Source: Haloferax sp. Atlit-12N (GTDB lineage: Archaea; Halobacteriota; Halobacteria; Halobacteriales; Haloferacaceae). From it: a stretch of DNA of 64,000 nt. Shown here one piece after another: positions 1 to 64,000 of this stretch. The stretch's first letter is position 1, and each line of letters starts with the position of its first letter. The DNA lies in assembly GCF_003383095.1 (NCBI RefSeq), contig NZ_PSYW01000001.1:930001-994000 (forward strand), in the 5' to 3' direction. The notes under the pieces are model-generated. The model saw nothing but the letters and a program-made list of their open reading frames with translations, was not told the origin of the DNA and did not search any database. Position numbers and translations under genes: made by a program.

Positions 1-92
1 AGCGCGACCGGGTGGATGCGCGCCGGGGGTTCGGCGAAGCCCCGGTCGAGCGCCGCGGCGGCGACGACGGCGGCCGCGGCGGTCACGGACAC
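1..92 (-). CDS. cbiB: Adenosylcobinamide-phosphate synthase CbiB, N-terminal fragment
   Basis: Only the first ~30 codons lie in the window; the gene continues past position 1. Reading from the GTG at 92 (or the GTG at 86) gives an Ala/Val-rich start followed by ALDRGFAEPPARIHPVALF. This matches the conserved start of CbiB/CobD, a membrane protein that attaches aminopropanol phosphate to adenosylcobyrate in cobalamin synthesis (family consensus around LD-x-x-x-G-E-P-P-x-R-x-H-P-V). The frame overlaps the last codons and stop of the HAD gene upstream, so the two are probably translationally coupled. The identification rests on this short motif alone. Confidence 0.7.
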   Translation of the reverse strand, partial: MSVTAAAAVVAAAALDRGFAEPPARIHPVA

Positions 93-718
93 GGGTCCTC
101 CCCGGCGCGCAGTCTCGCCGCGACCGATTCGAGCGTCGTCTCCCGCAGGTTCACGAATCGGCCGCCGACCGCCTCGATGCCGCCATCGGAGTCCGGGTCG
201 TCGCCGACGTGGACCAGTTCGGCCGCATCGACGCCGAGGCCGCGGGCCGCCGCCTCGAAGGCCTGTTGGTGGGGTTTCCGCCACCCGCAGGCGACGCTCG
301 TCGTGATGTCGTCGAAGCCGCGCCGGTCGAGGTCCGACCGGATGAGCGTCCGCGCGACGAGTTCGGGAACGGAACAGTTCGAGAGGAGGCCGACCGGGCC
401 GGCCTCGCGGGCAGCAGCGACCGCTTCGACCGCGCCGGGACGAGTGGTCACCTCGGGGTCGAACGCCGTGATGACCGCGCGGCGGGCGGCGTTGTCCGGG
501 GAGGCGACGCCCCGAGAGCGAAGCGCCGCGGCGACGTGGGCCGGAAGCGGGACTTCCGCGCCCTCGGGCGCGTCGATGTGGACCTCGCGGTAGGCGTCAT
601 CCCAGTCGTCGGGGACGGCGACGCCGTACTCGCGGAGCGCGTCTGCGACCGCCGCACCGGGGTCTGACGGGTACTCGGCGTCGACGAGCGTGCCGAAGAG
701 GTCGAACGTGACTGCCAC
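83..718 (-). CDS. HAD-superfamily hydrolase
   Basis: A 211-residue HAD phosphatase-like protein. Motif I (FDLFGT) begins about five residues after the chosen GTG start. Motif II is LLSNCS, the motif III lysine lies in GWRKPHQQAF, and motif IV is HVGDDPDSD. The second acidic residue of the usual DxD is Phe, as in haloacid-dehalogenase and some phosphatase branches, so the substrate is uncertain. An ATG at 784 would add 22 residues that do not look like HAD sequence, and a TATA-like stretch lies about 30 bases before the GTG at 718. The 3' end overlaps the start of cbiB, so a role in cobalamin or nucleotide-loop phosphate chemistry is possible but is only inferred from position. Confidence 0.85.
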   Translation of the reverse strand: MAVTFDLFGTLVDAEYPSDPGAAVADALREYGVAVPDDWDDAYREVHIDAPEGAEVPLPAHVAAALRSRGVASPDNAARRAVITAFDPEVTTRPGAVEAVAAAREAGPVGLLSNCSVPELVARTLIRSDLDRRGFDDITTSVACGWRKPHQQAFEAAARGLGVDAAELVHVGDDPDSDGGIEAVGGRFVNLRETTLESVAARLRAGEDPCP

Positions 719-802
719 TAGAATTTCATTGGCGAAACTGTACTTGAATATAGCGAAGCGGGGGATTCGGCTGTGGTGACCCATCGAGTCTCTCGCTGGC
801 CG

Positions 803-1516
803 TCAGCGACGGACCTCGGGGCCGTCGCCCCAGACGTACCGCCCCCAGCGTTCGAGGACGTACCATCCCCCCGCGAGGAGCGCAATCCCACTCCCGAGCA
901 GGTACCCCACGTCGTGGAGGTTAGTGCCCACGCCCGCGTATCGGGTTGACAGCGGGGGTTGGGTCACGTGGTAGTACCGCCCGTCGTGTTCGATGAGAAC
1001 GGCGGTCAGGCGTTCGTGTGTCGTGAGTTCCCCCGTTCGAACGAGTTCGCGTAATCGAGGGGTGGCGGCGGAAACCGCGAGTTCGTCGTAGAACGCGTGT
1101 AGTGTGACTCGCTCGGCGGTGACCCGTACTGTCCCGTCTTCCTCATATTCGTGGAGGCGGTAGACCTCACTCACGTCTGAGATGGTACCGCCAGTCCCGA
1201 CGACGGCATACCGGTGGTCGACGAGCGACCCGGGGAACGCCGCTTTCGTTCGGGACCCGTTTGCCGCCTCACGGAGTGCCGTCCGTTCCGGTCGGTCACC
1301 GGGTCCGTCGCTGGCGATGAACACCGCCGACGGCCCCGCCGGGTCGACCGTGGTGTCGTCCACGACTACCGCTGCGGCACCCTCCGGAGAGGCGGACAGT
1401 TCTCTCACCTCGTAGGTGTACGTCCTGTCGGGAGTCGTCGCATCGAGCGCAGCAGACCCGCCGATGATCGCGACTCCAACAGCGACTGCGAGGAGGAGCA
1501 TCTTGCGGGAGGGCAC
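803..1516 (-). CDS. Membrane-anchored haloarchaeal protein of unknown function
   Basis: A 237-residue protein with one hydrophobic segment near the N terminus (about residues 6-24), an acidic and probably extracellular domain of about 170 residues, and a second hydrophobic segment near the C terminus (about 205-223). The cytoplasmic tail is short and basic. The start used is a GTG with a TATA-like stretch about 29 bases upstream; an ATG five codons later is the alternative. I do not recognise a named family. The topology suggests a protein tethered at both ends with its middle domain outside the cell. Confidence 0.7.
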   Translation of the reverse strand: MPSRKMLLLAVAVGVAIIGGSAALDATTPDRTYTYEVRELSASPEGAAAVVVDDTTVDPAGPSAVFIASDGPGDRPERTALREAANGSRTKAAFPGSLVDHRYAVVGTGGTISDVSEVYRLHEYEEDGTVRVTAERVTLHAFYDELAVSAATPRLRELVRTGELTTHERLTAVLIEHDGRYYHVTQPPLSTRYAGVGTNLHDVGYLLGSGIALLAGGWYVLERWGRYVWGDGPEVRR

Positions 1517-1698
1517 TACTGGGTCCGAACGTGTTGGCGGATAAGTATCTTCTGCGGGAGGGCGTCAGAGACGCCCGCCGCTGTCGAACTGCAGGTGCAG
1601 ACGAACGATATCGCCGGGTGAGGAGTTCAACGGCACCGCCGACTTCAGTTCCGGGTGGTGGTGTACTCCAGTCGTCCAACCACGCCACGCATAGTTAC

Positions 1699-3119
1699 GG
1701 AGGGTCAAGGAGAAAGCCCCGCCCTTTAGGGCGGGGATGAATCCATACCTTCAAGTAATATTCTCGACATAGGTTACGTATGGCGAAACAGGTTGTCACC
1801 CGCACCTATACTGCTTCCATCAGGAACCAGCAACAGGTGTCTGACGACCTCGATTCGCTCGGGTTCTCAGCCTCGAAACTCTGGAACGTCGGACGGTGGG
1901 TTTGCGACCGAGTGTGGACAGAAATAGGTCACATTCCCGGTCACAACGAACTCACCTCGTACCTGAAGTCGCACGAACGCTACGATGACCTGCATTCTCA
2001 GTCAAGTCAGCGAGTCCTGCAAGAACTCGCTGAAGCGTTCACCGGCTGGTACGGCAAACGACGCAACGGAGACACGAAAGCGAACCCACCGAAGTACCGC
2101 AAACACGGCGACGAACACCCGCGAAGCACGGTCACGTTCAAAGCCGCTGGCTTCAAACTCGACACTAAGTACGAACGAGTCCGACTCTCGAAAGGGTCGA
2201 ATCTCAAAGAGTATTGGTCGGACTTCATCCTCTGCGAGTACCAGACTCGCCCTGACGTTGACCTCTCTACCGTTGAAAGCGTTCAACAGGTTCGAGCGGT
2301 TTGGACTGGTGACGAGTGGGAGCTACACTTCGTGTGCAAGGTCGAAATAGAGGTTGCTGAAGCACACGGTGAGAAAACGGTGGGTGTTGACCTCGGCATC
2401 AACAACTTCGCCACACTCGCCTACGAAGGCAGTCACAGCGAACTGTATCCACTCAACTGTCTGAAGCAGGACGACTACTACTTCAGTAAACGGATCGCTC
2501 GCTGTGACGACTCTGAATCTGTGCAAGCGACACGGTTGAATCAGAAGAAGTCGGCTCGCCGCACCCACTACTTCCACACTCTCTCCAAACACATCGTCCA
2601 GCGATGTGTGGACGAAGAAGTTGGAACGATTGTGGTGGGCGACCTCTCTGGCATTCGAGAAGATGAGGGGAACGGTGAGTCGAAGAACTGGGGTAAGCAC
2701 GGCAACCTTGACCTGCACTCGTGGGCGTTTGACCGCTTCATCGACCTCGTTGAATACAAGGCCAAGATGGAGGGCATCACGGTCGAACGAGTGTCTGAGC
2801 GAGATACGTCGAAGTCGTGTTCATGCTGTGGTCGTAAACGTAACTCGAACCGTGTTGAGCGTGGGTTGTACGTGTGTGATGACTGCGGTGTGGTGGCGAA
2901 CGCGGATGTAAACGGTGCTGAGAACATTCGACAGAAAGTATCTCCGAGTTCACCGAGTCTTTCGGTGAATAGGAGTAACGGCTGGTTGGCACAGCCTTCG
3001 ACGTTCTTGTTTGACAAGGAAACTGGTGCGTTCGCACCTCAAGAACAGGTCACGTCGTAAACCACAATATCCCAACTGCGGTGGGGAATCCTCGCACTTC
3101 AGCGCGGGGAGGATGTCAA
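1699..3119 (+). mobile_element. Solo-tnpB (IS1341-type) element of the IS200/IS605 family
   Basis: Boundaries are inferred from IS608-type rules. The element follows a TTAC tetranucleotide (1695-1698) and ends with TCAA (3116-3119). The left end has a perfect hairpin (CCCCGCCC, loop, GGGCGGGG, about 1716-1736). The right end has the imperfect hairpin CTCGCACTTCAGCGCGGGG. The same left flank (GTTACGGA) and right end (GGGGAGGATGTCAA) occur in the complete element at 61035-62920, which supports both edges. It carries tnpB but no tnpA, so transposition would need TnpA from another copy. Established for the family: the right end yields a guide RNA whose guide is the flanking DNA, here 3120 onward. 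GC content is visibly lower than in the neighbours. Confidence 0.85.
1780..3060 (+). CDS. tnpB: TnpB, RNA-guided endonuclease of an IS1341-type element
   Basis: A full-length 426-residue TnpB/OrfB. The N-terminal helical region is followed by a RuvC-like nuclease with Asp204 in VGVDLGINNF (RuvC-I) and Asp376 in NADVNGAENI (RuvC-III). A zinc ribbon uses Cys347/Cys350 and Cys366/Cys369. The RuvC-II strand reads VVGDLSGI, so the Glu expected before the Asp/Asn-Leu is Gly, with Asp288 next to it. TnpB proteins of this family cut double-stranded DNA guided by an RNA from the element's right end, which favours retention of the element. No frameshift is visible. Activity depends on whether the GD variant still binds the second metal. 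Confidence 0.92.
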   Translation: MAKQVVTRTYTASIRNQQQVSDDLDSLGFSASKLWNVGRWVCDRVWTEIGHIPGHNELTSYLKSHERYDDLHSQSSQRVLQELAEAFTGWYGKRRNGDTKANPPKYRKHGDEHPRSTVTFKAAGFKLDTKYERVRLSKGSNLKEYWSDFILCEYQTRPDVDLSTVESVQQVRAVWTGDEWELHFVCKVEIEVAEAHGEKTVGVDLGINNFATLAYEGSHSELYPLNCLKQDDYYFSKRIARCDDSESVQATRLNQKKSARRTHYFHTLSKHIVQRCVDEEVGTIVVGDLSGIREDEGNGESKNWGKHGNLDLHSWAFDRFIDLVEYKAKMEGITVERVSERDTSKSCSCCGRKRNSNRVERGLYVCDDCGVVANADVNGAENIRQKVSPSSPSLSVNRSNGWLAQPSTFLFDKETGAFAPQEQVTS

Positions 3120-3141
3120 GGCCAGTCCCTCGCTTCGAGGC

Positions 3142-3624
3142 ATGAGCCTACAGGGAACCGAAGCACCCGACTTCACGCTCGAACGCACCGCCGGCGACGA
3201 CGTCACTCTCTCCGAGACGCTGGAGACCGGGCCGACCGTCGTCCTCATCAACCGCGGGACGTGGTGTTCGTTCTGCGCCGAACAACTGCAGACGTTCGAC
3301 CAGGTCGCCTACGACCTCTGGTTCAACGACGGCGTGGACGTGGTCCCGATTGTCACAAGCGACCTCGGCGACGTGGTCGAGATGCGCGACCGGTTCGACT
3401 TCGACTTCCAATTAGCCGCCGACCCGGAGGGCGAGGTCGCTGAACAGTACAGCGGGACTGAAAAGACCAGCCACGGCGTGACTGGTATCGCCGGCACCTA
3501 CGTCATCGACGAAGACGGTATCGTCCAGTACGAACAAGTCGCTGACCACCCGGCCGACCGGACCTACGGAAATTGGGTTCGGTACTTCATCCGCAACGAC
3601 TACGAGGACGTCTTCGAGAGCTAA
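3142..3624 (+). CDS. Thioredoxin-fold peroxiredoxin (AhpC/TSA-like)
   Basis: A 160-residue protein with the N-terminal pattern of peroxiredoxins (GTEAPDFTL) and a Cys42-Ser-Phe-Cys45 pair at the start of the first helix (RGTWCSFC). It probably reduces peroxides or disulfides in the cytoplasm. The CxxC pair is more thioredoxin-like than the typical single peroxidatic Cys, so a thiol-disulfide reductase role is the alternative. The start lies only 22 bases after the transposon's right end, so its native promoter has been displaced (see findings). Confidence 0.85.
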   Translation: MSLQGTEAPDFTLERTAGDDVTLSETLETGPTVVLINRGTWCSFCAEQLQTFDQVAYDLWFNDGVDVVPIVTSDLGDVVEMRDRFDFDFQLAADPEGEVAEQYSGTEKTSHGVTGIAGTYVIDEDGIVQYEQVADHPADRTYGNWVRYFIRNDYEDVFES

Positions 3625-3660
3625 TCGGGGGTCACAGCCCGGTATCGCTACTGGGTCCGC

Positions 3661-4644
3661 TCACCAGCGATGGTGAACGTGCTCGCGCGCGTACGCGTCG
3701 TACGCTTCTTCGACGCGCTTGAACTGGGCTGCCGACAGCGGCGGGAGCGACGCCGCGGCGACGTTGTCGCGGATGTGCGCCGGCGTCTTCGACCCCGGGA
3801 TGATGGTGCTCACGGCGTCGAACGAGAGAATCCAGCGGAGCGTGAACTGCGCGAGCGAGACTTCCTCGGGGACGACCTCCTGTATTTCGTCCGCGGCGGC
3901 GAGGCCGTCTTCGAACGGGATTCCGGCGAACGTCTCGCCCACGTCGAACGCCTCACCGTTTCGGTTGTAGTTCCGGTGGTCGTCCTCGCCGAACTCGGCA
4001 TCTTCGGAGAGCGCGCCCGTGAGTAGGCCCGACGCGAGCGGGACGCGGACGATGACGCCGACGTTCCGGCGCTTCGCCTCCCGGAAGAACTGCTCCGCGG
4101 GCCGCTGTCGGAGCGGATTGAAGATTATCTGTACCGTCTCAACGCCGTCGTACTCGATGGCCTTGAGGGCGTCTTCGACCTTCTCGACGCTCACGCCGTA
4201 GTGGTCTATCTTCCCGGTGTCGCGGAGGTCCGAAAGGGCGTCGAACACCTCGGGCTGGTAGTACACGTCTCGCGGCGGGCAGTGAAGTTGAACGAGGTCC
4301 AGCGAGTCCACGCCGAGGTTGTCCCGGCTTCGGTCCACGAACCGTTCGAGATTCTCGCGGTTGTAGCCGTCCGCCTCGTGCGGGTCGAGTCGTCGCCCCG
4401 CCTTGGTGGCGACGGTGACGTCGTCGTCGCGGTCGGCGAGCACATCGCCGATTCGCCGTTCGCTGTCGCCGTCACCGTACACGTCGGCGGTGTCGAGGAA
4501 GTCGATGCCCGCGTCGAGCGCCGTCTCGATGGCGTCGTACGCCTCCTCGTCGGTCACCGGGCCCCAGCTACCGCCGAGTTGCCACGTTCCCAGCGCGACT
4601 TCTGAAACGTCGAATCCAGTCGTACCGAGCGGTCGAGAATCCAT
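3661..4644 (-). CDS. Aldo/keto reductase
   Basis: A 327-residue NADPH-dependent oxidoreductase with a TIM-barrel fold. The catalytic tetrad is visible: Asp51 and Tyr56 in FLDTADVYGDG, Lys81 in VTVATKAG and His121 in LVQLHCPP. The C-terminal coenzyme-binding stretch is IIPGSKTPAHIRDN. Length and motif order are normal for the family. The physiological carbonyl substrate cannot be read from the sequence. It is convergent with the peroxiredoxin gene, 36 bases apart. Confidence 0.92.
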   Translation of the reverse strand: MDSRPLGTTGFDVSEVALGTWQLGGSWGPVTDEEAYDAIETALDAGIDFLDTADVYGDGDSERRIGDVLADRDDDVTVATKAGRRLDPHEADGYNRENLERFVDRSRDNLGVDSLDLVQLHCPPRDVYYQPEVFDALSDLRDTGKIDHYGVSVEKVEDALKAIEYDGVETVQIIFNPLRQRPAEQFFREAKRRNVGVIVRVPLASGLLTGALSEDAEFGEDDHRNYNRNGEAFDVGETFAGIPFEDGLAAADEIQEVVPEEVSLAQFTLRWILSFDAVSTIIPGSKTPAHIRDNVAAASLPPLSAAQFKRVEEAYDAYAREHVHHRW

Positions 4645-4762
4645 AGCGTCCGGTTTCGAACAGACGGGGGTAAATGACGGGGTCCCGGCGAGATATACAC
4701 TGGTTGTTCGTGAAGGTTCGGAGAGACGGAACGGGGACGCTACAGGTCAGAATCGATGACGG

Positions 4763-5003
4763 TCCGCCCTCCCCGATTTGAACTCACTCGCAACGCTTCG
4801 CGTTGCTCGCTGCTCAAATCGGGTCGAGGAGTCCTTCACATTCAACACCGCTCGCTGCGCTCGCGGGTGTTGAAGTTCAGTCCGCTCTCCCCGATTTGAA
4901 CCCAGTCAGACGACGCGTTCACTTCGTTCACGCGCTGCGACTGACCTGCTCAAACCGGCTCGACCGGATTTTGCAAGCAAAATCCGCTCTCCCCGATTTG
5001 AAC
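4763..5003. repeat. Two extra copies of the tRNA-Tyr 3' end, embedded in palindromes
   Basis: The last ~20 bases of tRNA-Tyr (T-arm 3' half, acceptor 3' strand and discriminator; 4983-5003) recur at 4881-4901 (identical) and 4763-4783 (one change). They lie in tandem downstream of the gene at intervals of about 102 and 118 bases. Each copy starts an extended inverted repeat. CCCGATTTGA is answered by TCAAATCGGG near 4814-4823, with an inner CAACGC/GCGTTG hairpin. The next unit is answered by TCAAACCGG near 4952-4960, with a GTCAG/CTGAC stem. A separate strong hairpin (TTCAACACC/GGTGTTGAA) lies at about 4840-4877. The region 4645-4982 has no supported gene. The copies resemble att scars of past integrations, but the palindromes are unusual. 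Confidence 0.8.
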
Positions 5004-5056
5004 GGGGGACAAGCCGATCTACAGTCGGCTGCTCTGCCAGGCTGAGCTAAGAGCGG
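4983..5056 (-). tRNA. tRNA-Tyr (anticodon GTA)
   Basis: A complete cloverleaf can be folded. The acceptor stem is CCGCTCT/AGAGCGG with discriminator A, the D-stem is GCTC/GAGC, the anticodon stem is GCCGA/TCGGC around loop CTGTAGA (anticodon GTA), and the T-arm is CCCCG-TTCAAAT-CGGGG. No intron and no encoded CCA. The 3' end is repeated downstream (4763-4901), marking it as a likely integration target. Confidence 0.95.
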
Positions 5057-5168
5057 TCACCGATTGCTATCCGGTCGATGCGTTTAACCATTATCATTCT
5101 CGCCGCCGCGTGTGCTGTGTGTCAGACACGTGCGAACATTGATATGCCGCCGAGATAATCCCGGAGTA

Positions 5169-5765
5169 ATGAGTAAAATCACGTTCCGCGCCGACGACGC
5201 CCTCGTCGAGCGCTTGGACCGCCTCGACACCTCGAAGAGCGAGGTGATGCGCGAGGCGCTCCGCCAGTACCTCGACGAACTGGAACGTGACGACGCCGCG
5301 GACGACGACATGTCCGACACCGACGGCCTCGACGGCGCGCTCTCGGCACGGGTCGAGGAACTCGTCGACGAGCGACTCGACGAACGACTCCCGTCGCTCG
5401 TCGAGGAAGCGGTGGCGGCCCGCGAGTCCGGGCGTCCGACGCCCTCCGAGCTGAACGTCAACATCAACGTCGATGGTTCGAGCGACGAATCCAGCGTAAA
5501 CGCGGGAGTAGACCAGGAATCGGGTTCGAATGCGGTTCGTAAGACACGGGGCGAACTGGACGCTCCGGAGGCAGGCACTCCCGAGATGAACTGTGGCCAA
5601 TGTGGCGAATCCGTGGGTTCAGACCACGTGTACTGCCCGAACTGCGGAGAGAAAACCTCCCATCGCGTGTTCTGCGAATGCGGCGACGAACTCCGCTCTG
5701 ATTGGGCGTTCTGCCCCGACTGCGGTCGTCGGACGCCTGCGGCTGACGTCTTGGAACAATCATAA
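5169..5765 (+). CDS. Ribbon-helix-helix regulator with C-terminal double zinc ribbon
   Basis: A 198-residue protein. Residues 1-40 (ITFRADDALVERLDRLDTSK then a helix) form a CopG-type ribbon-helix-helix DNA-binding domain. A Glu/Asp-rich linker with a helical stretch (about 55-85) follows, then a disordered region, then two zinc ribbons built from CGQC/CPNC and CECG/CPDC. The start ATG at 5169 is chosen because the RHH begins there and a TATA-like GATATG lies about 26 bases upstream. It sits just upstream of a second RHH gene and ftsZ2, with the GTAAGAC site cluster between them. A regulatory role at that cluster is an inference. Confidence 0.85.
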   Translation: MSKITFRADDALVERLDRLDTSKSEVMREALRQYLDELERDDAADDDMSDTDGLDGALSARVEELVDERLDERLPSLVEEAVAARESGRPTPSELNVNINVDGSSDESSVNAGVDQESGSNAVRKTRGELDAPEAGTPEMNCGQCGESVGSDHVYCPNCGEKTSHRVFCECGDELRSDWAFCPDCGRRTPAADVLEQS

Positions 5766-5804
5766 CCGGCGATTAAAGCCCCCTATACGGGATATTCAGC
5801 TCCT

Positions 5805-5962
5805 GTCTTACAATCGCCGTTACATTTATATTCTATCCCTCTGTGGTGATTATCGCGTAAGACGGTTGTCTTACAGCCACCCGACGGCGGCCCGTATCCC
5901 GGCGTCGTCCGTCGGTTTTCGGGTGTAAGACACTCGCACACGAGTGCGGCGCGCCGTCTTAC
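5805..5962. promoter_or_regulatory. GTAAGAC site cluster and promoter of the RHH-ftsZ2 operon
   Basis: The heptamer GTAAGAC or its complement occurs five times here: 5805-5811, 5857-5863, 5868-5874, 5925-5931 and 5956-5962. The pair 5857/5868 is a perfect inverted repeat with a four-base spacer. It falls about where transcription would begin for the TATA-like CATTTATATT at 5823-5832. Further copies lie at 5539-5545 and 7514-7520. Half-site spacing of this kind suits ribbon-helix-helix dimers. The flanking 5766-5977 stretch is AT-richer than the genes. Assignment to either neighbouring RHH protein is inference. Confidence 0.6.
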
Positions 5963-5977
5963 CGGGGGAATGTAAAC

Positions 5978-6163
5978 ATGGAGCGTGTGACACTACGAAT
6001 TCCGAAGCAGCAAATCGAGGAGGTCGAGCGGATGGTCGAGACGGGAGAGTTCCCGAACCGATCCGAAGCCATCCGTTCCGCCGTTCGCGATATGCTCAAC
6101 GAACAGACTACTGACAAGCGACAGCGCGAATCTACCAGCAAGCGCGGCTGGGCAAAGGTGTAA
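5978..6163 (+). CDS. Small ribbon-helix-helix (CopG-type) regulator upstream of ftsZ2
   Basis: A 61-residue protein. [20 protein letters not shown] then [16 protein letters not shown] is a complete RHH fold: one beta strand and two helices. A short basic tail ([15 protein letters not shown]) follows. The stop codon is two bases before the ftsZ2 ATG, so the two genes are almost certainly cotranscribed. It is a good candidate for autoregulation through the GTAAGAC sites and thereby for control of FtsZ2 level. Confidence 0.88.
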
Positions 6164-6165
6164 CT

Positions 6166-7377
6166 ATGCAGGATATCGTTCGCGAGGCGATGGAACGGGA
6201 CGAGGCCGAGCGCAAGACGCAGTCGTCGCTCGAAGACAGCGACGACCAGTTCGGTGACCCGCGAATCGTCATCGTCGGCGCCGGTGGTGCTGGCAACAAC
6301 ACCATCAACCGCCTGTACAACATCGGTGTCGAGGGGGCCGACACGGTCGCCATCAACACCGACAAGCAGCACCTGAAGATGATCGAAGCGGACACGAAAA
6401 TCCTCGTCGGGAAGTCCCTGACGCAGGGTCTCGGTGCCGGTGGTGACCCGTCGATGGGTGAACGTGCGACCGAGATGGCACAGGGCACGATCAAAGACGT
6501 GCTCGGCGATGCCGACCTCGTGTTCGTCACCGCGGGGATGGGCGGTGGCACCGGGACCGGTGCGGCCCCCGTCGTCGCGAAGATCGCAAAGGAGCAGGGC
6601 GCAATCGTCGTGGGTATGGTCTCGACTCCGTTCAACGTCGAGCGCGCCCGCACGGTCAAGGCCGAGGAGGGACTCGAAAACCTCCGCAACGAGGCCGACT
6701 CCATCATCGTGCTGGACAACAACCGCCTCCTCGATTACGTCCCGAACCTGCCCATCGGCAAGGCGTTCTCGGTCATGGACCAGATCATCGCCGAGACCGT
6801 CAAGGGCATCTCGGAGACGATTACCCAACCGTCGCTCATCAACCTCGACTACGCCGACATGTCGACTATCATGAACCAGGGCGGCGTCGCGGTGATGCTC
6901 GTCGGCGAGACGCAAGACAAGAACAAGACCCAAGAAGTGGTCAACGACGCGATGAACCACCCGCTTCTCGACGTGGACTACCGCGGTGCGTCCGGCGGAC
7001 TCGTCCACATCACGGGCGGCCCCGACCTCACGCTGAAGGAGGCCGAGGGAATCGCGAGCAACATCACCGAACGACTGGAAGCCGCCGCGAACGTCATCTG
7101 GGGCGCTCGCATTCAGGACGAGTACAAGGGGAAAGTCCGCGTCATGGCCATCATGACGGGCGTCCAGTCCGCGCAGGTCCTCGGCCCGACGACGCAGAAG
7201 CAGGCCGACAAGTCGCGTCAGAGCATCCAGTCGCGCGAGACGCAGCAACAACAGCAGTCGGGTTCAAGCTCGGAGTTCGATAGCTCGGAACGAGCCCAGA
7301 CGGCGCAGAGTGGCACGTGGTCCGACGGCGGCCGCGACGAAGTCGAGAAGAACAACGGTCTCGACGTCATCCGGTAA
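6166..7377 (+). CDS. ftsZ2: Cell division protein FtsZ2 (tubulin-family GTPase)
   Basis: A 403-residue FtsZ. It has an N-terminal extension of about 30 acidic residues, the nucleotide-binding start [10 protein letters not shown], the tubulin signature [10 protein letters not shown] (about residues 127-136) and a T7 loop NLDYAD (226-231) with the Asp needed for GTP hydrolysis across the filament interface. A glutamine/serine-rich linker leads to a short C-terminal tail (NNGLDVIR). In Haloferax, FtsZ2 acts at mid-cell in constriction, distinct from FtsZ1. The FtsZ2 assignment rests on the CopG-ftsZ2-ncsA neighbourhood and the tail; FtsZ1 lies elsewhere in known genomes. Confidence 0.93.
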
Positions 7378-7406
7378 CGCCCTGTCTGACCCACACGGAC
7401 GCCGCC

Positions 7407-7439
7407 GCGCCCGTCGGGCGCAGTCGTGGGTTCTTTTTC
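7407..7439 (+). terminator. Probable terminator after ftsZ2
   Basis: A six-base-pair hairpin (GCGCCC-GTC-GGGCGC, 7407-7421) is followed ten bases later by a T-rich tract (TTCTTTTTC, 7431-7439). It lies 30 bases after the ftsZ2 stop, ahead of the convergent ncsA. In archaea the T-tract alone may be enough. Confidence 0.5.
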
Positions 7440-7546
7440 GCTGACGTGGTTCTCCGACCGTGAGCGTCGCCGCCGGCTCGGTCGGTGTGACCGCACCCGG
7501 CGCTGTCTGACCCGTAAGACACGACGAAAAACGAGTTCCGTACCGC

Positions 7547-8512
7547 TCAGACGGCTTCAATCGACTCGATGAGCCGGCACTTCCGACAGACGTCGCCGGC
7601 GGTCTTCGACCCGCAGCGCTCGCAGTCGTTGAGGTCGACGCGGCCCTCGCCGCGGTACTCGCGGGCGGTCAGTTCGGCCAACTCCTCGTAGCCCGCCATG
7701 ATGGAGTGGCGGGTGCCGGGGTGGTTCTCTTCGAGTTTCAACAGCAACTGCTGAATCTCGCCGCGGTAGGCCTCCGAGGAGTGGGGGCACTCGGTGATGT
7801 GCGCCGGGAGGTCCTTCAGGTGGGCGTAGAGCGCGACTTCCTTTTCCGGCACGTCGCGCAGCGGCTTGGCCCGCGGGATGAACTCGCCGGCGTCGCGGCG
7901 CTTCTCGAAGTCGCCGATGCTGGCGTCGAAGTGCTTTGCGACCTGCTTGAGGTCGCCCTCGAAGAAGTTCATGAGCGCCGTCTGCGCCTCGTCGTCGAGA
8001 TTGTGGCCCGTGAGCAGTTTGTCCGCCCCGAGCTCGTCGGCGAAGCGTTCGAGCAGGTCGCGGCGGAACACGCCGCAGTAGGCGCAGGCGGCCATGTTCT
8101 CGGGGTCTTTCTCGACCACGTCGTCCATCTGGACGCCGAACTCGTCCTCGTAGGTGACCAGTTCGTGGTGGATGTCGAGGTCGTCGGCGAGTTCGACGCA
8201 GGCGTCGACGGACTTGTCGCGGTAGCCCTCGATGCCCTCGTGGATAGTGAGGGCGACGAGTTCGATGCGCGGGTCGCGCCCGAACGTGTCGTCGAGGATG
8301 TGTGTGAGGACGACGCTGTCCTTGCCGCCGGAGAGTCCGATAACCCACGTCTGAGGGTTCTCCGGGCTGGCGTCGCGGGGGAGCATGTTGTCCTCGCGAA
8401 TGCGGCGGCGCACGCGTTTCTCGACCGAGGCGCAAAAGTGGTCTTCGCAGAGGTGGGCCCCGGAGTAGGCCGCGTGCATCACCGCGTCGCGGCCGCACTT
8501 GTCGCACTCCAT
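7547..8512 (-). CDS. ncsA: NcsA/TtcA-family tRNA 2-thiolation protein
   Basis: A 321-residue PP-loop ATPase. The N terminus has a zinc-binding knuckle (CDKC, then LCEDHFC). The PP-loop SGGKDS is at 61-66. Cys143, Cys146 (CAYC) and Cys242 (ECPHSS) are placed like the iron-sulfur ligands of TtcA/NcsA enzymes. The C terminus has a CERC/CRKC zinc ribbon. The family adenylates the wobble uridine and adds sulfur, in Haloferax with the ubiquitin-like SAMP2 activated by UbaA, whose gene is also in this window. Convergent with ftsZ2. Confidence 0.92.
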   Translation of the reverse strand: MECDKCGRDAVMHAAYSGAHLCEDHFCASVEKRVRRRIREDNMLPRDASPENPQTWVIGLSGGKDSVVLTHILDDTFGRDPRIELVALTIHEGIEGYRDKSVDACVELADDLDIHHELVTYEDEFGVQMDDVVEKDPENMAACAYCGVFRRDLLERFADELGADKLLTGHNLDDEAQTALMNFFEGDLKQVAKHFDASIGDFEKRRDAGEFIPRAKPLRDVPEKEVALYAHLKDLPAHITECPHSSEAYRGEIQQLLLKLEENHPGTRHSIMAGYEELAELTAREYRGEGRVDLNDCERCGSKTAGDVCRKCRLIESIEAV

Positions 8513-8637
8513 TGCCGGTCGCTTGCCCGGCGGGAGGGATACGGGTTTCGCCTCGGGGCGGGCGTCGCTCGCTCGACCGGCGTCTCCGTCGGACGCGGTC
8601 GCAACCGGTTTGACCCTCCGAACCCCACGGACAGTCG

Positions 8638-9285
8638 ATGGACAGAGACGCCGCCCTCGACCGAGTCGACGCCGTCGTCGACGCCGTCGAGTCCGAGACG
8701 CTCCCCGTCCCGGTCCGCGAGGTGTGGGTCTACGGCGACGTGGCGCTCGGCCTCGACCCCCTCGACCGACTCGACGTGTACGTGACGAAAGACATCCTCC
8801 TCCGCGGCGACCCCGACGCGGCCGAGACGTTCGAGCAGTCCCACGGCGTGAAGGGCGTCGGCAAGAGCGTCCGCGCCGAGTGGGCGCGCGAACATCCCGA
8901 CCTGCTGCGAGCCAACGCCAACGGCTACGCGGCCCCCGAGAAGTGTCTCGCCGCCCACCTGCTCCCCGACGACGACGAACCGGTCCACCTCGAAGTGTGC
9001 AACGCCTCCTTCGAGGACAACGTCACCCAGCGGCTGAAGGGCGCGGTCGCCCGCGAGGCCTACGAGCAGATTCTCGACCCCCGCGGCGTCTGCCTCTACG
9101 CCGACGGCCAGCGCTCGCCGGACGCGATGTCGAAACTCCGAAACAGCGAGTTCGCCTTTCCCACGCTCTCGGGCGCGCTGGAGATGCTCGGACTGGAGGG
9201 CGACGAGGCCGAGACGGCCGTCGAAGCGATGCGAGCCTACCGAGCCGAACAGACCGGTACGTCGGTCCGCGGCGACGTGGTCTGA
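8638..9285 (+). CDS. Conserved haloarchaeal protein, nucleotidyltransferase-like N terminus
   Basis: A 215-residue acidic cytoplasmic protein. The start MDRDAALDRVDAVVDAVES is helical. VREVWVYGDVALGLDPLDRLDVYV resembles the strand-turn-helix of nucleotidyltransferases (hG-x-x-x-x-G then DhDhhh), but the catalytic Asp pair is not clear. The rest (GVGKSVRAEWAREHPDLLRANANGYAAPEKCLAAHL) is not recognised. Divergent from ncsA across 125 bases; the two genes may share regulation. No function is assigned. Confidence 0.8.
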   Translation: MDRDAALDRVDAVVDAVESETLPVPVREVWVYGDVALGLDPLDRLDVYVTKDILLRGDPDAAETFEQSHGVKGVGKSVRAEWAREHPDLLRANANGYAAPEKCLAAHLLPDDDEPVHLEVCNASFEDNVTQRLKGAVAREAYEQILDPRGVCLYADGQRSPDAMSKLRNSEFAFPTLSGALEMLGLEGDEAETAVEAMRAYRAEQTGTSVRGDVV

Positions 9286-9310
9286 GGCCGGAACCGAGTC
9301 GAAGGCGACG

Positions 9311-9574
9311 CTACCAGTTGCGGGCGTCGTCGCGGTCGCGGTCGGTGCCCCAGCCAGCGCCCTCACTCCGGTCGTTCTCGTTCGGGCGGCGGTCGGTTCC
9401 CCGACCGTGTTGTTCGTTGTAGCGCATCCCCTCGTCGCGGGCGCGACGCTCCGCCTCCTCGCGACTCATCGTCGGCGGGTCGCGCGTCTCGGCTTGAATC
9501 CCGGCGTAGAGGGCGATTGCGGCACCGATGCTGAGGAGGGCGAAGAGGAAGAACACGAGACCACCGGCGGACAT
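9311..9574 (-). CDS. Small membrane protein with charged tail
   Basis: An 87-residue protein. Residues 3-22 (AGGLVFFLFALLSIGAAIAL) form one membrane helix. A long hydrophilic, Arg/Asp-rich tail follows and is predicted cytoplasmic and disordered. The ATG at 9574 is chosen because the membrane helix follows at once; a longer frame reaching 9640 adds an unlikely basic leader. Function unknown. Convergent with the preceding gene (25 bases) and divergent from the zinc-ribbon gene. Confidence 0.65.
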   Translation of the reverse strand: MSAGGLVFFLFALLSIGAAIALYAGIQAETRDPPTMSREEAERRARDEGMRYNEQHGRGTDRRPNENDRSEGAGWGTDRDRDDARNW

Positions 9575-9649
9575 GTGCGTACTCGCGGGCGGGAGGCAGG
9601 AAATCGTTTTGGGGGTGGTTTTTTCACGGGAGTAGTTCAACTACTCAAC

Positions 9650-9865
9650 ATGAGCCCTCCACCAAGTGCCGACCGCGACGGCTGTCCGAAGTGCGGCCAC
9701 TCCGAGACCGAAATCGACTCCATCGCAACCACGGGAAGCGGCCTCTCGAAGATGTTCGACATCCAGAACCGTCAGTTCACCGTCGTCTCGTGTGCGAACT
9801 GCGGCTACTCGGAACTCTACCGCGGCCAGTCGAACGGCAACTTCGTCGACCTGTTCCTCGGCTGA
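9650..9865 (+). CDS. Small zinc-ribbon protein
   Basis: A 71-residue protein with two knuckles, CPKC (near residue 13) and CANC (near residue 48), separated by ~30 residues including SGLSKMFDIQNRQFTVVSC. This is the pattern of small Zn-ribbon proteins annotated as nucleic-acid binding (PF09855-like). The second knuckle is followed by GYSELY, typical of that family. Start ATG at 9650; the upstream in-frame extension is low-complexity and not used. Convergent with the HxlR gene. Confidence 0.82.
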   Translation: MSPPPSADRDGCPKCGHSETEIDSIATTGSGLSKMFDIQNRQFTVVSCANCGYSELYRGQSNGNFVDLFLG

Positions 9866-9883
9866 GCGCCCGCGTTCCGCCGT

Positions 9884-10231
9884 CTACGACTCCACACCGC
9901 CGTCCTCGGACATCCATTTTTCGCCCCACTCGGAGATGTCGTCGAACGCCGGAAGCAGTTCCTCGCCCTTCTGGGTGAGCGAGTAGTACACCGCGATTGG
10001 ACTGCCGTCTTCGACCTCCCGCTCGACGTATCCCAACTCTTGGAGGTCGTCCAGCACGCGCGAGAGCGTCTGGGAGTTCGCGCCGCTCGCGCGCTTGAGT
10101 TCGTTGAATCGGAGGTCGCCCTCCCGCAGCACGTGGATGACCGTCATCCGCCACCGCGAGCCGATTTCTTCGAGCGTCTTGATGACCGGACACTGTTCGT
10201 ACTTCGTTTCGAGATTCTGGTGCGGTGACAT
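9884..10231 (-). CDS. HxlR-family transcriptional regulator
   Basis: A 115-residue winged-helix protein. CPVIKTLEEIGSRWRMTVIHVL is the HxlR opening with a conserved Cys (Cys14). The recognition helix lies in RASGANSQTLSRVLDDLQELG, and the wing in YVEREVEDGSPIAVYYSLT. HxlR proteins are dimers that often sense electrophiles or redox state and control an adjacent oxidoreductase. Here the divergent neighbour is an NAD(P)-binding protein. A TATA-like TATATT lies about 30 bases upstream, so the transcript may be leaderless. Confidence 0.9.
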   Translation of the reverse strand: MSPHQNLETKYEQCPVIKTLEEIGSRWRMTVIHVLREGDLRFNELKRASGANSQTLSRVLDDLQELGYVEREVEDGSPIAVYYSLTQKGEELLPAFDDISEWGEKWMSEDGGVES

Positions 10232-10296
10232 CGACGTGACCTACTCACACCGAGGTTCGCTTAGGTATATTAAACTCACCCCCTTTGACCAAGTAT

Positions 10297-10316
10297 GACG
10301 ATGTGACCGCATCGTC
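10297..10316. promoter_or_regulatory. Inverted repeat between hxlR and the NAD(P)-binding gene
   Basis: A perfect seven-base inverted repeat, GACGATG-N6-CATCGTC, lies in the 145-base divergent intergenic region, about 60 bases before each start. It is a candidate HxlR operator; this is positional inference only. Confidence 0.45.
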
Positions 10317-10376
10317 GCGGCGAATCGGACGGCGAACACGACTCACGAACACCACCACCACCCACACCATCTCATC

Positions 10377-11015
10377 ATGAACGTACTCCTCCTCGGTGCG
10401 AGCGGCCGAATCGGTACGCGAATCGCCAACGAACTCCTGAATCGCGGGCACGCGGTCACCGGCGTCTCCCGAAGCGGCGAAATCGACAGCATCGACGACC
10501 CCGACTTCTCGGCGGTCGCCGGCGACGCGACCGACGCCGACCAACTCGCGCGACTCGCCGCGGGCCACGACGCGGTCGCCTCCGCGCTCGGCCCGAGCGA
10601 CGACGAGTCGCCCGAAGTCCTCGTCGAGATGCTCGACGCCGTGGTCGACGGGATGCGCCGCGCCTCGGTCGACCGCCTCGTCTGGACCGGCGGCGCGGGC
10701 ATCCTGAACGTCGGCCCCGACACGCGACTCATCGACTCGCCGGAGTTCCCCGACGAGTGGAAGCCGGTCGCCAGCGCCGCCATCGAGGCGTACGGCCTGC
10801 TCGAAGACGCCGACGACCTGCAGTGGACCTACGTCGCCCCCGCGGCGCTCATCGAACCCGGCGAGCGGACCGGCGAGTTCCGGACCGCGCTCGGCGAACT
10901 CGTCGCCGACGAGGACGGCGAGAGCCGCATCTCCATGGAGGATTTCGCAATCGCGTTCGCTGACGAACTGGAGCACGGCGACGCCGTCCACGAACAGCTC
11001 GCGGTCGGCTACTAA
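10377..11015 (+). CDS. NAD(P)-binding NmrA/SDR-like protein
   Basis: A 212-residue atypical short-chain dehydrogenase. The Rossmann loop is LLLGASGRIGTRIANELL at the N terminus, followed by the strand-and-Asp pattern (FSAVAGDATDADQLARLAAG) typical of NmrA-like and NAD(P)H-binding domain proteins. The Tyr-x-x-x-Lys of classical SDR enzymes is not evident, so it may sense or bind cofactor more than catalyse. Divergent from the HxlR regulator, its probable controller. Confidence 0.88.
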   Translation: MNVLLLGASGRIGTRIANELLNRGHAVTGVSRSGEIDSIDDPDFSAVAGDATDADQLARLAAGHDAVASALGPSDDESPEVLVEMLDAVVDGMRRASVDRLVWTGGAGILNVGPDTRLIDSPEFPDEWKPVASAAIEAYGLLEDADDLQWTYVAPAALIEPGERTGEFRTALGELVADEDGESRISMEDFAIAFADELEHGDAVHEQLAVGY

Positions 11016-11027
11016 ACAGACAGCCTC

Positions 11028-11034
11028 GTTTTTC
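11028..11034 (+). terminator. T-tract terminator candidate
   Basis: A T5 tract (GTTTTTC) starts 13 bases after the stop of the NAD(P)-binding gene and before the convergent methyltransferase gene. Archaeal polymerase often terminates at such tracts. Confidence 0.4.
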
Positions 11035-11078
11035 GACCGTTGAGTCGGCCATCGGTTCGGTCCGTCGAGCGGCCCCGA

Positions 11079-11876
11079 CTACACCTGACCCGTCGTCACG
11101 TCGAACGGGACGACCTCGGCCCGGCGGTACTCCTCGTTTCGAATCTGCTGGACGACCTCGCGGCCCATCTCGCGCCACTCCCGGCGGACGGACTCGTAGG
11201 AGTCGTCGTCGAGTCCCCGGCGGAGGTCCGCCTCGTGGCGGTCCAACCCCTCGCCGGTCGCCTTCTTGGCCGCGCTCCGAACGTCGTGTTCGTCGTACGG
11301 CGGTTCAGTCAGTTTTCGATGGTGGTACCGGCGGGTCCCCACGACCGACAGGCCGGCGTCGTCGAACAGCCCGCGGACGCGGTCGCCGAGCGCCACGTCG
11401 GTCGCCACGCCGTCGCGGAACGCGTCTCTGACGCGGCGGTCGAGCGCGGCCTCGGACTCGACAGTCGAGTCGACGCCGACGGCGGCGTTGTCGGGTTCGA
11501 CCGTCGCCACGAGGTCCGACGAGACGCGGGCGAACTCGGAGAGCGCGGCCGTCGGGTCGGGGAGGTTCACGAGGAGCGCCTGACAGACGACCAAATCGAA
11601 GCTGTCGGCGGCGAAGGGAAGCCGAGTCGCGTCGCCGGCGACCGTCTCGATGCCGGCGCGGTCGGCGGCGACCGAAAGTAGGTCGGTGTCGGCGTCGACG
11701 CCGACGACGCGGGCGTCCGAGGCCTCCGCGAGGACGCGCGTGAACTCGCCGGTCCCACAGCCCACGTCGAGGATGCGGACCCGACCGTCGAGGTCGAGGT
11801 CGGCGAGGGCCGCGCGAGAGTCGTCCCACATGCCTTCTCGCGTCCGCCGGAGATACGATTCCGAGAAACGTCGCAC
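11079..11876 (-). CDS. Class I SAM-dependent methyltransferase
   Basis: A 265-residue protein starting at a GTG. Motif I is ILDVGCGTGEFTRVL (about residues 35-49), the acidic residue at the end of strand 2 is in VGVDADTDLL, and the motif around FDLVVCQALLVNLPDP fits a UbiE-like methyltransferase. The C-terminal third (YHHRKLTEPPYDEHD, then acidic helices) probably forms the substrate cap and is not family-diagnostic. The substrate is unknown. Confidence 0.88.
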   Translation of the reverse strand: MRRFSESYLRRTREGMWDDSRAALADLDLDGRVRILDVGCGTGEFTRVLAEASDARVVGVDADTDLLSVAADRAGIETVAGDATRLPFAADSFDLVVCQALLVNLPDPTAALSEFARVSSDLVATVEPDNAAVGVDSTVESEAALDRRVRDAFRDGVATDVALGDRVRGLFDDAGLSVVGTRRYHHRKLTEPPYDEHDVRSAAKKATGEGLDRHEADLRRGLDDDSYESVRREWREMGREVVQQIRNEEYRRAEVVPFDVTTGQV

Positions 11877-11979
11877 ACGCGGTGTCGGGTGCGGCGACCC
11901 AAAAAACAGTCGAAACAGTCGATTCAGTCGATACGGGGGCTCAGCGACGGGTGCTGGGTCCCGACTCCCGGTCGGCGTC

Positions 11980-12861
11980 TTACTCCGCGTCGGCGCGGAG
12001 TTCGCGGACGCGGTCGATGTTCCACGCGAAGCCCTTGCCGTCCTCGGTGGGCGTCTCCAAGACGAGTGGCACGTCGTTGTCGACGATGGCGTCGTGGTTG
12101 ATGAACGCGCGCATGCCCTCCTCGCCGATGAGGCCCTCGCCGATGAGGGCGTGTTCGTCCTTGTTCGTCCCGCACTCGTGTTTCGAGTCGTTGAGGTGTA
12201 CGCACTTGAGGTGCCCCAGGCCGACCTCGGCGTCGAGTTCCTCGAACGTCTCGTCGACGCCCGCGGCCGTCGAGAGGTCGTAGCCCGCGGCGAACGCGTG
12301 GGCGGTGTCGAGACAGACGTCGAGGTCCTGTTCGGACTCTTCGAGAACGTAGCCGAGGTGAGCGAAGTCGTCGCCCATCTTCGTGCCCGACCCCGCGTCG
12401 GACTCGATGAGGACGGTGACGCCGTCCGGGATATCGAGGTCGTCGAGGACGGAGACGGCGTTGTCGAGGCCCTGCTGTTCGCCCGCGCCGGTGTGGGCCC
12501 CGAGGTGGACGTTCACGTACTCGATGCCGAGTTTGTCGGCCATGTCGACCTCCGTCTGCATCGAGTCCAGCGACTTCTGCCGGAGGCCGTCTTTGGGCGT
12601 ACAGAGGTTGACGAGGTACGACGAGTGGATGACCCACGGGCCCGCCAGTTTGTCGGTGGTCTCCTCGCGGAACAGTTCGGCCTCCTCGTCGGAGATGTCG
12701 GGGTCGCGCCACACCTGCGGCGAGGTGGTGAAAATCTGCCCGCAGTTGCCGCCGAAGGCGACCTGCCGGAAGACGGCGTTGGCGACGTTACCGTGCGGTG
12801 GCGTCTCCTCGTCGGAGGAGACCTTCGAACTCGACATCGAGACGTGTGCGCCGACTTGCAT
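11980..12861 (-). CDS. nfo: Endonuclease IV (AP endonuclease)
   Basis: A 293-residue TIM-barrel endonuclease for abasic sites in base-excision repair. It starts at ATG 12861 with [10 protein letters not shown], the classic endonuclease IV opening carrying the first metal-ligand region. Further zinc-ligand motifs are [34 protein letters not shown] and [12 protein letters not shown]. Upstream in-frame codons to 12987 overlap the promoter side of the PrxQ gene and are not conserved-looking. Length is normal. Confidence 0.93.
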
Positions 12862-12956
12862 GCAGAGTCCGACGACGTACCCGAACAAAGGGACTTCGGA
12901 GTCGCCGGGCCGGACGAAGACAGAACGGCTATCGTTCACGCGGCGAATCACGTCAC

Positions 12957-13481
12957 ATGACCGGACTTTCCGTCGGGACGACGGCACCCGAGGTGACGCA
13001 GACGCTCGTCGCGCCCGACGGGGACGTGAGCGAACGCAGCCTCTCGGACCTCGTCGCCGACAAGCCCGTCCTCCTCTGTTTCTACACCGCCGACTTCAGC
13101 CCCGACTGCACCGAAGAGTGGTGCGCGCTCCGCGACTTCGACTGGTTCACGAGCGGGAACGCGGTCCGCGTCGTCGGGTCGAGCAAGTCGGGCGTCGGGA
13201 TGCACCGCCGCTTTATCGACCGGTACGACCTGCTGTTCCCGCTGTACGCCGATACCGACCTCGAACTCGCCGCGGCGTTCGACGTCGTCTACCGGACCTT
13301 CGGCGTCTCGAAGCGCTCGCGGCGCTCGTGTTTCCTCATCGACGAGAACCTGACCGTCCGCTACCGCTGGCTGGGCGACCACTGGCTCGACCCCACCCGC
13401 GACGTGCCGCCCCTGACGGAGGTCTACGAGGGCGTCACAGAAGCCCTCGACCTCGACGAACCGGAGACGTTCGGCTTCTGA
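12957..13481 (+). CDS. Peroxiredoxin, BCP/PrxQ type
   Basis: A 174-residue peroxiredoxin. [13 protein letters not shown] carries the presumed peroxidatic Cys51 and a resolving Cys56 five residues later, as in PrxQ enzymes. The opening [21 protein letters not shown] is typical. It detoxifies hydroperoxides using thioredoxin-like donors in the cytoplasm. It starts 95 bases from, and divergent to, the endonuclease IV gene, which may mean shared oxidative-damage control; that is inference. Confidence 0.88.
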
Positions 13482-13566
13482 GTCGGGGACGGCCGCGCGA
13501 CTCGGCGCACGGTCTCGACCGCCCGTGTTCGGCCGCTCTGTTCTCAGTCGCCCAGTTCTCGACCGC

Positions 13567-14388
13567 TCACCGCGACCCCGGACGGCGGCGCACCCAGTCG
13601 TCCGCGCGGTACTTCTCGTCGACCTTCGCGCGCGCCCGGTCGAGTTCGTCGTCGGTCCACGACCCCTCGTCGGCGTCGACGAATCCCGAGAGCGACTCGG
13701 TCAGCGCCGCGACGAACTCCTCGCGGGAGGCGTCTGCGAGTTCGTCGATACCGACGACGCGCTCGCGGAACGCCTCGGGCGTCACGTCGTGACCGTCGAA
13801 GACGCCGAGGTGGGTCTCGGCGTCCACCGAGTAGGTGAGCGACCCGTGCTGGACGACGCCGTCGCGGCGGCGGTACTGGGCGTTGCCCGCGACTTTCCGG
13901 CCCGCGGCGACCATGTCGTGAGCGGGGTGGAGCGCCCGCAGGTAGCAGGCGGGGTGCCAGATGACGGGCACGTCGTCGTCGACGAAGTCCACGTCCACAC
14001 CAACCGCGCGAATCGCATCGAGAATCGGCTCGCACAGCAGGTGGTAGCAGTCCATGAGGTCGCCCGGCAGCTCCGATTTCGGCGCGGCGATGGAGTAGGC
14101 CACGTCGCCGTGGCGGTCGTGGTAGATGCCGCCGCCCCCCGTCTGTCGGCGGGTCACGTCGATTCCCTCGCGGTCGCAGTAGTCCCAATCGACTGTCTCG
14201 GGGTCCTGTCCGTAGCCCAGCGAGAGGCAACTCGGCTCCCACGAGTAGACCCGAACGGTCCGGGGGCCGCCCGCGGCGGCCGTCTCGCCCGCGACCTCGT
14301 CGAGCGCCATCTGCATCGGTCCCGGTCGGACCTCCTCGCGAATCACCCGCCACTCGCGGTCGGCAATCGATCCCTGCGAATCGTCCAT
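13567..14388 (-). CDS. lplA: Lipoate-protein ligase A family protein
   Basis: A 273-residue member of the biotin/lipoate ligase fold. The conserved RRQTGGGGIYHD motif binds the lipoyl moiety. GRKVAGNAQYRRRDGVVQHGSL carries the catalytic Lys and the loop that binds lipoyl-AMP. The helical tail (WTDDELDRARAKVDEKY) resembles the small accessory domain. The protein would attach lipoate to the E2 or GcvH subunits. An octanoyltransferase role is the alternative. Confidence 0.88.
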   Translation of the reverse strand: MDDSQGSIADREWRVIREEVRPGPMQMALDEVAGETAAAGGPRTVRVYSWEPSCLSLGYGQDPETVDWDYCDREGIDVTRRQTGGGGIYHDRHGDVAYSIAAPKSELPGDLMDCYHLLCEPILDAIRAVGVDVDFVDDDVPVIWHPACYLRALHPAHDMVAAGRKVAGNAQYRRRDGVVQHGSLTYSVDAETHLGVFDGHDVTPEAFRERVVGIDELADASREEFVAALTESLSGFVDADEGSWTDDELDRARAKVDEKYRADDWVRRRPGSR

Positions 14389-14570
14389 ACGTCGGCTTCG
14401 TCCATCCGGGAGAAAGTGATTTCGACGCTCGGCCGCCGCCGCGGGCCGTCGGGCCTCGTCGCGACGGGAACCAGACCGGCGACCGACCGCCGACCGACCG
14501 GCGGCCGAGACGCCAACCGAGACGCCGACGCGAGCGATTCCGTTAAACCGCGTCGCGGTGACGTGAACCC

Positions 14571-15221
14571 ATGAAGTTCAACCGCGTCGCCCTCGCCGCG
14601 ACCGACCCCATCTCGCTGTGTGAGTTCTACGTCGAGACGCTCGGGTTCGCGCCGGTTACCGGGTCACAACGCTCGGCGACCGCCGGGGAGACGACCCTGT
14701 GGTTCGAACTCGGCGACACCGACCCCGGCCACCTCGCCTTTACCGTCTCCGCCGCGGTCGACTCCGTGGTCGCGTGGCTGGACGACCACGCGAGCGTTGA
14801 CGTACTCGACACCGACGAGGGGCCGAGCGTCCGGTTCGACTTCCTCGGCTGCGACTCAGTCTACTTCGAGGACCCCGAGGGCAACGTCATCGAGTACGTC
14901 TGCTACGACGGCGACGCCGCGGGCGAGTTCGACCCGGCGACGGACCTCCGCGGCGCGACCGAGGTCGGGATGGCTGTCCCCGACGTGGAGTCGTTCGTGG
15001 CGTCGCTGACCGAGGCGCTCGGCATCGAGCCGCTGGAGTCGTTCGAGGGCGGCGACCTCGTGTTCGTCGGCGACCGAGACGCCCGCTTCGTCGTCTCGCC
15101 GGTCGGCCGCCCGTGGTATCCGACCGACAGCGAGGCGACCGTCGGTCCGGTGTCGGCGCAGTGCGACGCCGACGGCGTCTTCGACCCCGAGGGGCTTCCG
15201 TACCGCGTCAACGTTGAGTGA
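14571..15221 (+). CDS. VOC-family (glyoxalase/dioxygenase-like) protein
   Basis: A 216-residue protein. The first half has the vicinal-oxygen-chelate pattern: FNRVALAATDPISLCEFYVETLGF, then a metal-region strand, then DSVYFEDPEGNVIEYVCY. The second half (EVGMAVPDVESFVASLTEALG...) looks like a degenerate second VOC repeat, giving the double-module fold. A TATA-like GTTAAAC lies about 26 bases before the ATG. The substrate is unknown. Confidence 0.85.
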   Translation: MKFNRVALAATDPISLCEFYVETLGFAPVTGSQRSATAGETTLWFELGDTDPGHLAFTVSAAVDSVVAWLDDHASVDVLDTDEGPSVRFDFLGCDSVYFEDPEGNVIEYVCYDGDAAGEFDPATDLRGATEVGMAVPDVESFVASLTEALGIEPLESFEGGDLVFVGDRDARFVVSPVGRPWYPTDSEATVGPVSAQCDADGVFDPEGLPYRVNVE

Positions 15222-15269
15222 CAACTCGTTTCAAAGAAGCGTTATTACTTCTACGAGAGTCAACGAACT

Positions 15270-16325
15270 GTGAACGTCTCTCGTCTCGTTAGTGCGGGGT
15301 CTCTCAGTCTCACCGGAGTGGCCCTGTTCGCCATCGTCTCAAACAGCGTCCCCTCGGTCGCGGCCGACCTCGCCGGCCTCGTCGCCGCGGGGTTCGGTCT
15401 GCTCATCTCGGTGCTCTTCGTCGCCGTCGGCCCCGTCGTCTACCGAAGCGACCTCAAGACCACCCACATCGCCCGCGTCGCCGGCTGGAACCTCCTCGGC
15501 GTCGTCGTCACCGTGTTCGTCCTCGCGCTCATCGGAAGCTACCAGCAGGCCGCGGGCGGGATGGTCAGCGAGCCGCTTTTCAGTGCGGCCGTGGTCGTCG
15601 GCGTGAGCGCCGTCGCACACGTCCTCATCGGCCTCAACGACGTGCGCCGGATTCGGACCCGCGAGCTATCGGAGCAGTACAAGCGGTCGGCGGTCATCAA
15701 CCGACTCGTCCGCCACAACCTCCGGCACACCGCGCAGTTGCTCCTCGGCTGGGGCGACCAACTCGCCACCGACGGCGGCGACGACGAGACCGTCCACATC
15801 GGCGAGCGCCTGAAAGCGACCGGCGACGACCTCGGCACGATGAGCGACCAGGTCAAGACTGTCACCCAACTCGTCGACAGCGAACCCGAAGGCGAGACGG
15901 TCGACCTCCGCGCGCTCCTCGAACCGCTCGTCGACGACCACTCGGCGGACAACCCGGAGGCGACCATCACCGTCAGCGGCGACGGTCCAGTGACGGTCGT
16001 CGGCGGGACGAAGCTGAAAATCGCGTTCCGCGAAATCGTCGACAACGCCCTCGAATACGCCGGCCCCGCCCCCACAATCGAACTCGGGTACGAGCGCGTC
16101 GGCGGCGAGGTCGTCGTGCGAATCGCGGACGACGGGCCCGGCATCCCCGACCACCAGCGCGAACTCATCGAGCAGAACGTCGAAGAGAGCGACCTCGCCC
16201 ACGGCAACGGCCTTGGCCTCTGGCTCTCGAAGTGGATTGTCGAGGCCTATGGCGGCGAACTCCGCCTTCCCCCGACCGACGACGGCGAGGGCGCGGTCGT
16301 CGAGTTCCACCTCGAGACGGCCTGA
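15270..16325 (+). CDS. Membrane sensor histidine kinase
   Basis: A 351-residue kinase from a GTG start. Four hydrophobic segments lie in residues ~8-120 with little between them, so the sensor is probably the membrane itself or a ligand in it. The H-box is NRLVRHNLRHT with the phospho-acceptor probably His149. The ATPase domain follows: N-box REIVDNALEYA, G1 DDGPGIP, and G2 HGNGLGLWLSKW. No response regulator is adjacent, which is common for haloarchaeal orphan kinases. Confidence 0.88.
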   Translation: MNVSRLVSAGSLSLTGVALFAIVSNSVPSVAADLAGLVAAGFGLLISVLFVAVGPVVYRSDLKTTHIARVAGWNLLGVVVTVFVLALIGSYQQAAGGMVSEPLFSAAVVVGVSAVAHVLIGLNDVRRIRTRELSEQYKRSAVINRLVRHNLRHTAQLLLGWGDQLATDGGDDETVHIGERLKATGDDLGTMSDQVKTVTQLVDSEPEGETVDLRALLEPLVDDHSADNPEATITVSGDGPVTVVGGTKLKIAFREIVDNALEYAGPAPTIELGYERVGGEVVVRIADDGPGIPDHQRELIEQNVEESDLAHGNGLGLWLSKWIVEAYGGELRLPPTDDGEGAVVEFHLETA

Positions 16326-16861
16326 GCCCACGCCTCGAAGACGGCTGATACGAGAGCTATTTGCTCGGTTTTACTGTTTGAATCAGCCGCTTAGTGGATG
16401 TGCAAGTCAGTCAACGAGTTTTATGTATTTTTATTATTGCGTGTCTGATAGTTGTCATATGGCGGGCCCGGAGTCAAGCAACAGTACTGATTCGCGGGTT
16501 GATTCACACCCGACTGCATTTTTATATACTTAGTCGCATCCGGCGTTGTAGGAGGGCTAATCTACTCATTCGTATTGAATCAGCCTCTCTCCAGAGGGCT
16601 TTTGTACGGTATTACTGCTGGGATGATATTCGCTACTCTCAACGTTGTGTTTGGAGACTAACTCTCGAAAAGATGCAAGATACATCCTCGATGCGTCGCA
16701 CCTCTCCGTAGCCCTGCCACGAGACACCTATCTTCCAGACTCCCCCGCCGAAACTGTGGATGAGTCGTCACACCCCTGATTTCGTATCGTCGCATGTGAT
16801 TTATCGCGGCGACGTTCGCCGACTCGCGGGCCTTTTACGCCTCGCCGACGGACGGACGTGC
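16326..16861. other. AT-rich intergenic region with no supported gene
   Basis: This 536-base stretch is clearly lower in GC than its neighbours up to about 16750. A seven-base inverted repeat GGCTGAT/ATCAGCC flanks 16343-16388, and ATCAGCC recurs at 16579-16585. A frame from 16394 to 16711 begins with a hydrophobic stretch (VLCIFIIACLIVVIW) but then becomes Arg-rich in an un-haloarchaeal way, so it is not called. A TATA-like CTTTTACG near 16835 probably serves the RIO2 gene. The rest looks like decayed foreign DNA. Confidence 0.5.
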
Positions 16862-17770
16862 ATGGTACGGAACGTCGCCGGCGTCATGGCCGAACTCGAG
16901 CCCGAGGACTTCTACCTCCTCTCGGGCGTCGAGCAGGGCATGCGCTTCAGCGAGTGGGTCAACCGAGAGAAGCTCCCGAAGAACTCGGGGCTGACCGCCG
17001 AGGAGGTCGACTACCGCATCGACCGCTGTATGACCCGCGAGCTCATCGAGCGCAAGACCATCCAGTACGAGGGGTACAAGCTCACGGTCGAGGGGTACGA
17101 CGCGCTCGCCCTCCGGACGTTCGCCCAGCGAGACACCATCCAAGGGTTCGGCGCACCCCTCGGCGTCGGCAAGGAAAGCGACGTGTTCGAGGTGCAGTCG
17201 TTCAAGCCACTCGCGCTCAAGTTCCACCGCGAGGGGTACACCAACTTCCGCGAGGTGCGCCGCGAGCGCGACTACACCTCCGAGAACCACCACGTCTCGT
17301 GGCTCTACACCGCCCGCAAGGCGGCCGAACGCGAGTACGAGGCGCTCGAAACCCTCTTTCCGCAGGTGTCGGTGCCGCGCCCGGTCGACCACAACCGCCA
17401 CGCCATCATCATGGCGAAACTCGACGGCGTCGAACTCGCCAAGGCGAAACTCGAATCCGAACAGGTCACGGGCGTCCTCGACCTGATTCTCTCCGAGATG
17501 GCCGACGCCTACGAGGCCGGCTACGTCCACGCCGACATGTCCGAGTACAACGTCGCGGTCGGCGAGCGCGGCATCACAGTGTTCGACTGGCCGCAGGCCG
17601 TCCCGACCGACCACGACAACGCCCGCGAACTCCTCGCGCGCGACGCGAAGAACATCGTCGGCTACTTCCGCCGCAAGTACCCCGCCGAGATGCCCGACGA
17701 GGTTGACATCGACGCGCTGGCGGCCGCCATCGCCGAAAACGAGTTCGAGAGCGTCACCACCCACGCCTGA
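16862..17770 (+). CDS. rio2: RIO2-family atypical serine kinase
   Basis: A 302-residue protein. The N-terminal winged helix (MVRNVAGVMAELEPEDFYLL) is diagnostic of Rio2 and fixes the start at 16862; a TATA-like element lies about 27 bases before it. The kinase has the flexible glycine loop GAPLGVGKESDVFEV, a catalytic HADMSEYN (Asp and Asn of HxDxxxxN) and metal-binding FDWPQAV. Rio2 acts in maturation of the small ribosomal subunit in archaea and eukaryotes. Confidence 0.94.
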   Translation: MVRNVAGVMAELEPEDFYLLSGVEQGMRFSEWVNREKLPKNSGLTAEEVDYRIDRCMTRELIERKTIQYEGYKLTVEGYDALALRTFAQRDTIQGFGAPLGVGKESDVFEVQSFKPLALKFHREGYTNFREVRRERDYTSENHHVSWLYTARKAAEREYEALETLFPQVSVPRPVDHNRHAIIMAKLDGVELAKAKLESEQVTGVLDLILSEMADAYEAGYVHADMSEYNVAVGERGITVFDWPQAVPTDHDNARELLARDAKNIVGYFRRKYPAEMPDEVDIDALAAAIAENEFESVTTHA

Positions 17771-17914
17771 CGGCCGCTCGCTCGGCGACGCCGGCTTTTA
17801 GCGACCCCGCTTTTCACCTGTGACGAGCGTCAGCGACCGGTCTCGTTCGCTGGGAGACCGCTCGATGGGAGAAATAAACCACATACTGCGATATGAAATT
17901 CCGGATCCGGCGTC

Positions 17915-18583
17915 TCAGTCTCGGAAGTCCTCCGGGACCGACCCGATGAGCAGAGAGTCTTCGATGAGCGCATCTGTTCCCCGCCTGATTCGCTCGGAGA
18001 GCGACTGATGCGAGACGCCCATCTTGTCGGCCAGTTCCGAGAGTGAGATTTGCCGGGGCACTTCGAAGTACCCCTCCCGCGCCGCCGTCGCCAGCGCCTC
18101 GAACTGGCTTTCGGTGAGACCGTACCGTCCGGCCGGTTCGGCGTCCATCTCTCGAATCGACTCGATTTCGAACCTCAGCCCGTGTTCCGCCGCGAAGTCG
18201 TGCGTCCGCGCGAAGTCGTCGCGAGCCGGGTAGAGTATGCGGAACTGCCACTCGTCGCCCCAGCCGTACGCGTCGAGAACCGTCGCGTGAGAGTTCGTTA
18301 TCATCTGCAAGAGCAGGTGAACGTGGTCGACCCACGCCATCCGGTAGAGGAATTCGTCGTCGAACTCCGAGAGACAGGTGACTTCGTCGACTGACGGGTC
18401 TTCTCGCAGGGCGTCGTCGATGTCCGAGCGGTCGGCGTGACGAATCCACACGAGGGGCATCACGGTGTGTTCGCCGCTCTCGATGATACGCTCGCACTCG
18501 ATTTCGACGCCCGGAAGCGCGGAGAGCGTGTGGCCTAACGCGAATTCGTCGGACGGAATCGCTCCCCGTACGATAGTTGCCAT
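17915..18583 (-). CDS. Bat-like HTH-10 transcriptional regulator
   Basis: A 222-residue regulator of the bacterio-opsin-activator type. The N-terminal ~145 residues form a mixed alpha/beta sensor-like domain. The C-terminal YGLTESQFEALATAAREGYFEVPRQISLSELADKMGVSHQSLSERIRRG is the HTH_10 domain that defines the family. The start at 18583 (MATIVRGAIP) is the standard one for the family. The target genes are unknown. Confidence 0.9.
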   Translation of the reverse strand: MATIVRGAIPSDEFALGHTLSALPGVEIECERIIESGEHTVMPLVWIRHADRSDIDDALREDPSVDEVTCLSEFDDEFLYRMAWVDHVHLLLQMITNSHATVLDAYGWGDEWQFRILYPARDDFARTHDFAAEHGLRFEIESIREMDAEPAGRYGLTESQFEALATAAREGYFEVPRQISLSELADKMGVSHQSLSERIRRGTDALIEDSLLIGSVPEDFRD

Positions 18584-18695
18584 GGCGATGGGTAGGCGAG
18601 CGTGGTACATTTGTCTGCGGGGGCCATCGCCCGGCGGGTGGCCCGGGGCACACGCAAGCCCGCCAGTTACACTGCTTCGGAGACACGTTCAGAAC

Positions 18696-18896
18696 GTGAT
18701 TGGACGCCAACTGCTGGACTCGAAGTGGACGAGAACGCTGAGCGCGGTAACCTCGGTCGTCGCGGGAACCAGAGCGCTAGCAAAGGGGCGAACCAAACGA
18801 GGAGTGCTATTGATGGCTGCCGGAGCGTTCTCGCTCCGGTGGAGCAGCGCCGGATTCGTGGCGCAACTCGCCGCCGAAGCGGTGAACCGTCGCTAA
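18696..18896 (+). CDS. Possible small basic/hydrophobic protein
   Basis: A 66-codon frame from a GTG start. It has a basic N terminus, an Ala/Val-rich segment (TRTLSAVTSVVAGTRALA), a second hydrophobic stretch (RGVLLMAAGAFSLRWSSAGFVAQLAAEAV) and a basic end. It may be a small membrane-associated protein. No family is recognised, and GC-rich DNA gives many spurious frames, so support is limited to composition and position. The following 18897-19108 holds nothing I recognise. Confidence 0.4.
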   Translation: MIGRQLLDSKWTRTLSAVTSVVAGTRALAKGRTKRGVLLMAAGAFSLRWSSAGFVAQLAAEAVNRR

Positions 18897-19108
18897 GTCG
18901 GGGGCGGGTCGGCGAAGAGCGCCTCACGATGGACCGAACCTTGCCAATGCAGGGACCGGCCTCATTGTGTGTGAGAGGCAATCACGACCGCGATGAGAGA
19001 CACAGTTCACGCCGATGAGACCGGAGACGCTTGCGCTCCGAAGCCGCCGAAACCCGTCGCACACGTCCGGGAGGTGAAACGCGGGGGCACGTGGCCCACC
19101 GCCGGACG

Positions 19109-19312
19109 ATGACGCTCTCGGGGCTCGGAGTCGCCGCGCTCACGCCGCTGCAGGGTGGCGGCGGGTTCCTCTACTACGCGGTCGTGTTCCTCGTCTTGGC
19201 ACTGGTCGCCGGGCTCGCCGGCTTCCGCGGAATCGCGGGGCTCTCGATGAAAGTCGCACGTATCCTCGTCGTCATCTTCCTCGTGCTGGCCATCGTCACG
19301 TTCCTCCTGTAA
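19109..19312 (+). CDS. DUF1328-like small membrane protein
   Basis: A 67-residue protein with two membrane helices (FLYYAVVFLVLALVAGLAGF and VARILVVIFLVLAIVTFLL) joined by the conserved RGIAGLSMKVA loop of the DUF1328/YtjA family. ATG at 19109 is preferred over longer basic extensions. Function is unknown; bacterial members are stress-associated in some annotations. Confidence 0.82.
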   Translation: MTLSGLGVAALTPLQGGGGFLYYAVVFLVLALVAGLAGFRGIAGLSMKVARILVVIFLVLAIVTFLL

Positions 19313-19325
19313 GGACGCTGAACGC

Positions 19326-19330
19326 TTTTT
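19326..19330 (+). terminator. T-tract terminator candidate
   Basis: A T5 tract begins 14 bases after the stop of the DUF1328-like gene, ahead of the convergent YihY/BrkB gene. Confidence 0.35.
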
Positions 19331-19348
19331 CGCGGCGACGCACCACGG

Positions 19349-20182
19349 TCAACCTCGCTCGTCACCCGTCGCCTCGTCACCGGGATACCAGTCGGCGTCG
19401 GCATCGACCCGGTTTGCCAGCACTGCGTTGACGACGACGCCGACGAGCAAAGCCAGCGAACCGACGTACAGCCACGTCAGGATGAGCAAGACTCCGCCCG
19501 CGGCACCGTAGAGTTCGATGCTCTGCGAGACCCCGAAGTAGAGGCGGAGCGCCTGCAGCGACGCCGTCCACCCGAGCGCCGCGAGCGCGGCCCCCGGAAC
19601 CGGTTCGAGCGGGGAGACGTCGACGCCCGGAAACAGGGCGTACATCGGAACGAAAAGCACGGTGAGCAACGCCCACAGGAGAACCGGCGCGACGACCGAC
19701 CACAGCAGGTGTGTCACGCGGAAGGAGACGATGAGACCGGCGGCGGCGATGACGCCGACACCGACCGCGACCGTCACCATGACGAGGGCGCTGTTGAGAA
19801 ATCGCCTGAGTGCGGAGACCTCTTTCCGCGTGCCGTACACCTCGCTGAAGACGCTGTCCATCCCGCGAAACAGTCGGAACGAACTCCAGAGGAAGATGCC
19901 GAGGGCGAGCACCGCGGCGCGTAATCGCCCGGCTGACTGCCCGCTCACCGCTCTGAGCGTCGATTCGAACTGCGAGAGGTCGACGCCGACGAGGAGTTCG
20001 AACGTGGGGAGCAGGGCTTCGACCCGACCGGACATCGTGACGAGGACGAAAAGCAGGAGCGTCAGCGGGACGAGCGAGTTGAACGCGTAGTACGCGAGAC
20101 TCGCGGCCGTCACCGTGACGTTCTTCTCGCGGATGACGGCGAGCGTCCGCGCGGCGAGACGACGGGCTCCGTCGCGGTCCAT
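19349..20182 (-). CDS. YihY/BrkB-family membrane protein
   Basis: A 277-residue multi-pass protein. REKNVTVTAASLAYYAFNSLVPLTLLLF is the signature N-terminal region of the YihY/BrkB family, and about six membrane helices follow. The start at 20182 (MDRDGARRL) sits the usual ~20 residues before the signature. The family was once called tRNA processing RNase BN by mistake; its real role (transport or envelope) is unsettled. Confidence 0.88.
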   Translation of the reverse strand: MDRDGARRLAARTLAVIREKNVTVTAASLAYYAFNSLVPLTLLLFVLVTMSGRVEALLPTFELLVGVDLSQFESTLRAVSGQSAGRLRAAVLALGIFLWSSFRLFRGMDSVFSEVYGTRKEVSALRRFLNSALVMVTVAVGVGVIAAAGLIVSFRVTHLLWSVVAPVLLWALLTVLFVPMYALFPGVDVSPLEPVPGAALAALGWTASLQALRLYFGVSQSIELYGAAGGVLLILTWLYVGSLALLVGVVVNAVLANRVDADADWYPGDEATGDERG

Positions 20183-20304
20183 GGGCGTCCAACGAGAGGC
20201 CCACGTAATAGTTCGGTGGCGGGCCTGCGAACGTCCCACGCGGCCGGCGATGCGACGGTCCGGGAGGAACAGGGACGGGCTCGAGACGGCTACTCGGCCG
20301 CTGT

Positions 20305-20340
20305 TTGACATCCTCCCCGCCCTAAAGGGCGAGGTTTTAG
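20305..20340 (-). repeat. Orphan right end of an IS200/IS605 element
   Basis: Read on the minus strand this ends in GGGGAGGATGTCAA, identical to the right-end terminus of the elements at 1699-3119 and 61035-62920, with the hairpin GCCC-TAAA-GGGC next to it. No tnpB or left end follows on the right, so it is a solo end or a remnant of a larger element. It lies about 70 bases before the MFS gene. Confidence 0.75.
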
Positions 20341-20379
20341 CCTTGAAACTTCCATAGACCGCGACAGAGAAAGGAATAA

Positions 20380-20387
20380 TTTAAATA
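20380..20387 (+). promoter_or_regulatory. TATA box of the MFS gene
   Basis: TTTAAATA is centred 26 bases before the ATG at 20409. This is the spacing expected for a leaderless haloarchaeal transcript, and it supports that ATG over the upstream TTG. Confidence 0.65.
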
Positions 20388-20408
20388 CTAGTCAACTGGT
20401 TGCCATTT

Positions 20409-21665
20409 ATGGGTGTCATCGACAGGCGAATCCTCGTCCTCGCACTCGCGCGGTTTGCCGACACCATCGGAAACGGCATCCTCGTCGTCTTGATACCGGC
20501 ATATCTGACGAGTGGATTCGTCTCACTATCGTTCAATATCTTCGAATTCGGGTTTACTGAAGCAACTCTCGTCGGCGTCAGCGTCTCGACGTACGCACTC
20601 GTAAGCGCCGGAACCCAACGGTACGCCGGTCGGCTCTCCGACTGGTTCGCCTACCGGAAGGGGTTCGTCGCACTCGGATTAGCGCTAATCGGCGGTGCCG
20701 ACTTCCTCTATCCGTTCGTCGGTGGGTTCCCCGGTATCGTCCTACTCCGGGCGGTCCAGGGACTCGGTGCTGCGCTCTCGCTCCCGGCGTCAATGGCTAT
20801 CGTCAACGAGTTCACCAAGGCGGGCGACCGCGGCGGCGACATCGGCCTGTTCAACGCGGTTCGGCTCTCCGGGTACGTCGTCGGCCCGCTCGTCGCGGGC
20901 GGCATCCTCTCCGGTGGGCCGTACGCCGTCCCGCTCTCCGATGGAGCGATTTCGGTGTCTCGATTCGCGCTCGCGTTCGTCGTTGCTGGGTCGGTAGTGG
21001 CGGTGAGCATCCTGCTCGTCGCTCTTTTCGTTCCCGAGCCGGACGAACAGATGTCGAGAGAGCGGAGTTCGCTCTCGCTGCGCGTGTTCGGAAACCAGCA
21101 GTTGTTCCACCCGATTTTTGCGCTTGGTGCGACTACGTTCCTACTCTCTGTCACCGTCGACCTGTTCGTTCCGATTCAACGGCTGGTCAATCAGCGACTC
21201 GGCCAGAGTCAAGCGATGTTCAGCGCGGAGTACGCGGCGCTCATGATCGCGGTCATCGTCCTTTTGATTCCCGCTGGAAAAGCGAGTGACCGCTTCGGAC
21301 GGCGTGTGTTTATTCTCGCGGGCGCGGCGGCGCTCACCCCTGCCGTGTTCGTTCAGGCGTACATCACCTCACCGGTGCTGATGGTCGCCGCGAGGTTCCT
21401 GCAGGGGGGCGCGCTTGCGATCGCGTTCTCACCGTCACTGGCGTTCGCGGGGGACCTCGCGAACGCGGGCGAGTCGGGCAGTTGGCTCGCGATTATCACC
21501 ACGACGTACGGGCTCGGGCGGGCGTGCGGCCCGCTCGTTGGGGGAGTACTCGGCGACATCTCGTATCAGCTCCCCTTCTTCGTCGGGAGCGTGTTAGCGC
21601 TCGTGGCGCTCGGCCTCGTCGTCACGCAAGTCAAGAAACCGGCCAACTCGGCCGACACCGTCTAA
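20409..21665 (+). CDS. Major facilitator superfamily transporter
   Basis: A 418-residue protein with about 12 membrane helices in two halves. The conserved loop between helices 2 and 3 reads RYAGRLSDWFAYRKG, and the second-half equivalent is GKASDRFGRR. It is probably a proton- or sodium-coupled exporter or importer; substrate unknown. The coding sequence uses more A/T than the neighbours, and it lies between a transposon end and a methyltransferase gene, which suggests an acquired pair. Confidence 0.92.
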   Translation: MGVIDRRILVLALARFADTIGNGILVVLIPAYLTSGFVSLSFNIFEFGFTEATLVGVSVSTYALVSAGTQRYAGRLSDWFAYRKGFVALGLALIGGADFLYPFVGGFPGIVLLRAVQGLGAALSLPASMAIVNEFTKAGDRGGDIGLFNAVRLSGYVVGPLVAGGILSGGPYAVPLSDGAISVSRFALAFVVAGSVVAVSILLVALFVPEPDEQMSRERSSLSLRVFGNQQLFHPIFALGATTFLLSVTVDLFVPIQRLVNQRLGQSQAMFSAEYAALMIAVIVLLIPAGKASDRFGRRVFILAGAAALTPAVFVQAYITSPVLMVAARFLQGGALAIAFSPSLAFAGDLANAGESGSWLAIITTTYGLGRACGPLVGGVLGDISYQLPFFVGSVLALVALGLVVTQVKKPANSADTV

Positions 21666-21710
21666 TCCACCATCGAAGTGAGAGACAGCGAAGTCCGCAC
21701 GGCCGCTCGC

Positions 21711-22568
21711 TCAGACGTTACCGTGGACGATGTTGTACGACCAGAGGCCCTGACGCAGCGTCCGGTATTGATAGTGGCAGGCGATGACGTGAGCTACCTC
21801 CGTCGGGGTTCCGCGACCCAACTGTTCGCGGAGTTTCACGAGCACGTACCGCGGAAAACTCGACATGAACGTGCCCCTCGAAAACGGGAGGACGTGCTCG
21901 TCGATATTGTCTGCAGTGACCTCCTCAAATCCGATATCCTCCATGTGCGCCCGGAAGTCGTCGACGTGAGCGAGATCTGGGACCTTCCACCCGTCGAGCC
22001 ACTTACGCATGAGCTGTTCGTCCCGTTCGCGAAGGTCACGTTCGCTCCGATACCCGTCGGCGACGACGATTCGACCGTCGTCGTCGAGGACGCGGTACGC
22101 CTCTTCCAAGAAGTCCCGTTTATTCTCGGCGTAGCAGATGGCTTCGAGCCCCCAGACGACATCGAACGCATTGTCGTCGACCGTTTCCATCGCGGTGAAG
22201 TCGTCATACCGAAACTCAGCGTGGTCAGAGACGCCCCGCGTCTCCGCGAGCGACCGGGCGTGTTCGAGTTGGCTTTCGGTGATGTTGAGCCCGACCACCT
22301 CCGCACCGCGATGTTTCGCGATCCACGTGGCCGGGCCGCCGATGCCGCAACCGCAGTGGAGAACCCGGTCGTCGGCGTCGATATCGACCGTTTCGGCGAG
22401 CACTCTCGTCATGTTCTCGACCGCCGAATCGCGACTCGTGTGCTTGGCGTCGAAGTATCCGTAGTGAATAGACCGGTGGTCGTACTCGTCCATCGACTCC
22501 TGATACAGTTCGTGGACGGTCGAGTAGTACTGGCTGACTGCCTTGTTCGTGTCAACTGATTGTGGCAT
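21711..22568 (-). CDS. SAM-dependent methyltransferase (UbiE/tocopherol-methyltransferase-like)
   Basis: A 285-residue class I methyltransferase. Motif I is VLHCGCGIGGPATWIA; a His replaces the usual Asp before CGCG. FDVVWGLEAICYAENKRDFLEEAYRVLDDDGRIVV is the motif IV-V region of small-molecule C/O-methyltransferases. The ending RTLRQGLWSYNIVHG resembles tocopherol, sterol and glycine-betaine pathway methyltransferases. A TATA-like TAAATAG lies about 25 bases before the ATG. Convergent with the MFS gene and likewise AT-richer. Confidence 0.88.
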   Translation of the reverse strand: MPQSVDTNKAVSQYYSTVHELYQESMDEYDHRSIHYGYFDAKHTSRDSAVENMTRVLAETVDIDADDRVLHCGCGIGGPATWIAKHRGAEVVGLNITESQLEHARSLAETRGVSDHAEFRYDDFTAMETVDDNAFDVVWGLEAICYAENKRDFLEEAYRVLDDDGRIVVADGYRSERDLRERDEQLMRKWLDGWKVPDLAHVDDFRAHMEDIGFEEVTADNIDEHVLPFSRGTFMSSFPRYVLVKLREQLGRGTPTEVAHVIACHYQYRTLRQGLWSYNIVHGNV

Positions 22569-22718
22569 AAATCTGCCATATTATGACTATTTACTAAATG
22601 TTACGATATGTTCAACTCAATAGACAGTATTGAAATTTTGAACTAATTGTTTTCAGACATGTCTCTGTTCGGAACGTCGGTCAGTGAAGCACGCGAAAGA
22701 CCGGCCGAACGTGCGGGC

Positions 22719-23789
22719 CTACTCGGCCGCCGTGAACTCCACCGCGTCGGCCTCGAAGTCCTCGACGAACGCGCCTTGCCCGCCGATGCTGTAAGTCCCC
22801 TCGTCCGTCTCGACGACGAAGGCGTTCTCGACCGGGAAGGAGTTGTTCGCGGGTTCGAGGAGGCCCTGCCGGATGTCCACCACGCGGCCGTGAAGTTCGG
22901 TCGGGCCGTCAGTGTGGACCATCCGTCCGGTGACGGTCACGTCGAGGTCGATACCCGCGCGCTCGCAGAGGGCGGCCTGCAGGACGGCGTGGCGGAAGTT
23001 GTGGTACATCGCCGGGAGCGGGTCGGGGTCTGTCGTGTACGCCTCGGCGGCCATCGGCCAGTAGTTTCCGAAGAAGGAGCCGACGATGACCGGGCCGAGG
23101 TGCGGTTGGGCGAAGACGATGGCCTGCGACTCGGAGTTCGACCGGGCGACCATCTCGCCGGGGGAGATGAGGCCCGTCCGCGAATCGACGGTGAGCATCG
23201 TGGGCATGAGTTCGTGCCAGACGCGCACCAGCGAGGCCACGCCGTCGAGTTCGAGGTCGTCGTGCGGTTCGACGCCGCTGACGACGAGCGAGACGAGCAC
23301 GCCGCGCTCGCGGGCCGCGCGGAGTTCGTCTTCCACCTCGTCGAGCACATCGTAAGGGAGCGACAGCGTGATTTCGGACTCGGCGCGGCCGACGAGTTCG
23401 GCGATGCGCTTGAGAACCGTCACGCGGGACTTGATGACCTCGAATCGCTCCTGGTCGCGGGCGGTGGCCGTGTAGCGCTCCTCCAGCGCGGGGCGCATGG
23501 ACTCGACGCTCTCGGAGAGCGATTCGATGACCTCCATCGGTGGCAGCGGCCGAATCGTGGTCGGCACGACGTGGTCGTTGACTTCCACGAAGCCGCGCGA
23601 TTCCAGTTCCTTGCTCACGCTGTAGACGTAGCGCTTAGAGACGCCCGCCGCGTCGGCGATCTGGCTCGCCTTCGCCTCCCCGAGTTCGAGAAGCGTCAGA
23701 TACGTGTCGACGACCTTCTCTGAGAGCCCGAACTGCTCCAGGAGGTCGGCGAGTTCCCGGTCGTCCATGGTCGGACTGTCATCGACCAT
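22719..23789 (-). CDS. trmB: TrmB-family sugar-responsive transcriptional regulator
   Basis: A 356-residue regulator. The N-terminal winged helix (LLEQFGLSEKVVDTYLTLLELGEAKASQIADAAGVSKRYVYSVSKELE) is the TrmB DNA-binding domain. A short coiled linker leads to the C-terminal effector domain that binds sugars in characterised members. Its ATG is five bases after the amylase stop, so it is cotranscribed with the amylase. By position it should control the amylase, the glucoamylase and the mal transporter genes. An alternative start at 23768 would lose seven residues. Confidence 0.93.
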   Translation of the reverse strand: MVDDSPTMDDRELADLLEQFGLSEKVVDTYLTLLELGEAKASQIADAAGVSKRYVYSVSKELESRGFVEVNDHVVPTTIRPLPPMEVIESLSESVESMRPALEERYTATARDQERFEVIKSRVTVLKRIAELVGRAESEITLSLPYDVLDEVEDELRAARERGVLVSLVVSGVEPHDDLELDGVASLVRVWHELMPTMLTVDSRTGLISPGEMVARSNSESQAIVFAQPHLGPVIVGSFFGNYWPMAAEAYTTDPDPLPAMYHNFRHAVLQAALCERAGIDLDVTVTGRMVHTDGPTELHGRVVDIRQGLLEPANNSFPVENAFVVETDEGTYSIGGQGAFVEDFEADAVEFTAAE

Positions 23790-23794
23790 GATAC

Positions 23795-25999
23795 TTAATG
23801 GCTCGAATCGCCGACGGCGCGAAGTACGACCGCGTCGGCGACGGTGACGCGGACGCCCTCATCGCCCGCGGCCGCGCCGCTCGCGTCACCAGCGCCGACT
23901 CGCTCGCCCGTCAGCAGGTCGGTCTCCGCCGTCTCCGCGCCGAGTTCGACGGTCGTCGGCTTCCCGTCGAAGTTCAGGACGACGACGAGTCGGTCGGTGC
24001 CGTCGTCGCGGGCGAACGCGACTACGCGGTCGGACTCGACGCCGCCGTCTCCGGCGGGGGCAACGCTGGCAGAGACGGGTTCGACGTCGCCGACGCGGAG
24101 CACCTCGTGCGCGTCGCGGAGGCGGGAGAGCCGCCGGTGGAAATCCACGAGGTCGGCGTCGGCGTCGTGCCAGCGCATCGTCCCGCGCTGATCCGCGACG
24201 CCGGTCTCCTGCCCGTAGTATATCATCGGCGCGCCGGGGAGCGTGAACGTCGCGGCCGCGGCCGCCCGAAGCGCGTCGTCGCCGACGTCGCTCCGGTAGC
24301 GCTCCTCGTCGTGGTTCTCGATGTACCGGAGTTGCACGGCGTCGTCGGGGAAGCCGTGCCAGCGGGCGTCGGCGACGGCGTCGAGGACGGCGGTCGCCGG
24401 CTTCTCGCCAGCGCCGACCTCGCGGAGCGCCCCGTACAGCGTCGTGTCGTAGTGGGCGTCGAACTCGTTTTCGTGGTACGCAGGGTCTCGCGGGATGGTC
24501 TCGTCGAGGAGCAGGAACTCGGGGTCGTCGGCCTTCACCCGCTCGCGGACCTCCTTCCAGAAGCCGTGGGGGACGCCCCACGCCACGTCGCACCGGAAGC
24601 CATCGACGACTGTCGCCCACTCGGTGACCACGTCGAGCATCCACGACCGGACCGCCGGCGAGTCGTAGTTGAGGTTCGGGATGCGCGTCCAGTTGAAGTA
24701 GTGTTCCGCCGCGCCGGGTCCGCCCCAGTCCACGTCGGATGGGTCCTCGCGCTCTGGAACGCGGGCGTAGTGGTCCTCGTAGCCGGGGACGCCGGTGGAG
24801 TGGAACTGGAAGGCCGGGTGGTCCCGCGACGTGTGGTTGATGACGAGGTCGAAGACGACGCGGATGCCGGCGTCGTGGCATCGGTCGACGAGCGCCTCGA
24901 AATCCTCGCGCGTACCGAGGTCCGACGCGGTCTCGAAGTAGTCGGTGACGTGGTAGCCGTGGGTCGTGTAGCTCTCCAGTATCGGCGTGAGCCACAGGCA
25001 GTCGACGCCGAGGGATTCGAGGTAGGGAACCCGCCGGGCGAGTTCGTCGAACGTCGGGTCGGGCGTCTCACCGACGAACGACCGGACGAACACCTCGTAG
25101 ACGGTCGCGTGGTGCGCCCACTCGGGCGCGTCGCCGGGGCGCGAAACGGCGAGGCCCGCGAGGCCGGAACCGGGTTCGTCGCCCGCGTCCTCGGATTCCA
25201 CGACCAGCGTGTCGAGAATCGAGTGCCGGACGGACGGCTCGCCCGACTCACTCGACTCACCCGACCCGGCCGTGGTTTGGACCGCGACGGCGTGGACCCG
25301 AACCGGCGAGTCGAGCCCACGGAGCGTTTCGACCGGGACGCGCAGGCTGTCGCCGCCGACCTCGCAGTCGCCCGGTTCGAGCGCGTCGCGGCCGTCGAAC
25401 AGGAACTCGACGGCGAGCGTCGCCTCCCCGGCGTCGGGTGCGGTGTCCGCGTCAGCGACCACGACGAGTTCGTCGCTGTTCTCCTGCTCGACTCGCCCGT
25501 CGAGTCGAACCCGCGGGCGGCCCGGTCCGGGGACTTCGACGTCGCCGCGGACCTGCTCCGCGAGGTCGTCGTGCGGGGCGAACCCGAACGGGTGCGTGCC
25601 CGGCGGGAGGTCCACGTCGAGGACGTAGTCGTCGCCGACGCGGCGCGGTCGGTCGCGGCCGACGAGACGGTCGTTGAACGGGCCGATGACGGCGACTTCG
25701 TCCGGCGACGTGGGTTCGAGGTCGGCCGCGGGGACCGCCATCGTCGCCGGGCGGCGGTCGTCGGGGAAGGCGCGAACGGTCTGTTCGTGGCGGCCGTCGG
25801 GCGCGTCGAGTTCGAGATGGTACGTGCCGGGAGCGTCGGGTTCGAGGTGGACGACCGGGCCCGAGCCGACCGTCACGGCGCTCTCCGCGGGGGCGTCGAG
25901 AACGCGCCAGCGGTACGTTGCGTCCCGTTCGGGGGCTCTCGGGGCGAGTTCGACGGGGCGGCCGACCGTCGTGACTCGCGGCGGACCGGGGTGATGCAT
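23795..25999 (-). CDS. GH13 alpha-amylase / cyclomaltodextrinase-like glycosidase
   Basis: A 734-residue enzyme. The first ~300 residues hold beta-rich domains that probably bind carbohydrate or help oligomerise. The (beta/alpha)8 barrel follows with nucleophile Asp471 in GFRCDVAW, acid/base Glu500 in LLLDETIP and transition-state Asp564 in ENHDEERY. VVFDLVINHTSRDHP is conserved region I. A C-terminal beta domain ends the protein. No signal peptide is visible, so it should act on imported maltodextrins in the cytoplasm. The start at 25999 (MHHPGPPRV) avoids an unlikely basic leader. Confidence 0.92.
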   Translation of the reverse strand: MHHPGPPRVTTVGRPVELAPRAPERDATYRWRVLDAPAESAVTVGSGPVVHLEPDAPGTYHLELDAPDGRHEQTVRAFPDDRRPATMAVPAADLEPTSPDEVAVIGPFNDRLVGRDRPRRVGDDYVLDVDLPPGTHPFGFAPHDDLAEQVRGDVEVPGPGRPRVRLDGRVEQENSDELVVVADADTAPDAGEATLAVEFLFDGRDALEPGDCEVGGDSLRVPVETLRGLDSPVRVHAVAVQTTAGSGESSESGEPSVRHSILDTLVVESEDAGDEPGSGLAGLAVSRPGDAPEWAHHATVYEVFVRSFVGETPDPTFDELARRVPYLESLGVDCLWLTPILESYTTHGYHVTDYFETASDLGTREDFEALVDRCHDAGIRVVFDLVINHTSRDHPAFQFHSTGVPGYEDHYARVPEREDPSDVDWGGPGAAEHYFNWTRIPNLNYDSPAVRSWMLDVVTEWATVVDGFRCDVAWGVPHGFWKEVRERVKADDPEFLLLDETIPRDPAYHENEFDAHYDTTLYGALREVGAGEKPATAVLDAVADARWHGFPDDAVQLRYIENHDEERYRSDVGDDALRAAAAATFTLPGAPMIYYGQETGVADQRGTMRWHDADADLVDFHRRLSRLRDAHEVLRVGDVEPVSASVAPAGDGGVESDRVVAFARDDGTDRLVVVLNFDGKPTTVELGAETAETDLLTGERVGAGDASGAAAGDEGVRVTVADAVVLRAVGDSSH

Positions 26000-26103
26000 A
26001 CCACCTCTCCGGGGAGGGGGGCCCTTACCGTTTCGAAACCGCATGAAAGTTTGAAGGAACATTACACCAAGATTATTATCTGCGGGGGTCCCACGACTCA
26101 GCA

Positions 26104-28110
26104 ATGCAACTACGCGACGCGCTGGCCGACTACAAGCGGCACGCAGACCACCCGACTCGGTTTCCGGGCGAGCGACGGACGACGAGCGGCCTGTTTTCGG
26201 GCCTCGGAAGCCGGTTAGTCCACGTCGAGACCGACGGCTCGCTCCGCGACTTCGGCTACCCGCTGTCCGGGCTCTGGGGGGTCGAGCGCTCCCGATTCGG
26301 CATCCGCCCCGTCGGCGACGAGGCCGGCGTCTACTGGTTCGACGAGGGCGCGAGCCAGTCGTACACGGGCGACGGCGCGCTCGTCGTCACCGACCACGAG
26401 ACGCCCCACGGCGACGTGACGCAGTACGACCTCGCGGTCGGCGACGGCCACGTCAGCCGGTTCGAGACCGACGCCGACGTGGAACTCGTCGCCTTCGTCC
26501 ACTTCCAGCCGGACGGCCGCGACACGCTCGTCGGGCAACTGACCCACGGCGACGCGGTGGAAGCGTACCACGCCGAGGAACACGACTTCCTCGCGTCGTC
26601 GCCGGCGTTCGAGCACGTCGAGGGACGCGTGCCCGAGGGCTTCGACGAACTGCTCTCGGAGGGCGAGGTCGAACTGCCGCGTCCCCGCACCGACGACTGC
26701 TACGAGGAGGGCCAACTGAGCGGCGCGGTCGTCGGGACGGTCCCGTTCGAGTCGGGCGCGGCCGCGGTCGGCCACCTGCTCACCGACGACACCGAGACCG
26801 GCCGCGAGGACGCGCTCGAAACCGTCCGCGACCTCGTCGCCCGCGACCTCGACGACCTCCGCGAGCGCGCCGCGACGGAGGTCGAAGGCGCGGTGCCCGA
26901 CCACCGCGAATCGGCCGCGATGCGCGCCGACATCCGCGTGCTCTCGCTGCTTTCGGGGGGGCTCGGCCTCCGAATCGCCGGCCCCGACTTCGACCCCTAC
27001 TACGCCTATTCCGGCGGCTACGGCTACACGTGGTTCCGCGACGACGCCGAAATCTCGAAATTCCTCTTCGAGTCCGACGAGCGACTCGACCTCGGCCTCG
27101 ACGCGTGGCACGAGCGGAGCGCCCGCGCCTACTGCCGCACCCAGCGCGAGGACGGCTCGTGGCCACACCGCGTCTGGCCCTTCGACGGCTCGCTCGCCCC
27201 CGGCTGGGCGAACGCCCGTCTCGAATCGGGTGACGACGCGGACTATCAGGCCGACCAGACGGGGAGTGTCATCGCCTTCCTCGCGGCCTACCACGACCGC
27301 TGTGCCGACGACGACCTCCGCGACGACATCGAGGAGACGCTCGCGCGCGCCCTCGACAGCCTCGACGACACCCTCGGCGACGACGGCCTCCCTATCGACT
27401 GCCAGAACGCGTGGGAGAACATGACCGGCCGGTTCAGCCACACCGCGGCGACGTTCCTCGAAGCCTACGCCGCGCTCGCGCTGTCCGACCTCGATTCGGC
27501 ACTGACCGACCGGGCCGCGGAGCGTGCCCGCGAGGTGTACGAGGGTATCGACCACCTCTGGAGCGAGGGTCGCGGCTGTTACGCGCTCCGCGTCGCCGAC
27601 GGCGAACTCGACGACCGCTACGACTCCGCCGCGCTCGCGCTCGCGTCGGCCCACCGGACCTACGACCGCCTCGAATCCGTCGACGACGACCGACTCGACC
27701 GACTCGTCCGCCACGTCGAGTCCGTCTTCGACGGCCTCTGGCACGACCCCGACGACAGCGACGTGAAGGGACTCGTCCGCTTCGAGGGCGACGACTGGCG
27801 GATGCGCGAGCAGTCCTCGGAGAAGATTTGGACCGTCTCGACCGCGTGGGGCGCGAACGCCGGCGTCGAACTCGCCGCCCTGCTGGCCGAACACGACGAC
27901 GACCGGGCGGGGACGTTCGCCGACGAGGGTCGAGAACTCCTCGACCTCGTCCTCCCCGACGGCCCGCTGTGCACCGACGAAGGTTACCTCGCGGAGCAGT
28001 TCTTCGACGACGGCACGCCCGACAGCGCGACGCCGCTCGGCTGGCCGCACGCGCTCCGGCTGGCGACGCTGGCGACGCTCGACGCCGACGACGCCTTCGA
28101 CGGGGAGTAA
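26104..28110 (+). CDS. GH15 glucoamylase (glucan 1,4-alpha-glucosidase)
   Basis: A 668-residue enzyme. An N-terminal beta-sandwich of ~270 residues is followed by an (alpha/alpha)6 barrel. Family motifs are GYGYTWFRDDAEISKFLF, WPHRVWPFDGS and NAWENMTGRFSHTAAT; Glu438 of the last is the likely catalytic acid, with the base probably in REQSSEKIW. It releases glucose from the non-reducing end of maltodextrins. No secretion signal, so it is probably intracellular. Divergent from the amylase-trmB operon; ATTATTAT about 28 bases upstream is the likely TATA. Confidence 0.92.
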   Translation: MQLRDALADYKRHADHPTRFPGERRTTSGLFSGLGSRLVHVETDGSLRDFGYPLSGLWGVERSRFGIRPVGDEAGVYWFDEGASQSYTGDGALVVTDHETPHGDVTQYDLAVGDGHVSRFETDADVELVAFVHFQPDGRDTLVGQLTHGDAVEAYHAEEHDFLASSPAFEHVEGRVPEGFDELLSEGEVELPRPRTDDCYEEGQLSGAVVGTVPFESGAAAVGHLLTDDTETGREDALETVRDLVARDLDDLRERAATEVEGAVPDHRESAAMRADIRVLSLLSGGLGLRIAGPDFDPYYAYSGGYGYTWFRDDAEISKFLFESDERLDLGLDAWHERSARAYCRTQREDGSWPHRVWPFDGSLAPGWANARLESGDDADYQADQTGSVIAFLAAYHDRCADDDLRDDIEETLARALDSLDDTLGDDGLPIDCQNAWENMTGRFSHTAATFLEAYAALALSDLDSALTDRAAERAREVYEGIDHLWSEGRGCYALRVADGELDDRYDSAALALASAHRTYDRLESVDDDRLDRLVRHVESVFDGLWHDPDDSDVKGLVRFEGDDWRMREQSSEKIWTVSTAWGANAGVELAALLAEHDDDRAGTFADEGRELLDLVLPDGPLCTDEGYLAEQFFDDGTPDSATPLGWPHALRLATLATLDADDAFDGE

Positions 28111-28179
28111 GTCGGCGGCGACGGGGCTGTCGAACAACGAGAGGCCGCCGCGAGAAAACAGCGAACTACTTCTTCACGG

Positions 28180-29313
28180 TTACTGCGTCGGGGCCGCGCG
28201 TCGCTTGGACTCGCGGTAGAGGAGCGACTCGCCGGTCCGCGGGTGGAAGACGTGGAGGTCCGACTCGTCGAAGGTGACGCCGACCGTCTCGCCCGTCTCG
28301 GGTTCGATGTCCGAGTCGACGCGGGCGATGAAGTCGGGGCCGATGTCGAGGTGGAGGTAGTTGTCCGAGCCGATGGGTTCGACGACGCCGACCGTCGAAT
28401 CGACGACGTTCTCGCCGGACGAGGCCGTCACCACGTCCTCCGGGCGGACGCCGATGCGGAGCTCTGTCGCGTCGGTGTCCTCGCGGAGCGTCGCCGAGAA
28501 CGACTCGGACAGACGGTAGGAGAACGCTCCGTCGCCGACGAGGACGAGGCGGTCACCCTCGCGTTCGACCGACACGTCGAGGAAGTTCATCGAGGGAGAG
28601 CCGACGAAGCCGCCGACGAACTCGTTGGCGGGGTTCTCGTACACGTCTTTCGGGCGGCCGACCTGCTGGAGTTTCCCGTCGTTGAGGATGACGATTTTGT
28701 CACCCATCGTCATCGCCTCCTCCTGGTCGTGCGTGACGTACAGCGAGGTGATACCGAGTTCGTTCTGGAGGCGCTGAATCTCGGTCCGCATCGTGGTGCG
28801 GAGCTTCGCGTCGAGGTTCGAAAGCGGCTCGTCGAACAGGAACACGTCGGGTTCGCGGACGATGGCGCGGCCGAGCGCGACGCGCTGTTTCTGCCCGCCG
28901 GAAAGCTCGTCGGGCTTGTCGTCGAGGAGGTCCTCGATGCCCATCATCGCCGCCGTCTCGCGGACGCGCTCGCGGCGCTCGTCCTTCGAGAGGTCGGTGC
29001 TCATCCGCAGGCCGAACGCCATGTTCTGCATGACGGTCTTGTGCGGGTACAGCGCGTAGTTCTGGAACACCATCGCCACGTCGCGCTTGCGGGCGTGCTG
29101 GTCCGTGACGTCCTCGTCGCCGATTCGAATCGTGCCGCCGGAGGGCGATTCGAGCCCCGCGACCATGCGGAGCGTCGTCGACTTCCCGCAGCCAGACGGG
29201 CCGACGACGGTGATGAACTCGCCGTCCTCGACGTCGAGTGCGAGGTCCTCGACGGCGACGACGCGACCCCGGTCGTACTCCTTGCGAAGCGCTTCGAGCG
29301 TGAGACGTGCCAT
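28180..29313 (-). CDS. malK: Sugar ABC transporter ATP-binding protein (MalK-like)
   Basis: A 377-residue ABC ATPase. Walker A is GPSGCGKST (38-46), the signature is LSGGQKQR, Walker B is VFLFDEPLSNLD and the switch His is in YVTHDQEEAM. The C-terminal ~140 residues form the OB-like regulatory domain of the MalK/UgpC group (IGVRPEDVV). It energises the MalEFG system encoded divergently. It converges on the glucoamylase gene with a 69-base gap. Confidence 0.93.
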   Translation of the reverse strand: MARLTLEALRKEYDRGRVVAVEDLALDVEDGEFITVVGPSGCGKSTTLRMVAGLESPSGGTIRIGDEDVTDQHARKRDVAMVFQNYALYPHKTVMQNMAFGLRMSTDLSKDERRERVRETAAMMGIEDLLDDKPDELSGGQKQRVALGRAIVREPDVFLFDEPLSNLDAKLRTTMRTEIQRLQNELGITSLYVTHDQEEAMTMGDKIVILNDGKLQQVGRPKDVYENPANEFVGGFVGSPSMNFLDVSVEREGDRLVLVGDGAFSYRLSESFSATLREDTDATELRIGVRPEDVVTASSGENVVDSTVGVVEPIGSDNYLHLDIGPDFIARVDSDIEPETGETVGVTFDESDLHVFHPRTGESLLYRESKRRAAPTQ

Positions 29314-29537
29314 TACTCACCGTCTGTTCCCATCGTCCATAATCGTTTTCCTATTTTCTGAATTTGTGATGCAATAGTTCGTATTGAATTTTAGAAGCCT
29401 GATTTTGGCATCTGCAGCCAATCTTTCGGGAGACTAGGGAATCGTACCGGGGCACCAAATTGGCAATTTTCTCCGCGAATGCGGGCGTCATTCCGAACTA
29501 TTAAATATATGAACACATAGTTCATCATAGATTCGTT
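29314..29537. promoter_or_regulatory. Divergent malK / malE promoter region
   Basis: This 224-base region is markedly AT-rich. TTAAATATA at about 29510-29518 is placed 20-28 bases before the malE ATG and is its likely TATA box. A weaker AAAATAGG on the minus strand may serve malK. TrmB is the probable regulator by neighbourhood. The TACT-N7/8-GAGTA motif known for Halobacterium TrmB is not seen here by eye. Confidence 0.5.
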
Positions 29538-30836
29538 ATGCCAATGAACCGCCGCACAATCCTGAAGCAACTGGCAGGCACGACGGCCGTCGGCGCACTC
29601 GCAGGGTGCGTGGGCGTGTCGGAGACCGATTCGACGCAGACGCCCGAACAGAGCGGTGCGGAGGGCGACGACGGTGGCGAGGAGACCACCGCGGGAGGGG
29701 AGACCGAGTCCGCGGGCCCGAGCGGGACGTTCACGCTCTGGCACCAGCGCGCGGAAGCCGAGAAGAAGGCGCTCGAAGCCAACGCCGAGACGTTCACCTC
29801 GGAGACGGCACATACGGCGAAGCCCGCCGAAATCGCCGACCTCCGGAAGAAGACGACCTCCGCCATCCCGGCCGGACAGGGCGCGGGCATGTTCGACTGG
29901 GCCCACGACTGGACCGGCGAGTACTACCAGAACGGCTTCCTCTCGGACCAGAGCGACCAGCTGGACGTTGACCTCTCGGTCTACACCCGCCCCGCACAGG
30001 AGGCGGTCCAGTTCGACGGCGCGACCGTCGCGCTCCCCTACGCGGCCGAGACCGTCGGCCTCATCTACAACAAGGAGATGGTGGACGAAGCGCCCGAGAC
30101 CATCGCCGACATGACGGCCATCATGGAGGAGTACCACGACCCCGAAAACGGGATGTACGGCCTCAGCTACCCGCTGAACGCCTACTTCATGAGCGCGTGG
30201 GCTCACGCCTTCGGTGGCTACTACTTCGACGAGTCGAACGTCGAACTCGGCCTGTCGAACGAGGCGACGCTCGAAGGGTTCCAATTCATCCTCGACAGCT
30301 TCGTCCCGTACCAGCCGAAGGACACGGGCTACGACCCGCAGGCGGCGGTCTTCCTCGAAGGTAACGCGCCGTTCGCCATCAACGGGCCGTGGTTCCTCGG
30401 CGACGTTCGCTCCAACGACATCGACGCCGGAATCACCCGGCTCCCCTCGCCCGAGGGTGACGCCGAGCCCAAGCCGTACACGACGGTCAAGCAGCTCTAC
30501 TTCACCTCGACGCTGGAGGGCGACGAGGCGACGGCGGCGGCGTCCCGCGCGTTCGCCGAGTGGTACACCACGAACACCGACGTGCTCTCGGCGAACGCCG
30601 AGGAGTTCGGCTACATTCCGGTCCACAAGGAACTCGCTTCGAGCAGCGACCTCCCCGAGGCCGTCCAGGGCTTCTCGGAGTCCGTCTCGCTCGGCACCCC
30701 CATCCCGACCCACCCGAACATGGGCGACGTGTGGGGGCCGCTCGAAGACGCCTTCAACAGCGTGAAAAACGGCGACGCGGAGCTCGAACCCGCGTTCACG
30801 AAGGCCGAAGAGAGCATCCGGTCTAACTGGGAGTAA
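29538..30836 (+). CDS. malE: Maltose/maltodextrin-type ABC substrate-binding lipoprotein
   Basis: A 432-residue extracellular binding protein. The N terminus has a twin-arginine motif (NRRTILKQ) and a lipobox LAGC with Cys24 as the lipidation site, then an acidic Thr/Glu/Gly linker. The mature part has the MalE-like two-lobe pattern (FTLWHQRAEAEKKALEANAETF near the start; NGPWFLGDVRSNDIDAGI later). It delivers sugar to MalFG. A maltodextrin substrate is inferred from the adjacent amylolytic genes. Confidence 0.92.
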   Translation: MPMNRRTILKQLAGTTAVGALAGCVGVSETDSTQTPEQSGAEGDDGGEETTAGGETESAGPSGTFTLWHQRAEAEKKALEANAETFTSETAHTAKPAEIADLRKKTTSAIPAGQGAGMFDWAHDWTGEYYQNGFLSDQSDQLDVDLSVYTRPAQEAVQFDGATVALPYAAETVGLIYNKEMVDEAPETIADMTAIMEEYHDPENGMYGLSYPLNAYFMSAWAHAFGGYYFDESNVELGLSNEATLEGFQFILDSFVPYQPKDTGYDPQAAVFLEGNAPFAINGPWFLGDVRSNDIDAGITRLPSPEGDAEPKPYTTVKQLYFTSTLEGDEATAAASRAFAEWYTTNTDVLSANAEEFGYIPVHKELASSSDLPEAVQGFSESVSLGTPIPTHPNMGDVWGPLEDAFNSVKNGDAELEPAFTKAEESIRSNWE

Positions 30837-30841
30837 GGACG

Positions 30842-31777
30842 ATGAGCGTCGTCGACAGCGCCGTCGAGCGCGTCGCGGACAGCCCGGTGGTGAGCAAGGA
30901 CGACTTGCCCTTGCTGTTGGTACTGCCGGGGCTGTTCGTCTTCCTCGCGTTCATGCTGTTTCCCGTCCTGTACCTGGTGTATCTCTCGTTCACCAACGCG
31001 GAGCCGGCCACGCTGTTCCAGGGCAAAGAGCAGTGGGTCGGCCTCGCCAACTACGTGACGGTCCTCTCGGACGGCCAGTTCTGGAACTCGATGGGCGTGA
31101 CGTGGCTGTTCGTCGCTACGTCGGTCGCGCTCAAGGTGCTCGTCGGCCTCGGCATCGGGCTCGTGGTGACGGGCGAGCGCGTCCGCGGCAAGCGGTTCAT
31201 GCGCGCGCTCATCATCATCCCGCTCGGCCTGCCGGGCATCTTCACCATCACCATCTGGCGCGGTATCTTCAGTTCGGCCGAGTTCGGCCTCGCCAACCAG
31301 TTCCTCCGGATGGCCGGCCTCGACTCCATCGCCTGGCTCTCCGAGCGGTGGATGGCCTTCCTCGCCTACAACGTCACCGAGGCGTGGCTGGCGTACCCGT
31401 TCATGGTCATCATTACCGTGAGCGCCCTGCAGGACGTCTCCGAGGAACTCCACGAGGCGGCGATGATAGACGGCGCGGGCTTCTTCGCCCGCTTCCTGCA
31501 CGTGACGCTTCCCTCTATCAAGCGCCCCGTGTTGTTCGCCTCGATTCTCACGGCCGCGGCGTCGTTCCAGCAGTTCCTCATCCCGTACGTGTTCAATCAG
31601 GGCGGGCCGTCGCGGACGAACGAACTCCTCATCGTCTACGGCTACCGTGAGGCGTTCCGCTTCCAGAAGTACGGTGAGGGCGCGGCTATCATGCTCGTCG
31701 CCGTGGCCGTCATCGGCGTCTTCATGATGCTAAACGTCAAGAAAGGACAGCTCGCCGACGGGGTGGACGACGCATGA
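30842..31777 (+). CDS. malF: Sugar ABC transporter permease (MalF-like)
   Basis: A 311-residue membrane protein with about six helices. The EAA loop that docks MalK is EELHEAAMIDGAGFFARFLHVTLPSIK. The gene begins five bases after the malE stop, with a GGAG sequence a few bases before the ATG that could act as a ribosome-binding site for this internal operon gene. It lacks the large periplasmic P2 loop of enteric MalF, as is usual outside enterics. Confidence 0.92.
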   Translation: MSVVDSAVERVADSPVVSKDDLPLLLVLPGLFVFLAFMLFPVLYLVYLSFTNAEPATLFQGKEQWVGLANYVTVLSDGQFWNSMGVTWLFVATSVALKVLVGLGIGLVVTGERVRGKRFMRALIIIPLGLPGIFTITIWRGIFSSAEFGLANQFLRMAGLDSIAWLSERWMAFLAYNVTEAWLAYPFMVIITVSALQDVSEELHEAAMIDGAGFFARFLHVTLPSIKRPVLFASILTAAASFQQFLIPYVFNQGGPSRTNELLIVYGYREAFRFQKYGEGAAIMLVAVAVIGVFMMLNVKKGQLADGVDDA

Positions 31778-32850
31778 GCGTCATCTCAGACATCGCGTCC
31801 GAACTCGCCGACGACGCGCGGGCCGCCGCGATGGCTCCCGTCGAGTCGGTCAAGGACGCCAAGTACACCCTCGAAGGCATCCGCGAGGGGCGCGTCAGCC
31901 CCGCGACGGTGCTGAAGACCGCCGGCATCACCCTCGGTGCCACGGTCGTCGTCGCGCTCCTGTTGTTCCCGCTGTACTGGGTCGCCGTCGGGGCCTTCTC
32001 GGGCACCGGCGCGTCGCTGTACTCGTCGAGCGGGATTCGCCTGTGGCCGGCCGACCCGACCATCGAGCCGTTCCTGTGGGTCATCGGCGACCTCATCGTC
32101 CCGAGCTACCGCATCAGCCTCGGCCTCGGCGGCTACGAGGTGTTCCTCCAGACGCCCGAACTGGCGTTCCTCGACGTGTCGCAGTACGGGGTCACGGAGA
32201 CCTCCGAGTTCAAGCGGTTCTTCGCGAACAGCCTCACCGTGGCGATTCCGACGGTGCTGCTCGCGATGTGTCTCATCGTCCCCAGCGCGTACGCGCTGTC
32301 GCGCCGGCAGTTCATCGGCCGCTCGAAGGTGCTGTACGGCTACGTGCTGTTCACCCAAATCGGCGGCGGGCTGGGCGTCGCGCTCCTCATCGCGCTGTAC
32401 GCCCTGTTCGTCCAGTTCGGCTTCAACGACAGCAAACTCGCGCTGTCGGCGTACTACGCCGCCACCGCGGTCCCGTTCAACACGTGGCTCCTGAAGACGT
32501 ACATGGACGGGATTCCCGTCTCCTACGAGGAGGCCGCGATGATGGACGGCGCGCCGTCGTGGAAAATCGTCACCGAAATCATCCTGCCGCTGTCGAAGGC
32601 GGGACTGGCGACGGTGTTCATCTTCACCTTCCTCACCGGGTGGACCGAGTTCGTCGTCGCCCAGACGCTGCTTTCGACGGACAACTACACCCTGCCCGTC
32701 GGGCTGTACTCGCTCGTCGGGCGGTACTCCATCCCGTGGGCCCGGTTCTCGGCGTTCGCGCTGACGTTCGCCGCACCCATCATGCTCATCTACCTGTTCG
32801 CACAGCGCTACATCGAAGGTGGCCTGTCGTTCGGTGGGATGGAAGGCTGA
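31774..32850 (+). CDS. malG: Sugar ABC transporter permease (MalG-like)
   Basis: A 358-residue permease with an N-terminal cytoplasmic extension of ~45 residues, then about six helices. The EAA loop is YEEAAMMDGAPSWKIVTEIILPLSKAG. Its ATG overlaps the malF stop by four bases, so translation is coupled. An insertion between helices 1 and 2 (SGTGASLYSSSGIRLWPADP onward) makes it longer than typical MalG. Confidence 0.92.
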   Translation: MSVISDIASELADDARAAAMAPVESVKDAKYTLEGIREGRVSPATVLKTAGITLGATVVVALLLFPLYWVAVGAFSGTGASLYSSSGIRLWPADPTIEPFLWVIGDLIVPSYRISLGLGGYEVFLQTPELAFLDVSQYGVTETSEFKRFFANSLTVAIPTVLLAMCLIVPSAYALSRRQFIGRSKVLYGYVLFTQIGGGLGVALLIALYALFVQFGFNDSKLALSAYYAATAVPFNTWLLKTYMDGIPVSYEEAAMMDGAPSWKIVTEIILPLSKAGLATVFIFTFLTGWTEFVVAQTLLSTDNYTLPVGLYSLVGRYSIPWARFSAFALTFAAPIMLIYLFAQRYIEGGLSFGGMEG

Positions 32851-32879
32851 GCCGCGTCGGGCGCACCCTCGATACCGTC

Positions 32880-32884
32880 TTTTT
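32880..32884 (+). terminator. T-tract terminator after the mal operon
   Basis: A T5 tract starts 29 bases after the malG stop, within the 228-base gap before the L15e gene. The remaining gap holds a TATA-like CTTAACC near 32940, probably the L15e promoter, and no other gene. Confidence 0.4.
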
Positions 32885-33078
32885 CGGCCGCCTCACCACG
32901 TGAGTCGGTAGCACGCGCGCCGTGAGAATCCGAAGTCCTTAACCCTCCCCTGCCGGTAGTTCCGCCAACTCGCTGGCAATGCGGGCACGCCAGAGGGCAC
33001 CCGTCACGCACGGGACGAAATGTGGTCTCAGGGGGATTCCCCGACGGACTGAATCGCAAGCGCCCGCGGTGATATACA

Positions 33079-33669
33079 ATGGCACGAAGCTTCTATTCCC
33101 ACATCAAGGAAGCGTGGAAGACCCCGAAGGAAGGCAAGCTGGCCGAACTCCAGTGGCAGCGAAAACAGGAGTGGCGCAACCAGGGCGCTATCGAGCGCAT
33201 CGAGCGCCCCACCCGCCTCGACAAGGCCCGTGAGCTCGGCTACAAGGCCAAGCAGGGCATCGTCGTGGTCCGCGTCTCCGTCCGCAAGGGCGGCGCGCGC
33301 AAACAGCGCCACAAGGCCGGCCGCCGCACGAAGCGCCAGGGCGTCAACCGCATCGGTCGCCGGAAGTCCATCCCGCGCATCGCGGAGGAACGCGCCTCGC
33401 GCAAGCACCCCAACCTGCGCGTGCTGAACTCCTACGGCGTCGGACAGGACGGCTCCCAGAAGTGGCAGGAAGTCATCCTCATCGACCCCGAGCACCCGGC
33501 CATCCAGAACGACGACGACCTCAACTGGATCTGCGACAACACCCACGACGGCCGCGCCTTCCGCGGTCTCACCAACGCGGGCAAGAAGAACCGCGGTCTC
33601 CAGAACCGCGGCAAGGGTACGGAGCACATCCGTCCCTCCATCCGCTCCGGCAACGGCCGCGGCAAGTAA
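33079..33669 (+). CDS. rpl15e: Ribosomal protein L15e
   Basis: A 196-residue large-subunit ribosomal protein of the archaeal/eukaryotic L15e family. The start ARSFYSHIKEAWKTP and the basic VSVRKGGARKQRHKAGRRTKRQGVNRIGRRKS are diagnostic, as is the C-terminal GLQNRGKGTEH-related stretch. Unlike its neighbours it is strongly basic, as expected for rRNA binding. Full length. Confidence 0.97.
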   Translation: MARSFYSHIKEAWKTPKEGKLAELQWQRKQEWRNQGAIERIERPTRLDKARELGYKAKQGIVVVRVSVRKGGARKQRHKAGRRTKRQGVNRIGRRKSIPRIAEERASRKHPNLRVLNSYGVGQDGSQKWQEVILIDPEHPAIQNDDDLNWICDNTHDGRAFRGLTNAGKKNRGLQNRGKGTEHIRPSIRSGNGRGK

Positions 33670-33699
33670 CGCCCCGCGCACCGCGCCGATCTTCTCTCT

Positions 33700-34275
33700 T
33701 TATCGACCGCTGAGCGACTGCTGTCTCGTGAGTACGAAGCCGACGAGCCCAGGCCCCACGACAGCGACGACGAGTTCGAGAGCGACGACCACGAGAAGGG
33801 AGATGCTGAGCCCACAGAATCCGGCGAGACAGGTCGTTACGCCGTCGAGATGAAGCAGATGGCCGCCCGTTGGTCCACCGGGTGCGACGAAGAGCCCGAA
33901 CACGGCCAGCATTGCGACCAACCATCCGTACGTCACCTGACGCAACGCCGTCTCCGAATCGACACCTCGCAGGCGACGAACGAGATACTGACCGAGGAGG
34001 AGTGGGGCGGTCCACAGCACGACGAACGCAACGACACCTGAGGCGACGAGTGCGGCCGCAACACCCCACAACGAGCCACCGCCCGCGACTGCCCAGACGA
34101 TTGCCGTTCCGACGAGGTACAGCAGGCTCACGCCCAAAAGTGAGCGTCGAAGACCTGCGCTGAACGGCTGCGACCCACGACGCCACGAGAGGTGCGCGCC
34201 GAGCGTCACAAGTGTCGCGATGCCGGCGGTTACGACGAAGACGAAGACCGGGAGCAGTCCAGTCGGGAGGGTCAT
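33700..34275 (-). CDS. Multi-pass membrane protein of unknown function
   Basis: A 191-residue protein with about five hydrophobic segments (for example VFVFVVTAGIATLVTLGAHLSW, SLLYLVGTAIVWAVA, WGVAAALVASGVVAFVVLW, VTYGWLVAMLAVFGLFVA and a C-terminal one). The GHLLHLDG loop between segments carries two His residues. No family is recognised. It uses slightly more A/T than the adjacent ribosomal gene. Confidence 0.72.
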   Translation of the reverse strand: MTLPTGLLPVFVFVVTAGIATLVTLGAHLSWRRGSQPFSAGLRRSLLGVSLLYLVGTAIVWAVAGGGSLWGVAAALVASGVVAFVVLWTAPLLLGQYLVRRLRGVDSETALRQVTYGWLVAMLAVFGLFVAPGGPTGGHLLHLDGVTTCLAGFCGLSISLLVVVALELVVAVVGPGLVGFVLTRQQSLSGR

Positions 34276-34314
34276 ACCTGGAACGTCACTTCGCTGTCAG
34301 AAAAACGTGGGTGC

Positions 34315-34671
34315 TCAGAACGGCGACGTGGGACCGAGGTCCGCTTCGCCCTCGCTCTCGGTGCCGTCTTCGACCGCGCCGTCCCACGCGTCGAAGCCGC
34401 CCCGGAGGCTGGACACGTCGGCGTCGACGTTGCTGTCCAGCACCGAGGCGACCTGTTTCGAACTCTTGCCGACGTAACACGAGACGACCACCTCGGCGGG
34501 CCACTCGCGGTCGAACACCTCGGGGCCGAGCGTCGCCGCCGGGAGGTTCTCCGACCCAGGGATGTGGCCGGACGTGTACGACGAGGGGTCTCGGATATCG
34601 ACGACGGCGAGGTCATCGTCGTCGTCGGCCAGTTTCTCGCGTAGTTCGTCGGGCGTCGTCTCGGCGACCAT
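34315..34671 (-). CDS. Single-domain rhodanese-like sulfurtransferase
   Basis: A 118-residue protein. It has the rhodanese opening (LAVVDIRDPSSYTSGHIPGSENLP) and the active-site loop SCYVGKSSK with Cys65 as the persulfide carrier. An acidic tail of ~20 residues follows. It is divergent from ubaA across 134 bases. Eukaryotic MOCS3/Uba4 carries an E1 domain and a rhodanese domain in one chain; here they are separate neighbours, suggesting this protein supplies sulfur in the same pathway. Confidence 0.9.
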   Translation of the reverse strand: MVAETTPDELREKLADDDDDLAVVDIRDPSSYTSGHIPGSENLPAATLGPEVFDREWPAEVVVSCYVGKSSKQVASVLDSNVDADVSSLRGGFDAWDGAVEDGTESEGEADLGPTSPF

Positions 34672-34805
34672 ACCCGACGTGACGGGCGGAGCGTCAAAGG
34701 CGCGTCGCTTCCGGCGATGTCGTCGGCAGCGCGGGCAGTCCGGGCTTCGGGGAACGGCCCCGCCCGTGCCGCGGCTTTATTCGGGGGCGACGCCAACCTC
34801 GGGAT

Positions 34806-35618
34806 ATGACGCTCTCACTCGACGCCACCCAGTTGGACCGCTACTCGCGGCACATCATCATGGACGAGGTCGGCCCGGAGGGCCAAGAGCGACTGCTCTC
34901 GGCGCGGGTCGTCGTCGTCGGCGCGGGCGGGTTGGGCGCGCCGGCCATCCAGTACCTCGCGGCGGTCGGCGTCGGCGAACTCGTCGTCGTCGACGACGAC
35001 GTGGTCGAACGGAGTAACCTCCAGCGGCAGGTCGTCCACCGCGACGACGACGTGGGGACGCCGAAAGCCGAGAGCGCCGCCGCGTTTGTCCGCGGCCTCA
35101 ACCCCGACGTATCCGTCGAACCGGTCGAGACCCGCGTGGACAAATCAAACGTCCGCGAGGTCGTCGCGGGCGCGGACGTGGTGGTCGACGCCTCGGACAA
35201 CTTCCCGACGCGCTACCTGCTCAACGACGTCTGTCGCTTCGAGGGAATCCCGCTGGTCCACGGCGCGATATACAAGTTCGAGGGGCAGGCGACGACGCTC
35301 GTCCCCGAGGGGCCGTGTTACCGATGTCTGTTCCCCGAAGCGCCCGAACCGGGGACGGTCCCCGACTGCGCGACGACCGGCGTCCTCGGCGTCCTCCCCG
35401 GCACGGTCGGCTGTATTCAGGCGACGGAAGCGATGAAGCTCCTCCTCGATGAAGGCGAGGTGCTCGACGCGCGGCTCCTGTTTTACGACGCCATGGACAT
35501 GACGTTCGAGACGGTCCCGTACCGGAAGAACCCGGACTGCCCCGTCTGCGGCGAGGGCGGCGTCGACTCCATCGAGGACATCGACTACGTCGAAAGCTGT
35601 GCAATCAGCCTCGACTGA
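34806..35618 (+). CDS. ubaA: E1-like ubiquitin-activating enzyme UbaA (MoeB/ThiF family)
   Basis: A 270-residue E1. VVGAGGLGAPAIQYLAAVGVG binds ATP, DDDVVERSNLQRQ carries the adenylation residues, and two zinc CxxC pairs are Cys171/Cys174 and Cys245/Cys248. Cys188 in VPDCATTG matches the catalytic Cys reported for H. volcanii UbaA. It adenylates the ubiquitin-like SAMPs for protein conjugation and for sulfur transfer to molybdopterin and tRNA. A TATA-like CTTTATTC lies about 27 bases before the ATG. There is no C-terminal rhodanese domain. Confidence 0.95.
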   Translation: MTLSLDATQLDRYSRHIIMDEVGPEGQERLLSARVVVVGAGGLGAPAIQYLAAVGVGELVVVDDDVVERSNLQRQVVHRDDDVGTPKAESAAAFVRGLNPDVSVEPVETRVDKSNVREVVAGADVVVDASDNFPTRYLLNDVCRFEGIPLVHGAIYKFEGQATTLVPEGPCYRCLFPEAPEPGTVPDCATTGVLGVLPGTVGCIQATEAMKLLLDEGEVLDARLLFYDAMDMTFETVPYRKNPDCPVCGEGGVDSIEDIDYVESCAISLD

Positions 35619-35648
35619 GGAGCGAGCGGAGTCAGCAGAGCGTTGCTG

Positions 35649-36029
35649 CTATTCGACGCCTGACTGGGGGCCAGCAACGGATACGGCAGGCGGCCCGGAG
35701 CCGACGAAGCTAATGGCGATAATCCAGTCCTCAGTAGTCGGATTCACCACTCGCCTGATCGTGTGCGGCGGGACGTAGACGAAGTCACCTGCGTCGAGTT
35801 CGACCGATTCCTGACCAACCGGTCCGTACTCCAGAACGGCGTGACCTGCCACGACGTACCCGTAGACGTGGCGGTCACCGTTGTGATGCCACCCGGTTGT
35901 GATTCCACCGGCGACCCGCGACTGAATCACGACGGTATCCTCGGTTTCGAATATCGCTTGTCGTGAAACGTCGGTGGAGTCGTCTGGTTCTCCCAAACTG
36001 GCTCGTGTAACGACTGTAACTGCTTCCAT
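35649..36029 (-). CDS. Small cupin-domain protein
   Basis: A 126-residue single cupin. Motif 1 is GWHHNGDRHVYGYVVAGHAVLEYG with the His residues of the metal site, and motif 2 is DAGDFVYVPPHTIRRVVNPT. Start ATG at 36029. It may be a metal-dependent enzyme or a sensor; no substrate can be assigned. GC is lower than in ubaA, and the 148 bases upstream (36030-36177) hold nothing recognisable, so it may be a later arrival. Confidence 0.85.
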   Translation of the reverse strand: MEAVTVVTRASLGEPDDSTDVSRQAIFETEDTVVIQSRVAGGITTGWHHNGDRHVYGYVVAGHAVLEYGPVGQESVELDAGDFVYVPPHTIRRVVNPTTEDWIIAISFVGSGPPAVSVAGPQSGVE

Positions 36030-36177
36030 GCCGGTACCCCGTCTACCTACGACTGGCAACGAGATAATCGCTCTCTCGAGAGCGCCACCAGTGGGTTCGA
36101 ACGCTGTATTCAGCAGGTCTCAGCAAACTAGCAGTAGTCGGGATTCCAACAGCGCCGTCGTCTTGGGGGGAGACGCG

Positions 36178-37836
36178 CTACCGGTCGAACTGGAACCCGC
36201 CGAACTCGTCGTCCGACCCGCCGTCGGTCGCCGCGCGAATCGAGTCGGCGTCCGCGTCGTCAACCGCGTCGTCGAAGTCCATCGCGTCCAGTTCTTCGAC
36301 CGCCGTCGCGTCGCCGCCGACGAGGGCGTCCACCCGGTCGGCGAGCGCGTCGAGCGCGACCGTCTGGTCGGCCGTCGCGTCGGTGATGTCGGTCGTCGAC
36401 GCCTCGGCGGCCGTCGCGTGCTCTTGGGCCACCTGAATCGTCGTCGTGACTTCCTCGATGTTCGTCGCCTGCGAGTCGGTCGCGCGGGCGACCTCGGTGA
36501 CGCCGTTGGCCGCGGAGTCCGCGGCGTCCGCGATTTCGGAGAGCGAGGCGAGCACGTCCTCGATTTCGCCGGAGGCGACCTGAATTTGCTCGTGTGACTG
36601 CTCGGAGGCCAGCACCGTCTCGTCGGCCTGTTCCTGAATCTCGTCGATGCTGTCCGCGATTTCTTCGGTGTGCTCGTGGGTCTGGTTCGCGAGCTGTTTG
36701 ACCTCGTCGGCGACGACCGAGAAGCCCTCGCCGGCCTCGCCCGCGCGGGCGGCCTCGATGTTCGCGTTGAGCGCGAGCAGGTTCGTCCGGTCTGCGACCT
36801 CCGCGATGACCTCGACGACCTCCTCGATGACGACCATGCGCTGTTGGAGTTCGGTCACGCTGTCGAGCAGTTCGTCGGAGATGTCGATGACCTGGTCGGT
36901 CGCGCTCCGGATGCTCTGGCCGGCCTCCTGCCCGTTTTCGGCGGCCGCGCGGGCCTGATTCGCTGCCGAGGCGACCTCGTCGGAGGTGGCCGCTATCTCC
37001 TCCATGCTGGCCGAGAGGTCTTGCATCTCCTCTGCGCCCGTCGAGAGGAGGTCCGCCTGCTCCGTGACCTGCGACTCGATGTCGGTCGCGGCGGTCGCGG
37101 CCCGCTGAATCGCGCCGCCGAGGTCGGCGGTCGTGGCGTCCACCTCGCTGGCGAGGCGGTCGAACCGGGTCGCCATCTCGTTGAGGTCCGAGACGACCGC
37201 CAGCGTCTCGTCGTTGAGGACGTCCCGGTCGTCCGCGAAGGACGCGCGAGCCGAGAGGTCGCCGGCGGTGAGGCTCCCGATAGTGGTCGAGACTTCCTCG
37301 ACGAGCGCCTCGGACGCCCGCTGTTTCTCCACGGCATCGGTCCGGTCGTGGACCGCCTCGACGACGCCGACCAGTTCGTCGCCCTCGAACAGCGGTTGGG
37401 CGGTGAAGGCGATGTGACGGTCCGCGCCGTGTCGGTCCGTCATCGTGCTGGTGTCGCGGTAGAGTCGGCGGGCCTCGTCAACCACGTCGAGTCCGTGAAC
37501 CACGTCGGCGCTCCGCGGGTCGTCGAGCACTTTGTCGGCGAGCGTCTTCGCCCGCCGACCGTCCGGATAGAACAGTTCACTCACGTGTTCCGACCCGAGC
37601 GCCTCCGACGCGGGGACGCCCGTGAGCTTCGAAATCGGGTCGTTCCACGCGATGATTCGGTTGTCGGCGTCGAGGACGAACACCGGCATCCCCACGCCGT
37701 CGAGCAGAGCACCCGTGTCCAGTCGCTCCGCCGCCAGCGCGACCGTCCCTCGTTCGTCCGCCTGTGCGCCACCGTCGGTCCGCGTCCGAGCCCCGACCCC
37801 CGGGACCAGCGCCGCGAGTCGCGAAAGCAGGTCCAT
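36178..37836 (-). CDS. Soluble PAS-domain chemotaxis transducer (Htr-like)
   Basis: A 552-residue protein without membrane helices. A PAS domain occupies about residues 35-155 ([26 protein letters not shown]). A HAMP-like linker ([13 protein letters not shown]) and a long coiled-coil signalling domain follow. The hairpin tip that binds CheA/CheW is [34 protein letters not shown]. Glu/Gln pairs along the coiled coil are probable methylation sites. It would sense a cytoplasmic signal such as redox or a bound cofactor. It lies 199 bases from a membrane transducer gene in the same direction. Confidence 0.93.
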
Positions 37837-38035
37837 ACGTCCACCCCACGCGGATTGCCGGTATAACGCTACGCTCTAAGCTATCATATCTGATATTGGG
37901 TGGTACTGAATCGGTATCTTCGGCGAGCGGATGTGGAACACGAACGGTCGAGAAACGCGGTCGTCGGGTGGGAGAGCCGAAGGGGGACCGGTGAGGGCCG
38001 AAACCGGGGATGGAAGGGCCGAATCGGGAGACGAG

Positions 38036-40510
38036 TCAGTCGGAACGGCCGTCGTCGGTGCGGTCGGAACGGCCGTCCACGTCGAGTCCGTCGCCGTCGC
38101 GGCCGCCGTCGGTCGCCGGGGCGTCGAGTTCGACGGTCGACGCGGCGTCGGAGTCGGCGAACGCGCTGTCGCGGTCCGCAGCGTCGTGGTCGACGGTGAA
38201 CTCGGAGACGAGCGACATCAGCCGCTCGGACTGGGTTGCGAGACGGTCCGCGCCGTCCGAGACCTCGCTGAGCGAGGCGGTCTGTTCTTCGGCCGCGGCG
38301 GCGACCGACTCGGCGCGCTCGGCGGTCTCGTCGCTGATATCGGACACACGGTCCATCATCGACGCGACCTCCTCGGTCGAGGCGGCCTGTTCGTCGGTGG
38401 TCCGGCTGATTTCGTCGACGCCGTCGGTCGTCTCGCGGACGTTCTCGACGATGGTGTCCAGCGAGTCGCGGGCGGTCTGGACCGCGTCGACGCCGGAGTC
38501 GACGGCGTCGCGCGTCTCGCGCATCTCGGAGACGGACGCCGCGGACTTCGCTTGGACCTCCTCGATAGTCGCCTCGATTTCCTCGGCGGAGGCCTTGGTC
38601 TCGCCGGCGAGTTCCTTGACCTCGTTGGCGACGACCGAGAAGCCCTCGCCGGCCTCGCCGGCGCGGGCGGCCTCGATGTTCGCGTTGAGCGCGAGGATGT
38701 TCGTCTGCTCCGCGATGTCGGTGATGAGTTCGACGATGTCGCCGATTTCGGCCATGTCGCCTTCGAGGTCCTCGATGCGGTCGACCGTCCGGCGGGTCTG
38801 CGTCTCGACGGTCTCGATGGTGTCGATGGCGTTGGCGGCCGCCTCGTGGCCGTCCTCGCTCGCTTCGAGGGTGTGTTGGGCCGTGCGTTCGAGTTCGCTC
38901 GCCGAGGAGGCGACCTCCTCGATGGTCGCAGAGAGGTTGCTCGTCTCGCTCGTCGTCTGCTGGAGGTTCTCGCGCTGTTCGTGCGCGCCCTCGGCCATGA
39001 CCTGCGTGGATTCGCTGACCTGCCGGCTCGCGCGCTCTATCTCTTGGGAACTCGCGGTGACCTCCTGACTGGCCGCGGCGACGGTCTCGGCGAACTCGAC
39101 GACCTCCGCGACGGTCGCTTCGAGTTCGTCGGCCATATCGTTGAACGACCGCGCCATCTCGTTCATCGCGTCGTTGTCGGCGTCCTCGGACATCCGGCGC
39201 GTGAGGTCGCCGTCGGCGGCGTCCGCCATCGTCTCGCTGAACTCGGCCGCCTTCGCTTCGAGTTCGGTGATGAGGGCTTCGAGTTCCGTGTGCGTCTGGC
39301 CCATCGACTCGCCGAACGACCCCGGGATGTCCTCGTCGAGGACGGGGTCGTCGAAGCGCTTGTCCGCGAGCGCCTCGGCCTGCCCGGCGACGGTCGTCAG
39401 GTACGACTGCATCGACTCGAAGGAGTCGTACAGCCGGCCCATCTCGTCGATGCGGGCGGTGTTCGGGAGGTCGCCGTCGACCTCGCCGTTAGCGATGTCG
39501 GCGGCGTTGCGGGCGACGACCGAGAGGGACCGCGCGGTGCCGCGGCCCATGGTCGCGCCGACGAGGAACAGCGCGCCGACGCCGAACGCGACGAGGAGCA
39601 TCACGTTCGTCGTCACCTGCGACTGGAGCGCGAACGCCCGGTCGGCCGGGACGTGGTAGGTGAGCACCCAGTCGGTGCCGGTGATGGGCGCGTACGCCAT
39701 CGCGTACTCGCCGGACTCCATGCCCGTGCGGGCGGAGACGACCTCGTAGCCAGTCTGCCCGGACAGCGCGGCGTCGATGGCCTCGATGGACGAGCCGTCG
39801 GCGGCCGCGTACTGGTCGAGAATGGACGCCTTCCGGTTGTCGAAGAGGATGGTCCCGGACTCGGTGACGACCTTGGTGTCGCCGGTCGCGTAGGGCGATT
39901 CGAACTGGTGGGAACCCGCTGCGAGCGACGCCGTCAGGACGATTGCGCCGTTGGCTCCGGAGACGGGCGCGGCGAACGCGACGACCGGCTCGCCGCCGGA
40001 CTCGTACGGCTCGGTGACGGTCACGGACTGCCCCGACGCCAGCGCCGCGGCGTCGTCCGCCCACGGCGCGGACAGCGAGTCGAGCGACTGCCCGGTCGCG
40101 CTGTCGGTCGTGCTCGCGACGACCGCGCCGGTGTCGGCGTCCACGTAGTGAAGCGAACGGACGTCGCCGGAGAGTTGGATGAGCTTCCCTTCGAGCCACC
40201 GCTGGTGGTCGGCAGGCGGCGTGCCAGCCGGTTGGTCCGCCAGCGACTCGGCGAGGAACGAGACGGTGGATTCCTTCGAGGTCACCCAGTCGGAGACCGA
40301 CTTCGCCTCCGTCGCCGCCGCGCCGCGAATCTGCGACTCGGTCTGCGACTCGACGACGGATTTGGTGTCGAAGTGGATGTACGCGCCCGCGCCGCCCATG
40401 ACGAGCGCGATGAGGAGGAGCACGACCCCGAACTTCGCCGCGTAGCGCCGGCGAATCACGTTCGGAAGCGCCCGTTCGAGGAGGCTCGTCAGCCGTGAAA
40501 ACGAGTTCAT
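38036..40510 (-). CDS. Membrane chemotaxis transducer with Cache-type sensor (BasT/CosT-like)
   Basis: An 824-residue transducer. Membrane helix 1 is about residues 26-46, an extracellular Cache-like domain covers ~47-300, and helix 2 is about 305-327. HAMP regions and a coiled-coil signalling domain follow, with the tip [34 protein letters not shown]. The ATG overlaps the stop of the upstream binding-lipoprotein gene by four bases. In Halobacterium, BasB-BasT and CosB-CosT pairs are arranged this way: the lipoprotein binds an amino acid or osmolyte and signals through the transducer. The acidic tail after residue ~780 is unstructured. Confidence 0.93.
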
Positions 40511-41751
40511 TGGTCGCCCCCGGACTCGAAGAACTGGCGCTGGAGGAGTTCGACCTGCTCGACCGAGCCGTTGTGGACGCGCTCGACGAGGTACGAACTC
40601 AGCGGTTCGAGCGCCTCCGTGAGGTCGACCCCGCTCGACGCGCCCTGATAGTTCAGTTCGCGGCCGGCGTCGACGAGGGTCCGTACCCGGTCGAACTCGC
40701 CGACTGAGACGGTGTGGCCGGTCCCGCCCGAGACGGCCTGCAGGGCGTCTGCGATGGCCGGCCCGGTGGCCTCGCCGGCGTACTCCGCCGCGGTCGCCAT
40801 GAGGAACAGGGCGTCGTAGGCGTTCGCCGCATAGGGTTGCAGCGGCGCGATGTCGGAGAGTCGCTGGGAGAGGTGGAAGTAGCCGTCAGTCCGAACCGAC
40901 GACAGCGAGGCGCTGTAGAAGCCCTCGTAATAGGATGGAATCTCGCCGTCGAAGAGGCCCGCCGAGAAGACCCACGGGGCCTCGTAGTCGGACGCGCCGT
41001 AGGCGTCGAGGACGCCTCCCTCCTGTCCGGGGACGCTGACGAAGCCGACCGCGTCGGGCGAGTCGGCGAACACCTCGTCGACGACGCCGCCGAAGTCGTC
41101 TGCGGCCGGGTCGTAGCTGACCTCGGTGACGACCTCCGCGTCGAGTTGGTCGCCGAGCGCGGTGCCGAGGTCGGAGCCGAAGGCCCCGTCGACGGTGAGT
41201 ACGGCGACTCGGTCGGCGTCGGCGTACTGCGGCGCGTCGAGAATCTTCGCCATCGCGGTCGCCTGTAGGCTGTCGCTCGGAACGGTCCGGCCGAAGAACT
41301 TCCGACCGTCGGCCTGCCCGGCGTCCGAGAGGCGCGGGTTCGTGCTCGCCGGAGACATCTCCATGACGGCGTCGTCGGCCGCCTTCGGAGCGAGCGCGAG
41401 CGACACGTCGCTGACGAGGCCGCCGACGAAGCCGACGACGCCCGCGTCGGCCAGCGAGGCGTAGCCGTCGGTCGCGACCGACGCGGACCCCTCCGTGTCC
41501 ACCGTGGTCAGTTCGACCGGTCGCCCGAGCACGCCGCCCGCCCAGTTGATGTCCTCGACCGCCTGCTCGGCGGCGCGCTTGCCGTGCGTTCCCACCTGCT
41601 CCAGCGACCCGCTGACGGGCAACATCGCCCCGAATCGAACGGGCTCCCCGGACTCCGTTCCGAACGTCCCCACGCACCCGGACAGCGAGCCGAGCCCCAC
41701 CGCGCCGGCGGCGGTGCGAAGAAACGTTCGTCTGTCGTACCTTGCTGTCAC
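40507..41751 (-). CDS. Substrate-binding lipoprotein for chemotaxis (BasB/LivJ-like)
   Basis: A 414-residue periplasmic-binding-protein fold of the branched-chain amino-acid receptor family ([37 protein letters not shown]). The GTG start at 41751 is chosen because the twin-arginine motif (YDRRTFLRT) begins five residues later, the lipobox LSGC places the lipid on Cys26, and a TATAA sequence lies 25-30 bases upstream. No ABC permease or ATPase genes are adjacent, so it most likely serves taxis and not uptake. Confidence 0.9.
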
Positions 41752-41774
41752 AGATTGCCCGAGACAACTCCCCC

Positions 41775-41780
41775 ATATAA
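41775..41780 (-). promoter_or_regulatory. TATA box of the binding-lipoprotein/transducer operon
   Basis: TTATAT on the minus strand is centred about 27 bases before the GTG at 41751. This supports a leaderless transcript starting there and a shared promoter for both operon genes. Confidence 0.6.
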
Positions 41781-41935
41781 TTTTGGGCCGCCGATTATCA
41801 TACGCTGTATTTTTGGGAAGATTGTCCAACATCGAACACGAAATATGGATGTGCTACCATTCGACATACAACTGGGTCGTCGCGGTGGGCGGGTTTGGCT
41901 CGGGTCACGCGTAGCCCGCCGGCCGGGGCATCGTA

Positions 41936-41945
41936 GCGTTTTATC
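41936..41945 (+). promoter_or_regulatory. TATA-like element of mutS-mutL
   Basis: GTTTTATCCG is centred about 28 bases before the mutS ATG, consistent with leaderless transcription of the mutS-mutL operon. Confidence 0.5.
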
Positions 41946-41968
41946 CGCCGGCCCACCCACGTGCGGAC

Positions 41969-44728
41969 ATGACTACTCAGGGAATCGTCGGACAGTTCCT
42001 CTCCTTGAAAGAGGAGACCGACGCCGACCTGCTCGCCATGCAGTGCGGCGACTTCTACGAGTTCTTCGCCGACGACGCCGAGACGGTCGGCCGCGAACTC
42101 GACCTCAAGGTCTCCCAGAAGTCCTCGCACGGGTCGTCGTATCCGATGGCGGGCGTGCCGCTGAACGACCTGACGCCGTACCTCAAGGCGCTCGTCGAGC
42201 GCGGCTACCGGGTCGCCGTCGCCGACCAGTACGAGACCGAGTCCGGCGACCTCCGCCGCGAAATCAAGCGCGTCGTCACCCCGGGGACGCTCCTCGAAAC
42301 GTCCCGCGCCGACGCGCAGTTCCTCGCGGCCGTCGTGACCGACGGCGACGGCGTCGGCCTCGCGTTCGCCGACATCACGACCGGCCAGTTCCTCGTCACC
42401 GAGGCCGCAACCGTCGACGACGCCGCGGCCGAACTCTACCGCTTCGCCCCCGTCGAAGTCCTCCCCGGCCCGGACCTGCGGAGCGACGACGAGACGCTCT
42501 CACGGCTGCGCGAGGCCACCGACGCCTCCTTCTCGCTTTTCTCCACCGAGGCGTTCGCGCCGGGTCGCGCCCGCCACGCCGTCCGCGAGCAGTTCGGCGC
42601 GTCAACGGTCGATAGCGTCGGCCTCGACTCCGACCTCGCGACCCGCGCCGCCGGCGGCGTCCTCGCCTACGTCGAGGAGACGGGCGCGGGCGTCCTCCGG
42701 TCGATGACGCGCCTGCAGGTCTACCACCCCTCGGACCTGCTCGAACTCGACGCGACCACCCAGCGCAACCTCGAACTCATCGAGACGATGCACGGCGACC
42801 GCTCGGGGTCGCTGTTCGACACGATAGACCACACCGTCACCTCCCCCGGTGGCCGACTCCTCCGCGAGTGGCTGACCCGGCCGCGACGCGACCGCGACGA
42901 ACTCGCCCGCCGACTCGACGCGGTGCAGTCGCTCGCGTCGGCCGCCCTCGCCCGCGAGCGCGTCCGAGAGGTGCTCGACGGGGCGTACGACCTCGAACGA
43001 CTCGCCTCCCGGTCGGCGTCCGGGAGCGCCGGCGCGTCCGACCTGCTGTCGGTCCGGGACACGCTCTCGGTGCTCCCCGCGCTCGCCGACGCCATCGAGG
43101 GGACCGAACTCGCGGACTCCCCGCTCGCGGAAGTCGTCTCGCGGCCCGACCGAGACGCCGCGGCCGACCTCCGAGCCGACCTCGCCGACGCGCTCGCCGA
43201 GGACCCGCCGAAGACGGTCACGCAGGGCGGCCTGTTCCAGACGGGCTACGACGACGAACTCGACGATCTCATCGAGCGCCACGAGTCGGCGAAGTCGTGG
43301 CTCGACACGCTCGCCGACCGCGAGAAGCGGGACCACGGCCTCTCGCACGTCACCGTCGACCGCAACAAGACCGACGGCTACTACATCCAAGTCGGCAAGT
43401 CGGTCGCCGACCAAGTGCCCGACCACTACCGGCAGATAAAGACGCTCAAGAACTCCAAGCGCTTCGTCACCGAGGAGTTAGAGGAGAAAGAACGCGAGAT
43501 TCTCCGGCTCGAGGAGGCCCGCGGCGACCTCGAATACGAACTGTTCGAGGACCTCCGCGAGCGGGTCGCCCGGCACGCCGAACTCCTGCAGGACGTGGGC
43601 CGAACCATCGCCGAGGTGGACGCGCTGGCGTCGCTTGCGACCCACGCCGCCGGCAACGGGTGGACGCGCCCCGAACTCACCGAGGCCGGAGCGCTCGACA
43701 TCGAGGCCGGTCGCCACCCGGTCGTGGAGACGACGACCGACTTCGTCCCGAACGACCTCCGCATGGACGACGAGCGCGGCTTTCTCATCGTCACCGGGCC
43801 GAACATGTCCGGGAAATCGACGTACATGCGACAGGCGGCGCTCATCACGCTCCTCGCGCAGGTGGGGAGTTTCGTCCCCGCTCGCTCGGCGACCGTCGGC
43901 GTCGTCGACGGCATCTACACCCGCGTCGGCGCGCTGGACGAACTCGCGCAGGGTCGCTCGACGTTCATGGTCGAGATGCAGGAACTCTCGAACATCCTCC
44001 ACTCGGCGACCGAGGACTCGCTCGTCATCCTCGACGAGGTGGGCCGCGGGACCGCGACCTACGACGGCATCTCAATCGCGTGGGCGGCCACCGAGTACCT
44101 CCACAACGAGGTGCGCGCGAAGACGCTGTTCGCCACGCACTACCACGAACTGACGAGCCTCGCGGACCACCTCGACCGCGTCGCCAACGTCCACGTCGCC
44201 GCCGACGAGCGCGACGGCGACGTGACGTTCCTCAGAACCGTCGTCGACGGTCCGACCGACCGGAGCTACGGGATTCACGTCGCCGATTTGGCGGGGGTTC
44301 CGCGCCCGGTGGTCGACCGCGCCGCCGACGTACTGGACCGACTCCGCGAGGAGAAGGCAATCGAGGCGAAGGGGTCCGGAACCTCGGAGCCCGTACAGGC
44401 CGTCTTCGACGTGGGAAGCGGACAGATGAAAGTCGCCGAGGGCAGCGGTTCCGGTGGCTCCGCTGGCGGTTCGGCGGGCACCGGTGCGCCCGCGAACGGC
44501 GCGACTGGCAACGGGTCGGTGGACGCGGCCGCGGCCGTGGAATCGAGTTCCGAGGCGGGCGATGTCGGGACAGAGACCGAGGCCGAGTCCGAACCCGCGC
44601 TGGACCCGGAGACCGAAGCCGTCCTCGACGAACTCCGGGCGACCGACGTGAACGACACGTCGCCGCTGGACCTGATGGCGAAGGTGCAGGCGTGGCAGTC
44701 GAAACTGGACGGCGGTGACGACGAATGA
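41969..44728 (+). CDS. mutS: DNA mismatch repair protein MutS
   Basis: A 919-residue MutS1-type protein. The mismatch-reading motif is Phe29-Tyr30-Glu31 in GDFYEFFADDA. The connector, lever and clamp regions follow. The ATPase has Walker A GPNMSGKST (610-618), Walker B SLVILDEVGRGT and the TATYDG region. After residue ~815 comes a Gly/Ser/Ala/Glu-rich linker of ~65 residues before a short conserved C-terminal helix (LDELRATDVNDTSPLDLMAKVQAW). It overlaps mutL by four bases. Confidence 0.96.
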   Translation: MTTQGIVGQFLSLKEETDADLLAMQCGDFYEFFADDAETVGRELDLKVSQKSSHGSSYPMAGVPLNDLTPYLKALVERGYRVAVADQYETESGDLRREIKRVVTPGTLLETSRADAQFLAAVVTDGDGVGLAFADITTGQFLVTEAATVDDAAAELYRFAPVEVLPGPDLRSDDETLSRLREATDASFSLFSTEAFAPGRARHAVREQFGASTVDSVGLDSDLATRAAGGVLAYVEETGAGVLRSMTRLQVYHPSDLLELDATTQRNLELIETMHGDRSGSLFDTIDHTVTSPGGRLLREWLTRPRRDRDELARRLDAVQSLASAALARERVREVLDGAYDLERLASRSASGSAGASDLLSVRDTLSVLPALADAIEGTELADSPLAEVVSRPDRDAAADLRADLADALAEDPPKTVTQGGLFQTGYDDELDDLIERHESAKSWLDTLADREKRDHGLSHVTVDRNKTDGYYIQVGKSVADQVPDHYRQIKTLKNSKRFVTEELEEKEREILRLEEARGDLEYELFEDLRERVARHAELLQDVGRTIAEVDALASLATHAAGNGWTRPELTEAGALDIEAGRHPVVETTTDFVPNDLRMDDERGFLIVTGPNMSGKSTYMRQAALITLLAQVGSFVPARSATVGVVDGIYTRVGALDELAQGRSTFMVEMQELSNILHSATEDSLVILDEVGRGTATYDGISIAWAATEYLHNEVRAKTLFATHYHELTSLADHLDRVANVHVAADERDGDVTFLRTVVDGPTDRSYGIHVADLAGVPRPVVDRAADVLDRLREEKAIEAKGSGTSEPVQAVFDVGSGQMKVAEGSGSGGSAGGSAGTGAPANGATGNGSVDAAAAVESSSEAGDVGTETEAESEPALDPETEAVLDELRATDVNDTSPLDLMAKVQAWQSKLDGGDDE

Positions 44729-46944
44729 GCGACATCAAACAGCTCGACGAGAAGACCATCCAGCGCATCGCCGCCGGCGAGGTGGTCGAGCGACCGGCCT
44801 CGGTCGTCAAGGAGCTGTTCGAAAACAGCCTCGACGCGGACGCGACGCGCATCTCCGTGGCCGTCGACGCCGGCGGCGTGGAAGGCGTCCGCATCCGCGA
44901 CGACGGCGTCGGCATGAGCGAGGAAGACCTCGAGCTCGCCGTCCGCGAGCACACGACGAGCAAAATCGGCGACATCGAGGACCTCGAAGCCGGCGTCGGC
45001 ACCCTCGGCTTCCGCGGCGAGGCGCTCCACACCATCGGCGCGGTGTCGCGGCTGACCATCCGGTCGAAGCCCCGCGGCGGCGACGTGGGAACCGAGTTGC
45101 AATACGAGGGCGGCGAGGTCGAGTCGATTCGACCCGCCGGCTGTCCCGAGGGGACCGTCGTCGAGGTCGACGACCTGTTCTACAACACGCCCGCCCGCCG
45201 GAAGTTCCTCAAGACGACGGCGACCGAGTTCGACCACGTCAACGCGGTCGTCACGCACTACGCGCTCGCCAACCCGGACGTGGCCGTCTCGCTCGAACAC
45301 GACGACCGCGAGGTGTTCGCCACCGAGGGCCGCGGCGACCTGCAATCGACCGTGCTCTCGGTGTACGGCCGCGAGGTCGCGGAGTCGATGGTTCCCGTAG
45401 ACCACGACGCCCCCAGCGTCTCCGTCTCGGGTCTCGTGAGCCACCCCGAGACGACCCGGAGCACCCGCGACTACCTCTCGACGTTCGTCAACGACCGCTA
45501 CGTCACGGACCGCGTGCTCCGCGAGGCCGTCCTCGACGCCTACGGCGGCCAACTCGACGCCGACCGCTACCCCTTCGCAGTGCTGTTCGTCGAAGTCGCG
45601 CCCGACGCCGTGGACGTGAACGTCCACCCGCGGAAGATGGAGGTCCGCTGGGACGACGAAACCGGCGTCAAGCGCGAGGTGACCGACGCGGTCGAAGACG
45701 CCCTCTTGAGCGACGGCCTCGTCCGGTCGTCGGCCCCGCGAGGCCGGTCGAAAGCCGACGAGGCGGCCATCGAACCCGAGTCACCAGACGGTGACGACGC
45801 GGCACAACTGGACCCTCACGAAATCCGGGAAACGGAGCCGGACGGCGAATCTGGTGACACCAACTCCCCGTCCGTACGGGACGTACAGTCGGCACGGGAA
45901 GCCCGCGAGTCGGGAACTCGGGCGAACCCGGACGCCGCCACCGCCGACGACACCGACCCGGACACCACGCCTGCAACTGAACGCGAGGCGGGCATCGACG
46001 CCGAGAATCCGGTTGGCGACGACGACTCGCCCGGTTCGACCGCCGAGACAACCGCGGACTCGTCCAGCCTGACCGAGACGCCGGCATCGACACCGCCGAC
46101 GCCGCCTCGCGAGTACGACCTCGCGCCAGGGCCGGAGACGACGGAGCAGTCGTCGCTGGCGACCGACGACGGGGGCGAATCGGAGTCTGCCCGGGCCGAG
46201 GCGTCGTCGGCCGAGTCGGAGGCGGACGACAACGGGCCCCGAAGTCGGCCCTCGCGCATCGCCGCGCCGACGACCCAGCGCGACCTCTCGGGAGAAGAGG
46301 CTGACCTCTCGCCCGAGTTCGACTCGCTCCCGTCGATGCGAATCATCGGACAACTCGCGGACACCTACATCGTCGCCGAGACCGGCGAGGGGCTGGTCCT
46401 CGTCGACCAGCACGCCGCCGACGAGCGCGTGAACTACGAGCGCCTGAAGGGCGAAGTCGAAGGCGACACGCCGACGCAGGCGCTGGCCGAACCGGTCGAA
46501 CTCGAACTCACCGCGCGGGAGGCGGCGCTGTTCGAGGAGTACCGCGAGGCGCTGGCACAGGTGGGCTTCCACGCCGGGCGGACCGGCGAGCGGACCGTCT
46601 CGGTGCGGACCGTGCCGGCGGTGTTCGACGCCGCGCTCGACCCCGGTCTGCTCCGCGACGCGCTGACGGCGTTCGTCCGCGAGGAGGCCGACGGCGGCCG
46701 GAAGACCGTCGACGCCGTCGCCGACGAACTGCTGTCTGACCTCGCGTGTTACCCCTCGATTACGGGCAACACGTCGCTCCGAGAGGGCTCCGTGCTCGAC
46801 CTGCTCGCGGCGCTCGACGACTGCGAGAACCCCTACGCCTGCCCCCACGGTCGCCCGGTCATCGTCGAGTTCGACCGCGACGAAATCGCCTCGCGCTTCG
46901 AGCGCGACTACCCCGGCCACGGCGGGCGGCGACGCGAGGAGTAG
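44725..46944 (+). CDS. mutL: DNA mismatch repair protein MutL, endonuclease type
   Basis: A 739-residue MutL. The GHKL ATPase motifs are ELFENSLDADA, RDDGVGM and LGFRGEALHTI. The C-terminal domain carries the nicking-endonuclease motif DQHA(X)2E(X)4E at residues 561-572, plus LACYPSIT and CPHGRPVIVEF, which complete the metal site. Between them lies a disordered linker (about residues 350-530) rich in Ser/Thr/Asp/Pro whose DNA is less GC-biased than the flanking domains. Overlaps mutS. Confidence 0.96.
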   Translation: MSDIKQLDEKTIQRIAAGEVVERPASVVKELFENSLDADATRISVAVDAGGVEGVRIRDDGVGMSEEDLELAVREHTTSKIGDIEDLEAGVGTLGFRGEALHTIGAVSRLTIRSKPRGGDVGTELQYEGGEVESIRPAGCPEGTVVEVDDLFYNTPARRKFLKTTATEFDHVNAVVTHYALANPDVAVSLEHDDREVFATEGRGDLQSTVLSVYGREVAESMVPVDHDAPSVSVSGLVSHPETTRSTRDYLSTFVNDRYVTDRVLREAVLDAYGGQLDADRYPFAVLFVEVAPDAVDVNVHPRKMEVRWDDETGVKREVTDAVEDALLSDGLVRSSAPRGRSKADEAAIEPESPDGDDAAQLDPHEIRETEPDGESGDTNSPSVRDVQSAREARESGTRANPDAATADDTDPDTTPATEREAGIDAENPVGDDDSPGSTAETTADSSSLTETPASTPPTPPREYDLAPGPETTEQSSLATDDGGESESARAEASSAESEADDNGPRSRPSRIAAPTTQRDLSGEEADLSPEFDSLPSMRIIGQLADTYIVAETGEGLVLVDQHAADERVNYERLKGEVEGDTPTQALAEPVELELTAREAALFEEYREALAQVGFHAGRTGERTVSVRTVPAVFDAALDPGLLRDALTAFVREEADGGRKTVDAVADELLSDLACYPSITGNTSLREGSVLDLLAALDDCENPYACPHGRPVIVEFDRDEIASRFERDYPGHGGRRREE

Positions 46945-47054
46945 CCGGCGCGAGTCAGTCGCGTTACCCGCCGCTATCCGCGACCCGACCGCCGATTCTC
47001 GGAACCGATAGCATCGGCGAGGATTCAAGTCGGGGCACCGAGACGGTGGAGGCG

Positions 47055-47357
47055 ATGAACCCGCTGGTCTTTCTGGGCATCTGCTTCGGGCCGCTGGTGC
47101 TCGTCGTCTCGTATCTCTTCACGGCGGCGACGGGTCCGAGCGTGCCGCCGTGGGCCGACGCGGCCGGGCAGGCGATTCGCCTCTACGGGACGGCGGCCGC
47201 CGTGGTCGTCGGCCCGCTGGCACTCCACGCCGACCGACTGGATCTCGCCCGCGAGAGCGACTGGGTTCCCTCGCCCGTCTACTACCTCGTGGCGATTCCG
47301 TTTCTGAGCATCCCAATCGCGTTCATCTACCTCGTCCGGCGGTTGACGGCCACGTGA
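47055..47357 (+). CDS. Small three-helix membrane protein
   Basis: A 100-residue protein with three hydrophobic segments ([40 protein letters not shown] and [19 protein letters not shown]) and a basic end. The ATG at 47055 starts directly at the first helix; longer in-frame versions reach back into mutL and are not believed. No family is recognised. Confidence 0.65.
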
Positions 47358-47443
47358 GCAGGCGCAGGGCGACCGAATCGACCGCAGGCGTGTCATTCGA
47401 CGGCAACGCCGGACGTTTATATCGCGCCCGCGAACGGCCGTCC

Positions 47444-48400
47444 ATGACAGCACTCGTGACCTTCGGCGAGACGATGCTTCGGCTGTCGCCGCCGCGTGGC
47501 GAGCGACTCGAGACCGCCCGCGAACTCGAACTGCAGGCGGGCGGCGCGGAGTCGAACGTCGCCGTCGCCGCCACCCGACTCGGCCGAGACGCCGCGTGGT
47601 TCTCGAAGCTCCCGGACTCGCCGCTCGGCCGGCGAATCGTCGGCGAACTCCGGAGCCACGGCGTCGACACCGACGGCGTCGTCTGGGCCGACGACTCCCG
47701 ACAGGGCGTCTACTACCTCGAACACGGGGCGTCGCCGCGCCCGACAAACGTCGTCTACGACCGCGCCGACGCGGCCGTGACGACGCTGGAGACGAGCGAG
47801 ACCGACCTCGACGCCGTCCGCGACGCCGAGGTGTGTTTCACGAGCGGCATCACGCCCGCGCTCTCCGAGACGCTCCGCGAGACCACGGCCGACGTGCTCG
47901 AAGCGGCGCAGGACGCCGGGACGACGACCGCGTTCGACCTGAACTACCGGACGAAGCTCTGGTCGCCCGACGAGGCGGCCGAAGTCTACCGCGACCTGCT
48001 CGGTTCCATCGACCTGCTGTTCGCCGCCGAGCGCGACGCGGCGACCGTTCTCGGGCGCGACGGCGACGCCGAGTCGGTCGCTCGCGGCCTCGCCGAGGAC
48101 TACGACATCGAGACCGTCGTGGTCACCCGCGGCGAGGAGGGGTCGCTCGCCGTCTCCGGCGGAGCGGTGTCCGAACAGGGCGTCTACGAGGCGGAGACCC
48201 GCGACGCCATCGGGACCGGCGACGCTTTCGTCGGCGGCTACCTCGCCAAGCACCTCGACGGCGGGAGCGTGGCCGAGTCGCTGCAGTGGGCGTCGGCGAC
48301 GGCGTCGCTCAAGCGGACCGTCGACGGCGACATCGCGGTCGTCAACCCCGAGGACGTCGAGCGCGTCGTCGCCGACGAGGGAGACGGCATCTCCCGGTAG
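47444..48400 (+). CDS. kdgK: 2-keto-3-deoxygluconate kinase (PfkB family)
   Basis: A 318-residue ribokinase/PfkB sugar kinase. The opening [12 protein letters not shown] and [15 protein letters not shown] bind sugar. The anion hole and catalytic Asp are in [25 protein letters not shown] is characteristic of KDG kinases. It phosphorylates 2-keto-3-deoxygluconate in the semi-phosphorylative Entner-Doudoroff route used by haloarchaea for glucose, which links it to the starch-degrading genes upstream. A TATA-like GTTTATATC lies about 25 bases before the ATG. Confidence 0.9.
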
Positions 48401-48451
48401 GGCCGCCGGGCGACCGGCAGGCGTATTTCCGTCCGTCCAGTAGCCGCCGAT

Positions 48452-49096
48452 ATGGAGGTCACGACGACCGGCCGGTTTCGGGTCTATCGCAGTCCGCGCG
48501 ACGGAGACGAACTCCTCTTGCTCGAACTCCCCGAGGAGCGCGTCGACTGGACCGACCCGGCCGTCGAGACCGACGCCGACGACGCCTACTCGCCGACCTA
48601 CGTGCCACGGACCGGCTACGACGGCGACCTCGCAGAGCGCGTCTCGGCGCTCGAACCCGGCAACGAAATCGAGGCGACGCTGACGTGGGACGACGGCGAC
48701 CCGCGCTTTGCGGACGTGTCGGTCCGCGACCGGACCCGCTTCCGGTTCGTCGGTGCCGCCACGGGACTGTTCGAGGCCGCCCGCGAGACGTGGCAGGCGA
48801 CCGGCGACGGCGAAGCCATCGGCTCGCGCGTTACCTACGGCACCGACGGCGACCCGAACGCCGTGCTCTACGTTTTCGCGAAACAGCCCGGCGCGCGCGA
48901 CCTGTTCGACGAGTTCGGCGACGGCGTCGTCCCCGTTGACCCACTTTTAGACCGCCTCGACGACGAGGCCAACGTCACCGACGCGCCCCGCGAGGTGTTC
49001 GTTCTGCGCCCCCTCGACGAGGAGTTCGTCCTCGTCGCCATCGCGCTCGACCGAGACGGGCTGTTCGCGCGAACGATGCGCGACACCTACTGCTGA
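48452..49096 (+). CDS. Conserved haloarchaeal protein of unknown function
   Basis: A 214-residue acidic cytoplasmic protein, probably alpha/beta. It starts EVTTTGRFRVYRSPRDGDELLLLEL and contains DRTRFRFVGAATGLFEAARETWQ and a conserved-looking end (EEFVLVAIALDRDGLFARTMRDTYC). No catalytic motif or membrane segment is visible, and I cannot name a characterised family. It lies 51 bases after kdgK in the same direction, so the two may be cotranscribed. Confidence 0.78.
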   Translation: MEVTTTGRFRVYRSPRDGDELLLLELPEERVDWTDPAVETDADDAYSPTYVPRTGYDGDLAERVSALEPGNEIEATLTWDDGDPRFADVSVRDRTRFRFVGAATGLFEAARETWQATGDGEAIGSRVTYGTDGDPNAVLYVFAKQPGARDLFDEFGDGVVPVDPLLDRLDDEANVTDAPREVFVLRPLDEEFVLVAIALDRDGLFARTMRDTYC

Positions 49097-49146
49097 CGCG
49101 TCTCAGCGGGCCGTTCGCGCCGGCGGTGACGGCGGCTCCGCGCAGC

Positions 49147-49311
49147 TCACTCGTCGGCGTCGCCGTCGATCGGCGCGCGAGAGCCGCATTCAGAACACCG
49201 ATAGACGGCCCGCCAGCCACCGCCGGTGACGTACCGCCGCCGAAACGAGTGTCTCGCACCGCACTCGTCGCAAACCGCCGGCGGTCCGTTCGGGTCGGAC
49301 GGGTCGCGCAT
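49147..49311 (-). CDS. 54-residue double-CxxC zinc-finger protein
   Basis: A short frame read directly from the sequence. The protein starts MRDPSDPNGPPAVCDECGAR, has CDEC near residue 14 and CSEC near residue 40, and ends PIDGDADE. The 22-residue spacing with basic and aromatic residues (SFRRRYVTGGGWRAVYR) fits a zinc ribbon of the small-protein class common in haloarchaea. It converges on the preceding gene. Function unknown; a nucleic-acid or protein-binding role is inferred from the fold. Confidence 0.7.
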   Translation of the reverse strand: MRDPSDPNGPPAVCDECGARHSFRRRYVTGGGWRAVYRCSECGSRAPIDGDADE

Positions 49312-49423
49312 ACGCCGAGTAGTGGTGGAGTGGACTAAATGTCACCGCCGACATTCGTCGCCGACGGGAGAGCGTCCGGTCGAGTCCGAGCAACTCGGCA
49401 GAAAAGCGCGGCGACAGGGCGCG

Positions 49424-49921
49424 TCAGTTCTCTTGGGTCCAGCGCTGGTAGACCGCGGAGCCGCCGAGAGCGGTGAAGACGAGCGTGGCGAGGCCGGGCG
49501 CGCCGACACCCGAGATGACGGGGACGCCGACGACGACGGCTATCATGAGGACGATACCGAGCGCGGCGAGCGCGGCGTAGTACTCGCTCCACGAGAGTTC
49601 GCCCTCCGGGACGACCTCCATGTAGACCGTCACGTCGCCCGCTTCGGCCAGCGAGACGACCTTCGACTCGTCGTCGTAGTTCACGATGTCCAGTTCGGCG
49701 AGTTTGGGGATGTGGGTCTGTTGCAGCGAGACGTAGGCGCTCTGGCGGATGTTCCGCGGCGGCGGCGACTCCCCGGTCTCCGCTTCCGCGATGCGCTCCG
49801 AGAGCTCGCGGAGGGTCAGGTCGCCGTCTTGGAGGAACTCGATGGCCATCCGACGGCGGTCGTTACTCAGTACCTCGTGGATTCGCGTCTCGGAGAGTCC
49901 GGGTTCGGATGTTGTCGCCAT
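49424..49921 (-). CDS. Winged-helix regulator with C-terminal membrane helices (DUF7344-like)
   Basis: A 165-residue protein. Residues ~10-95 (IHEVLSNDRRRMAIEFLQDGDLTLRELSERIAEAE ... AYVSLQQTHIPKLAELDIVNYDD) form a winged-helix domain of the type annotated DUF7344 in haloarchaea. Two membrane helices follow (YAALAALGIVLMIAVVVGVPVI and GLATLVFTALGGSAVY). A membrane-tethered DNA-binding protein is suggested. The region upstream (to 50260) is long and AT-richer. Confidence 0.82.
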   Translation of the reverse strand: MATTSEPGLSETRIHEVLSNDRRRMAIEFLQDGDLTLRELSERIAEAETGESPPPRNIRQSAYVSLQQTHIPKLAELDIVNYDDESKVVSLAEAGDVTVYMEVVPEGELSWSEYYAALAALGIVLMIAVVVGVPVISGVGAPGLATLVFTALGGSAVYQRWTQEN

Positions 49922-50260
49922 ACGAGGATTCGATCGATTTGTGACTGGTCGCTTCTCCTATATCAACAGTTCGCCTCCGGTATCGCCATCCGGAATAACG
50001 AGTATCGGCCGAAAACCAGCCCGTTATCTCCTTCTACCGACCGAATGGCCGATCGGTTTCGACAGTTCATCGGCCAAAAGATACATCAATGACATGTTCT
50101 GCCCCCGATGCGAACCGAAAGGTCGTGGGGTGGAGACACGAGTTTATAGCACGCATCTCCGTGGATTACACAGTCGTCGAGAGGTGACTGCTCGGAACAG
50201 ATGCCACACGGAACGGGCCCGACGAGAAGACTCAACAGGTCGCAGCGACGACATCGGGCG
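49922..50260. other. Intergenic region, no gene recognised
   Basis: A 339-base divergent region between the winged-helix gene and the glutaredoxin-like gene. It is AT-richer than the genes. CGGCCGAAAA, GGCCGATCGG and CGGCCAAAAG occur between about 50003 and 50083 and could be related regulator sites. No frame in it looks like protein. Confidence 0.4.
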
Positions 50261-50521
50261 ATGAGCGACCCCGTCCCCGTCATCATCTACACGCGCACGG
50301 AGTGCCACCTCTGCGACGAGGCGGAGGCGACCGTCCGCGAGGTCGCAGACGAGACGGACGTTCCGGTCGATATCGAGCTCGTGAACGTCGACACCGACGA
50401 GGAACTCCGCGAGCGGTACGGAGAGCGGGTCCCCTACGTCTACGTGGACGACCGACCGGCGTTCAAGTTCCGGGTTGACGCCGACCGACTCAGAGAGAAA
50501 CTGACCGCGGCGCGGGAATGA
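50261..50521 (+). CDS. Glutaredoxin-like small thiol protein
   Basis: An 86-residue thioredoxin-fold protein. VIIYTRTECHLCDEAEATV has the Cys-x-x-Cys active site (CHLC) in the first helix. RVPYVYVDDRPAFKFRVD contains the cis-Pro segment. This matches the glutaredoxin-2/DUF836 group. It probably acts in disulfide or metal handling in the cytoplasm. The ATG at 50261 is preferred over a longer basic leader. Confidence 0.88.
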   Translation: MSDPVPVIIYTRTECHLCDEAEATVREVADETDVPVDIELVNVDTDEELRERYGERVPYVYVDDRPAFKFRVDADRLREKLTAARE

Positions 50522-50650
50522 GTGCCGTCACTCGGGGTCGTCGGTCTCGGCTCGGACGATGTGGACGACACGGACGATGCGGACGACGCCGGTGTCGCGC
50601 GCTTCGAGGGCGGGCGTACGCCTATGGCCTCGGCGCCCCTTTGGATACTC

Positions 50651-51070
50651 ATGGAAGCTGACAGACGACTCCTCCGACAGGCGCGCGAGCGACTCGACGG
50701 GTGGACCTACACGGCCCGCGACCGAGCCTACCGCGAGCTGTTCGCCGGCGACGACGCCGCTGTCACCACCGAGGAGCGGCAGCTTCTCGACGAGGTGGAC
50801 GCGGAACTCGCGGGCGACGGCGGCGACGGGCTCTGGGGGACGGACGAGTACGCCGTCGTCATGGGGCACCCGAAGAATCACCCGATTTCGGTCGTCTGCA
50901 CTCGTCACCCGGAGATTCCGTCGTCGTGGTCGCGGGGCGGTGAGAGCCTGACCGAACCGGAGCGCGAGCAGTTCAACGACCTCCTGTGGGACTACTGCGA
51001 GCGCGTCCGCCGGTACGTCCAAGACGAGGTCAACGAGTTCGTCGGGGTCGCGGGCGTCCCCGAGGAGTAG
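50651..51070 (+). CDS. Conserved haloarchaeal protein of unknown function
   Basis: A 139-residue mostly helical protein starting MEADRRLLRQARERLDGWTY. A central segment (YAVVMGHPKNHPISVVCTRHPEIPSSW) has several His residues that could bind a metal. The end (EREQFNDLLWDYCERVRRYVQDEVNEFV) is amphipathic helix. I cannot name the family. It lies ten bases before the small CxxC protein gene, so they are probably cotranscribed. Confidence 0.75.
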   Translation: MEADRRLLRQARERLDGWTYTARDRAYRELFAGDDAAVTTEERQLLDEVDAELAGDGGDGLWGTDEYAVVMGHPKNHPISVVCTRHPEIPSSWSRGGESLTEPEREQFNDLLWDYCERVRRYVQDEVNEFVGVAGVPEE

Positions 51071-51080
51071 TCAGCGGCCG

Positions 51081-51263
51081 ATGCGCGTCATCCACCCGGC
51101 GGACCACCGGACCTGTTATCGCTGCGGCGAGCGCGCCGACGTGGTCGTCGCCCGCGGCCACGACCTGCGGTACTGCTGCTGGGACTGTTCGTACTCGCTT
51201 CTCGAACACGGCGGCGTCATCGTTGCGGGCGAACTGGGGAAGTCCCGCCCCAGACCCCCGTAA
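51081..51263 (+). CDS. 60-residue zinc-knuckle protein
   Basis: A small protein with CYRC near residue 12 and CCWDC near residue 32, consistent with one zinc ribbon, followed by a short hydrophobic and then basic tail (GGVIVAGELGKSRPRPP). It follows the previous gene by ten bases. Function unknown. Confidence 0.72.
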   Translation: MRVIHPADHRTCYRCGERADVVVARGHDLRYCCWDCSYSLLEHGGVIVAGELGKSRPRPP

Positions 51264-51381
51264 GCCGGGTGACAGACCTTGAGGACCCGGCCATCGCCGC
51301 TCTGGAGTACCGTTCGCCCCGATTCCGACGGCGTGAGAACGAGTCCCGTATTCAAGCCCGCGGAGACCCTAACGGTCGACT

Positions 51382-54195
51382 ATGAGTGATGTAGATACGC
51401 TGGACGCCGTCCGTGAGTTCGAACACGACGGAACCACGTACAAGATGGCGGACCTGACCGTCTTAGAAGAACAGGGCCTCTGCGAACTCGACCGACTGCC
51501 GGTGAGCATCCGCATCCTCCTGGAGTCGGTGCTGCGAAACGTCGACGGCGACATCGTCACCGAAGACGACGTGCGGAACGCCGCCTCGTGGGAGCCGGAC
51601 GTGCCGAACGTCGAAGTCCCGTTCACGCCGTCTCGCGTCGTGTTGCAGGACCTGACTGGCGTGCCCGCGGTCGTCGACCTCGCGGCGCTCCGGTCGGCCG
51701 CCGACCGCGCCGGCAAGGACCCGAAAATCGTCGAACCCGAGGTCCCCTGTGACCTCGTTATCGACCACAGCGTGCAGGTGGACTTCTTCGGCTCGCCCGA
51801 CGCCTACGAGAAGAACGTCGAGTTGGAGTACGAGCGCAACGCCGAGCGCTACAAGGCGCTCAAGTGGGCGCAGAACGCCTTCGACAACTTCAGTGTCGTC
51901 CCGCCGGGCACGGGCATCGTCCACCAGGTGAACCTCGAACACCTCGGGCGCGTCGTCCACGACCGCGAGTGGCGCGGCGACCGCTGGCTCCTCCCCGACA
52001 CGCTCGTCGGCACCGACAGCCACACGCCGATGATAGGTGGTATCGGCGTCGTCGGCTGGGGCGTCGGCGGTATCGAGGCCGAGGCGGCGATGCTCGGCCA
52101 GCCCATCACGATGAAGCTCCCCGAGGTCGTCGGCGTCAAACTCGAAGGCGAACTCCCCGAGGGCGCGACCGCGACCGACCTCGTGTTGCACGTCACCGAA
52201 CAGCTCCGCGAGGTCGGCGTCGTCGACCGGTTCGTCGAGTTCTTCGGCCCCGGCGTGGGGAACCTCTCGGTCCCCGACCGGGCGACCATCTCCAACATGG
52301 CCCCCGAACAGGGGTCGACCATCAGCGTCTTCCCGGTCGACGAGGCGACGCTGGACTACCTCGAACTCACGGGCCGCGAACCCGAACACATCGAACTCGT
52401 CCGCGAGTACCTCGAATCACAGGGCCTCTTCGGCGAGCAACACCCCGAGTACACGGAGACGGTCGACGTCGACCTCTCCACCGTCGAGCCGAGCCTCGCC
52501 GGGCCGAAGCGCCCGCAGGACCGCGTCGGCATGGGCGACATGAAGACGCACTTCCGCGAACTCCTCTACGGCGAGTTCGAAGACGCCGTCGACGACGTGG
52601 ACGAGGAGGCCATCGTCCGTTGGCTCGGTGAGGGAGGGGGCGACCCCGACGGCGAACTCGCGGGTGACGGCGGGGCGCTGACGGAGACGCCCGAGGCGGC
52701 ACCCGAGGAACCCGACCTCGGCGAGTTGACGAAGCGCGTCGAAGTCGAACTCGGCGGCGAGACGGTCGAAATCGGCCACGGGAGCGTCGTCGTCAGCGCC
52801 ATCACGTCCTGTACGAACACCTCGAACCCGTCTGTCATGGTCGCCGCGGGCCTCCTCGCACGCAACGCGTTGGAGAAGGGCCTCGACGTGCCCGAGTACG
52901 TCAAGACGAGCCTCGCGCCGGGGAGCCGCGTCGTCACGGAGTACCTGAAGAAGGCCGACCTGCTCCCGCACCTCGAAGCGCTCGGCTACGACGTGGTCGG
53001 CTACGGCTGTACCACCTGTATCGGCAACGCCGGGCCGCTCCCGGAACCCATCGAGAACGCCATCGACGAACACGGGCTGTGGACCACGAGCGTCCTCAGC
53101 GGCAACCGCAACTTCGAGGCGCGCATCCACCCGAAGATTCGCGCGAACTACCTCGCCAGCCCGCCGCTCGTCGTCGCCTACGGCCTCGCCGGGCGGATGG
53201 ACATCGACCTCGAAACCGACCCGCTCGGCACCGACGACGACGGCAACGCCGTCTACCTCGCCGACATCTGGCCGGACGCCGACGAGATTCGGGAGACCAT
53301 CCACGACAGCGTCGACCCGTCGATGTTCCGCGAGAAGTACGCCGAGGTGTTCGAGGGCGACGAGCGCTGGGAGGCGCTCGAAGCGCCGACCGGCGACGTG
53401 TACGACTGGGACGACGAGTCGACCTACATCCGCGAGCCGCCGTTCTTCACGGACTTCCCGCTGGAGAAACCCGGCGTCTCCGACATCGAGGACGCCCGCT
53501 GTCTCCTGACGCTCGGCGACACGGTGACGACCGACCACATCAGCCCCGCCGGGCCGTTCGGGTCGAAGCTGCCGGCCGGCCAGTGGCTCATGGACCACGG
53601 CGTCGACCCCGTGGACTTCAACACCTACGGCTCCCGCCGCGGCAACCACGAGGTAATGATGCGCGGGACGTTCGCCAACGTCCGCATCGAAAACCAGATG
53701 CTCGACGACGTGGAGGGCGGCTACACGATTCACCACCCGACGGGCGAGGAGACGACCGTCTTCGAGGCCAGCCAGCGCTACCGCGAGGAGGAGACCCCGC
53801 TCGTCGTCCTCTCGGGCGTCGAGTTCGGGACCGGTTCGAGCCGCGACTGGGCGGCCAAGGGCACGGACCTCCTCGGCGTCCGCGCGACCATCGCCGAGAG
53901 CTACGAGCGCATCTACCGCGACAACCTCGTCGGCATGGGCGTCCTCCCGCTCCAGTTCGAAGACGGCGACTCGTGGGAGTCGCTCGGCCTCGACGGCTCC
54001 GAGCAGTTCGACATCCGCGGCCTCGACGACGGCCTCGAAGTCAACGACGAACTGACCGTAGTCGCCACGAAGGACGACGGGACCGAAATCGAGTTCGACG
54101 TGACCGCGCAGGTCGGCACGCCCGCCGCGGTGACGTACGTCGAAAACGGCGGTATCCTCCACTACGTGCTCCGTCGGCTCCTGACCGAGAACTGA
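51382..54195 (+). CDS. acnA: Aconitate hydratase (AcnA/IRP type)
   Basis: A 937-residue aconitase of the TCA cycle, interconverting citrate and isocitrate. The [4Fe-4S] ligands are Cys477 (ITSCTNTSNPS), Cys543 and Cys546 (GCTTCIGNAGPL). Substrate loops GTDSHTPMIGGIGVVGWGVGG and GSSRDWAAKGT are intact. An acidic insertion (about residues 413-450, GGGDPDGELAGDGGALTETPEAAPEE) precedes the domain containing the ligands. TATA-like TATTCAA lies about 29 bases before the ATG. Confidence 0.96.
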   Translation: MSDVDTLDAVREFEHDGTTYKMADLTVLEEQGLCELDRLPVSIRILLESVLRNVDGDIVTEDDVRNAASWEPDVPNVEVPFTPSRVVLQDLTGVPAVVDLAALRSAADRAGKDPKIVEPEVPCDLVIDHSVQVDFFGSPDAYEKNVELEYERNAERYKALKWAQNAFDNFSVVPPGTGIVHQVNLEHLGRVVHDREWRGDRWLLPDTLVGTDSHTPMIGGIGVVGWGVGGIEAEAAMLGQPITMKLPEVVGVKLEGELPEGATATDLVLHVTEQLREVGVVDRFVEFFGPGVGNLSVPDRATISNMAPEQGSTISVFPVDEATLDYLELTGREPEHIELVREYLESQGLFGEQHPEYTETVDVDLSTVEPSLAGPKRPQDRVGMGDMKTHFRELLYGEFEDAVDDVDEEAIVRWLGEGGGDPDGELAGDGGALTETPEAAPEEPDLGELTKRVEVELGGETVEIGHGSVVVSAITSCTNTSNPSVMVAAGLLARNALEKGLDVPEYVKTSLAPGSRVVTEYLKKADLLPHLEALGYDVVGYGCTTCIGNAGPLPEPIENAIDEHGLWTTSVLSGNRNFEARIHPKIRANYLASPPLVVAYGLAGRMDIDLETDPLGTDDDGNAVYLADIWPDADEIRETIHDSVDPSMFREKYAEVFEGDERWEALEAPTGDVYDWDDESTYIREPPFFTDFPLEKPGVSDIEDARCLLTLGDTVTTDHISPAGPFGSKLPAGQWLMDHGVDPVDFNTYGSRRGNHEVMMRGTFANVRIENQMLDDVEGGYTIHHPTGEETTVFEASQRYREEETPLVVLSGVEFGTGSSRDWAAKGTDLLGVRATIAESYERIYRDNLVGMGVLPLQFEDGDSWESLGLDGSEQFDIRGLDDGLEVNDELTVVATKDDGTEIEFDVTAQVGTPAAVTYVENGGILHYVLRRLLTEN

Positions 54196-54340
54196 GTCAG
54201 GGCGCTGCGTCGGGGAACTGAGTTGGAGAACTGAGTCGGACCGGCGGCCGGCCGCCGCCGACCCACACGTCGGACTCACCGAGAATCACGAACCACCGAA
54301 GACGCGTAAATTCATCAGCCACGGAGTGCTATGTGATGAC

Positions 54341-54790
54341 ATGGCAACTGTGACACCCGCAGTCCGCCCGACGTGGACGGACCTCATGCGTCGCGGAGCG
54401 GCGACCGCGGCGGTCGCAACCGTCGCGAACGCGCTCCTCTTGACGCTCGTCCTCGAAACGGGCCTCGTCGAACCGTTCGCACCGCTTTCGTACCCGCCGG
54501 TCGTGTTCCTCTCGGCCGCCGGTGCGGTCGCGGCGACGTTCGTCTACGGGCTGCTCGCGGGCCGCGTCGCGGACGCGGACCGGACGTTCTTCAGGGTCGC
54601 CGTCGCGGTGCTCGTGGCGTCCTTCGCACCCGACCTCGGACTCCTGTACGTCGACCCCGGAGCGACGGTACCGGGCGTCCTCGTACTGATGCTGATGCAC
54701 GTCGTGGTCGCGGCGGTCTGTGTGGCGTCGCTCACCGAACTCGGCTGGGGCGTTCCGGAGGGGAAACGCCCGGACGGGACCGACGAGTGA
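54341..54790 (+). CDS. Four-helix membrane protein (DUF6069-like)
   Basis: A 149-residue protein with four hydrophobic segments: AATAAVATVANALLLTLVL, VVFLSAAGAVAATFVYGLLAG, RVAVAVLVASFAPDLGLLYV and VPGVLVLMLMHVVVAAVCVASL. The pattern is that of DUF6069 membrane proteins; function unknown. Start ATG at 54341. It ends just before the iron-box region. Confidence 0.72.
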   Translation: MATVTPAVRPTWTDLMRRGAATAAVATVANALLLTLVLETGLVEPFAPLSYPPVVFLSAAGAVAATFVYGLLAGRVADADRTFFRVAVAVLVASFAPDLGLLYVDPGATVPGVLVLMLMHVVVAAVCVASLTELGWGVPEGKRPDGTDE

Positions 54791-54832
54791 CCGACTAACG
54801 TTCGATGCGTGGGAACGCCCGTGTCACTTCCA

Positions 54833-54884
54833 TTTAGGATGGCCTAAAAACCGAAGACACTATGTTGTTTTAGGTTGGCCTAAA
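54833..54884. promoter_or_regulatory. Two palindromic iron boxes (DtxR-type operator)
   Basis: TTTAGGATGGCCTAAA (54833-54848) and TTTAGGTTGGCCTAAA (54869-54884) are centred 36 bases apart. Both fit TTTAGG-N4-CCTAAA. Similar TTAGG-type palindromes are known for haloarchaeal DtxR-family repressors. They precede the operon that encodes a DtxR-type regulator, so autoregulation by metal is likely. The second site probably overlaps the core promoter. Confidence 0.75.
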
Positions 54885-54946
54885 TGGTATGACCAGAGCG
54901 GATTCCGAGGCAACCGCGGCGACGGCACCCTCACAGGGAGACTGAG

Positions 54947-55759
54947 ATGAACACTGAGCGCACCGCGGGCATCAGGGACGCGCTGGACCGCGTCGAACGC
55001 GAGCGCGAACAGGTGCTGGCGAAGCGGCGGGCAGTCGAGCGGTTCGAACGGCGCGTTCGAAAGCTCGCCGCACAGTCGAACCGCCCGCCGGCAGGGACGG
55101 CCCGAGCGACCGCGTGCGGGACCGCGCCAGTCCCGACGACGACGCGACGAGACGCCGGCACTGGCACGGGGCGACGGCAGGTGCGCGAGCTGTTCGCGGA
55201 GACGATACGGCCGCACAGCGTCTCCGACGTGAACGAGTCCGAGCCGCTCGCGGTGACGATTCGCGAGGAGTTCGGCCCGGAAGTCGCGACGGCGCTCTCC
55301 CCGGACGCCGGGAGCCGCTTCACACCGGCGGTCAAGGAGGCGGTCGTGTCGGCGGCGACGGACCGGCAACGAGGCCTCGACGGGATGTGCCGGGCGCTCG
55401 ACGCCGAGGAACGGTCACTCCGAGCGACGCTCGCCGTGCTGGACGAGTGCGAGAACTGGCTGGGGCGGGCGGACGCGACGCCGCTTTCGAAACTGGGGTT
55501 CGACGCTCTCCGGCGGCGTCACGAGACGCTCGCTGACCACCGGGAGGCGTGTGACCGGGTGGTCCACGAGCGACAGCGGCATCTCGGCGGGGCGACTCGC
55601 CACACCGCGTCGGTCGAAATCGACCACCGGTTTCTCGCTGAGTATCTCTACGAGGACCGCGCGACCGACTATCCGGTCTTGACGGCCGCGGCCCGCGTGG
55701 TGGGCGTCTGCGTGGATTGTCAGCGGACTGTTCGCGACCACCTCGTCCGCCGCGTATGA
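54947..55759 (+). CDS. Coiled-coil haloarchaeal protein in the DtxR operon (DUF7260-like)
   Basis: A 270-residue mostly helical protein. The N-terminal ~45 residues (AGIRDALDRVEREREQVLAKRRAVERFERRVRKLA) and the middle (residues ~140-225) form coiled coils. A Thr/Ala-rich linker separates them, and a VCVDCQ motif lies near the C terminus. It resembles haloarchaeal proteins grouped as DUF7260. The stop overlaps the regulator's ATG, and iron boxes lie upstream, so it is likely metal-regulated. Its function is unknown. Confidence 0.8.
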   Translation: MNTERTAGIRDALDRVEREREQVLAKRRAVERFERRVRKLAAQSNRPPAGTARATACGTAPVPTTTRRDAGTGTGRRQVRELFAETIRPHSVSDVNESEPLAVTIREEFGPEVATALSPDAGSRFTPAVKEAVVSAATDRQRGLDGMCRALDAEERSLRATLAVLDECENWLGRADATPLSKLGFDALRRRHETLADHREACDRVVHERQRHLGGATRHTASVEIDHRFLAEYLYEDRATDYPVLTAAARVVGVCVDCQRTVRDHLVRRV

Positions 55760-56190
55760 TCGGCGCGCCGCAGTACCTCCTCACGCTGTACATCGCCGAG
55801 CGGGAGGACGGCGAGGAGACGCCGATTTCGCCGGGCTACGTCGCCGACGCGCTCGACCGCTCACCGCCCGCGGCGACGGAGCGCCTCCAGAACCTCGACG
55901 CGAAGGGGCTCGTTCGCTACGAGCCCTACGAGGGCGCGACGCTCACTGACGAAGGGCGCGACACGGCCGGAGAACTCTACGACACCTACCGCATTCTCTC
56001 GCGGTTCTGTCGGGACGTGCTCGGCGTCGACGACCACGAGCACGAGGCGATGCAACTGGTCGGAAACGTCAGCCCGACGGTTGCCGAACGGCTCGCGGCG
56101 ACGCTGCTCCGCGGGGGCGACAACCGCGGCGAAGCGACCGAGGCGACCGAATCGGCGTCGCAACTCTCTCCCGAAAGCCCCACGAGTTGA
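55756..56190 (+). CDS. DtxR/MntR-family metal-dependent transcriptional regulator
   Basis: A 144-residue regulator. The winged helix (LLTLYIAEREDGEETPISPGYVADALDRSPPAATERLQNLDAKGLVRYEPYEGATLT) and the metal/dimer domain (DEGRDTAGELYDTYRILSRFCRDVLGVDDHEHEAMQLVGNVSPTVAERL) are both present. There is no C-terminal SH3-like domain. It is expected to repress iron genes through the TTTAGG-N4-CCTAAA boxes when metal is bound. The ATG overlaps the previous stop (ATGA). Confidence 0.92.
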   Translation: MIGAPQYLLTLYIAEREDGEETPISPGYVADALDRSPPAATERLQNLDAKGLVRYEPYEGATLTDEGRDTAGELYDTYRILSRFCRDVLGVDDHEHEAMQLVGNVSPTVAERLAATLLRGGDNRGEATEATESASQLSPESPTS

Positions 56191-56274
56191 ACGCGTCGCA
56201 GTAAATTCGCCCCGGCACTGATGATTGTCAACAAATAGCACGCAAATACCGCCGCGGAACCGCACCCTTTTTGT

Positions 56275-56290
56275 TTTAGGTTTCCCTAAA
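56275..56290. promoter_or_regulatory. Third palindromic iron box, over a core promoter
   Basis: TTTAGGTTTCCCTAAA ends eight bases before the ATG at 56299 and overlaps the T-rich stretch where a TATA box for a leaderless transcript would lie. Binding there should block transcription of the small gene downstream. Confidence 0.72.
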
Positions 56291-56298
56291 CCCTCGTA

Positions 56299-56466
56299 AT
56301 GGCCGCTGGTACGCAGTCGAACGCTGAATCCGCGTCGGAACCGGACCGACCCAATTCCCCCGAGATATCCGTCTGCAAGGGCGGTCCGGGGAAATCGGTG
56401 TTCATGGAGTCGGGCAACAGCGACGGCTGGATTTCGAGCGACGTGACCGTCGACGTGACGCAGTAA
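56299..56466 (+). CDS. 55-residue haloarchaeal protein under an iron box
   Basis: A short frame read directly from the sequence. It starts MAAGTQSNAESASEPDRPNS and ends NSDGWISSDVTVDVTQ. The ending resembles small haloarchaeal proteins with a conserved D-x-W-I-x-S-D near the C terminus (DUF7331-like; uncertain). A single Cys (residue 26) lies in VCKGG. No membrane helix. Its promoter overlaps a perfect DtxR-type palindrome, so expression probably rises when iron is scarce. It lies between the regulator gene and the convergent dpsA. Confidence 0.68.
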   Translation: MAAGTQSNAESASEPDRPNSPEISVCKGGPGKSVFMESGNSDGWISSDVTVDVTQ

Positions 56467-56594
56467 CTCCGTTCGAACCGGTTGCGCGGAGTGTGGACCT
56501 GACGAGCACCGTCGCTGAACGGCGCTGGCAGCTCGGCAAAAAGCGTCGAACGTCGGAACGGGGGCGTCGTCCTCCGACGCGTCGGCGGCGGTGC

Positions 56595-57125
56595 TTACTG
56601 GACGAGCGTGTCGTCTTCGAGGTAGTGGTCGATGACGTGGGCGTGTTCTTCGATTTCGATGAGTTGCTCGCGGAGCATGTGCGCCGTCGCGTGGTCGCCG
56701 AGACCCGCGGCGAGTTCGATGTGTTCGCGGTAGCTCTCGATGATGTCGCCGTACATCTCGAGGTCGTTCGAGAGCGACGTGCGGATGTCGTAGACGTCCT
56801 CGTCCTCGGGCTCGACGGTCGCCGCCTCGCTCAGCGCCGGCATGCTGGCGTGGGGGACGCCGCCGATGGACTGGAGGCGCTCTGCGATTTCGTCCGCGGC
56901 CTCCTCGACTTCCTCGTAGGCCTCCTGGAGGAACTCGTGGATGCGGAGGTGTTCGGCACCTTCGACGTTCCAGTGGTGCTTGTGGAGCTGGTGGTAGAGG
57001 ACGTAGGCGTCCGCGAGGTCGGTGTTCAGCGCTTCGATTATCTGTTCGGCCTTCTCAGTGTCGAGACGGACCGGGTTGTCGCCGACGCTACCTGCTTCCT
57101 TGAGGACAGACTTCTGCGTGCTCAT
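56595..57125 (-). CDS. dpsA: DNA-protecting ferritin-like protein Dps
   Basis: A 176-residue Dps. The four-helix ferritin bundle contains the inter-subunit ferroxidase residues in YHQLHKHHWNVEGAEHLRIHEFLQEAYEEVEEAADEIAERL. Dps dodecamers oxidise and store iron and protect DNA from peroxide. A TATA-like element lies about 32 bases upstream, and the half palindrome TTTAGGCC (57188-57195) about 65 bases upstream. The location beside the DtxR gene suggests iron-responsive control. Confidence 0.95.
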   Translation of the reverse strand: MSTQKSVLKEAGSVGDNPVRLDTEKAEQIIEALNTDLADAYVLYHQLHKHHWNVEGAEHLRIHEFLQEAYEEVEEAADEIAERLQSIGGVPHASMPALSEAATVEPEDEDVYDIRTSLSNDLEMYGDIIESYREHIELAAGLGDHATAHMLREQLIEIEEHAHVIDHYLEDDTLVQ

Positions 57126-57619
57126 TACAATCAGTAGTTGGGGCTGAGGCCACTTAATACTTATCCGAGAACAAACAATTTTTCGTGTGGCCTAAAACAT
57201 CGTTTGCTAAATTAGCTAGATTGCTTCTAAAACGCTGAATGATGCGTGTGAGAAGGACACACGTCGTGGAGCGACGAATCTACTCGTCGGCGAGAGATAG
57301 CCATTATATACCATATCCGTTATGTATTTTTGAGCGATTGGTGCGACGTCTCGTAAGTGTCGATTTACGCGGATCACTACCGGGTCGTTACTCCGGTCAA
57401 AGACGGGCGGCGCTGGAGCGCGGTCAGAACAGGGTTCGCAGGTAGTCGCCCGGCCGCTGCCGTCGGCTCTACAGACTGGGTGGCGGCGGACTCCGTCAAG
57501 AGAGTTGTTCGACTCACATCTACCGAGCAGAACACTCGTGTTGCGAACGGTCGGGACAGAGGCGATATCGTACAGAATCAGACGATGCGCTGTAGGCTCG
57601 GGTCCGTATGAAGAACGTA
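57126..57619. other. AT-richer intergenic region upstream of dpsA
   Basis: A 494-base region. It holds the dpsA promoter (to ~57200), the half-site GGCCTAAA (57189-57196) and a perfect hairpin CGTGTG-N7-CACACG (57245-57263). A very AT-rich segment follows near 57301-57332 (TTATATACC, TATGTATTTTT). A frame from 57357 to 57611 has no recognisable protein character. No RNA gene could be folded with confidence. Confidence 0.45.
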
Positions 57620-57694
57620 TGGGCCCTATGGGGTTCGAACCCATGACCACCCGGTTATGAGCCGAGCGCTCTGACCAGACTGAGCTAAGGGCCC
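57620..57694 (-). tRNA. tRNA with anticodon CAT, probably tRNA-Ile2
   Basis: A full cloverleaf: acceptor GGGCCCT/AGGGCCC, discriminator A, D-stem GCTC/GAGC, anticodon loop CTCATAA, T-arm ATGGG-TTCGAAC-CCCAT. It has no intron, whereas the elongator tRNA-Met of H. volcanii is known to carry one. Acceptor G1-C72 excludes the A1-U72 initiator. By elimination and by resemblance to known Ile2 sequences it is the tRNA whose wobble C is converted to agmatidine to read AUA. Elongator Met remains possible. Confidence 0.85.
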
Positions 57695-57791
57695 TCGGTC
57701 GATTCTTTCCCGTCGTCCCTCTTATGTCTTATCAGAAGCCGTCGCCAACGAATCGGAGACGAGACGCTCGTCAGCGTGAGAAACGGAGAAG

Positions 57792-57864
57792 CGCCACCGC
57801 CAGGACTCGAACCTGGGACAACCTCGTTAACAGCGAGGTGCTCTACCAACTGAGCTACGGCGGC
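57792..57864 (-). tRNA. tRNA-Asn (anticodon GTT)
   Basis: The acceptor GCCGCCG/CGGTGGC has one G-T wobble and discriminator G. The D-stem is GCTC/GAGC, the anticodon stem is CCTCG/CGAGG with loop CTGTTAA (anticodon GTT), and the T-arm is CCAGG-TTCGAGT-CCTGG. No intron and no encoded CCA. It lies 97 bases upstream of the other tRNA on the same strand. Confidence 0.95.
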
Positions 57865-58000
57865 TTTCGTCTGCACTCTCTCGTATTCGATGTTTCTTGA
57901 TAGGGCTTTCGTTTTTAACCGACGGCTGGCGGGTGCCACCGCCTGACGCGGTCGGGGGAGCACCGTCACGCTTTCGCCCGCCCGCGGGAAATCAGCGGGC

Positions 58001-59386
58001 ATGACGAACTCGGACCTCGACGCGGTCGTCGCCGCGGTCCGCGAGCGTATCGACCCCGACGAGGCAGAGCGTCGGGCGCTCGCGGCGGCCGCGGCGGCCC
58101 TCGAATCCCGTGTCCACGACGCCCTCGCGGACCTGCCGGTGGAGGCCGACGCGCTCCAAGTTGGCAGCACCGCCCGCGGCACGTGGCTCTCGGGCGACCG
58201 CGACATCGACCTGTTCGTGCGCTTTCCCGCCGACCTCGACCGCGAGGAGCTCGAGACGTACGGCCTCGAAGTCGGCCACGCCGTCCTCCCCGACGGCCAC
58301 GAGGAGTACGCCGAACACCCCTACGTGAAAGGCGACTACGACGGATTCGACGTGGACCTCGTCCCCTGTTACGACGTGCCCACCGCCTCGGACATCCGCT
58401 CGGCGGTCGACCGGACGCCGTTTCACAACGCCTACCTGACCGAGCGCCTCGACGACGACCTCGCGGCCGACGTGCGCGTCTTCAAGCGATTTCTGAAGGG
58501 TATCGGTGCGTACGGGAGCGACCTCCGAACCGAGGGCTTCTCGGGCTATCTCGCCGAACTCCTCGTCGTCGAACACGGCGGCTTCGAATCGTTGCTCCGG
58601 GCGGCCGCCGACTGGAGTCCGCAGGTCGAGTTCGACCCGGAGGACCACGGGACACGGAGCTTTTCGGACCCGCTCGTCGTAATCGACCCGACCGACCCCG
58701 AGCGGAACGTCGCCGCGGTCTGCTCGGCTGAGAACGTCGCCCGCCTCCAGCACTACGCTCGCGACCTGCTCGCTGACCCGCGCGAATCGCTCTTTTTCCG
58801 GCCTGACCCACCGGCGCTCGACGCCGACGGCGTTCGGAGCCACCTCGACCGACGCGGGACCACGACCGTCGCCGTTGTCTTCGACTGCCCGGACCTCGTG
58901 GACGACCAGCTCTACCCGCAACTGAGAAAGTCGCTGACCGGCGTCGCCGACGGCCTCGATAGACGCGGCTTCGACGTGTTCCGGCGCGCGACGTTCGCCG
59001 ACACCGATACCGACGGCGAGGGCCAGGGCGAGGCGGTCCTCTTCGCCGAACTCTCGGTGGCCGAGCGTCCTGCGGTCGAGCGCCACGAGGGGCCGCCGGT
59101 CCACGTCCGCCAGCACGCCGAGGGGTTCTACGGCGCGTACGAGGACGGCGACGACCACTACGGACCGTTCCTCGACGGCGACCGCTACGTGGTCGAGCGC
59201 GAACGGGAGTTCACCTCGGCGACCGGCTTCCTCGAAAGCGACGCGCTGTTCGACGTGGCGCTCGGAAAACACGTGGAATCGACGCTCAAAACGGACGGCT
59301 ACGACGTGCTCGTCGGCGACGACGTGGCTGCGCTCGCCGAGTCGTTCGGCGCCGAGTTGGGTCGCTACTTCGCGCCGAGACCGTGA
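58001..59386 (+). CDS. cca: CCA-adding enzyme (archaeal class I tRNA nucleotidyltransferase)
   Basis: A 461-residue enzyme that adds CCA to tRNA 3' ends; the tRNA genes next to it lack encoded CCA. The nucleotidyltransferase motif is GSTARGTWLSGDRDIDLFV (Gly-Ser and Asp-x-Asp). RVFKRFLKGIGAYGSDLRTEGFSGYLAELLV is the conserved PAP/central region, and a C-terminal tail domain follows. Length is normal. Its 3' end overlaps the convergent deacetylase gene by 22 bases. Confidence 0.95.
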   Translation: MTNSDLDAVVAAVRERIDPDEAERRALAAAAAALESRVHDALADLPVEADALQVGSTARGTWLSGDRDIDLFVRFPADLDREELETYGLEVGHAVLPDGHEEYAEHPYVKGDYDGFDVDLVPCYDVPTASDIRSAVDRTPFHNAYLTERLDDDLAADVRVFKRFLKGIGAYGSDLRTEGFSGYLAELLVVEHGGFESLLRAAADWSPQVEFDPEDHGTRSFSDPLVVIDPTDPERNVAAVCSAENVARLQHYARDLLADPRESLFFRPDPPALDADGVRSHLDRRGTTTVAVVFDCPDLVDDQLYPQLRKSLTGVADGLDRRGFDVFRRATFADTDTDGEGQGEAVLFAELSVAERPAVERHEGPPVHVRQHAEGFYGAYEDGDDHYGPFLDGDRYVVEREREFTSATGFLESDALFDVALGKHVESTLKTDGYDVLVGDDVAALAESFGAELGRYFAPRP

Positions 59387-60378
59387 GCGGCGCGCACCTC
59401 GTCGACTAGTTCGACGTTCTTCTCGTCGGGGTCTTCGTCGGGTTCCATCGCGATGCGGCCGTCGAACGTCTCGTGGACGGTCGCGACGCCCTCGGAGAGC
59501 GTGTCGAGGCCGTAGCCGCCTTCGAGGACGAAGGCGATGGCGGCGTCGGTCGCCTCACAGAGGTCCTGGACGCACTCGGTGAGCATCGCGTAGCCCTCGG
59601 TCGAGACGCGCATCCGCGAGATGGGGTCGTGGCGGTGGGCGTCGAAGCCGGCGCTCACGATGAACAGGTCGGGGTCGAACCGCTCGACTGCGGGGGCGAC
59701 CGCCTCGTCGAACGAGTAGACGTAGTCGGCGTCGCCCGCGCCGGCGTGGAGCGGGACGTTGAGAGTGGTCCCCTCGCCGTCGCCCTCGCCGGCCTCTTCG
59801 ACCTCGCCCGTGCCGGGGTAGAGGCCGTCCTCGTGGATGGACGTGTAGAACACGTCGCCGCGGTCGTAGAAGATGTCCTGCGTGCCGTTGCCGTGGTGGA
59901 CGTCCCAGTCGAAGATGGCGACGCGCTCGGCGAGGCCGTCGTCGATGACCGCCTGCGCGGCGACGGCGGCGTTGTTGAAGAAGCAAAAGCCCATGGCGTC
60001 GTCCTCGACGGCGTGGTGGCCCGGCGGGCGACCGAGCGAGAACGGCGTGTCGCGGCCGTCGTCGCCGTCGAGCGCGGCGCGGGCGGCCCACTCCGCGAGG
60101 CCGGCGGAGGTGAGCGCGGCGTCCCACGACGCCTCGACGGCGACGGTGTCGGGGTCCCAGTTACCGCCGCCGTCGCGACAGAAGTCGTGGAACTCGTCGA
60201 CGTAGCCGTCTTCGTGGACGGCCGCGACGGTGGATTTCTCGGCGGGGGGCGCATCGATGTACTCGACGCCGTGGCGCTTCGCCAACCCGCGTCGTATCGC
60301 GCGGAGGCGGTCAGCCGTCTCGGGGTGTCGCGGCCCGGTGTCGTGGTCGAGACACGTTTCGCTGTAGCCGAATTGCAT
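59365..60378 (-). CDS. Histone deacetylase-family (acetoin utilisation-like) amidohydrolase
   Basis: A 337-residue class II-type deacetylase. The zinc and charge-relay residues are in GHHAVEDDAMGFCFFNNAAVAA, IFDWDVHHGNGTQDIFY and SAGFDAHRHDP. It may deacetylate protein lysines or small acetyl amines. The ATG overlaps the stop of the histone gene (TAATG), so they form one operon. This context favours chromatin as substrate, though no acetylation of this histone is shown here. Confidence 0.93.
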   Translation of the reverse strand: MQFGYSETCLDHDTGPRHPETADRLRAIRRGLAKRHGVEYIDAPPAEKSTVAAVHEDGYVDEFHDFCRDGGGNWDPDTVAVEASWDAALTSAGLAEWAARAALDGDDGRDTPFSLGRPPGHHAVEDDAMGFCFFNNAAVAAQAVIDDGLAERVAIFDWDVHHGNGTQDIFYDRGDVFYTSIHEDGLYPGTGEVEEAGEGDGEGTTLNVPLHAGAGDADYVYSFDEAVAPAVERFDPDLFIVSAGFDAHRHDPISRMRVSTEGYAMLTECVQDLCEATDAAIAFVLEGGYGLDTLSEGVATVHETFDGRIAMEPDEDPDEKNVELVDEVRAAHGLGAK

Positions 60379-60809
60379 TATTCGAAGAGGGAGAAGTAGG
60401 TCTCGATGTCCTCGGATTGGACCGTCCGCCGGTCGGCGTGGTGGGCGAGTTTGACGGCGGCGCCCGCCACGTTGACGGCGTAGTCCTCGAGGATATCGGC
60501 CAGGGCGATTCGAGCGTCCATCGCGACGCGGTAGCGGTCGTCGATTCGGAGGCGAGCGATGCGGTCGATGGGGGCGATAGGGAGGAGGAGTTCGTCGCGG
60601 CCGACGACCTGCTGGACGCCGAAGTCCTCGGCCATCAACGTCTTACGACCGTCCGCCGTCGCCCGGTCGGCGGCGTCTATCGCGAGTTCTGCGCCGTGGT
60701 CCTGAATCCGGCGGGCGAGCGCCTCGGCGGCGCCCGCGCTCACTCGCAACTCACCTGCGTTCTGCCGGATAATCGCGTCTACCGGGGCGAACGGTAGCTC
60801 GACACTCAT
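60378..60809 (-). CDS. hstA: Archaeal histone, fused doublet
   Basis: A 143-residue protein made of two histone folds in one chain, as in other halophiles. Fold 1 starts VELPFAPVDAIIRQNAGELRVSAGAAEALA. Fold 2 starts LPIAPIDRIARLRIDDRYRVAMDARIALADI. Unlike methanogen histones it is acidic. The ATG at 60809 is chosen over a GTG two codons earlier by homology. A TATA-like GATTATAC is centred about 27 bases upstream. Confidence 0.95.
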   Translation of the reverse strand: MSVELPFAPVDAIIRQNAGELRVSAGAAEALARRIQDHGAELAIDAADRATADGRKTLMAEDFGVQQVVGRDELLLPIAPIDRIARLRIDDRYRVAMDARIALADILEDYAVNVAGAAVKLAHHADRRTVQSEDIETYFSLFE

Positions 60810-60828
60810 ACCCACATATCGGGTCCGT

Positions 60829-60842
60829 GCGGCGTATAATCC
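60829..60842 (-). promoter_or_regulatory. Promoter of the histone-deacetylase operon
   Basis: The minus-strand GGATTATACG is centred 26-27 bases before the histone ATG, the spacing of a leaderless transcript. The rest of 60843-61034 up to the transposon holds nothing recognised. Confidence 0.55.
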
Positions 60843-61035
60843 TTTCCGTCGCGGCCCCTTCTGTATTTTATCGCACGCAGCGCTCCCGAGCGGTTGGATT
60901 TCGCTCTGAGAGCCCCGAAAACCCGGACGAACGATGAGTCGGGTTCGATAGCCCGACGACGACGGGGCGATGGGCGACCGACCGTCGCTTCGGCGCTTCG
61001 GTGCTTTGCCGCGCTGTCGTTTCGTCGTCGTTACG

Positions 61036-61070
<35 letters not shown>

Positions 61071-61124
61071 TCACCAGAACGCGGTGCGTTCTGGTTGCCC
61101 GCCAGATTACATCTGGCGACGGGG

Positions 61125-61169
<45 letters not shown>

Positions 61170-61217
61170 GGGTTCCAACGCAATCTTTAAGCCGCCCGCT
61201 CATGATAGTATGCATAG

Positions 61218-62885
<1,668 letters not shown>

Positions 62886-62916
62886 GGAATCCTCACGCTT
62901 TAGCGCGGGGAGGATG

Positions 62917-64000
62917 TCAACGCTGTGCGCCGGTGTGAACTTCGACCGTCTCGGCGCTGATGCGGCCGTCGGTCTCCGTGCCGGAGACCGTCACCTCGTC
63001 GCCGAGGCCGAGGTCGGCGTCGGTGTCGACGGTCTTGGTCTGCGTGCCGTCGTCGAGGATGACCGGGGTCCCGGCCTGCACGACCGTCCCGGTGAACTCG
63101 ACCGACTCGCCGGCGGACTCGGTCGCTGTCGCGTCCGACGAGGACCCGCCGTTCGCGGCGGACGTGTCGTCGGACGAACCGGACGACTCGGACGAACCGC
63201 CGGACGACCCGCCGCCGGAGAACGCGCCGAGACCTTGGTCGCTCGGCGGACTGGGTGCCGAATCGCCGGCATCGGTCCCGGCCGCGCCCTCGGGGGCTTC
63301 GTCCATCACGGTGACCGACGACCGCCAGCCTGCGGAGGCTTCGAGGTCCTCCTGCCAGCCGTCTTTTATCTCCACGTCGGTGATGACGACGTAGTCCGCG
63401 AGGTCGACGTCGGCGTCGGCCTTCTCGCCCCAGAGGGCGACCCGGATGTCGCCGGTGCCGTCCTTGACACGGATGTTGCGGACCTGTCCCTCGGAGCCGT
63501 CGTCGCGGTCGAAGGTGCGCTTGCCGTCGGCCTCGATGACGCCGCCGGCGATGTCCACCGTCTGGCCGAGTTCGAGCGACTCGATATCGGTCGTCTCGGG
63601 GACGTACTCGATGTCCTCGTCGATGACTTCGACCGCGCCACGGGAACCGACGTGGAGTTCGAGCGAGCCGTCGCGCTCGCGGACGTAGCCGTCGACGACT
63701 TCGACAGACTGGCCGGTTTCGAGTTCCTCGGCGAGGTCCGCCCGCTCGTCCCAGAGCGTGACGCGGATGCGACCGGTCGGGTCACCGACCGAGAGGTTCG
63801 AGACGCGGCCCTCGGTGCCGTCGTCGCGGTCGAACGTCCGGATGGTGCCGGTGTCCAGAATCTTGCCTTCGAGGTTCACGTCCGAGAGGCCGAGTGCGAG
63901 GTCCTCGACGCGGTATGTGTCGAGCACCTGCACGTCGACCTCGGCGTCGAGGTCCTCTTCGACCTTGCTCGCGCTGACTTCGACGCCGTTGTAGCCGTCT
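62917..64000 (-). CDS. rpa: RPA-like single-stranded DNA-binding protein, N terminus cut off by the window
   Basis: About 360 C-terminal residues are visible. Two clear OB folds start LGLSDVNLEGKILDTGTIRTF and LGQTVDIAGGVIEADGKRTF, each with a DDGTEG/DDGSEG loop. A preceding region (GYNGVEVSASKVEEDLDAEV) continues the frame upstream to the window edge. A Gly/Ser-rich linker leads to a last small OB-like segment (EFTGTVVQAGTPVILDDGTQTKTV). The protein protects single-stranded DNA in replication and repair. Its stop codon is now supplied by the transposon's right end. Confidence 0.9.
   Translation of the reverse strand, partial: DGYNGVEVSASKVEEDLDAEVDVQVLDTYRVEDLALGLSDVNLEGKILDTGTIRTFDRDDGTEGRVSNLSVGDPTGRIRVTLWDERADLAEELETGQSVEVVDGYVRERDGSLELHVGSRGAVEVIDEDIEYVPETTDIESLELGQTVDIAGGVIEADGKRTFDRDDGSEGQVRNIRVKDGTGDIRVALWGEKADADVDLADYVVITDVEIKDGWQEDLEASAGWRSSVTVMDEAPEGAAGTDAGDSAPSPPSDQGLGAFSGGGSSGGSSESSGSSDDTSAANGGSSSDATATESAGESVEFTGTVVQAGTPVILDDGTQTKTVDTDADLGLGDEVTVSGTETDGRISAETVEVHTGAQR

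Follow-up and report, generated by a model that had tools for sequence, protein, structure and literature searches.

The window, by which we mean the whole stretch of 64,000 nucleotides analysed here (Haloferax sp. Atlit-12N, contig NZ_PSYW01000001.1, positions 930,001 to 994,000), contains a microprotein gene located between a DtxR-family regulator gene and dpsA. The genes and promoter elements of the locus were as follows.

54834-54883, no strand: tandem perfect iron boxes before the DUF7260-idr operon, with copies at 54834-54847 and 54870-54883
54947-55759, plus strand: DUF7260 gene (PF23921, 241 bits), its frame overlapping the idr start
55756-56190, plus strand: DtxR-family regulator gene of the Idr type (compare Idr, HVO_0538), with PF01325 at 34.6 bits and PF02742 at 28.5 bits, both over the cut-off
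56257-56275, plus strand: core promoter of the microprotein gene, GAACCGCACCCTTTTTGTT, with a BRE-like region and TATA-like TTTTTGTT
56276-56289, no strand: perfect iron box TTAGGTTTCCCTAA, a 14-mer palindrome at -23 to -10 from the microprotein ATG
56299-56466, plus strand: 55-aa iron-regulon microprotein gene with an ATG start and a TAA stop, a divergent relative of DUF7331
56595-57125, minus strand: dpsA, encoding a ferritin-like iron-storage protein that passes the cut-off of the DpsA equivalog (NCBIfam NF041388, 284.5 bits against 170), tail-to-tail with the microprotein gene
57182-57195, minus strand: degenerate box TTAGGCCACACGAA, upstream of the TATA-like element of dpsA and about 70 bp ahead of the ATG of that gene

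The translated frame (MAAGTQSNAESASEPDRPNSPEISVCKGGPGKSVFMESGNSDGWISSDVTVDVTQ) was acidic, with eight Asp and Glu residues against three Lys and Arg, and possessed one cysteine. No membrane helix was found, the highest Kyte-Doolittle mean over 19 residues being 0.07. In its length, its one cysteine, its lack of a membrane helix and its position the gene was as described in an earlier, sequence-only reading of this DNA. We take its counterpart in Haloferax volcanii to be HVO_0537, a tag guessed from the position beside Idr (HVO_0538) and without mention in the literature searched.

Weak similarity to DUF7331 (PF24018, a haloarchaeal family of about 60 aa and of unknown function) extended over nearly the full length of the microprotein, including a VFxxxxNxxxW region, and 24 of 40 microprotein family members matched it at E 0.01 or better. 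Membership in DUF7331 was nevertheless rejected, since the microprotein scored 15.5 bits against a Pfam gathering cut-off of 27, a single divergent relative reaching 27.4. Unlike the microprotein gene, a true DUF7331 member of the same genome (86-87 bits) lies elsewhere in the genome and lacks a box. By these profile scores the microprotein is a divergent relative of DUF7331 that falls below the family cut-off. None of the 40 members matched an NCBIfam model, and the microprotein profile had no match among solved structures.

Comparison between Haloferax species yielded pS of up to 0.23 and pN of 0.03 for the frame, while in codons 26-50 of 57 orthologs pN was 0.20 against a pS of 0.62. Judged by these values, the frame is under purifying selection. 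The single cysteine was kept in the Haloferax-like group and exchanged for His, Gln, Arg or other residues in divergent relatives, and a conserved cysteine acting as a universal metal ligand was therefore rejected. An AlphaFold2 model was of low confidence (mean pLDDT 61, pTM 0.33), with a beta-hairpin at residues 23-37 and a disordered N-terminus. Such a weak, partly disordered model would be consistent with a peptide whose folding depends on a partner, but is not evidence for such a peptide.

The distance from the iron box to the microprotein ATG is nine bases when the 14-mer TTAGGTTTCCCTAA is counted and eight bases when the box is taken as the 17-mer TTTTAGGTTTCCCTAAA (56274-56290), so that the eight bases given in the sequence-only reading hold for the longer form. 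If the mRNA is leaderless from 56299, the TATA-like element TTTTTGTT would occupy 56268-56275. The 14-mer abuts this element and the 17-mer overlaps its last bases. The box is thus located between TATA and start, and does not cover the expected TATA position in the way the sequence-only reading had claimed. Since the spacing of the box is fixed, these positions suggest a leaderless mRNA, with the box filling the space between the putative TATA and the putative start.

The microprotein promoters were of two types. The single-box type (61 loci) had the consensus cgaacCgca.cctTTTTatTTTAGG, or, with the box included, cgaacCgca.cctTTTTatTTTAGGt.tgCCTAAA. In the double form (14 loci) the BRE region was overlapped by an added degenerate box, TTAGGccgACCAAAA, located upstream at a distance of about 26 bp. 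In divergent lineages (among them L157, L162, L163, L169, L190 and L193) the perfect box was preceded at about 26 bp by a degenerate one, TTAGGN4CCAAA, over the BRE region, and a few genomes carried just this degenerate box without a perfect one.

The window had three perfect boxes, where base composition would predict 0.02 and shuffles allowing one mismatch 0.11. The genome contained 23 perfect boxes, and a reversed-pattern control gave none. Many were located 18-24 nt ahead of a gene start, the genes encoding periplasmic binding proteins of the iron type and an IucA/IucC siderophore synthetase. Further boxes preceded an aminotransferase gene by 67 nt, a gene for a NifU-like protein by 57 nt and a flavoprotein gene by 88-124 nt. 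Because boxes within this one genome precede genes for iron uptake and siderophores, we regard the palindrome as an iron operator. The microprotein promoter contains the TTAGGN4CCTAA palindrome of the haloarchaeal iron regulon, which is common to iron-uptake genes. The fusion of operator and core promoter that the sequence-only reading had singled out is present, but it is not specific to the microprotein gene: such fusion to a leaderless core promoter is a common trait of the regulon, and uniqueness of this layout was rejected. A perfect iron box was also seen 86 nt before the gene for a DUF7551/DUF7552 protein (L183:2579-3633), a candidate member of the iron regulon. At the microprotein box we infer repressor binding, the identity of the repressor and induction in low iron.

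Upstream, the DUF7260 gene is likely the first main gene of the DUF7260-idr operon. The two perfect boxes there are 36 bp apart. After them comes an 18-codon mini-ORF at 54889-54945 (MTRADSEATAATAPSQGD), with its ATG 19 nt from where the second box begins and its end immediately in front of the operon. Tandem boxes with this 36-bp spacing were found again in L184, L185 and genome G380.

Relatives of the microprotein were detected by profile search in 365 of 391 haloarchaeal genomes and in 83 of 86 genera, counts of genomes that are not independent events. All 27 distinct close orthologs had a perfect box at -22 or -23. Eighty loci were fetched and 78 contained a member, with a perfect box proximal to the start in 75 (exactly at -23 in 57) and a one-mismatch box at -48 in the remaining three. 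Gene starts were set by rule, which explains some of the box positions, such as -17 or -29. Conservation of the frame together with its box had been set beforehand as a test of the sequence-only reading, and both the close orthologs and the fetched loci bore it out. A second sample comprised 30 genomes chosen for genus diversity and blind to their loci; it was drawn from the same 391 and is not an independent collection. In this sample a box accompanied each of the 25 true members, perfect and proximal in 19 and with one mismatch in six; three low-scoring DUF7331-like hits had none. A chance ORF or a chance box was rejected on the grounds of purifying selection and class-wide co-conservation of frame and box. 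The microprotein gene is a real gene of the haloarchaeal iron regulon and, from its box and conserved frame, is almost certainly iron-repressed and translated.

The special feature of the microprotein gene is its dpsA partner and not its operator layout. Its most constant neighbour was dpsA, found in the flanks of 81 out of 104 loci (75 tail-to-tail, 5 on the same strand and 1 head-to-head), with linkage seen in 10 of 11 families. In genus g17 the main microprotein copy was away from dpsA. An Amphi-Trp-like gene, encoding a protein of about 100 aa that scored 25.5 bits against a cut-off of 27, was in the flanks of 37 of the 78 loci. With few exceptions it followed the microprotein gene on the same strand at a distance of 0-115 bp (for example L097, L099 and L128). 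It probably forms one operon with the microprotein gene in many genera, and was absent from the Haloferax locus of the window.

The two genes also occurred together. Among the 391 genomes 363 had both, 18 had neither, 2 had only the microprotein and 8 had only dpsA (Fisher p 6e-23, uncorrected for relatedness). For 6 of the 26 genomes lacking the microprotein, the absence was inferred first and then confirmed by search. Six of the 8 genomes with dpsA alone belonged to one genus with a divergent DpsA (50-60% identity). Seven genera (g1, g12, g31, g33, g56, g63 and g66) contained some species with both genes and some with neither, which points to repeated joint loss. Since the genes are usually adjacent, a joint loss may be a single deletion. 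Block deletion can explain part of the pattern, as four Haloferax species (G028, G029, G030 and G035) lacked the microprotein, dpsA and a close idr, while keeping 6-10 iron boxes. Genomes without the pair mostly kept iron boxes above the control count, and loss of the pair is therefore not a mere consequence of losing the regulon. The link to Dps, a guess in the sequence-only reading, has been strengthened by this class-wide adjacency and co-occurrence. Expression control of the microprotein and its coupling to dpsA are well supported, and a functional coupling to DpsA is probable.

The degenerate box upstream of dpsA was kept in many genera. A score of at least 8/10 was reached in 67% of the 79 loci and by 5% of shuffled sequences. 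A box so placed would be better suited to activating than to repressing dpsA. According to a review (PMC3600143), DpsA decreases under iron deficiency in Halobacterium salinarum. Judging from its box, the microprotein should rise in low iron, opposite to DpsA. The text of a haloarchaeal iron-starvation proteome study mentions neither DpsA nor a small protein.

These observations can be arranged into a mechanism. With iron present, a metal-loaded DtxR-family repressor would sit on the palindrome between TATA and the leaderless start and block transcription; in iron starvation it would be released and the microprotein transcribed. The dpsA gene would be wired the opposite way, its product being made when iron is plentiful. 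In low iron the microprotein would then act on existing DpsA, most likely through binding to the shell, which would promote the release of iron; alternatively, it may inactivate or target DpsA and so end the sequestration of scarce iron. Action on pre-existing DpsA fits, because the microprotein would be made once DpsA is no longer made. Whether the iron-repressed microprotein is a dedicated partner that acts on the DpsA store in iron starvation is, in our estimate, an even call. Direct action on the store, with contact and iron release read from the gene arrangement and its control, is plausible and slightly more open to doubt. We suggest only tentatively a class-wide, non-ferredoxin Dps partner, made in low iron only, that would open, empty or dismantle DpsA, with the reciprocal wiring achieved through versions of the same operator.

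Other explanations would give dpsA a lesser part. The microprotein may be an iron-sparing factor with a role elsewhere in the cell, where it would repress or inhibit enzymes that use iron, or the mRNAs of these enzymes, dpsA being a mere neighbour in an iron locus. A small protein under a regulon box brings to mind FbpA, FbpB and FbpC of Bacillus, which are controlled by Fur (PMC7430163), and in some genomes the microprotein gene is away from dpsA. However, it is acidic and not basic, and the class-wide pairing and the joint loss with dpsA would be left unexplained; we consider this role unlikely. The microprotein could also be a modulator of the DtxR-family regulator Idr, for instance a feedback peptide that tunes the repressor, as the window has idr immediately upstream of the microprotein gene and the DUF7260-idr operon itself has tandem boxes. 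Yet idr was in the flanks in 32 of the 78 loci alone, and for the majority of divergent members it is not close by, while microprotein, box and dpsA remain together. The action on the regulator raised in the sequence-only reading thus found no support, and we regard it as very improbable.

The convergent arrangement might matter in itself. Transcription of the microprotein gene in low iron could extend into dpsA and lower DpsA through antisense RNA or collision, the peptide being less important. The genes are tail-to-tail in 75 of the 81 linked loci, with short gaps; out of 47 gaps, only 15 had a run of at least four T on the strand of the microprotein gene, and 31 had one on the dpsA strand. 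Strong purifying selection on the peptide speaks against this, as do the Amphi-Trp-like gene that intervenes in many loci, the five loci linked on the same strand and the one genus in which the genes are unlinked. We find an antisense effect of this kind rather improbable, and a microprotein that acts on the DpsA store remains our preferred reading.

To our knowledge, the exit of iron from Dps-type stores is poorly understood, and no protein partner dedicated to a Dps is known to us. With a class-wide small gene under an iron operator and coupled to dpsA, the question of Dps iron release becomes testable in Haloferax volcanii, which is genetically tractable. If the proposal is true, it would provide a release factor for a Dps-type ferritin and a function for a protein group known to public libraries at best as a weak DUF match.

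The control of the microprotein gene resembles the haloarchaeal DtxR-family iron regulon (Idr, SirR, TroR), with an adjoining regulator of this family, a palindromic operator and iron-uptake targets (PMC11349517); three DtxR proteins have been named in Haloferax volcanii (PMC11349517). The literature searched did not name the microprotein as a regulon target, though it may already figure in published regulon tables. Zinc-finger microproteins of the C(P)XCG kind have two such motifs (PMC11241148), whereas the microprotein has one cysteine and its relatives have at most CxxC. The Fbp proteins of Bacillus subtilis (FbpA, FbpB and FbpC) are likewise very small and belong to an iron-starvation regulon (PMC7430163). 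However, they are basic and have been suggested to be RNA chaperones working with an sRNA, while the microprotein, with 8 acidic against 3 basic residues, falls outside this group and is linked to dpsA.

Bfd, the bacterioferritin-associated ferredoxin, is similarly a small protein tied to an iron store, and it releases iron from bacterioferritin (PMC7760384). It is a [2Fe-2S] ferredoxin acting on heme-containing Bfr, whereas the microprotein has a single cysteine, not kept in all members, and a Dps as its neighbour. The microprotein did not match the BFD family in Pfam and does not have the cysteines for a [2Fe-2S] cluster. Because the ferredoxin cysteines are lacking, any iron release driven by the microprotein would need another principle than that of Bfd. 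Bfd is still the closest working analogy, and the microprotein would serve the same end, the release of stored iron in shortage.
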